Virus record (IMG/VR): IMGVR_UViG_3300029915_000146
Span: 1 to 23,648 of that record
Reading direction: 5' to 3' (one strand)
From: a virus
Length of the DNA stretch: 23,648 nucleotides
The notes under the pieces are model-generated. The model ran no database searches and was not told where the DNA came from. It saw nothing but the letters and a program-made list of their open reading frames with translations. Positions 1 to 23,648 of this stretch are shown in pieces; position 1 is the stretch's first letter; each line of letters begins with the position of its first letter. The position numbers and the translations under genes are program-made.

Positions 1-960
1 CCCAGGCAGGGCCTCGGGGCCCTCCGCTTCCCAGTGGGAGACTAGTTTGTTGCGGGTCTTATCGGGCATGCCCTGGGTCACAGCAGCCAGATCAACCATG
101 GCATTCACCCATGGCTCGGGCAGGTCAGAAAGGACAGTCGGGGCCGGCGCCTTCTGTGCCGTAACCGCCGGGGCCTGGGTAGGGCGGACGGGGCCCGAAT
201 TGGTTTTCACGCCCGTGATCTCGCGGGCCGTGGCAATTTCTTCCTGGGACATGGTGGCGCCGCCGCCCATCTGGTAGGCATTGACGAAGGCGGTGAACTC
301 CAGATCGATCGTTTCAGGGAGGCGCTTGGTGCGGTCGCCAGCCTCATACAGAGAGCTGGGCTTGGTCCTCATGACGCGCCGCTCAACCTTCTTGCCATCC
401 GTGCCGGGCACCATCTCGATATCGCAGTAGAGGATGATGTCCACCATCCCAAGCACAATCTCCCGGGCCTTCCCTGGCAGGGTGGGGATGGTCTTGATGC
501 GCTTGCCCGTGGGGGTGTCCATCTCCTTGTCCTGCGCGTGGGAGATGAGATAAAGTCCGTAAGGCATCAGGGAAAGCTTGGTCAGGACCCGCTGAAACTC
601 GTTGTTGACGAGACTGAAGCCCTTTCCGAACCCCATGTCGCTTTCGTGTTGGATGTTGTTCTTTCTGCAGATGGCATCCGCGCACATTTTGTACATGTTG
701 TCCACGGTGTCGACCACGATGGTCTTGAACTGGTGGTCACCCTTGCCAATCTCGGTGCAGGCATTGAGCATGTCCTGCCACGTGAGAACAGGAACCTGGA
801 AGACGTCCAGGCTGTTAAGGCCAGCCTCAGTCGCCAGGAACAGCGCATTCTCAGCGTTGGAGCAGAGGGTGGACTTGCCGATCTTGCTGGCGCCATAGAT
901 GAGCACCGAAAGGTGGGTCATGGAGTCGCACGGAGGGGTTTTCTGGGTTGGCAGGGCCAT
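1..960 (-). CDS. RecA-like/AAA ATP-binding protein (Sak4-type), 3' end cut by window edge
   Basis: This partial gene gives 320 codons with no stop before the left edge. A Walker A motif GASKIGKST lies at residues 23-31 and a Walker B strand KTIVVDTVDNMY with its Asp at about residue 84. The order and spacing match the phage AAA_24/Sak4 group of single-domain RecA-like ATPases. In studied phages these assist single-strand annealing or recombination next to an SSB; that role is inferred here. The core ends near residue 230 and is followed by a Pro/Ala-rich linker and a second small charged region, so the full protein is probably more than 320 aa. The start ATG overlaps the stop of the 24-aa ORF upstream as TGATG, which points to coupled translation. 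It is the last visible gene of the leftward operon. A generic phage nucleotide-binding protein is the alternative name. Confidence 0.82.
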   Translation of the reverse strand, partial: MALPTQKTPPCDSMTHLSVLIYGASKIGKSTLCSNAENALFLATEAGLNSLDVFQVPVLTWQDMLNACTEIGKGDHQFKTIVVDTVDNMYKMCADAICRKNNIQHESDMGFGKGFSLVNNEFQRVLTKLSLMPYGLYLISHAQDKEMDTPTGKRIKTIPTLPGKAREIVLGMVDIILYCDIEMVPGTDGKKVERRVMRTKPSSLYEAGDRTKRLPETIDLEFTAFVNAYQMGGGATMSQEEIATAREITGVKTNSGPVRPTQAPAVTAQKAPAPTVLSDLPEPWVNAMVDLAAVTQGMPDKTRNKLVSHWEAEGPEALPG

Positions 961-1034
961 CAGCTCACCTCTTCGTTCTTACCAGCAGGGGCGGCCAGAT
1001 GCTGGAGGATGGTGTCAATACCTTGCATTGCCAT
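960..1034 (-). CDS. 24-aa microORF in the leftward operon, function unknown
   Basis: A very short ORF starting MAMQGIDTIL and ending KNEEVS fills the space between the 81-aa gene and the ATPase. It has a good Shine-Dalgarno AGGAG (1043-1047) 8 nt before the ATG, and its stop overlaps the ATPase start as TGATG. The ATPase has no better ribosome site of its own, so this ORF may act mainly as a translational coupler. It has no recognisable domain. It could simply be a leader rather than a functional peptide. Confidence 0.45.
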   Translation of the reverse strand: MAMQGIDTILQHLAAPAGKNEEVS

Positions 1035-1045
1035 GGGTGGAACTC

Positions 1046-1291
1046 CTAGAAACGCGCCAGGGCGCGGGGGTGGAACTGCTTGTCGATCCAGGCCTGGATG
1101 TCGGCGCGAGTCCTGGTCTTGGGGGCGGCGTTGGTGATGTTCTGGGAGGTACGGATCCGGTCCAGGTGCCGGGCGTTCTCGCTCTGCAGCTGCTGCACGG
1201 CGAGGTGGTCGACGGGGACCTGGGCGAGGAGGACGGCGATCTCCTGCTGATTGGCGGTGATGGCGAGCCGGGCGGCTTCGAGGGTGTGCAT
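1046..1291 (-). CDS. Small phage protein, 81 aa, function unknown
   Basis: I do not recognise this protein. It starts MHTLEAARLAITANQQE and is mostly predicted helix with regular Leu/Ala/Gln spacing over residues 1-50, so a short coiled coil is plausible. A basic tail (about residues 55-81, APKTRTRADIQAWIDKQ) follows. The start codon lies 2 nt after the stop of the pentapeptide-repeat gene (TAG-cg-ATG) and has only a weak ribosome site, so translation is probably coupled. Another reading frame over the same bases gives a Pro/Arg-rich product typical of a shadow and was discarded. Confidence 0.7.
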   Translation of the reverse strand: MHTLEAARLAITANQQEIAVLLAQVPVDHLAVQQLQSENARHLDRIRTSQNITNAAPKTRTRADIQAWIDKQFHPRALARF

Positions 1292-1293
1292 CG

Positions 1294-2172
1294 CTACACC
1301 GCCGCCTTCTCGGCCACGGCCGCACTCACCAACAGCTCGTCACGGTAGCTGTTCCAGAAGCCGGTGGCCCAGCGGACGCGGGTCCAGCCCTGAGAGCAGG
1401 CCATGACCTTACCGATGGCATTCTCGCCGCCGTTCCAGGGGCCTGGCATGGGCTCGATGAGCTTGACCTGGTCGTTCCCAGCGAAGGGCGCCGGCGCTTT
1501 GGGTTCCTGGGGCGCCGCGGGGGGCTGGGCCTTCCGCACCGCTTCGGCCATGGCGACCACCGCGAGGTAGCCGGCCAGGTGCACAGGGGCGTCGGCGTGG
1601 GTGCGGCGGACGGACTTCTTGAACTCCTTGAGCGTGCCGGTGAAGCACCCGCAGCTGATCTTGTCCTTCTGCAGGTAGATGTAGGTGTAGCCGTTGCGGG
1701 AGCCGATGGGGCCCACGGAAATAAACTTGGAAAAATTTTTGGCGCCGACGAGGTTGGCGCCGACGAGGTTGGCGCCGTTGAGGTTGGCGCGGTCGAGGTT
1801 GGCGCCGTCGAGGTTGGCGCCGTTGAGGTTGGCGCCGTCGAGGTTGGCGCGGTTGAGGTTGGCGCCGACGAGGTTGGCGCCGTCGAGGTTGGCGCCGTCG
1901 AGGTTGGCGCCGTTGAGGTTGGCGCCGACGAGGTTGGCGCCGTTGAGGTTGGCGCGGTTGAGGTTGGCGCGGTTGAGGTTGGCGCCGACAAGGTTGGCGC
2001 CGTCGAGGTTGGCGCGGTTGAGGTTGGCGCCGACAAGGTTGGCGCCGTCGAGGTTGGCGCCGTTGAGGTTGGCGCGGTTGAGGTTGGCGCGGACGCCACC
2101 TTCATCATCCTGGAGCCAGAGTTTATGCAGGCGCAGGACTTCGGTGATCTGTTCGGGGGTATAGCGTTCCAT
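1294..2172 (-). CDS. Pentapeptide-repeat protein with C-terminal phage domain
   Basis: The protein has 292 aa. Residues 1-26 ([20 protein letters not shown]) form a short helical cap. Residues 27-141 are 23 consecutive pentapeptides of the type xxANL ([20 protein letters not shown]), which fold as a right-handed quadrilateral beta-helix in this family. A C-terminal part follows (about 142-195, with [16 protein letters not shown] and [16 protein letters not shown]). I recall such a tail from other phage pentapeptide proteins. A Pro/Ala-rich linker and a Trp-rich end finish the protein. I chose the ATG at 2172 because AGGAG lies 8 nt upstream; a GTG at 2211 in frame lacks this. Family members include gyrase-mimicking DNA-like proteins, but no such function can be claimed here. 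Confidence 0.85.
1741..2085 (-). repeat. 23 tandem 15-bp units coding pentapeptides
   Basis: The plus strand reads as 23 uninterrupted 15-bp units of the form GGCGCSGNYRAGGTT. Variation is confined to the base after GGCGC, the first codon of each coded pentapeptide (GAC, GTC or AAC) and a rare G-to-A in the Leu codon. The near identity at DNA level, including synonymous sites, shows recent expansion by slippage or unequal recombination. Copy number is likely to vary between relatives and to be error-prone in short-read assembly. Confidence 0.95.
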
Positions 2173-2253
2173 GCAGAGATCTCCTGTGGCGCCGGTTGGG
2201 CGCAGTTTCACGACCCCTGCCCGGGGCGTGGTTGAGTGAACGGGTTGAAGGTG

Positions 2254-2409
2254 TTACTTGGCGAGCATCGCCATGTCGAGCTGTTCCTGGAGGGCCTGGG
2301 CCTTGTTTGCCAGGGGCATCGTCACGGCGAACGGCTGCCCGTTGTTGGCGGCCTCATCGAAGGCGCGGAGGGTCTTGTCGAGTTCGCGCTGGAGCTGATT
2401 GATCGTCAT
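2254..2409 (-). CDS. 51-aa helical protein of the leftward operon, function unknown
   Basis: This short ORF begins MTINQLQRELDKTLRAFDEA and ends DMAMLAK. It is strongly helical with a leucine heptad pattern. The start is 2 nt after the stop of the upstream zinc-type protein (TAG-cc-ATG) and GGAG lies about 8 nt before the ATG. Codon use and tight spacing support a real gene. I do not recognise the family; small phage-specific helical proteins of this size are common. Confidence 0.65.
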   Translation of the reverse strand: MTINQLQRELDKTLRAFDEAANNGQPFAVTMPLANKAQALQEQLDMAMLAK

Positions 2410-2411
2410 GG

Positions 2412-2639
2412 CTACCACTCCCCGAAGGTGCAGACCGGGCCGCAGTGCGAGGCCTGGCAGTTGTGGGTGCGGATGGCGCGGAGCTGCTCGGCCTCGTGTT
2501 CGGCGCGGCAGTTCATGCCGGGCCAGACGATGGGGGCGGCGCCGGCCAGCAGCTCAGCACAGCGCGGGCAACCGGCTTCCTTGCGCCCGAAGACTACGGT
2601 GTGGGTGTGCTTGGTGGTGGTGCTCTTGGTCCAGGTCAT
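2412..2639 (-). CDS. Small Cys/His-rich phage protein (probable zinc binding)
   Basis: The 75-aa protein starts MTWTKSTTTKHTHTVVFGRK. It holds CPRC near residue 24-27, then CRAEHE, HNCQASHC and a closing GPVCTFGEW. The cysteine and histidine pattern suggests one or two zinc knuckles. I recall similar small proteins with a terminal GPVCTFG-type motif from actinophage and other phage genomes, where they are uncharacterised. The ATG at 2639 has AAGGAG 5 nt upstream, so I prefer it over an extension to 2840 that would run through the promoter and terminator. It is the first gene of the leftward operon. Confidence 0.75.
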   Translation of the reverse strand: MTWTKSTTTKHTHTVVFGRKEAGCPRCAELLAGAAPIVWPGMNCRAEHEAEQLRAIRTHNCQASHCGPVCTFGEW

Positions 2640-2682
2640 CGGGGCTCCTTGTGTGACATGGTGGGAATGTTCCAACAGGGGT

Positions 2683-2711
2683 AGTGTGTATCTGAAAAAG
2701 ATATACGTCAA
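2683..2711 (-). promoter_or_regulatory. Leftward early promoter with palindromic operator
   Basis: On the minus strand a TTGACG -35 box (2711-2706) is followed by weak -10 candidates (TACACA at 15 nt or CACACT at 17 nt). The spacer holds an inverted repeat, GTGTATCT (2686-2693) and AGATATAC (2699-2706), with a 5-nt centre and 7 of 8 arm bases matching. The placement fits an operator for a Cro/CI-type repressor. The arm AGATATAC recurs in the rightward promoter at 5690-5697. Confidence 0.5.
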
Positions 2712-2736
2712 GCCCCTCGACCGAAGAAATTTTGGC

Positions 2737-2763
2737 AAAAAAATACCCCGCGGATGCGGGGTA
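2737..2763 (-). terminator. Leftward Rho-independent terminator
   Basis: TACCCCGC (2744-2751) and GCGGGGTA (2756-2763) make a perfect 8-bp stem with a GGAT loop. On the minus strand it is followed directly by seven U (the A-run at 2737-2743). It stops leftward transcription arriving from the right, just before the leftward promoter, so it insulates the leftward operon. No leftward gene that it would serve is present to its right. Confidence 0.85.
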
Positions 2764-2765
2764 GA

Positions 2766-2782
2766 GAAAATCTGAAAACTAT
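2766..2782. repeat. Left copy of 17-bp direct repeat flanking the transposon
   Basis: GAAAATCTGAAAACTAT stands immediately outside the left inverted repeat. The identical 17 bp occur immediately outside the right inverted repeat at 5580-5596. This is the signature of a target-site duplication, though far longer than the 8 bp known for ISL3 elements. Confidence 0.9.
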
Positions 2783-2850
2783 GGCTATCCGGCTTTTTGG
2801 GTTGAATCCTAAAATGTGACCTTCTGTTCAAAGCCGGCAAATTGGGTTGA
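2783..2850 (+). repeat. Left transposon end: terminal repeat plus subterminal copy
   Basis: The outer site CCGGCTTTTTGGGTTGA (2789-2805) lies within and just beyond the left inverted repeat. It recurs 45 bp further in as CCGGCAAATTGGGTTGA (2834-2850), 14 of 17 identical and in the same orientation. Paired sites of this kind are expected for transposase binding. Confidence 0.75.
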
Positions 2851-2910
2851 CAGACGGACAGACCGGCCTAACCTTGAAGGTAGGGAAGGAAATCCCACTG
2901 GAGAAACGCC

Positions 2911-3330
2911 ATGAACACCACCATCGGAACCTGCACCCTGGACCGCGACCTTGAAACCGCCACGATGACCGGCCCCACCGGCAAGCACACCATCGACCGC
3001 TGCGGACAGGATGGCGAGACATGGGAAGCCAGGGTCAAGGCCCATTGGAACGGTTTCCTGGGCAACAATGGCGTCAAGGCCAGCCCGGTAGCCGTCAAGC
3101 CCATCAAGATGGCAGTAAAGGGTCCTGTGTCCTACAAGACCTACACCGTGACCATTCGCTTCCAGTTCCCCGCCTGGGACGAAGTTGAGGGCATCCCCTA
3201 CACCAACATCGAAGCCACCAGCAAGTCTGACGCCATCAAACAGGTTCGCCGGACGGCATGGGATGACGGACACACCGCCCTAGCCAGGGGAAAGGGGCGG
3301 ATAACCTTCACGGCAATTGAGTCCGAATGA
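2911..3330 (+). CDS. Transposon cargo gene 1, phage-type hypothetical protein
   Basis: The 139-aa protein starts MNTTIGTCTLDRDLETATM. Residues 1-60 look like a small beta-rich region, and about residues 70-115 (YKTYTVTIRFQFPAWDEVEG then SKSDAIKQVRRTAWDDG) resemble an alpha/beta fold common in small phage proteins. No catalytic motif is visible. GGAG stands 7 nt before the ATG. A TTGACA hexamer lies in the subterminal repeat region (2847-2852), but I see no good -10 box. It is inside the transposon, in line with the transposase. Function is unknown. Confidence 0.75.
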   Translation: MNTTIGTCTLDRDLETATMTGPTGKHTIDRCGQDGETWEARVKAHWNGFLGNNGVKASPVAVKPIKMAVKGPVSYKTYTVTIRFQFPAWDEVEGIPYTNIEATSKSDAIKQVRRTAWDDGHTALARGKGRITFTAIESE

Positions 3331-3353
3331 TGCGCCCCACCACATCCCTAGAC

Positions 3354-3371
3354 GCCCCGGAAGGGGCTTTT
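3354..3371 (+). terminator. Short hairpin plus T-run before cargo gene 2
   Basis: GCCCC (3354-3358), a GGAA loop and GGGGC (3363-3367) are followed by TTTT. A strong ribosome site, GAGGAG, follows, with the ATG at 3390. It is a weak intrinsic terminator or processing hairpin that closes cargo gene 1 and opens cargo gene 2. The same layout recurs at 3788-3808. Confidence 0.55.
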
Positions 3372-3389
3372 GGGGTAGAGGAGATACCC

Positions 3390-3761
3390 ATGACGACCCT
3401 AAACTTCCCCGAGCGGTCCAGCCAGCAGATCGCCAAGGATGCGATCAAGCACCTCGACAATGCGGTGCCGTTCGATACCACATTCCTATTCCAAGAGCCC
3501 GGGTGTGCCGCAGTGGGGCAAGGAACTGATCTCGCCAAGTCCATCGAGGTGGCGATGGAGAAGCGGTTCAACCTGTGGGCGGCATCGTGGCTGCGTCCCT
3601 ACCTGGAGGACATTACCAACCGCACTCCCGGCATGGATGCCCCTGAACTCATGGAGGTGTGCCGCCAGTTGGCAGATTGTGATTACGCTGCCCTCTCCCG
3701 GGTTGAGTCGGCTGCCCGCCAAGCCGTCACCATTGCTGGGCGTGTTCCAGTCACCACCTAA
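3390..3761 (+). CDS. Transposon cargo gene 2, hypothetical protein
   Basis: The 123-aa protein starts MTTLNFPERSSQQIAKDAIK and is predicted mostly helical and acidic. I do not recognise it. The ATG at 3390 has GAGGAG 7 nt upstream, which beats the in-frame ATG at 3327 that merely overlaps the stop of cargo gene 1 and would run through a hairpin. No membrane segment, signal peptide or metal site is seen. It is the middle one of three same-strand cargo genes, and codon use resembles the surrounding phage. Confidence 0.7.
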   Translation: MTTLNFPERSSQQIAKDAIKHLDNAVPFDTTFLFQEPGCAAVGQGTDLAKSIEVAMEKRFNLWAASWLRPYLEDITNRTPGMDAPELMEVCRQLADCDYAALSRVESAARQAVTIAGRVPVTT

Positions 3762-3787
3762 CCGACCTACCGGCAGCCGCTCGCATT

Positions 3788-3808
3788 GCCCCGTGAAGCC
3801 GGGGCTTT
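3788..3808 (+). terminator. Short hairpin plus T-run before cargo gene 3
   Basis: GCCCCG (3788-3793) and CGGGGC (3800-3805) enclose TGAAGC and are followed by TTT. GAAGGAG and an ATG at 3828 come next. The order hairpin, T-run, GGG, ribosome site, ATG is the same as before cargo gene 2, so the two genes sit in similar cassettes. Confidence 0.55.
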
Positions 3809-3827
3809 CGGGTTGAAGGAGCACTCC

Positions 3828-4115
3828 ATGAATATCCATACCCCCGGCCCCTGGGAAGCCCAGTTGAAGCCCCTTCCCGAGGGGAAGAAGATGCGGGACC
3901 AGGAAGTGACCGTTGTTGCTCCCTCCGGGGAGATCTGCACTGTCAGCACCCGCCCTGTTGAATGTGGCGGGAACGCCCACTTGATCGCCTCGGCTCCTGA
4001 CCTTTATGCCGCCCTGAAGGATCTGGTGGACGGAAACGACAGTCCTAACCTCCACTGGGATCCCAGGTGGATCGCCGCCAGCGAAGCCATCCGAAAAGCC
4101 GAAGGGATTGGTTGA
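3828..4115 (+). CDS. Transposon cargo gene 3, HTPGPW-type phage protein
   Basis: The 95-aa protein begins MNIHTPGPWE and contains NAHLIASAPDLYAALKDLVD at about residues 53-72. This pairing of an N-terminal HTPGPW and a later NA-LIA-APDL-AL segment is a widespread family of small uncharacterised phage and prophage proteins (known from memory). The start at 3828 has GAAGGAG 6 nt upstream. Finding such a phage gene inside an ISL3 element suggests the transposon picked up phage DNA at some point. Molecular function is unknown. Confidence 0.8.
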   Translation: MNIHTPGPWEAQLKPLPEGKKMRDQEVTVVAPSGEICTVSTRPVECGGNAHLIASAPDLYAALKDLVDGNDSPNLHWDPRWIAASEAIRKAEGIG

Positions 4116-4159
4116 TGGAAAACGTTTTTCTCCAGTCAGCGGTAAGCCATGATGGATGA

Positions 4160-5509
4160 ATGATCGACATGTTGAACCTGCCTAACCTACGTGCCCTGGA
4201 GGTCCAGGAAGAGCCAGAGCAATATTCCATCCTGGCCGAGACGGATACCAAGCCCGATTGGTGCGCGAAGTGCTACCACCGGGACCTCTACGCCCACGGG
4301 GCGCGGCGGCAGGTCTACATCGACACCCCTTCCCACGGGAAGATGGTGGCCATAACCCTGGACCGGAAGCGGTGGCGGTGCCGGAACTGCGGAGCCATCA
4401 CCCAGCAACCCTTGCCGGATATGGCCGATGACCACCAGATGACGCGGCGCCTGGTTGACCAGGTGGAGAAGATCGCCCTGCGCCGCACCTTCGCGGACGT
4501 GGCCCGAGAGACCGGGGTGGACGAGAAGACCGTCCGCAGGGTCACAGCGGCCTACATCAAGCGCCTAGAGGCCGCCCACAAGTTCCAGACGCCCCGCTGG
4601 CTGGGCCTGGACGAGATTTTCATCATCAAGAAGGCCCGGGGGGTGGTGGCCAACGTCAAGGACCGGTGCATGGTGGACCTGCTTCCCGACCGGAACAAGA
4701 TCACCGTTGGGACCTACATCAACACCGTCCTGGACCGGTCCAAGATCGAGGTGGTGACCATGGACATGTGGCACCCCTACCGGGACGTGGCCAGGGAACT
4801 TTGCCCCAAGGCCGTGGTGGTGGTGGACAAGTTCCATGTGGTCAGAATGGCTTCAGACGCCCTCAACACCGTCCGGAAGTCCCTTCGGGGGGATCTGGCC
4901 AAACGGGCCCGCCTGAAGCTCAAGGACGACCGCTGGATCCTCAACAAACGGTTCCGCGATCTGGACGATTGGCAGAAGATGATCCTGGAGACATGGAGCC
5001 AGGAGCATCCCATCCTGGGCAAGGCATGGGTGGCCAAGGAAGCCTTCTACGACATCTGGGACTGCAAGACGGCCCAGCACGCCCGGGACTGCTACGCCAT
5101 TTGGCGTGACCGCCTCCCCCAGGAGCTTTATGAGCAGTTCCGCCCCCTGGTGACGGCCCTGGAGAACTGGGACACCGAGATTTTCCGCCACTTCGACAAT
5201 GGGGCAACCAACGCCTACGTGGAGGCCCTGAACAGCGTGATCCGGGTCGTCAACCGGATGGGCCGGGGGTACTCGTTCGAGGTGTTACGCGCCAGGATGC
5301 TGTTCGCCCATGGGCACCAGCAGGCCGCCAAGAAGGTAATGAAGCGGCACCAAGCCTACTTCAGCAAGGTCGGCATGGAGGGGGTTGCTGGTTACCACTC
5401 CCAGCGGGACTACGCAGAGTTCATGGGCATTCCCGAGCTTGAGGAGCCCCAGGAACTGGGCGTTCCCCTCTCCGTCCTGGCAGACATGATCGAGCGCGGG
5501 GAGATCTAA
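4160..5509 (+). CDS. tnpA: ISL3-family transposase
   Basis: The 449-aa protein is full length for the family and uninterrupted. A zinc finger (C35, C38, C74, C77) is followed by a helix-turn-helix near residues 110-130 (RTFADVARETGVDEKTVRRV). The DDE catalytic core has D151 in LGLDEIF, a second Asp in VTMDMWHPY (D202) or VVVDKFHVV (D223), and E355 in NAYVEALNSVIRVV. It catalyses excision and insertion of the element through the end sequences at 2783-2804 and 5558-5579. No strong ribosome site precedes the ATG; another ATG lies 9 bases on. Transcription may depend on the cargo genes upstream. Confidence 0.95.
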   Translation: MIDMLNLPNLRALEVQEEPEQYSILAETDTKPDWCAKCYHRDLYAHGARRQVYIDTPSHGKMVAITLDRKRWRCRNCGAITQQPLPDMADDHQMTRRLVDQVEKIALRRTFADVARETGVDEKTVRRVTAAYIKRLEAAHKFQTPRWLGLDEIFIIKKARGVVANVKDRCMVDLLPDRNKITVGTYINTVLDRSKIEVVTMDMWHPYRDVARELCPKAVVVVDKFHVVRMASDALNTVRKSLRGDLAKRARLKLKDDRWILNKRFRDLDDWQKMILETWSQEHPILGKAWVAKEAFYDIWDCKTAQHARDCYAIWRDRLPQELYEQFRPLVTALENWDTEIFRHFDNGATNAYVEALNSVIRVVNRMGRGYSFEVLRARMLFAHGHQQAAKKVMKRHQAYFSKVGMEGVAGYHSQRDYAEFMGIPELEEPQELGVPLSVLADMIERGEI

Positions 5510-5511
5510 AC

Positions 5512-5579
5512 TTCCAACCTTTTATGCCGGATAGAACCCGTCTCAACCGACCGATTCCAACCTAAAAATCCGGATAGCC
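5512..5579 (-). repeat. Right transposon end: terminal repeat plus subterminal copy
   Basis: The outer site (5555-5577) and an inner site (5512-5534) share TTCCAACCT and CGGATAG at the same 7-bp separation. They lie 43 bp apart in the same orientation. Read inward they match the paired sites at the left end, so each end carries two probable transposase-binding sites. Confidence 0.75.
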
Positions 5580-5596
5580 GAAAATCTGAAAACTAT
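5580..5596. repeat. Right copy of 17-bp direct repeat flanking the transposon
   Basis: GAAAATCTGAAAACTAT, identical to 2766-2782, begins at the first base outside the right inverted repeat. The repeat itself looks like an imperfect duplication of an 8-9 bp word (GAAAATCT, GAAAACTAT). Confidence 0.9.
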
Positions 5597-5671
5597 ATTC
5601 GCTGGGGGATTGAATTCTCCCCTCCCTGAAGGAAGGGGTTTGCGCCGCATTTCCGATCAATCTCAGAGGTG

Positions 5672-5699
5672 TTGACTCTATCCAGTAAAGATATACTAT
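5672..5699 (+). promoter_or_regulatory. Rightward early promoter, probably leaderless transcript
   Basis: TTGACT (5672-5677) and TACTAT (5694-5699) are separated by 16 bp. The ATG of the next gene is at 5707, where transcription would be expected to start, and no ribosome site fits between. AGATATAC (5690-5697) overlaps the -10 box and repeats one arm of the operator at 2686-2706; the other arm is degenerate. Control by the same repressor is therefore plausible. Confidence 0.6.
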
Positions 5700-5706
5700 T
5701 TACTTC

Positions 5707-5949
5707 ATGGACCTCCGATCCCGCCTCACCATGCCCATCGCTGAACTCGCCCGGCTGATTCAGGCTCGCTCCTATCCCTCGTTGCACCGCCAAATCGCCG
5801 GAAAGCTTGGGGTATCTACCAAGCGCGCCCAACAGATTGAGGCAGCGTGCAACGGGGAGATCAAGGCCACCTGGTTGCTGGGTCTGGAAACGCCTCCCGT
5901 GGATCCTCATCCTTCCCCCTCCACGGAAACCAAAGTGGTGGACGCTTGA
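5707..5949 (+). CDS. Cro/YdaS-like helix-turn-helix regulator
   Basis: The 80-aa protein has an HTH-like core over about residues 28-60 (LHRQIAGKLGVSTKRAQQIE, then ACNGEIKATWLLGLE), followed by a disordered Pro/Ser/Thr tail. The size, the position as first gene of the rightward operon and the divergent leftward operon fit a Cro-type regulator that binds the operators at 2686-2706 and 5690-5697. It acts as a DNA-binding repressor by family analogy. It could instead be the phage repressor, since no CI-like gene with a peptidase or multimerisation domain is present here. The start is set by the promoter spacing. Confidence 0.7.
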   Translation: MDLRSRLTMPIAELARLIQARSYPSLHRQIAGKLGVSTKRAQQIEAACNGEIKATWLLGLETPPVDPHPSPSTETKVVDA

Positions 5950-6179
5950 GCCGCAGGATCGAACGCCACGACCAGGCCCAGCTTTGGGCCAACGGGGCGA
6001 TGTTTTACCCATTCACGCACACCCACCGGCCCCAAAAAGGCCAGTTCCATAAGCGTTTGAAACGCTCGCACCCTGCCCCTCTCCCGGCTGCCCCCGGGAA
6101 AGGGGTTCTCTCCGCTGGGGACGTCTCCCGACGTTCTTTCTCTAGTTTTCACTATTCAACATCTGGTTTGAAAGGGTAG
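5946..6179 (+). CDS. Possible small basic protein (TTG start), uncertain
   Basis: An open frame of 77 aa starts at a TTG that overlaps the preceding stop as TTGA, beginning SRRIERHDQAQLWANGAM. An ATG at 6000 would give 59 aa. The product is rich in His, Arg, Pro and Ser and shows no domain. It fills a 232-bp gap that otherwise holds only GC-rich weak hairpins (for example around 6076-6102). The lack of a good ribosome site and the low-complexity content make this call weak. Confidence 0.3.
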   Translation: MSRRIERHDQAQLWANGAMFYPFTHTHRPQKGQFHKRLKRSHPAPLPAAPGKGVLSAGDVSRRSFSSFHYSTSGLKG

Positions 6180-6181
6180 AA

Positions 6182-6364
6182 ATGACAACCCAAGCAAAGG
6201 GTGCTTCGACCAAGGAACAAGTCCATCCCTATTCGATCAACGCTCGGAAAACCCTGAACAACCTAATCGCCGCGCTCATTGATGAGGCACTGGGCTGCCA
6301 CGACATGCTGCTCTGCATGGCCGGCATGGAAGGCATCACCTCTATCGTGCTGGAGGCCGTATGA
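6182..6364 (+). CDS. 60-aa hypothetical protein
   Basis: It starts MTTQAKGASTKEQVHPYSIN with GAAAGGG about 6 nt upstream. A helical second half (NLIAALIDEALGCHDMLLCM) follows a polar N-terminus. The stop overlaps the next start as ATGA. I do not recognise the family; gene overlap and codon use support it. Confidence 0.6.
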   Translation: MTTQAKGASTKEQVHPYSINARKTLNNLIAALIDEALGCHDMLLCMAGMEGITSIVLEAV

Positions 6365-6570
6365 ACCTCCCGGCAATCAACAGCCTCCAGGAGGCCATCC
6401 ACTACCTGCAGCTGGGCCACGACGGCACCGCGCTGACCCATGTGGACGTGGCCCGGTCCCTCCTGCTCCCCAAGATCTACGAGCGGATCCCCTACAGTGG
6501 TCCTCCCGAGAACGACCCCAACCGCTCCGAAGCGGACCGTGACGCCTGGCGCGCCGCAAGGAGGGCGTGA
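6361..6570 (+). CDS. 69-aa hypothetical protein upstream of primase
   Basis: It starts MNLPAINSLQEAIHYLQLG and ends with a basic RDAWRAARRA. It is mainly helical with no visible motif. The start overlaps the previous stop (ATGA) and the stop overlaps the primase start (TGATG), so it is translated in a coupled series. An in-frame AAGGAGG inside its last codons serves as the ribosome site of the primase. Function is unknown. Confidence 0.62.
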   Translation: MNLPAINSLQEAIHYLQLGHDGTALTHVDVARSLLLPKIYERIPYSGPPENDPNRSEADRDAWRAARRA

Positions 6571-7433
6571 TGGGCTACTCCCAAATCTGGGCCCTTGACC
6601 TGTGGGACGCTGGCTACCAGGTGGTGGTCGCGCCCCTCAAGGGCAAGCGGCCCACCATCGCTTGGAAGAAATACCAGACCGAGCGTGTGCCGCGGGAACA
6701 GGTTGAGGAGTGGTTCGCCCAGGGCGAGCACAACCTGGCCCTCATCTCCGGAACCATCTCTGGCACCGTGGTGGTCGACGGCGACAGCGCCGAGGCCTGC
6801 AGCTACATCGAATCCCTGTGCACGCCCACCATGAAGGTCCTCACCTCCAAGGGCGCGCACTACTACTACCGGCACCCGGGCGTCCGGGTCCCCAACTCCT
6901 GCCGGGTGGTGGACGATCCCCCCATCGATCTCCGGGGCGACGGCGGCCTCACTATCGGGCCCGGGAGCCTCCACGCCTCCGGGGTCTACTATCGGCTCCC
7001 GGATGACACCGACCTGGTCAGCGTCCAGGATTTGCCGCCCTTCGACGTGGACTGGTTCCCCATCCAGCAGGCCAAGGAGACCGCCTTCATCCGGCCCATC
7101 CTGCAGTTTGGGACGCCGGCGCAGAAGGATTCCTACGAGCAGGCCGCCCGCTACGTCTCCAAGGTGCCCGGGGCAGTGCAGGGGGCCGGCGGCGACAGCA
7201 CAACCTACATCCTCGCCTGCCGCCTGGTGCGCGGGTTCAACCTCGCCGACGACGAAGCTCTGGACCTCATGCGCACTTGGAACCAGGGCTGCACGCCCAG
7301 CTGGCCCGACGAGGACCTGGCCGGGAAGATCAAGCACGCCCGGGCCTACGGTACCGGGGAATTCGGGTCCATGCTCGCCAAGGCTAAGCCTCGGCTCATC
7401 GGGGGGCTTCTATGCTTCGGGTGGCCGTCATGA
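6570..7433 (+). CDS. Bifunctional DNA primase-polymerase (prim-pol)
   Basis: The 287-aa protein matches the prim-pol (archaeo-eukaryotic primase superfamily) pattern. The DxD metal site is DGD at residues 70-72 in GTVVVDGD, the S-x-G-x-H type motif is TSKGAH (92-97), and the third acidic/nucleotide motif is IDLRGDGGLTIGPGS (119-133). A helical C-terminal part (about 190-265) resembles the accessory domain that follows in phage prim-pols. It would make primers and extend DNA at the phage origin together with the helicase encoded next. AAGGAGG lies 5 nt before the ATG; a GTG 3 bases earlier is also possible. The stop overlaps the helicase start. Confidence 0.85.
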   Translation: MGYSQIWALDLWDAGYQVVVAPLKGKRPTIAWKKYQTERVPREQVEEWFAQGEHNLALISGTISGTVVVDGDSAEACSYIESLCTPTMKVLTSKGAHYYYRHPGVRVPNSCRVVDDPPIDLRGDGGLTIGPGSLHASGVYYRLPDDTDLVSVQDLPPFDVDWFPIQQAKETAFIRPILQFGTPAQKDSYEQAARYVSKVPGAVQGAGGDSTTYILACRLVRGFNLADDEALDLMRTWNQGCTPSWPDEDLAGKIKHARAYGTGEFGSMLAKAKPRLIGGLLCFGWPS

Positions 7434-8632
7434 CCAAGGTCACCGGGTTTGAAGTCGACCCCGGGTCGATGGAGGCCCTGCCACGGGTCAACATCTTCGG
7501 GGCCGGTGAATTCCTGGACGCTGACCCACCGCCCATCGTGTGGCTCATCCCAGGGCTTCTGCCCCTGGGTGTGCCCACGGTTATGGCGGCGCAGGGTGGC
7601 CTGGGGAAATCCTTCCTGGCCCTGCAGATGTGCATCGCCATGGCCACAGGCAAGGGCTTCCTGGACTACGCCCCCCAGGCCCCCTGCGGCGCCAGCTACT
7701 TATCTTTGGAGGATGGCAAGGACACGATGCACCGCCGGATCCGCTCCATCGTCCAGCTCTACCGGGAGATCGGCGAGTGGACCACCGAAGACGACCGGAA
7801 CTTCCGGACGCACCTCACGATCATGTTCGTGAACTGGAGTTCCGAGGGCGCCACGTCCTTCCTGCCCGACCTGATGCCCAACCTGCACCTCCTGATGGAC
7901 ATCTATGAGCAGCGCAAGATCCGGGCCGGCATGATCGTCATCGACACCCTGGCCCGGGTCAGCGACGGGGACGAGAACACCGTCCAAGGCCTGCGCCCGG
8001 TGCTCAACGCCTGCTCCAAGATCGCCGACCGCGGATGGACCCCCCTGGTTCTCCACCACGTCGGAAAGGGCCAGGACGGCGCCAAAGTGAAGGACAAGCC
8101 CACCCTGGCCGACCGGATGAGCACCGAGTGGATCCGTGGCAGCTCGAGCATCCCTGACAACTTCCGGTGCGCCCTGCAGTTCGCCAAGGTGCGCGAGGAC
8201 GAGGCCGAGCCGGCCGGGATTGACCCCGAGATGGCCCGGAACAGCCAGACCCTGGTGTTCGGCTGCACGAAGTTCAACGGCGGCCCCAGGGGCGACTGGC
8301 GCATCTTAAACCAGGATGATCACGGCCGCTGGTCAGCCGCCCATGACTCCGTCCAGATCCTGGCGAAGCTGAGAGGCTCCAAGGCCGTGGCGGCGCTGAC
8401 AAAACAGGATGAGGTCTTGGCCGAGCTGCTCGAGATGACCCGGCTCGGAGGTGACCCCGACCTGGTGAAGGTGGCCGAGTTCCATTTCCAAGACCGGAAG
8501 GATCCGAAGGCCTCCCTTAGGCAGGCGATTTTCAAGCTCCGCAATGCCGGATTTATCCAAAAAAACAACTACGCGCTGACCGTTACGGGCCGTGCGCGGG
8601 TAGTAACGCTCGAAGGGAATGGGAATGCTTAA
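7430..8632 (+). CDS. RepA-like replicative helicase (RecA-fold AAA_25 ATPase)
   Basis: The 400-aa protein has a Walker A AQGGLGKS at residues 54-61, an acidic strand YLSLED (90-95) and a Walker B GMIVIDTLARV with D172. A polar HH motif follows in LVLHHVGKG. This is the layout of hexameric RepA/DnaB-like helicases of plasmids and phages. Residues from about 320 on form a probable winged helix (SLRQAIFKLRNAGFIQ). It acts in strand unwinding at the origin, next to the prim-pol. The ATG at 7430 overlaps the primase stop as ATGA; an upstream in-frame ATG at 7412 is less likely. The gene ends in the iteron cluster. Confidence 0.85.
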   Translation: MTKVTGFEVDPGSMEALPRVNIFGAGEFLDADPPPIVWLIPGLLPLGVPTVMAAQGGLGKSFLALQMCIAMATGKGFLDYAPQAPCGASYLSLEDGKDTMHRRIRSIVQLYREIGEWTTEDDRNFRTHLTIMFVNWSSEGATSFLPDLMPNLHLLMDIYEQRKIRAGMIVIDTLARVSDGDENTVQGLRPVLNACSKIADRGWTPLVLHHVGKGQDGAKVKDKPTLADRMSTEWIRGSSSIPDNFRCALQFAKVREDEAEPAGIDPEMARNSQTLVFGCTKFNGGPRGDWRILNQDDHGRWSAAHDSVQILAKLRGSKAVAALTKQDEVLAELLEMTRLGGDPDLVKVAEFHFQDRKDPKASLRQAIFKLRNAGFIQKNNYALTVTGRARVVTLEGNGNA

Positions 8633-8855
8633 TTATGCGCAAACAAACAACTTGATGTGCTGTTTTGGGCGTAACGCCCGTGGCCCCGTTACTCCCAATT
8701 TGAACCTAGTAACGCTCCCTGGAGAAAAAATGAATAAGCCTAATTATTTCAATACTTTATCTAAGCGTTACGGGATAACGCTACGACATAACGCGCCCGT
8801 AACGTTATCCGTTACTCCCCCCCCTTTAGGGGGGGGTAAGGGTAACGGGGTAACG
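8581..8855. repeat. Iteron cluster GTAACG/CGTTAC, putative replication origin
   Basis: Ten exact copies of GTAACG or its complement occur at 8581, 8603, 8671, 8687, 8709, 8766, 8799, 8810, 8842 and 8850, with further one-base variants at 8775, 8788 and 8803. About 0.1 would be expected by chance. One copy is centred in the palindrome GGGCGTAACGCCC (8667-8679). The stretch 8630-8765 is distinctly AT-rich against the GC-rich background, as for a melting region. The site lies directly after primase and helicase genes, the usual place for a phage origin. An operator array is the alternative. Confidence 0.65.
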
Positions 8856-8870
8856 TTGGGGGGTTTGTGA
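8730..8870 (+). CDS. Possible 46-aa protein across the iteron region
   Basis: GGAG and AAAAAA precede an ATG at 8730, and the stop overlaps the nuclease start as TGATG. The product starts MNKPNYFNTLSKRYGITLRH and then becomes a low-complexity Val-Thr/Pro/Gly run dictated by the GTAACG repeats and a C8/G8 stretch. The frame is also open back to 8619. It may be translated merely to couple to the nuclease gene. No function can be assigned. Confidence 0.4.
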   Translation: MNKPNYFNTLSKRYGITLRHNAPVTLSVTPPPLGGGKGNGVTLGGL

Positions 8871-9454
8871 TGCCTGTCTACCCCCCCACCTCCCCCCTTG
8901 TCCCCTTCGGTCTCGGGGTCGTCCTCGACGGTAAGAAATCCAAACGCAAGGGACCCACCCCCGAGGGCAAGCTCCAGAAAGCCCTGGTTGAATACCTCAA
9001 GCTGCTGCCCTGGGTCGCGAAGCTGAACCGGCACAACGTCGGCATGGCCTGGATGGGCGGGAACGCCAAGACCGGCTATCAGGGGCGCCCGGTAAAGTTC
9101 TGCGAGAACGGGCACTCGGACCTGTCCGTCGAGGTCAAAGGCTCGCCCATCGTGGTCTGGATCGAAACCAAAGCACCTGGTGCGCGCCCCTCTGGTGCCA
9201 AGGGCCGGGCCCACTGGGCGGAGCAGGAGGCGTTCCTGGACCGCAAGCGCTCCGCCGGCCACCCTGCGTTCTTCTGCTCCGCCGGAGAGATCCTCCGCGC
9301 CAACCTGTTGCGACACGGTCTCGCCGCTCCTCGCGTCTGCGACCTGGCCGAGGCCATGACGGTCGCCGGAACCCACCGCGCCACCGTGGCGGCCTTCCTA
9401 CGCCGCATGCGGGAGGCATTCTTCGAGGTTCCCATCTCCAGGAGGGCGTCATGA
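8870..9454 (+). CDS. VRR-NUC family nuclease
   Basis: The 194-aa protein shows the PD-(D/E)xK core of VRR-NUC nucleases: an N-terminal helix with PEGKLQKALVEYL (31-43), GHSDLSV with D84, and VVWIETK with E99-x-K101. A QEAFLDRKRSAGHPAFFC helix-strand (about 119-136) completes the fold. Members cut branched or flap DNA. In phages they lie near replication or packaging genes and are thought to resolve junctions before packaging. The start overlaps the upstream stop as TGATG; the GTG 3 bases earlier is an alternative. It sits between the origin and the terminase genes. Confidence 0.82.
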   Translation: MPVYPPTSPLVPFGLGVVLDGKKSKRKGPTPEGKLQKALVEYLKLLPWVAKLNRHNVGMAWMGGNAKTGYQGRPVKFCENGHSDLSVEVKGSPIVVWIETKAPGARPSGAKGRAHWAEQEAFLDRKRSAGHPAFFCSAGEILRANLLRHGLAAPRVCDLAEAMTVAGTHRATVAAFLRRMREAFFEVPISRRAS

Positions 9455-9669
9455 TCAGCCTTTCGATTCAGCCCTGCATCTGCGGTGGTTCCTGCCTGGT
9501 GGCCCAGGAGATCCTGCCCGCCGAACCCACCAACTGCTTCGTGAATATGGCCGTGTGGGTCCAGCGGGTTCGCCACGAGCCCGTGCTCCACCTGGACGTT
9601 AACCAGCTGCACCACATGCACGATCCCATCGTGGCGGCGTGGAACCGCCTGCAAAGGAAATCCCTATGA
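9451..9669 (+). CDS. 72-aa hypothetical protein
   Basis: It starts MISLSIQPCICGGSCLVAQE with a CxCxxxC group at residues 9-15 that could bind a metal. The rest is a short helical part with HLDVNQLHHMHDP. The start overlaps the nuclease stop (ATGA) and GGAGG lies just upstream. The stop overlaps the next start (ATGA). The family is not recognised. Confidence 0.6.
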   Translation: MISLSIQPCICGGSCLVAQEILPAEPTNCFVNMAVWVQRVRHEPVLHLDVNQLHHMHDPIVAAWNRLQRKSL

Positions 9670-9926
9670 GTTTCGAACCCGCTGGAAATTATCATCAGGG
9701 CGAATGTGTGGTGCGCATCCGAGACCGAGCCCGGCTCGAGGTGGTGGGCCCCTACTGGTTCGGCAAGACCGACGAGGACCTGGTGGTCTGCGTCACCAGT
9801 TACGAGCCGCTGATCTTCGAGGCCTACCGCATCCGCGAGATCAGGCCCCTGGAGACCGACGACGTGCAGGACTGGCTATTCGTGGTCAGCCAGGGACGCA
9901 CCCACCAGCGCAAGGAGAAGCCATGA
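9666..9926 (+). CDS. 86-aa beta-rich hypothetical protein
   Basis: From MSFEPAGNYHQGECVVRIRD to the end the sequence is mostly short strands, such as ARLEVVGPYWFGKTDEDLVV, ending in a basic tail RTHQRKEKP. I prefer the ATG at 9666, which has AAAGGA upstream and overlaps the previous stop as ATGA, over an in-frame ATG at 9639. No domain is recognised. It ends in the start codon of the small terminase. Confidence 0.6.
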   Translation: MSFEPAGNYHQGECVVRIRDRARLEVVGPYWFGKTDEDLVVCVTSYEPLIFEAYRIREIRPLETDDVQDWLFVVSQGRTHQRKEKP

Positions 9927-10252
9927 CCCACAAAATAGGGGAATCTACGGCGAACAAGGCAAAAGCTGCCGGGAACCGGGGCAACGGCCGAAAAAAGGGA
10001 GTGCCCAATAAGGTCACCAAGGCACTCAAGGATGCGATCCTTGGTGCCCTGGAGGAGGCAGGAGGCGCTGGAGGATCCCAGGCTTATCTCCTACGCCAGG
10101 CGCGGAAGAAAAACCCCATGGCCTTCATGGCGCTGGTTGGCAAGGTGCTGCCCCTGCAAATCACCGGCGAGGATGGCGGGCCGCTACAGGTCAAGCACAT
10201 GAGCGACGCCGAATTGCTGGCCATCATCGCGAACGCAAAGCAGCATGGCTGA
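9923..10252 (+). CDS. terS: Probable terminase small subunit
   Basis: The 109-aa protein has a basic Gly/Lys N-terminus (NRGNGRKKGVPNKVTKALKD, about 16-35), a central helical part and the ending SDAELLAIIANAKQHG. Proteins with the GRKKGVPNK motif directly before large terminases are common in phages. By position they would recognise the packaging site and load the large subunit; that assignment is inferred from context rather than from a diagnostic motif. The start overlaps the previous stop (ATGA) and the 3' end overlaps the large terminase by 8 bases. Confidence 0.65.
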   Translation: MTHKIGESTANKAKAAGNRGNGRKKGVPNKVTKALKDAILGALEEAGGAGGSQAYLLRQARKKNPMAFMALVGKVLPLQITGEDGGPLQVKHMSDAELLAIIANAKQHG

Positions 10253-11771
10253 CCGTGCGGCGCTGGAGTTGGCCGCCTACGCCGCCCTCGAACTTGCGCA
10301 GCGTGCCAAGCGCTGGCGGCCCTACCCTGGGCCCCAGGGCTTGGCCATGCAGAGCGAGGCCGATATCCTGTTCTATGGCGGGGCGGCCGGCGGAGGTAAG
10401 ACGGATCTGCTACTGGGCACGGCCCGGTACCTGCACAACCGCTGCATCATTTTCCGGCGCGTCTCACCATCCCTACAGGGGATCATCGACCGCTCCAAGG
10501 AGATCTACACCCAGGCCGGGGATGGCACACTGGACAACTACAACGCCGGCCACAGCCGGTGGACCTTGGATGGGCGGCTGATCCGGTTCGGTTCGATCCA
10601 ATACGACGCCGATGTGACCGACTACCAGGGCCAGCCCTACGACCTGTACGGCTTCGATGAGATCACCGAGTTCACCGAGAATCAGTTCCGCTTCGTGACC
10701 GGCTGGAACCGCACCACCCGCCCCGGCCAGCGCTGCCGCACCATCTGCACCGGCAACCCGCCCACCGACAGCGACGGCGAGTGGGTGTTGACCTTCTGGG
10801 GGCCGTGGCTGGACCCGAACCATCCGCACCCGGCCCTGCCCGGCGAGCTGCGCTTCTACACCACCATCGCAGGCAAGGACGTGGAATGCCCGAATGGGGA
10901 CCCGGTGGAGGTGGACGGGGAGATGGTCAAGCCCCTGAGCCGCACCTTCATCCCGGCCAAGGTGCAGGACAACCCGGCCCTGATGGCCAGCGGCTACATC
11001 GCCCACCTGCAGGCCCTGCCGGAGCCCCTGCGCTCCAAGATGCTCTACGGAGACTTCCAGGCCGGCCGTGAGGACAACGCCTACCAGGTCATCCCCAGCG
11101 CCTGGGTTGAGGAGTCCATGGCCAGGTGGGAGAAGACCAAACAGCCCAAGGCGCCCATGACCGCCATCGGCGTGGACGTGGCCCGCGGTGGGAGGGACAA
11201 GACCTGCTTGGCACCGCGCTGGCTGCACTGGTTTGGCAAGGTGCACGCCGTTCCCGGCGCCAGCACCCCAGACGGCGCTGCGGTGGCCGGCCTCACCCTG
11301 GTGCATGCCAAAGACCGTGCCCAGGCCGTGGTGGATGTGATTGGCGTGGGTGCATCAGCCTACGACTTCCTGAAGACGAACGAGGCCGTGCGCGCGCTGC
11401 CCTACAATGGCGCCGGTAAGAGCTGGCGGACCGACAAGAGCGGCCAGTTGCACTTCATCAACAAGCGGGCGGAGTCCTACTGGCTGCTCCGGGAGGCGCT
11501 GGACCCAGCATCGCAGCTGGACCTATGCCTGCCGCCGGACTCGGAGCTCAAGGCGGACCTGTGCGCGCCCCGGTGGAAGCCTACGCCCACCGGGATCCTG
11601 ATTGAGCCCAAGGAAGACCTGGCCAAGCGGATCGGCCGGTCCCCAGACAAAGGCGACGCGGTGGTGATGTGCTGGGCCGCGCCTGGTGTACCAACAGAAG
11701 AAGAACCCCAGGAAGACCGCTTCCCGGGCATGGACCAGTTCACCAACGGAGGTAGCGGATGGCTGCGATGA
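10245..11771 (+). CDS. terL: Terminase large subunit (packaging ATPase-nuclease)
   Basis: The 508-aa protein has the standard length and order. The ATPase domain carries Walker A GGAAGGGKT (45-53) and Walker B YDLYGFDE (D138, catalytic E139), with a TGNP coupling motif at about 169-172. The RNase H-like nuclease domain has D311 in GVDVARGG, D364 in VVDVIGVG and D471 in KGDAVV. It pumps DNA into the prohead through the portal and cuts the concatemer. The product of 9923-10252 is its likely partner. The start overlaps the terS stop and the end overlaps the next gene. All catalytic acids are present. Confidence 0.95.
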   Translation: MADRAALELAAYAALELAQRAKRWRPYPGPQGLAMQSEADILFYGGAAGGGKTDLLLGTARYLHNRCIIFRRVSPSLQGIIDRSKEIYTQAGDGTLDNYNAGHSRWTLDGRLIRFGSIQYDADVTDYQGQPYDLYGFDEITEFTENQFRFVTGWNRTTRPGQRCRTICTGNPPTDSDGEWVLTFWGPWLDPNHPHPALPGELRFYTTIAGKDVECPNGDPVEVDGEMVKPLSRTFIPAKVQDNPALMASGYIAHLQALPEPLRSKMLYGDFQAGREDNAYQVIPSAWVEESMARWEKTKQPKAPMTAIGVDVARGGRDKTCLAPRWLHWFGKVHAVPGASTPDGAAVAGLTLVHAKDRAQAVVDVIGVGASAYDFLKTNEAVRALPYNGAGKSWRTDKSGQLHFINKRAESYWLLREALDPASQLDLCLPPDSELKADLCAPRWKPTPTGILIEPKEDLAKRIGRSPDKGDAVVMCWAAPGVPTEEEPQEDRFPGMDQFTNGGSGWLR

Positions 11772-11998
11772 GGCGCAAACCATACACCGAGCGCGGCATC
11801 ACCCGTGTGCCCTGCACCAGGTGCGGCCGGCCGTCTTCGGCCCAGTGGCACCTGGTGCCCTGCGCCTGCCCAGAACTACAGCGGTGGGTTGGCCTCTGCC
11901 GGGCCTGCGACGTGAAATTGAATGCCCTGGTCATGGGCTGGTTCAAATTTGATGGCCGTGATGCGCTCCTGGCCGCCTATACGAGGGGTGACGCATGA
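11759..11998 (+). CDS. Small CxxC zinc-finger protein
   Basis: The 79-aa protein has VPCTRCGRP (cysteines near 18 and 21), a lone Cys pair in VPCACPE, and GLCRACDVKLN (near 46-49), so one zinc site made of two CxxC pairs is likely. I recall phage proteins with the same frame (KPYTERGI, CxxCG, CxxCDxxLN) close to terminase genes; they resemble degenerate HNH or zinc-ribbon folds and are uncharacterised. GGAGG stands 6 nt before the ATG at 11759. A second ATG at 11768 overlaps the terminase stop as ATGA and is possible. Confidence 0.72.
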   Translation: MAAMRRKPYTERGITRVPCTRCGRPSSAQWHLVPCACPELQRWVGLCRACDVKLNALVMGWFKFDGRDALLAAYTRGDA

Positions 11999-12249
11999 TC
12001 GCAGCGCTGAATGAGGCCATTGCTGGCAAAATCGGAATCGAGCCAGCCACCGTGTCTGAGGTCATCCGCCTGTTGGAGTTGTTCGGCCTGGTTGAGCCTG
12101 GTGCCATGGATCGGTCTAACCGGGACCTTCGGATCTACGAATTGCGGGCCCAGATGACCGAGGAGGCCATCGCGGTCCGGTTCGACCTGGCACCACGGCA
12201 TGTGCGCAGGATCGTTCGGACGCAAATGGCCCTCCGGAGAGTGATTTAG
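11995..12249 (+). CDS. Helix-turn-helix protein, possible late regulator
   Basis: The 84-aa protein is all helical. The C-terminal part RNDLRIYELR-type to RHVRRIVRTQ (residues 42-76, with MTEEAIAVRFDLAPRHVRRI) forms a clear HTH like those of Mor-type activators or sigma-region-4 fragments. It probably binds DNA. Its place after terL and before the lysis cassette would suit a late regulator, but that is inference. It starts on the previous stop (ATGA). A 54-nt structured gap follows, the first real gap after a long run of overlapping genes. Confidence 0.65.
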   Translation: MIAALNEAIAGKIGIEPATVSEVIRLLELFGLVEPGAMDRSNRDLRIYELRAQMTEEAIAVRFDLAPRHVRRIVRTQMALRRVI

Positions 12250-12279
12250 GGACACGCCTATGTCCTAATGCAGACATGA

Positions 12280-12303
12280 GGCTTGGGTCTGGAGACCCGA
12301 GCC
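12280..12303 (+). promoter_or_regulatory. Hairpin holding the ribosome site of the lysis gene
   Basis: GGCTTGGGTC (12280-12289) and GACCCGAGCC (12294-12303) pair over 10 bp, with one G-U pair and a TGGA loop. The GGAG ribosome site is in the loop and the ATG begins at the first base after the stem. No U-run follows, so it is not a terminator. It probably restricts translation initiation. Upstream, TTAGGGACA (12246-12254) can pair with TGTCCTAA (12261-12268), and ATGTC (12260-12264) alternatively with GACAT (12273-12277). Confidence 0.55.
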
Positions 12304-12723
12304 ATGCTGATTTACCACATCCCTACCGGAGCATGGACCCACGAAGACGGCTCGCCGCTGTTGGATGCCAATGGTGTCGCGGTTGTGGGCTGGGCAGGAA
12401 ACAACAGCAACCCCCTGAACCCCAATGGCATCAAGGGCAAAAACAACCCCGCCATGTGTGGGGTTCGCTGTATTGGGCCCCTGCCGACCGGCGATTACAC
12501 CATTGGTCCCTGGCAAGCTCAGCACGGCAAACTTGGGCCCATGGTGGCCGAGCTAATTCCGGATGCCTCGAATGACATGCACGGGCGCTCTGGCTTCTTT
12601 ATCCACGGCGCGGCTTCCGGCGCCCTGCACGGCCAGGAGTCCGAAGGCTGCACCGTTCTGGAGCACACCCCGCGCCAGGCCGTGAAGGATTCCGGTGATA
12701 CCCGCCTTCGGGTGGTCGCGTGA
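12304..12723 (+). CDS. L,D-transpeptidase-fold cell-wall enzyme (DUF2778-like), probable lysis protein
   Basis: The 139-aa protein has the small YkuD/DUF2778-like signature: HGRSGFFIHG (residues 93-102) followed by SEGC (113-116), giving a probable catalytic His101 and nucleophile Cys116. The preceding beta-rich part includes PTGDYTIGPW (61-70). Such enzymes act on the stem peptides of peptidoglycan. In this place, followed by membrane and spanin-like genes, it is most likely the endolysin or an accessory murein hydrolase. There is no signal peptide, so export would need a holin. An in-frame TTG at 12283 lies inside the hairpin, so ATG 12304 is preferred. The substrate is inferred. Confidence 0.72.
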   Translation: MLIYHIPTGAWTHEDGSPLLDANGVAVVGWAGNNSNPLNPNGIKGKNNPAMCGVRCIGPLPTGDYTIGPWQAQHGKLGPMVAELIPDASNDMHGRSGFFIHGAASGALHGQESEGCTVLEHTPRQAVKDSGDTRLRVVA

Positions 12724-13013
12724 GTCCCGAATGCCCGACGCCTGGGCCGACCCTTACGGGTGGAACCGCTACGACTGGCCGTATTGGCCGGTGGAAGCAA
12801 CTCTTGACCGGCAAGGACAACCAGACGATGGATCTGGGTCGGGTGAGTTGGGTATGCAGTTTCCTGGCAGTCATCGCCCATGAGTCCTACCAACTCTGGA
12901 AGGGAGCCGGCAGCAGTCTGCGCGATTTAGCCTTGGCCCTGGCGGCTGTGGCAGCTGCGCATGGCGCTGCCCTGGGGTTCAAAGGCAAAACCGAACCCGG
13001 GGGTGACCAGTGA
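12720..13013 (+). CDS. Small membrane protein, candidate holin
   Basis: The 97-aa protein starts at a GTG overlapping the previous stop (GTGA). A polar N-terminus with LLTGKDNQTMDLGR (28-41) precedes two hydrophobic stretches, about 42-58 (VSWVCSFLAVIAH) and 67-88 (LRDLALALAAVAAAHGAALG). The tail is KGKTEPGGDQ. A DNQT-D-GR segment before two membrane spans and a TEP tail is a layout I recall from small phage membrane proteins of lysis cassettes. A holin role fits its position but is not proven. A baseplate or head function is less likely. Confidence 0.55.
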   Translation: MSPECPTPGPTLTGGTATTGRIGRWKQLLTGKDNQTMDLGRVSWVCSFLAVIAHESYQLWKGAGSSLRDLALALAAVAAAHGAALGFKGKTEPGGDQ

Positions 13014-13603
13014 ACCTCAAATGGCTTGGGATCATCCCTCTCGCCCTTGCCTGCCTCTGGCTCGGACTCGACGTGAAGTCCTGCCGCGTCCAGAAGCAGA
13101 CGGCCGCAGTGGTGGTCCAGGCCGATCAGCAGCACCAGGCCGCCGTGGCCGACGCATCGAAGGGGGCCACGTATGACGCTCAAGCCTCAACCCAGGCCGC
13201 CACGGTCAGAACTGACGCCGTCACGGTGGCCCAGTTGCGAGCGGAAGTGGCGCGGCTGCGCGCGGCCCTCCCTCGTGCTCCTCAGCCTGCGCCTGCCCCC
13301 AACGATCCGCCGGCCCAACCTGTGGGTCCTTCTGTGGATCTGGCTCCTCTGGTGGCCAAGCAGGATGAGCTCATTCAGGGACTATCCAAGGAAAATGCTG
13401 ACCTCAAAACCCAGGTGGTGGATCTGACCGGTGCCCGCGACTCTTGGAAACAGGCCTACAACGACAGCGCCAAAGAGGCGGTCCTGCGCCAGATCGCCCT
13501 CGAGGCCCAGGTCTCGGCCGTTAAGGCCTCCCGCTGGCAGGGGCGCATTGAGGGCTTCGCCATCGGCCTGGCGTCGGGCTACGTGGCCGGGAAGGTCTTC
13601 TGA
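13010..13603 (+). CDS. Membrane-anchored coiled-coil protein, spanin-like
   Basis: The 197-aa protein has an N-terminal membrane anchor (LGIIPLALACLWLGLDV, 6-22). Long Ala/Gln/Val helices (about 28-90), a Pro-rich break (90-110) and another coiled coil (115-175) follow. The end is RIEGFAIGLASGYVAGKVF. The topology of one N-terminal transmembrane helix and a periplasmic coiled coil fits an inner-membrane spanin (Rz). No separate or embedded lipoprotein partner was found. It starts at GTG overlapping the previous stop. A tape-like structural role is less likely given the lysis neighbours. Confidence 0.6.
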   Translation: MNLKWLGIIPLALACLWLGLDVKSCRVQKQTAAVVVQADQQHQAAVADASKGATYDAQASTQAATVRTDAVTVAQLRAEVARLRAALPRAPQPAPAPNDPPAQPVGPSVDLAPLVAKQDELIQGLSKENADLKTQVVDLTGARDSWKQAYNDSAKEAVLRQIALEAQVSAVKASRWQGRIEGFAIGLASGYVAGKVF

Positions 13604-13854
13604 TGACCACATGGACGGTTGCCGACTGGCTGATGCTCACCTTTTTCATGGCTGGAGCTATCGGCGTTGTGCTCCGTTCTCAGCATGCCCTGATCACGGG
13701 CCTCCTCAGAGATAAGTGGCAGGAACACGAGAAGCGCATCAGTGCCACCGAGGAGCGTCAAAACGAGTCCGACGAGGACATGCATGTGATCGATCTCCGC
13801 CTCACGAAGGTGGAGACCGTCTGCACGATGCGAACCCAGGAGCGAAACCCATGA
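13603..13854 (+). CDS. Small single-span membrane/coiled-coil protein
   Basis: The 83-aa protein has one hydrophobic helix at about residues 7-24 (ADWLMLTFFMAGAIGVVL) followed by a charged coiled coil (KWQEHEKRISATEERQNESD). It starts on the previous stop as TGATG. It may be a holin or antiholin-type partner, since one span plus a charged helix is common among these. The function is inferred from position only. Confidence 0.6.
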   Translation: MTTWTVADWLMLTFFMAGAIGVVLRSQHALITGLLRDKWQEHEKRISATEERQNESDEDMHVIDLRLTKVETVCTMRTQERNP

Positions 13855-14117
13855 CCACAGTAGGAGCCAAAGTGACCACCACCGCGAAAGTTGTTCCCGT
13901 CGCCACGCCGGCCGCTGCGTCGGTTGTGGCTACCCAGGTGAATACTCCGGCTGATCACCCCGCCGTGACCGTCTCGGTCACCGGCGCCATGCAGGTGCAG
14001 ACCGTCTCCGGCGTGCAGTTCGCCAAGCCGGGGGACTACGTCCTTCCCGACGGCAACGGCGGCTTCAAGGTGGTGCCGCTGGCCTTCTACCAACTGCAAT
14101 ACAAGGTCGTGGGCTAA
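13851..14117 (+). CDS. 88-aa hypothetical protein before portal
   Basis: A Thr/Val/Ala-rich N-terminal half (VTTTAKVVPVATPAAASVVA) is followed by KPGDYVLPDGNGGFKVVPLA, which looks like a small beta domain. The start overlaps the previous stop (ATGA), and the portal start follows 3 nt after its stop. A minor structural protein is possible. I do not recognise the family. Confidence 0.6.
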   Translation: MTTVGAKVTTTAKVVPVATPAAASVVATQVNTPADHPAVTVSVTGAMQVQTVSGVQFAKPGDYVLPDGNGGFKVVPLAFYQLQYKVVG

Positions 14118-14120
14118 CCC

Positions 14121-16322
14121 ATGGGCAAACTCATCCGCCATGCCAAAGGCCTTCTCGGCTTGCTCGAGAAGGTCGAGGTGTCGGATGAGGACCGTGAATT
14201 CATCACTGACGTGCGCAAGAAATATGACCTGGTGGTGGAGGCCGAGAAGGAGCAGCGTACCAAGGAGCTGGCTGACCTGATGTTCTGCGACCCGGCCCGG
14301 CAGTGGCCGGATGTCATCCGGACCCAGCGCGAGGCCGAGGACCGCCCCTGTCTGTCGGAAGACCAGATTGGGCCGTTCATCGCTGAGGTGTGCAACCAGC
14401 AGCGCCAGAACCGGCCCATGCCGATGGTGAGCCCGGTGGCCGACGGCGCCGACGAAGATGTCGCCGAGGTCTACCAGGGCATGATCCGGCACATCCAGGC
14501 CGAATCCAACGGCGACACCGCCCGCGATACGGCTTTTGAATCCATGACCCGTTGCGGCCGAGGTTTCTACCGCCTCTACACCGACTACGAGGACCCGAGG
14601 TCCTTCAACCAGGTCATCAAATACGCTCGGATCCCGAACCACTTCATGGTGTTCTTCGATCCCTCCAGCCAGGAGCCGGACGGGTCAGACGCCCAGTGGT
14701 GCATCCTCGAGGAGGATTTCACCCGGGATCGGTTTGAAGAGACCTTCCCCAACGCGGAGCTCAGCACCCTCGGGACCGAGGCGTGGGAGTCCGTGGGGGA
14801 CGCCGCTCCGGGCTGGATGAGCAAGGACGGCGAGTCCATCCGCGTGGTGGAGATCTACTACGTCAAGTGGAAGCACGTCACCATCTGCCTGTTGGATGAT
14901 GGCAAGACCTGTGAGGAGGAGCAAGTCCCCAAAGGCAAGAAGGTCAAGGACCGGCGCCCCAGCCAGGTGCCCACCATCAAGTGGGCCAAACTCACGGCCG
15001 CCGAGGTATTGGACCGGAAAGACGTGATCGGAACACACATCCCTGTCCTCCCGGTGCTGGGCAAGGAGCTGAACATCAACGGCGAGCGCAGCTGGGCCGG
15101 CATGGTCCGGGCTCTGAAGGACCCGCAGATGCGGCTGAACTTCTTCCTCAGCGCACAGGCCGAGATCATCGCCCTGGCCCCGCGGGTGCCCTACATCGGG
15201 CCCGTTGGTTTCATGGGCAACCGCCGCAAAGAATGGGAGCAGGCCAACAAGCGTTCCATGGCTGCCCTCGAATACGAGGTGGTGGCCGTGGATGGCAAGC
15301 CCATGCCGGCGCCCAGCCGGGACATGTCCGAGCCGCCCATCCGGGCCATCACCGAGGCCTACCAAGGCGCGATGAACAGTCTGAAGTCGGTATCTGGCAT
15401 GTATAACCCCACAAGGGGCAATGCCGAGCACGATCTCTCTGGCGTCGCTACCAAGGCCCTCATCGGCCAGGGCGACTTGGTCAACTTCCACCTGACGGAC
15501 AACCTGACCCGGACCATCCTCCAGGAGTGTCGGATTCTGGTGGAGTGGATCCCGCTGGTCTATGACACCGAGCGAGTGGTCCAGGTTGTCAAAGACGAGG
15601 GGACCCAAGAGACCGTGACCATCAACCAGGACCCGGAGAGCGGCGACCGCTACTCCTCCGAGACTAAGAAGGCCCTGGATGTCACCAGCGGCAAGTTTGC
15701 GGTGACCATCAACGCCGGCCCGAACTACGCCACCAAACGCATCGAGAACCTGCACGTCATGCTGTCCATGCTGGCGCAGATCCCCAACATGGGCCCGCTG
15801 GCCGGTGATCTGGTCGTGTCCCAGATGGACACCCCCATCGCCAAGAAGATCGCCGAGCGCCTGCATATGGGCCTGCCACCAGCAGTCCTGCAGGCCGAGG
15901 CCGCCGAGGCGAACGGGAAGAAGCAAGATCCGCAGGTGGCCGGTCTGATGACCCACGTGCAGCAGCAGCAGCAGCTCATTCAGAACCTGACCCAGAACCT
16001 GAGCCAGATGCAAATCAAACTTGAGTCCAAGACCCTCGAGAACGCGACCAAGATCCAGACCGCGCTGATCAGCGCCCGGGCCGGGATCATTGAGGCCCGC
16101 GAGCGCGCCGAAATGGAGCGCCAGGACTCCGTGATGACCGCGGCCTTCGACCAGGCCCTCACGCACATCGACCGTCAATACGACCTGCTCCAGAACGCGC
16201 AGCAGGCCGCGTTGACCCCCCCTCAGCCGCAAGGCGGACCAGCTGGCAATGGTGCCGGTGGGGCGCCCCAGGCCCAACCCGCTGGCGTCCCCGCCGGTAA
16301 TGGAGCACCAAATGGACAGTGA
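14121..16322 (+). CDS. P22-type portal protein
   Basis: The 733-aa protein is close to P22 gp1 (725 aa) in length. Early motifs include RQWPDVIRTQREAEDRPCLS and FIAEVCNQQRQNRP, then a RCGRGFYRLYTDYED core and FDPSSQEPDGSDAQWC. An alpha-helical barrel segment (about residues 605-680, rich in Gln/Lys/Glu) and a Gly/Pro/Asn-rich disordered tail follow. It forms the dodecameric ring at one vertex for DNA entry and tail attachment and works with TerL and the scaffold. There is no clear ribosome site; ATG 14121 follows the upstream stop by 3 nt. The end overlaps the scaffold start by 11 bases. Confidence 0.92.
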   Translation: MGKLIRHAKGLLGLLEKVEVSDEDREFITDVRKKYDLVVEAEKEQRTKELADLMFCDPARQWPDVIRTQREAEDRPCLSEDQIGPFIAEVCNQQRQNRPMPMVSPVADGADEDVAEVYQGMIRHIQAESNGDTARDTAFESMTRCGRGFYRLYTDYEDPRSFNQVIKYARIPNHFMVFFDPSSQEPDGSDAQWCILEEDFTRDRFEETFPNAELSTLGTEAWESVGDAAPGWMSKDGESIRVVEIYYVKWKHVTICLLDDGKTCEEEQVPKGKKVKDRRPSQVPTIKWAKLTAAEVLDRKDVIGTHIPVLPVLGKELNINGERSWAGMVRALKDPQMRLNFFLSAQAEIIALAPRVPYIGPVGFMGNRRKEWEQANKRSMAALEYEVVAVDGKPMPAPSRDMSEPPIRAITEAYQGAMNSLKSVSGMYNPTRGNAEHDLSGVATKALIGQGDLVNFHLTDNLTRTILQECRILVEWIPLVYDTERVVQVVKDEGTQETVTINQDPESGDRYSSETKKALDVTSGKFAVTINAGPNYATKRIENLHVMLSMLAQIPNMGPLAGDLVVSQMDTPIAKKIAERLHMGLPPAVLQAEAAEANGKKQDPQVAGLMTHVQQQQQLIQNLTQNLSQMQIKLESKTLENATKIQTALISARAGIIEARERAEMERQDSVMTAAFDQALTHIDRQYDLLQNAQQAALTPPQPQGGPAGNGAGGAPQAQPAGVPAGNGAPNGQ

Positions 16323-17118
16323 TCTGTACGAAGACATCGACAGCACCGAAAACGGCACCACCGGCGCACCCGACCCTTTCAAGACGGCGGAAGATCTCGC
16401 TGTCGAGGTCGAGGCCGCGGCCACCGAGACCACTGAGGAAGGCACTGCCACCGAGACGGCGGATCAGTCCCCCGAGGAAAAGGCCGAGGCCGAGGAGCAC
16501 AAAAAGAAGACCGGAAGCCAGCGTGCACGTGAGCGGGCTGAGCGGCTGGAGCGCGAGAACCAGGCCCTGCGCGATGCGCTGGCCCGGGGACAGGGCGCGC
16601 CGGCAACGACCCCCGAAACCGATACGCCCGCGAGCAAGCCCGACCCCAACGACCCCAAGTGGGAGTCTCACGCGGAGTACGAGGAGGCCCGGATTGCCCA
16701 TGAGGTGGACCGGCGAATCAGCGAGCGCGAGCAGCGCACCCGGGCCCAGGCCGAACAGGAGACCTGGAAACAGCGCGAAGAAGCCACGGCCGCGAAGTAT
16801 GAGGACTACCAGGAGGTGTTCCAGGACTTCATTGCCCTGCGCCCCTCCGACACCCTCAAGCAAGCCATCCTCAAGATCGAGGTCGGCCCCGAGATCGTTT
16901 ACTTTCTGGGCAACAACGCCACAGAGCTTCGGCGCCTGAACGCGCTGGATCCGGTGGGCCAGGTCCTGGAAATCGGAGAGCTGCGCGCCCGATTCAAGAC
17001 CCCTCCCCCCAAGACGGAAAAGAAGACAACCCAGGCGCCTCCGCCTGTCAAGCCCCTGTCCGGCGCCACGAAGCCCGTGGTCAACAAGGACAGCACGGCG
17101 GACTACGAACAGTACTGA
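16312..17118 (+). CDS. Scaffolding protein
   Basis: The 268-aa protein lies between portal and coat, as scaffold gp8 does in P22 (303 aa). It is acidic and disordered over residues 1-65 (rich in Glu, Ala, Thr), then a coiled coil (GSQRARERAERLERENQALR at about 68-87). More charged helices (130-180) follow, then a compact C-terminal part and a Pro/Lys tail that ends ADYEQY. It would guide coat assembly inside the prohead and then leave. The start at 16312 is chosen for GGAG 6 nt upstream; ATG 16300 is an alternative. The assignment rests on position and composition. Confidence 0.8.
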   Translation: MDSDLYEDIDSTENGTTGAPDPFKTAEDLAVEVEAAATETTEEGTATETADQSPEEKAEAEEHKKKTGSQRARERAERLERENQALRDALARGQGAPATTPETDTPASKPDPNDPKWESHAEYEEARIAHEVDRRISEREQRTRAQAEQETWKQREEATAAKYEDYQEVFQDFIALRPSDTLKQAILKIEVGPEIVYFLGNNATELRRLNALDPVGQVLEIGELRARFKTPPPKTEKKTTQAPPPVKPLSGATKPVVNKDSTADYEQY

Positions 17119-17144
17119 GGCGCCACACCCAAAGGTGAGCCAAA

Positions 17145-18371
17145 ATGGCAACGCTCAACAATTTCAACAATATCGCCGACATCACCCCCGTGGCGATGGA
17201 CGTGCTGGAGAACATGCTCGTTCTCACCAAGCACGTCAACCGGGGGTATGACGACTCCTTCAAGCAGTCCGGCCGCATCGGCGACACCGCCAATATCCGC
17301 GTGCCCGGCTACTACACCTACCGGCGTGGTGCGGTGGCCAACCCCCAGGGCTACAACGACAGCTTCGTGCCCGTCACCCTGAACCAGGGCGGCGTGGACA
17401 TCAAGTTCACGTCGAAGGAGCTCCTGCTCAACGTGGACGACTTCAAGAAGAACGTCCTGGAACCGGCCATGGTACCCATCGCCACCGCCATCGACGGCGA
17501 CGGCGCGGCCCTCTTCACCACCCTGCCGGACGCCGCGGGTATCCCCGGCACCGCCCCCACCGACCTCTCCACTTTCCTTAACGCTGGCGCTCTCATGGCC
17601 GACTACGCCGTGCCCCTGGACTCCAACCGGGCCGCCCTGGTCAACAACTGGAGCCAGGCGTCCATGGTCAACGGGATGAAGACCCTCTTCAACCCGATCA
17701 AGGACATCAGCCGCCAGTACCAAGAAGGCAACATGGGAGAACTGGCCGCCGGGTTCAAGTTCTCCATGACCCAGCAGACCCCGATCTTCACCACGGGCGT
17801 CTTCGGCACCTCCACCCCGATCTTCCAGAGCATCGGCGCGGGCCTGAACACCATCAACGTCTCTGGCATGGCCTCCGGAGCCTCGACCTGGAACAAGGGT
17901 GACATCGTCACCATCGCCGGCGTCTACAACGTCAACCCCACCACCAAGGCCACCACTGGCCAGCTCAAGCAGTTCGTGGTGACCGCGACCACCACTGACA
18001 CCAGCGGCACCTTCCTGGGCCTGCCGATCTACCCCGCCATGGTCACCAGCGGCCCGCTGCAGAACGTCACCGCGCTACCGGTGCAGGGTGCCCTGGTCTA
18101 CTTCTGGGGTGCGAACAACAACACCATGAGCGGTAAGGTCTCCCCGACCAACTGCGTGTTCCATCGGGACGCGTTCCTTTTGGCGTGCGCCGACCTGCCC
18201 AAGGTGGGGCCCTCCGAGCTGTGCACCCGCATCCGCCACAAGCGGCTCAATTTCACGATGCGGATGATCAAGTTCTACGACGGCATCAGCGACCAGCAGA
18301 TCTACCGTCTCGACGTCCTGTACGGGTGGGCCAAACTCCGCACGGGCTTTGCCATCCGCAATCAGGGCTAA
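17145..18371 (+). CDS. Major capsid protein, P22 coat (gp5) family
   Basis: The 408-aa protein shows the P22 coat order. An N-terminal arm with LENMLVLTKHVNRGYDDSF comes first, then the HK97-fold domains with DTANIRVPGYYTYRRG and FTSKELLLNVDDF. The inserted telokin-like I-domain contains KGDIVTIAGVYNVNPTTKAT (251-270), and the C-terminal part ends LRTGFAIRNQG. It forms the icosahedral shell around the scaffold. AAGGTGAG lies 5 nt before the ATG. The gene stands alone with a 26-nt upstream gap, as expected for a highly expressed product. Confidence 0.93.
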   Translation: MATLNNFNNIADITPVAMDVLENMLVLTKHVNRGYDDSFKQSGRIGDTANIRVPGYYTYRRGAVANPQGYNDSFVPVTLNQGGVDIKFTSKELLLNVDDFKKNVLEPAMVPIATAIDGDGAALFTTLPDAAGIPGTAPTDLSTFLNAGALMADYAVPLDSNRAALVNNWSQASMVNGMKTLFNPIKDISRQYQEGNMGELAAGFKFSMTQQTPIFTTGVFGTSTPIFQSIGAGLNTINVSGMASGASTWNKGDIVTIAGVYNVNPTTKATTGQLKQFVVTATTTDTSGTFLGLPIYPAMVTSGPLQNVTALPVQGALVYFWGANNNTMSGKVSPTNCVFHRDAFLLACADLPKVGPSELCTRIRHKRLNFTMRMIKFYDGISDQQIYRLDVLYGWAKLRTGFAIRNQG

Positions 18372-18383
18372 GGAGAAACCACC

Positions 18384-19730
18384 ATGACCAGCATCCCCTA
18401 CAACACCCAGAACACGGATCCTGCCGTTGTTGCGCAGCCGATCCTCGGCGTCAATACCGCTGATACCGTCGGATTCTATGGCAACCCGGGCGTAGCCCAG
18501 CAGGGTGGTTGCCTGCAGGCGGCCCCCATCATCGCGGTCGGAATGGGTTACATCACCCAGTTTGCCAGCCAGCAGTCCCCCTCTATCGTCGCGGCCAATA
18601 CTGTGGCCGAGCAGAGCATCACGGTCACCGGCGTGAATGCCACTGACCTGGTGTTCGTCAATAAGCCCACCACCCAGGCGGGGCTCCTGGTCCTGCAGCC
18701 TCGGGTGAGCGCGGCGAACACCGTCAAACTGGTGTTCGGCAACGACACTGCCTCCGGCATCACCCCCACCACCTCCGAGATCTACCAGGTCACCGCCGTG
18801 GCCAGCAACCTGCAGCTGTCGGCGACCCTCACGCCTGCGGCCGTGGCTGCTGCCAGTGTGGTCGAGCAGATCTTCACTGTGGTGGGCCTCACCCCCGGCA
18901 TGATCGTCCAGGTCAACAAACCCACCACCCAGGCCGGGCTTGGCATCGCCTCCGCCCGGGTCGTGGCCAACAACCAGTTGGGGATCACCTTCGTCAACCT
19001 CACCGCCGCCCCGATCACCCCGACCGCGGCCGAGGTCTACCAGGTCCTCGGCCTTCTGGGCCTCTCGGCCGTCGACCAGGTCATGGAATTCGGCGTCAAC
19101 GTCGGAACTCTCAGTGCCTGCGCCACTGTCACCACGGCGGAGCAGAGCGTCACGGTAAACGGGCTCCTGGCCACGGATATTGTGGTGGGGGTTTCCAAGC
19201 CCACCGCGCAGGCGGGTCTGGGTATCGCCGGCTACCGCGTGGTCTCGGCCAACACTCTCGGGATCACCTTCGTGAACCCGACCGCGAGCGGCATCACTCC
19301 CACGGGCTCCGAAGTCTACAATGTGACCATCCTCCGGCCTGCGCCGCTGGCTCCGTTCACGGTCCAGACCGCGCCCCTGATCCCCATCAGCGTCGCGGCC
19401 AACACCACCGCCGAGCAGACTTTCACCGTGCCGGGCCTCACCACCGGCACTCCGGTGATCGTGAACAAGCCCACCGCCACCCTCGGCATCTGCATCGCCG
19501 GGGCCCGGGTGAGCGCCACCAACACCCTGGCGATCAACTACGCCAATCTTACCGGCGCCGCCATCGTTCCGCCCGCCGAGGTCTACACCATCGCTGCCAG
19601 CAACAACGCGGCGATCTCCACCGGCAATTTCTTCAGCCAGGCGGTCTCCGGCCTGTTCAACGCTGCCATCAGCCTCTCCGGAGCACTCCGGGGGGCCCTG
19701 GTCAACCTCGGCCTCATCGCCGGCCAGTAG
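18384..19730 (+). CDS. Coat-adjacent protein with four repeated beta domains
   Basis: The 448-aa protein has a 65-residue N-terminal part, four homologous units of about 70 residues (near 70-138, 153-222, 247-316 and 337-404), and a short Ala/Ser/Gly C-terminus. Each unit follows the order AEQ-ITV-GL, VNKPT-QAGL, R-V-ANTL-ITFVN-TA, ITPT-SEVYQV. These look like small Ig-like or beta-sandwich domains, as in capsid decoration or fibre proteins. Unit 4 is the most divergent (ATLGI in place of QAGLGI). It follows coat by 12 nt with AAGGAGAAACCACC before the ATG. A head decoration role is the best inference; a distinct fibre is possible. Confidence 0.75.
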   Translation: MTSIPYNTQNTDPAVVAQPILGVNTADTVGFYGNPGVAQQGGCLQAAPIIAVGMGYITQFASQQSPSIVAANTVAEQSITVTGVNATDLVFVNKPTTQAGLLVLQPRVSAANTVKLVFGNDTASGITPTTSEIYQVTAVASNLQLSATLTPAAVAAASVVEQIFTVVGLTPGMIVQVNKPTTQAGLGIASARVVANNQLGITFVNLTAAPITPTAAEVYQVLGLLGLSAVDQVMEFGVNVGTLSACATVTTAEQSVTVNGLLATDIVVGVSKPTAQAGLGIAGYRVVSANTLGITFVNPTASGITPTGSEVYNVTILRPAPLAPFTVQTAPLIPISVAANTTAEQTFTVPGLTTGTPVIVNKPTATLGICIAGARVSATNTLAINYANLTGAAIVPPAEVYTIAASNNAAISTGNFFSQAVSGLFNAAISLSGALRGALVNLGLIAGQ

Positions 19731-19738
19731 TCCAACCC

Positions 19739-19766
19739 TGGGAGGGGTCCACCCGGGTCCCTCCCA
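19739..19766 (+). terminator. Stable intergenic hairpin, weak terminator candidate
   Basis: TGGGAGGG (19739-19746) pairs with CCCTCCCA (19759-19766) over 8 bp, and the loop holds a further ACCCGGGT self-complement. Only TTTCG follows, so termination would be partial. It marks the boundary between the highly expressed coat region and the tail genes and may protect or attenuate the upstream mRNA. Confidence 0.5.
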
Positions 19767-19779
19767 TTTCGAGGCCACC

Positions 19780-20055
19780 ATGAGCATCTACGGCTACACC
19801 TACCCGATCACCATGTACCGGACGGATGGCTACTCCCAGGTCTGCAACCAGGACTCGGACGTGGCCAACCTGCCCACCCCCCAGGGCTCATCCTGGGCCT
19901 CCCAGCCCTGGATCCCCTCCAACTTCAACAGCGGCAACTTCCAGGGCGATTACGCCACGCTGCAGGCCACGGCCGAGGCGCAGGCGGCCCAGATCACCGC
20001 CCTGCAGGCTGAGATTATTTCGGCCAACCAAGCACTCACCGGCACTGGCCTGTGA
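19780..20055 (+). CDS. 91-aa virion-region protein, function unknown
   Basis: Residues 1-60 are Tyr/Asn/Ser/Trp rich (MSIYGYTYPITMYRTDGYSQ, SSWASQPWIPSNFNS). Residues 61-91 form a short coiled coil (ATLQATAEAQAAQITALQAE). GAGG lies 5 nt upstream and the stop overlaps the next start (GTGA). The composition suggests a small structural protein of head completion or tail, but I do not recognise the family. Confidence 0.65.
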   Translation: MSIYGYTYPITMYRTDGYSQVCNQDSDVANLPTPQGSSWASQPWIPSNFNSGNFQGDYATLQATAEAQAAQITALQAEIISANQALTGTGL

Positions 20056-20342
20056 GCGATTACCCCCGGTGGGTTTTCCACGCCTCTGAACCCTCCCGCA
20101 TTGTGCGATCGCTGGAGGAGCGGGAGGGGCTTGGCCCCGAGTGGCACCACCACCCCGTGAGCGACCATGAGGCGACCCATCCTCATGACCCGCTCCGGGT
20201 CATGAGGTCCGGGCCCGACCAAGGCGAAGACCAGATCAGCAAGACCGAACACCCTCACGCCCACCAGGCCTTCCACGCCATTCCCAAGCCGACCAGAGGC
20301 CCCCGCAAGATCAACCGCAGCCGCCCGAAGGATGAGAAATGA
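20052..20342 (+). CDS. 96-aa His-rich phage protein
   Basis: It starts at GTG within GTGA overlapping the previous stop. The beginning SDYPRWVFHASEPSRIVRSL and EERE-LGPEW are typical of a recurrent small family in phage structural regions (recalled, uncharacterised). The later half is rich in His, Pro and basic residues and probably disordered. The stop overlaps the gp4-like start as ATGA. The role in the virion is unknown. Confidence 0.7.
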   Translation: MSDYPRWVFHASEPSRIVRSLEEREGLGPEWHHHPVSDHEATHPHDPLRVMRSGPDQGEDQISKTEHPHAHQAFHAIPKPTRGPRKINRSRPKDEK

Positions 20343-21094
20343 CTGCCGTCCTCGACATGATCACAGACGCCCTGATCGAGATCGGGGTGGTCGATCCTGG
20401 GAACCCAGTGGATCCCGGCATGGCTACCCACGCCCTCCGCGTTTTGAACCGGATGCTGGACCAGTGGAGCATCCAGGAGCTGCTGGTGTACGGGGAAATC
20501 CCGACCACCTATCCCCTGACGCCGAACTACCAGGCCTACACCATGGGCCCCGGGACGCCCCCGGCCGGCGCGCTGAACATCGCAGATCTGCGCCCGGTCA
20601 AGATCACCCGGGCCTCCGTGCTGCTGACGACGAACAACCCGCTCCCCATCGAGATCCCCATTGACCTCATCGAGACGGCCCAGGAGTGGCAGAACATCAC
20701 CATCAAGCAGACGCCCAGCACCTGGCCCTTAGCTGTTTGGCCGGATCGGCAGATGCCGATGGAAACCCTCTGGTGCTGGCCGCTGCCCACCGGGCCTTGC
20801 TCGCTGATCCTCTACACCTGGAACCAGATCAACCAGTTTGCATCGGTGCAGGCGACGGTCCTGCTACCCCAGGGCTACGAGGCGGCCATCGTCCCCAACC
20901 TGTCCTGCCTCCTGGCGCCGTCCTATGGGAAGACGCCAGATCCGCTCACGCTAGACCAGGCCGGGGCGGGTAAGCGCCACCTGGCCGGCATCAACCATAC
21001 CCCCACCTTCATCGGTGTGGATAACGCCCTATTGGGCAACAACGCAGGCTACGCCTTGGCCATCAAGAGCCGGGGCTTGGTCGTAGACGCTTAG
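20339..21094 (+). CDS. P22 gp4-like tail accessory factor (head-tail connector)
   Basis: The 251-aa protein starts MTAVLDMITDALIEIGVVDP and continues RVLNRMLDQWSIQELLVYGE, the helical opening of the P22 gp4 family, although P22 gp4 itself is shorter (about 166 aa). The longer C-terminus (PTGPCSLILYTWNQINQF, then QGYEAAIVPNLSCLLAPSYG) is seen in related podoviruses. It would bind beneath the portal ring to close the packaged head and take up the tail. GAAGGATGAGAA precedes the ATG, which overlaps the previous stop. It lies between coat and gp10, as in P22. Confidence 0.82.
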   Translation: MTAVLDMITDALIEIGVVDPGNPVDPGMATHALRVLNRMLDQWSIQELLVYGEIPTTYPLTPNYQAYTMGPGTPPAGALNIADLRPVKITRASVLLTTNNPLPIEIPIDLIETAQEWQNITIKQTPSTWPLAVWPDRQMPMETLWCWPLPTGPCSLILYTWNQINQFASVQATVLLPQGYEAAIVPNLSCLLAPSYGKTPDPLTLDQAGAGKRHLAGINHTPTFIGVDNALLGNNAGYALAIKSRGLVVDA

Positions 21095-21102
21095 GAGGCG
21101 CC

Positions 21103-21264
21103 GTGAAGAAAGAGAAAGGCATCCCCAAGAACGCTCCCGCAGCCGCGAAGGCCGAGGACAAGCGCATCGACAAGAAGCGCGGTCTGAAGGAAGGCTCCAA
21201 GGCCGACCTGAAGCAGGACAAGAAGACCATGGCGAAGTTCAGCAGCAAGTACGACCGGAGTTAG
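21103..21264 (+). CDS. 53-aa lysine-rich small protein (GTG start)
   Basis: AGGAGG lies 4 nt before a GTG. The product begins MKKEKGIPKNAPAAAKAEDK, contains LKEGSKADLKQDKK and ends SSKYDRS. About a third of its residues are Lys or Arg. The gene fills the gap between the gp4-like and gp10-like genes, whose ATG follows 1 nt after its stop. I recall similar tiny KEGSKAD-type proteins in other podovirus tail regions. It may bind DNA or be a virion-internal peptide; this is unknown. Confidence 0.7.
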   Translation: MKKEKGIPKNAPAAAKAEDKRIDKKRGLKEGSKADLKQDKKTMAKFSSKYDRS

Positions 21265-21265
21265 A

Positions 21266-22714
21266 ATGCGCTTTCCGGGGTTCGTTGGTGGCACCTATGG
21301 CAACCGGTCAGTATCGGCCGATTGCCAGCGGTGTGTGAATCTCTACCCTGAGATCAACGAGCCCCGGAATGCGGCCAATGGTGAAATTGCGGCCTTGTTC
21401 TCGACCCCCGGGGAAACCCTCCTGGGGACCATTGGCACGGGCCCTATCCGCGGCCTCTTCCTGGCCGGGAATGGCACCCTGTTCTGCGTCTCTGGAACGG
21501 GACTCTACCAGGTCTCAACCACTTGGACTGGGCGCCTGCTGGGGAATCTCGGGACCCCTACTGGACGCGTCCAGTTTGCCGACAACGGCGCGCAACTCAT
21601 TGTGACGGACGGGCAGGCCTATGTGTGGACCTATGCCACCAGCACCTTCCAGACACTTCAAGGGGCTTCCGGTTGGCTTGGTTCCAACTGTGTGGCCTAC
21701 CTGGACCAGTGGGGGTTCTTCGCCCAGCCTGGAACCAACATTATCTATTCTAGCAACCAGCTTGATTTCAACACCTACAACGGCCTGAACACGGCCTACA
21801 AAATCGGGTTCAACGATCCGATTGTGAGCGTGATCGCCGACCATCAATACGTCTGGTTTCTGGGGCAATCCACCTCCGAACCCTGGTACAACGCGCAGAA
21901 TGCCCCTCCGGGCATTGTGATAAGCCGGGTCCCGGGGGGGATGCTGCAACTTGGCTGCTGCAGCCCCAACAGTCCCCAGCAGGTCATGAACACCTTGATT
22001 TTCCTGGGTGACGGCCAGCATGGTGCCGGCGTGGTTTGGCAGATCCAGGGCATCACCCCCACGCGGATCTCTACCCATGCCGTAGAAATCGCCCTACAGG
22101 GCTATGGATACACCAATCTGCAAAAGGCCACAGCCTGGACCTATGAGCAGAATGGCCATGGATTTTATTGTCTAAACGTCCCTGGAGCGCCGACGACCTG
22201 GGTGTACGATGTCGTCACCGGGCTCTGGCACGAGCGCGTGTTTCTGACCAGCAACGGGATCGAGCAGAGGGAACTCCCGGACTGCCACGCCTGGTTCAAC
22301 GGCTGGCATGTGGTCGGGGACTACACCAGCGGGAACCTCTATGGCCTGGACATGGCCAACTTCACAGCCAACGGCAATCCCATCCGGCGACTGCGGCGCA
22401 GCCCGCACTTTTCGTCCGACTTGGTGCGGCTATTCTACGAATATTTCCAACTGGACATGGAAACTGGGGTGGGCCTGGACGGCAGTGGGCCGGGCTCCGC
22501 GCCGCTCATCAACCTGCGCTATTCCGATGACGCTGGCCATACCTGGTCACCATATCGCACCGTGTCGGCTGGTCCCATCGGCGGCTACCAGACTCGGGCC
22601 AAGTGGTGGCGCTTGGGCCAGAGCCGAAATCGGGTGTGGGAGGTTTCCATGACCGACCCAGTCTCCTTGACCATCCTAGGCGCCGAACTGGGCGCCACGA
22701 AGGGGACCTCATGA
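21266..22714 (+). CDS. P22 gp10-like packaged-DNA stabilisation protein
   Basis: The 482-aa protein matches P22 gp10 (472 aa) in length and opening. MRFPGFVGGTYGNRSVSADC and RCVNLYPEINE are characteristic of the family, followed by repeated beta-propeller-like strands (NGTLFCVSGTGLYQVS, VTDGQAYVWTY, WFLGQSTSEPWYN). It forms the hexameric tail hub below gp4 and carries needle and spike attachments. The start lies 1 nt after the stop of the Lys-rich gene, and the stop overlaps the next start by 4 bases (ATGA). The family is recognised with confidence; the hub role is from P22. Confidence 0.9.
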   Translation: MRFPGFVGGTYGNRSVSADCQRCVNLYPEINEPRNAANGEIAALFSTPGETLLGTIGTGPIRGLFLAGNGTLFCVSGTGLYQVSTTWTGRLLGNLGTPTGRVQFADNGAQLIVTDGQAYVWTYATSTFQTLQGASGWLGSNCVAYLDQWGFFAQPGTNIIYSSNQLDFNTYNGLNTAYKIGFNDPIVSVIADHQYVWFLGQSTSEPWYNAQNAPPGIVISRVPGGMLQLGCCSPNSPQQVMNTLIFLGDGQHGAGVVWQIQGITPTRISTHAVEIALQGYGYTNLQKATAWTYEQNGHGFYCLNVPGAPTTWVYDVVTGLWHERVFLTSNGIEQRELPDCHAWFNGWHVVGDYTSGNLYGLDMANFTANGNPIRRLRRSPHFSSDLVRLFYEYFQLDMETGVGLDGSGPGSAPLINLRYSDDAGHTWSPYRTVSAGPIGGYQTRAKWWRLGQSRNRVWEVSMTDPVSLTILGAELGATKGTS

Positions 22715-23648
22715 CGGCCGTCCCCAATCTCGCCCCAGCACCCGTCAACACTCCACTGGTCAGCTCCAGCGGAACCATATCACCTCCGTGGCTGCAATGG
22801 TTCACCCAGGCCCTGCAGCCCCGGGCAAATTCAGCGGTGCAGGTTTCTACGGGGGATGTTGTTCTGGGCGGGGGCGCCAATGCCACCGCTACGATCCAGG
22901 TTGGCGCGGTGACGTTGGCCAAAATGGCCCAGATGGCTGCAGACTCCCTGATTGGCAACAATGGCAGCGTCGGGGCGACCCCACAGGCCCTGAATCAGGC
23001 CCAGGTGACCGCGCTGCTCAACCTGTTCACCAGCGTCCTCCAGGGGCTCGTCCCGCCCTCAGGGGGCGGAATCCTGAACTACCTCCGGGCCGATGGCACC
23101 TGGGATGTTCCCCATGCAGCTGGCCCCGCCGGTGGCGATCTCTCAGGGACCTACCCCAACCCAACGGTAGAAGGCCTTTTGGGGATGGCCCTTCCGGCCC
23201 TGACCACCGGAGGGCTCTATTACAACGGGACCTCCTGGACCTTCAGCCCGAGCGGCGGCTACACGCTACCCACGGCCACCCCCACCGTGCTCGGCGGGGT
23301 GAAGCCAGATGGGGTCACGATCCTCAACGCCGCAGGTGTCCTGTCGGCCACTCCCGCCTCTATTGGGGCACTGCCTGTGAATGCACAGGTGACAGCCATC
23401 GACACAACTATCCCAAATTTCATGCTACTTGGAAGCAATGGTTCGAATGTAGCCTCAAGCGGTATTTCTGCCGTGTACATCAATTACAGCATCGCCAATG
23501 GCGGCAATCAGGTAATCAATACGCCAACCTTTCCGGGACAAGTGGGTGGGCAGTTGCTGCTGATCGCCAGCCTGATCACAGGGGTGTCATTCGCCAACTG
23601 CCTTTATCTGTTCACCGGCTACGGGAACACGGTCACTACCATCGCTGG
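22711..23648 (+). CDS. Tail fibre or needle-like protein, N-terminal part (cut by window edge)
   Basis: The frame is open for 312 codons to the right edge. It begins MTAVPNLAPAPVNTPLVSSS. A Trp-containing N-terminal segment (SPPWLQWFTQAL) is typical of proteins attached to the tail hub. A helix-rich part, an RADGTWDVP motif, GGDLSGTYPNPTVEGL and LGGVKPDGVTILNAAGVLSA then follow, all known from phage fibre shafts. In P22 the next gene is the needle gp26, but the shaft motifs fit a fibre better. The receptor-binding end is outside the window. The start overlaps the gp10 stop as ATGA. Confidence 0.8.
   Translation, partial: MTAVPNLAPAPVNTPLVSSSGTISPPWLQWFTQALQPRANSAVQVSTGDVVLGGGANATATIQVGAVTLAKMAQMAADSLIGNNGSVGATPQALNQAQVTALLNLFTSVLQGLVPPSGGGILNYLRADGTWDVPHAAGPAGGDLSGTYPNPTVEGLLGMALPALTTGGLYYNGTSWTFSPSGGYTLPTATPTVLGGVKPDGVTILNAAGVLSATPASIGALPVNAQVTAIDTTIPNFMLLGSNGSNVASSGISAVYINYSIANGGNQVINTPTFPGQVGGQLLLIASLITGVSFANCLYLFTGYGNTVTTIA

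Follow-up and report, generated by a model that had tools for sequence, protein, structure and literature searches.

A passenger-carrying ISL3 transposon with phage-type cargo in a tailed-phage genome and its relatives in viral records

Introduction

Positions 2783 to 5579 of a virus record very probably form a passenger-carrying ISL3 transposon, which inserted between genes, in a control region of the genome of a tailed phage, and in which three phage accessory genes would move together with the transposase. The element is a new and divergent passenger-carrying ISL3 transposon with phage cargo, while passenger-carrying ISL3 elements as such are already known in bacteria. More interesting than this single element is the wider group of ISL3 elements in phages. 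Recombination, homologous or illegitimate, is the common explanation for the mosaicism of phage genomes, in which transposons are often considered rare. If the reading of the wider group presented below is true, phage transposons carrying methyltransferases, Lar-like proteins and antirepressors are widespread, move intact between unrelated phages and trade cargo, thereby providing a second and quickly testable route for the spread of counter-defence.

The analysed stretch, here called the window, is the linear virus record IMGVR_UViG_3300029915_000146 in its full length of 23,648 bp (positions 1-23,648). A large terminase-like protein is encoded at 10245-11771 and a portal protein of tailed-phage type at 14121-16322 (match to phrog_156). 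In the proposed layout of the element, a composite left end is followed by variable passenger genes, the transposase and a composite right end; the transposase would recognise both ends and move all DNA between them, with the three small phage accessory genes travelling as a unit.

Boundaries of the element

The following features were located in the window by the approaches given in brackets:

2766-2782, no strand: left copy of the 17-bp direct repeat GAAAATCTGAAAACTAT, resembling a target duplication (exact repeat)
2783-2804, plus strand: left terminal inverted repeat GGCTATCCGGCTTTTTGGGTTG (repeat search, end-pair scan)
2834-2850, plus strand: inner end-motif copy (14/17), 45 bp inside the left end, forming a composite left end with the terminal repeat
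2911-3330, plus strand: passenger ORF1, 139 aa, with the motif VTIRFQFPAWDE (phrog_13774 match, 5e-19)
3354-3367, plus strand: terminator-like GC hairpin followed by TTTT in the gap between ORF1 and ORF2 (read from the sequence)
3390-3761, plus strand: passenger ORF2, 123 aa, with a longer start possible at 3327 (no family match)
3788-3805, plus strand: terminator-like GC hairpin followed by TTT in the gap between ORF2 and ORF3 (read from the sequence)
3828-4115, plus strand: passenger ORF3, 95 aa, beginning with MNIHTPGPW, an HTPGPW-type phage protein (phrog_1273 match, 3.4e-14)
4160-5509, plus strand: intact ISL3-family DDE transposase, 449 aa (Pfam domains, alignment)
5512-5534, minus strand: inner end-motif copy, 43 bp inside the right end (direct and inverted repeat families)
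5558-5579, minus strand: right terminal inverted repeat (repeat search, end-pair scan)
5580-5596, no strand: right copy of the 17-bp direct repeat GAAAATCTGAAAACTAT (exact repeat)

An initial sequence-only reading had described an ISL3 transposon at 2783-5579 with 22-nt ends matching at 20 of 22 positions, a full DDE transposase and three same-strand ORFs, and the Pfam and repeat searches agree with this description. The terminal inverted repeats (22 nt, 20/22 complementary) are the sole pair of this kind at a spacing of 1-5 kb in the window, and no such pair occurred in any of 20 first-order shuffles. Both ends start with GGCTATCCGG..., and the terminal repeats begin with GG, in agreement with published ISL3 ends. 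The arrangement of terminal and inner repeat is kept over about 80 bp in relatives, and composite ends of this kind would be those bound by a transposase. Since the exact 17-bp repeat, which was absent from the sequence-only reading, adjoins both ends, the boundaries are fixed independently.

A second left end before 4160 had been named as an observation that would speak against the element. Inside the element there is no internal match of at least 16/22, and no further left end was found between 2804 and 4160. Two 17-mers resembling the terminal repeat (13/17) precede ORF2 and ORF3 at 3363 and 3800; these were rejected as decayed internal left ends because they lie inside the terminator-like hairpins and mismatch in the first six end bases.

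Target duplications in the ISL3 family are 8 bp long and characterise the individual insertion rather than the enzyme. In the relatives described below, target duplications are 8 bp, the length by which these relatives were themselves delimited, and none runs longer. The window element has no 8-bp target duplication and instead the 17-bp repeat, which is atypical. The 17-mer can be written as GAAAATCT-G-AAAACTAT, and both octamers resemble the usual targets of the ISL3 group. A possible, albeit rather improbable, origin of the repeat would be a recombination event within the element that joined two phage genomes carrying insertions 9 bp apart with the 8-bp duplications GAAAATCT and AAAACTAT. 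The left junction of one insertion and the right junction of the other would then give exactly 8+1+8 = 17 bp, and the two 8-mers are similar to AT-rich duplications of relatives, e.g. GAAAAGAG, GAAAAAAG and GAAAATCA. However, this requires two independent nearby insertions and a crossover, no second example was found, and the 17-mer may instead stem from a 17-bp stagger or from operator-like repeats already present at the site.

Transposase of the window element

In Pfam, the transposase matched DDE_Tnp_ISL3 (PF01610; 1.3e-57) as well as HTH_Tnp_ISL3 and Zn_ribbon_ISL3 (PF13542, 4.2e-9; PF14690, 3.4e-7), all above the curated cut-offs, and the residues D151, D202, D223 and E355 were invariant in an alignment with eight relatives. 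In the tree, it forms a deep, lone and long branch, 43% from the nearest relative and in no supported set. An exact search of viral contigs with transposase peptides gave no match, and a second DNA copy of the element was not found in viral contig and DNA searches. Because no second copy was found, we infer, rather than observe, that the window copy is or was mobile. A search with the window end sequence returned one match, which lies inside an unrelated structural gene and was rejected as a chance match.

Passenger genes

The three ORFs are located on the same strand within the 1,377 bp from the left end to the transposase start. The proposal that the cargo is of phage type held for ORF1 and for ORF3, whose assignment to the HTPGPW phage family was confirmed by the match to phrog_1273, while ORF2 is an orphan with nothing in Pfam or PHROGs. 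The C-terminal 60-80 aa of ORF1 correspond to a small phage domain (phrog_13774), which stands alone in other phages such as Pseudomonas phage KPP23 and Caulobacter phiCbK-like phages; relatives of ORF1 in viral contigs are ORFs of 62-112 aa. Residues 76-138 were modelled with about 90 pLDDT, and the fold of this C-terminal domain had no significant match among PDB or viral structures. For ORF3, relatives were detected in Vibrio phages 1.263.A and 1.263.B (tblastn); an exact search of viral contigs gave nothing, and its predicted structure is a poor model. None of the three ORFs has a relative in the remaining set of 108 passenger ORFs from the survey described below.

The viral-contig records with ORF1 relatives, some of them fragments, contain neither phrog_1273 nor a phrog_5749 transposase; thus, as far as testable, the three genes do not form an established cassette of phages. 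Also, the trio was absent from the 11 records with a related terminase, several of which are fragments; its presence in related phages had been named in advance as counter-evidence.

According to a simpler explanation, a plain ISL3 insertion sequence lies beside three resident genes owned by the phage, and the left end is due to chance or is an older relic. ORF1 and ORF3 indeed belong to phage families, cargo, transposase and phage have similar GC contents (0.61, 0.63 and 0.63), and the cargo ORFs are set apart by terminator-like hairpins in the manner of phage genes. However, no other such end pair occurs in the window and the 17-bp direct repeat adjoins exactly 2783 and 5579, an alternative left end is missing between 2804 and 4160, the trio does not occur in the records with a related terminase, and related elements consistently hold cargo at the same position, which makes this explanation highly improbable.

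Related ISL3 elements in viral records

Viral contigs were searched with the eight-transposase alignment, which resulted in 80 loci. Loci from named phages and from two bacterial genomes brought the set to 93, and each was checked for inverted ends accompanied by an exact 8-bp duplication. The loci were sampled by transposase similarity and not by cargo. Inverted ends with an exact 8-bp duplication were detected at 58 of the 93 loci, compared to one with shuffled flanks. IMG/VR contigs may represent prophages or misfiled DNA, a caveat that does not apply to Fraca, DMCA, K256, K251, Val-yong3, Seahorse and BSP9, which are named phage isolates in which both ends and the duplication were detected.

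Each of the 56 delimited viral elements contains 358-2167 bp (median 988 bp) in addition to the transposase, almost always in the interval from the left end to the transposase. Passenger carriage is therefore not exceptional in this ISL3 subgroup, and the earlier statement that ISL3 elements usually carry only the transposase is wrong for it. The 111 passenger ORFs considered include the three of the window, one from a locus with ends not found (L014) and a small number that come from a bacterial genome, and their named families are mostly of phage type. These comprise Lar-like restriction alleviation proteins (5 members), Dam, D12 and C5 DNA methyltransferases, YopX, antirepressors (BRO-N, KilAC, P22AR), PAPS reductases and DndC/SspD-like proteins. 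In bacterial counterparts, the cargo is bacterial as well: that of the Planococcus counterpart consists of a heavy-metal ATPase and an ArsR regulator, that of the Paenibacillus counterpart of Rrf2, oxidoreductase and MFS genes. In Pseudomonas phage vB_Pae_HB2107-3I (L015, 1099-4231), two ISL3 transposase genes are located about 0.5 kb apart; ends were not found there.

Anti-defence cargo, suggested in the sequence-only reading, is thus supported among relatives by Lar-like proteins and DNA methyltransferases, but was not recovered for the three proteins of the window, which have no functional match in Pfam or PHROGs (for ORF1, also none in PADLOC). That the three cargo proteins act jointly in anti-defence, e.g. 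in restriction alleviation, superinfection exclusion or anti-CRISPR, we consider unlikely: related elements do hold Lar-like proteins, DNA methyltransferases and DndC/SspD-like proteins, but ORF1-3 gave no match to a defence, anti-defence or functional family, the ORF1 fold has no significant match, and the ORF3 model is poor. An anti-defence role of the window cargo is plausible by association only, and the cargo would presumably be of benefit to the phage.

Mobility of related elements

A 2,484-bp element, consisting of a D12 N6 methyltransferase gene and the transposase gene, occurs with 100% identity in 17 Vibrio phage records belonging to two phage kinds (14 records of 37.5 kb, 3 of 42.7 kb). 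In the two kinds, the flanks are without similarity and the 8-bp duplications differ (GAAAAGAG vs GAAAAAAG). Siblings of the second kind (40,230 bp) have the exact empty site with 992 bp identical and a single 8-bp copy, and the sizes fit, as 42,722 - 40,230 = 2,484 + 8. For the Seahorse element, an empty site is present in phage V039C (454 nt contiguous, 94%). As judged from these sequence comparisons, the relatives are mobile. The same unit with the same ends at unrelated loci, which the sequence-only reading had proposed as a check, was hence seen for the Vibrio methyltransferase element but not for the window element, of which a DNA copy was not found. The sibling isolates K251 and K242 provide a ready natural experiment with one phage with and without the methyltransferase transposon. 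In this sibling pair, L016 (3383-5882) and L135 (K251 g2 and K242), the insertion point of the transposon is close to the beginning of a gene with the annotation transcriptional regulator.

Cargo exchange and nested left ends

Near-identical transposases carry unrelated cargo, and the outer 70-80 bp of the elements remain alike. Pairs with unrelated cargo are L013 (methyltransferase) and L071 with 94% transposase identity, L098 and L099 with 96%, and L019 (Dam) and L085 with 81%. In the last pair, the left 78 bp are 96% identical, and identity is 85% over the last 103 bp upstream of the transposase. The Seahorse element (L018, 3241-3732) contains a complete internal left end with terminal repeat (20/22) and inner repeat; the distance between its two left ends is 398 bp, and they enclose an ORF. 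This double left end is possibly a snapshot of cargo gain and suggests that elements acquire cargo once an additional left end has arrived upstream and this outer end is the one used. Across the broad ISL3 group in phages and prophages, to which the window element probably belongs, the passenger segment would be swapped while ends and transposase persist, and elements may plausibly gain cargo by picking up a further left end on the outside, as in Seahorse, a mode deduced from such arrangements.

With even odds for and against, we propose that phages host a distinct and active ISL3 population of interchangeable carriers of accessory genes, chiefly for anti-restriction and antirepressor functions. 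Cargo would be gained and lost by stacking or swapping left ends, and counter-defence would pass from one phage to an unrelated one with no need for homologous recombination. The element of the window would be a divergent member of this population with three new cargo genes.

Comparison with described elements

ISPst2, ISPst2a and ISPst2b belong to the ISL3 family and were described from Pseudomonas stutzeri and Arthrobacter plasmids (PMC6305408). Like the window element, ISPst2 is about 3 kb in size, has an ISL3 transposase and passenger genes (two), and its ends GGGTATCCGGAATTTCTGGTTGAT, starting with GGGTATCCGG..., are close to GGCTATCCGGCTTTTTGGGTTGAA of the window; in contrast, its passengers are bacterial (permease, ArsR regulator), it is plasmid-borne, and it has an 8-bp duplication (PMC6305408). 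ISPpu12a is likewise a passenger-carrying ISL3 element (3.4 kb), but has heavy-metal cargo of czcD type and Pseudomonas as host (PMC4447125).

The Vibrio K256/K251 element shares with the window element a related ISL3 transposase (38.6% identity), phage-type cargo upstream of the transposase and the location within phage genomes, whereas it differs in size (2,484 bp), in its D12-class N6 DNA methyltransferase cargo, in having 8-bp duplications and in that its movement can be traced. A description of this element was not found in searchable papers. The Seahorse region also combines an ISL3 transposase and cargo in a phage, with its empty site known from the comparison above, but has a nested internal left end. 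In the Seahorse paper, the transposase was read as involved in integration of the phage into its host (PMC7012835). Among open-access full texts, no description of ISL3 elements with phage-type cargo in phages was found.

Insertion site

The insertion is flanked by leftward genes, which end near 2640, and by a rightward repressor-like ORF at 5707 (weak match). It lies between divergent operons, perhaps in the repressor control region of the phage. In viral contigs, no relative of the terminase exceeds 52% identity, and among these relatives neither a close phage relative nor an empty site for the window element was found. Operator-like palindromes are present on both sides of the insertion at 2687-2706 and 5677-5696 (TATCTGAAAAAGATA; TATCCAGTAAAGATA), and the 17-bp repeat has a part in common with the first of them (ATCTGAAAA).

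On the left flank, no DNA match extends past a pentapeptide-repeat gene (1294-2211, minus strand), whose product has a Pfam match of 1.5e-37 and a long run of tandem repeats of the ANLxxAxL type. Pentapeptide-repeat proteins may act by DNA mimicry. At the DNA level, this gene has relatives in many mycobacteriophages as well as in Rhizobium and Pseudomonas phages.
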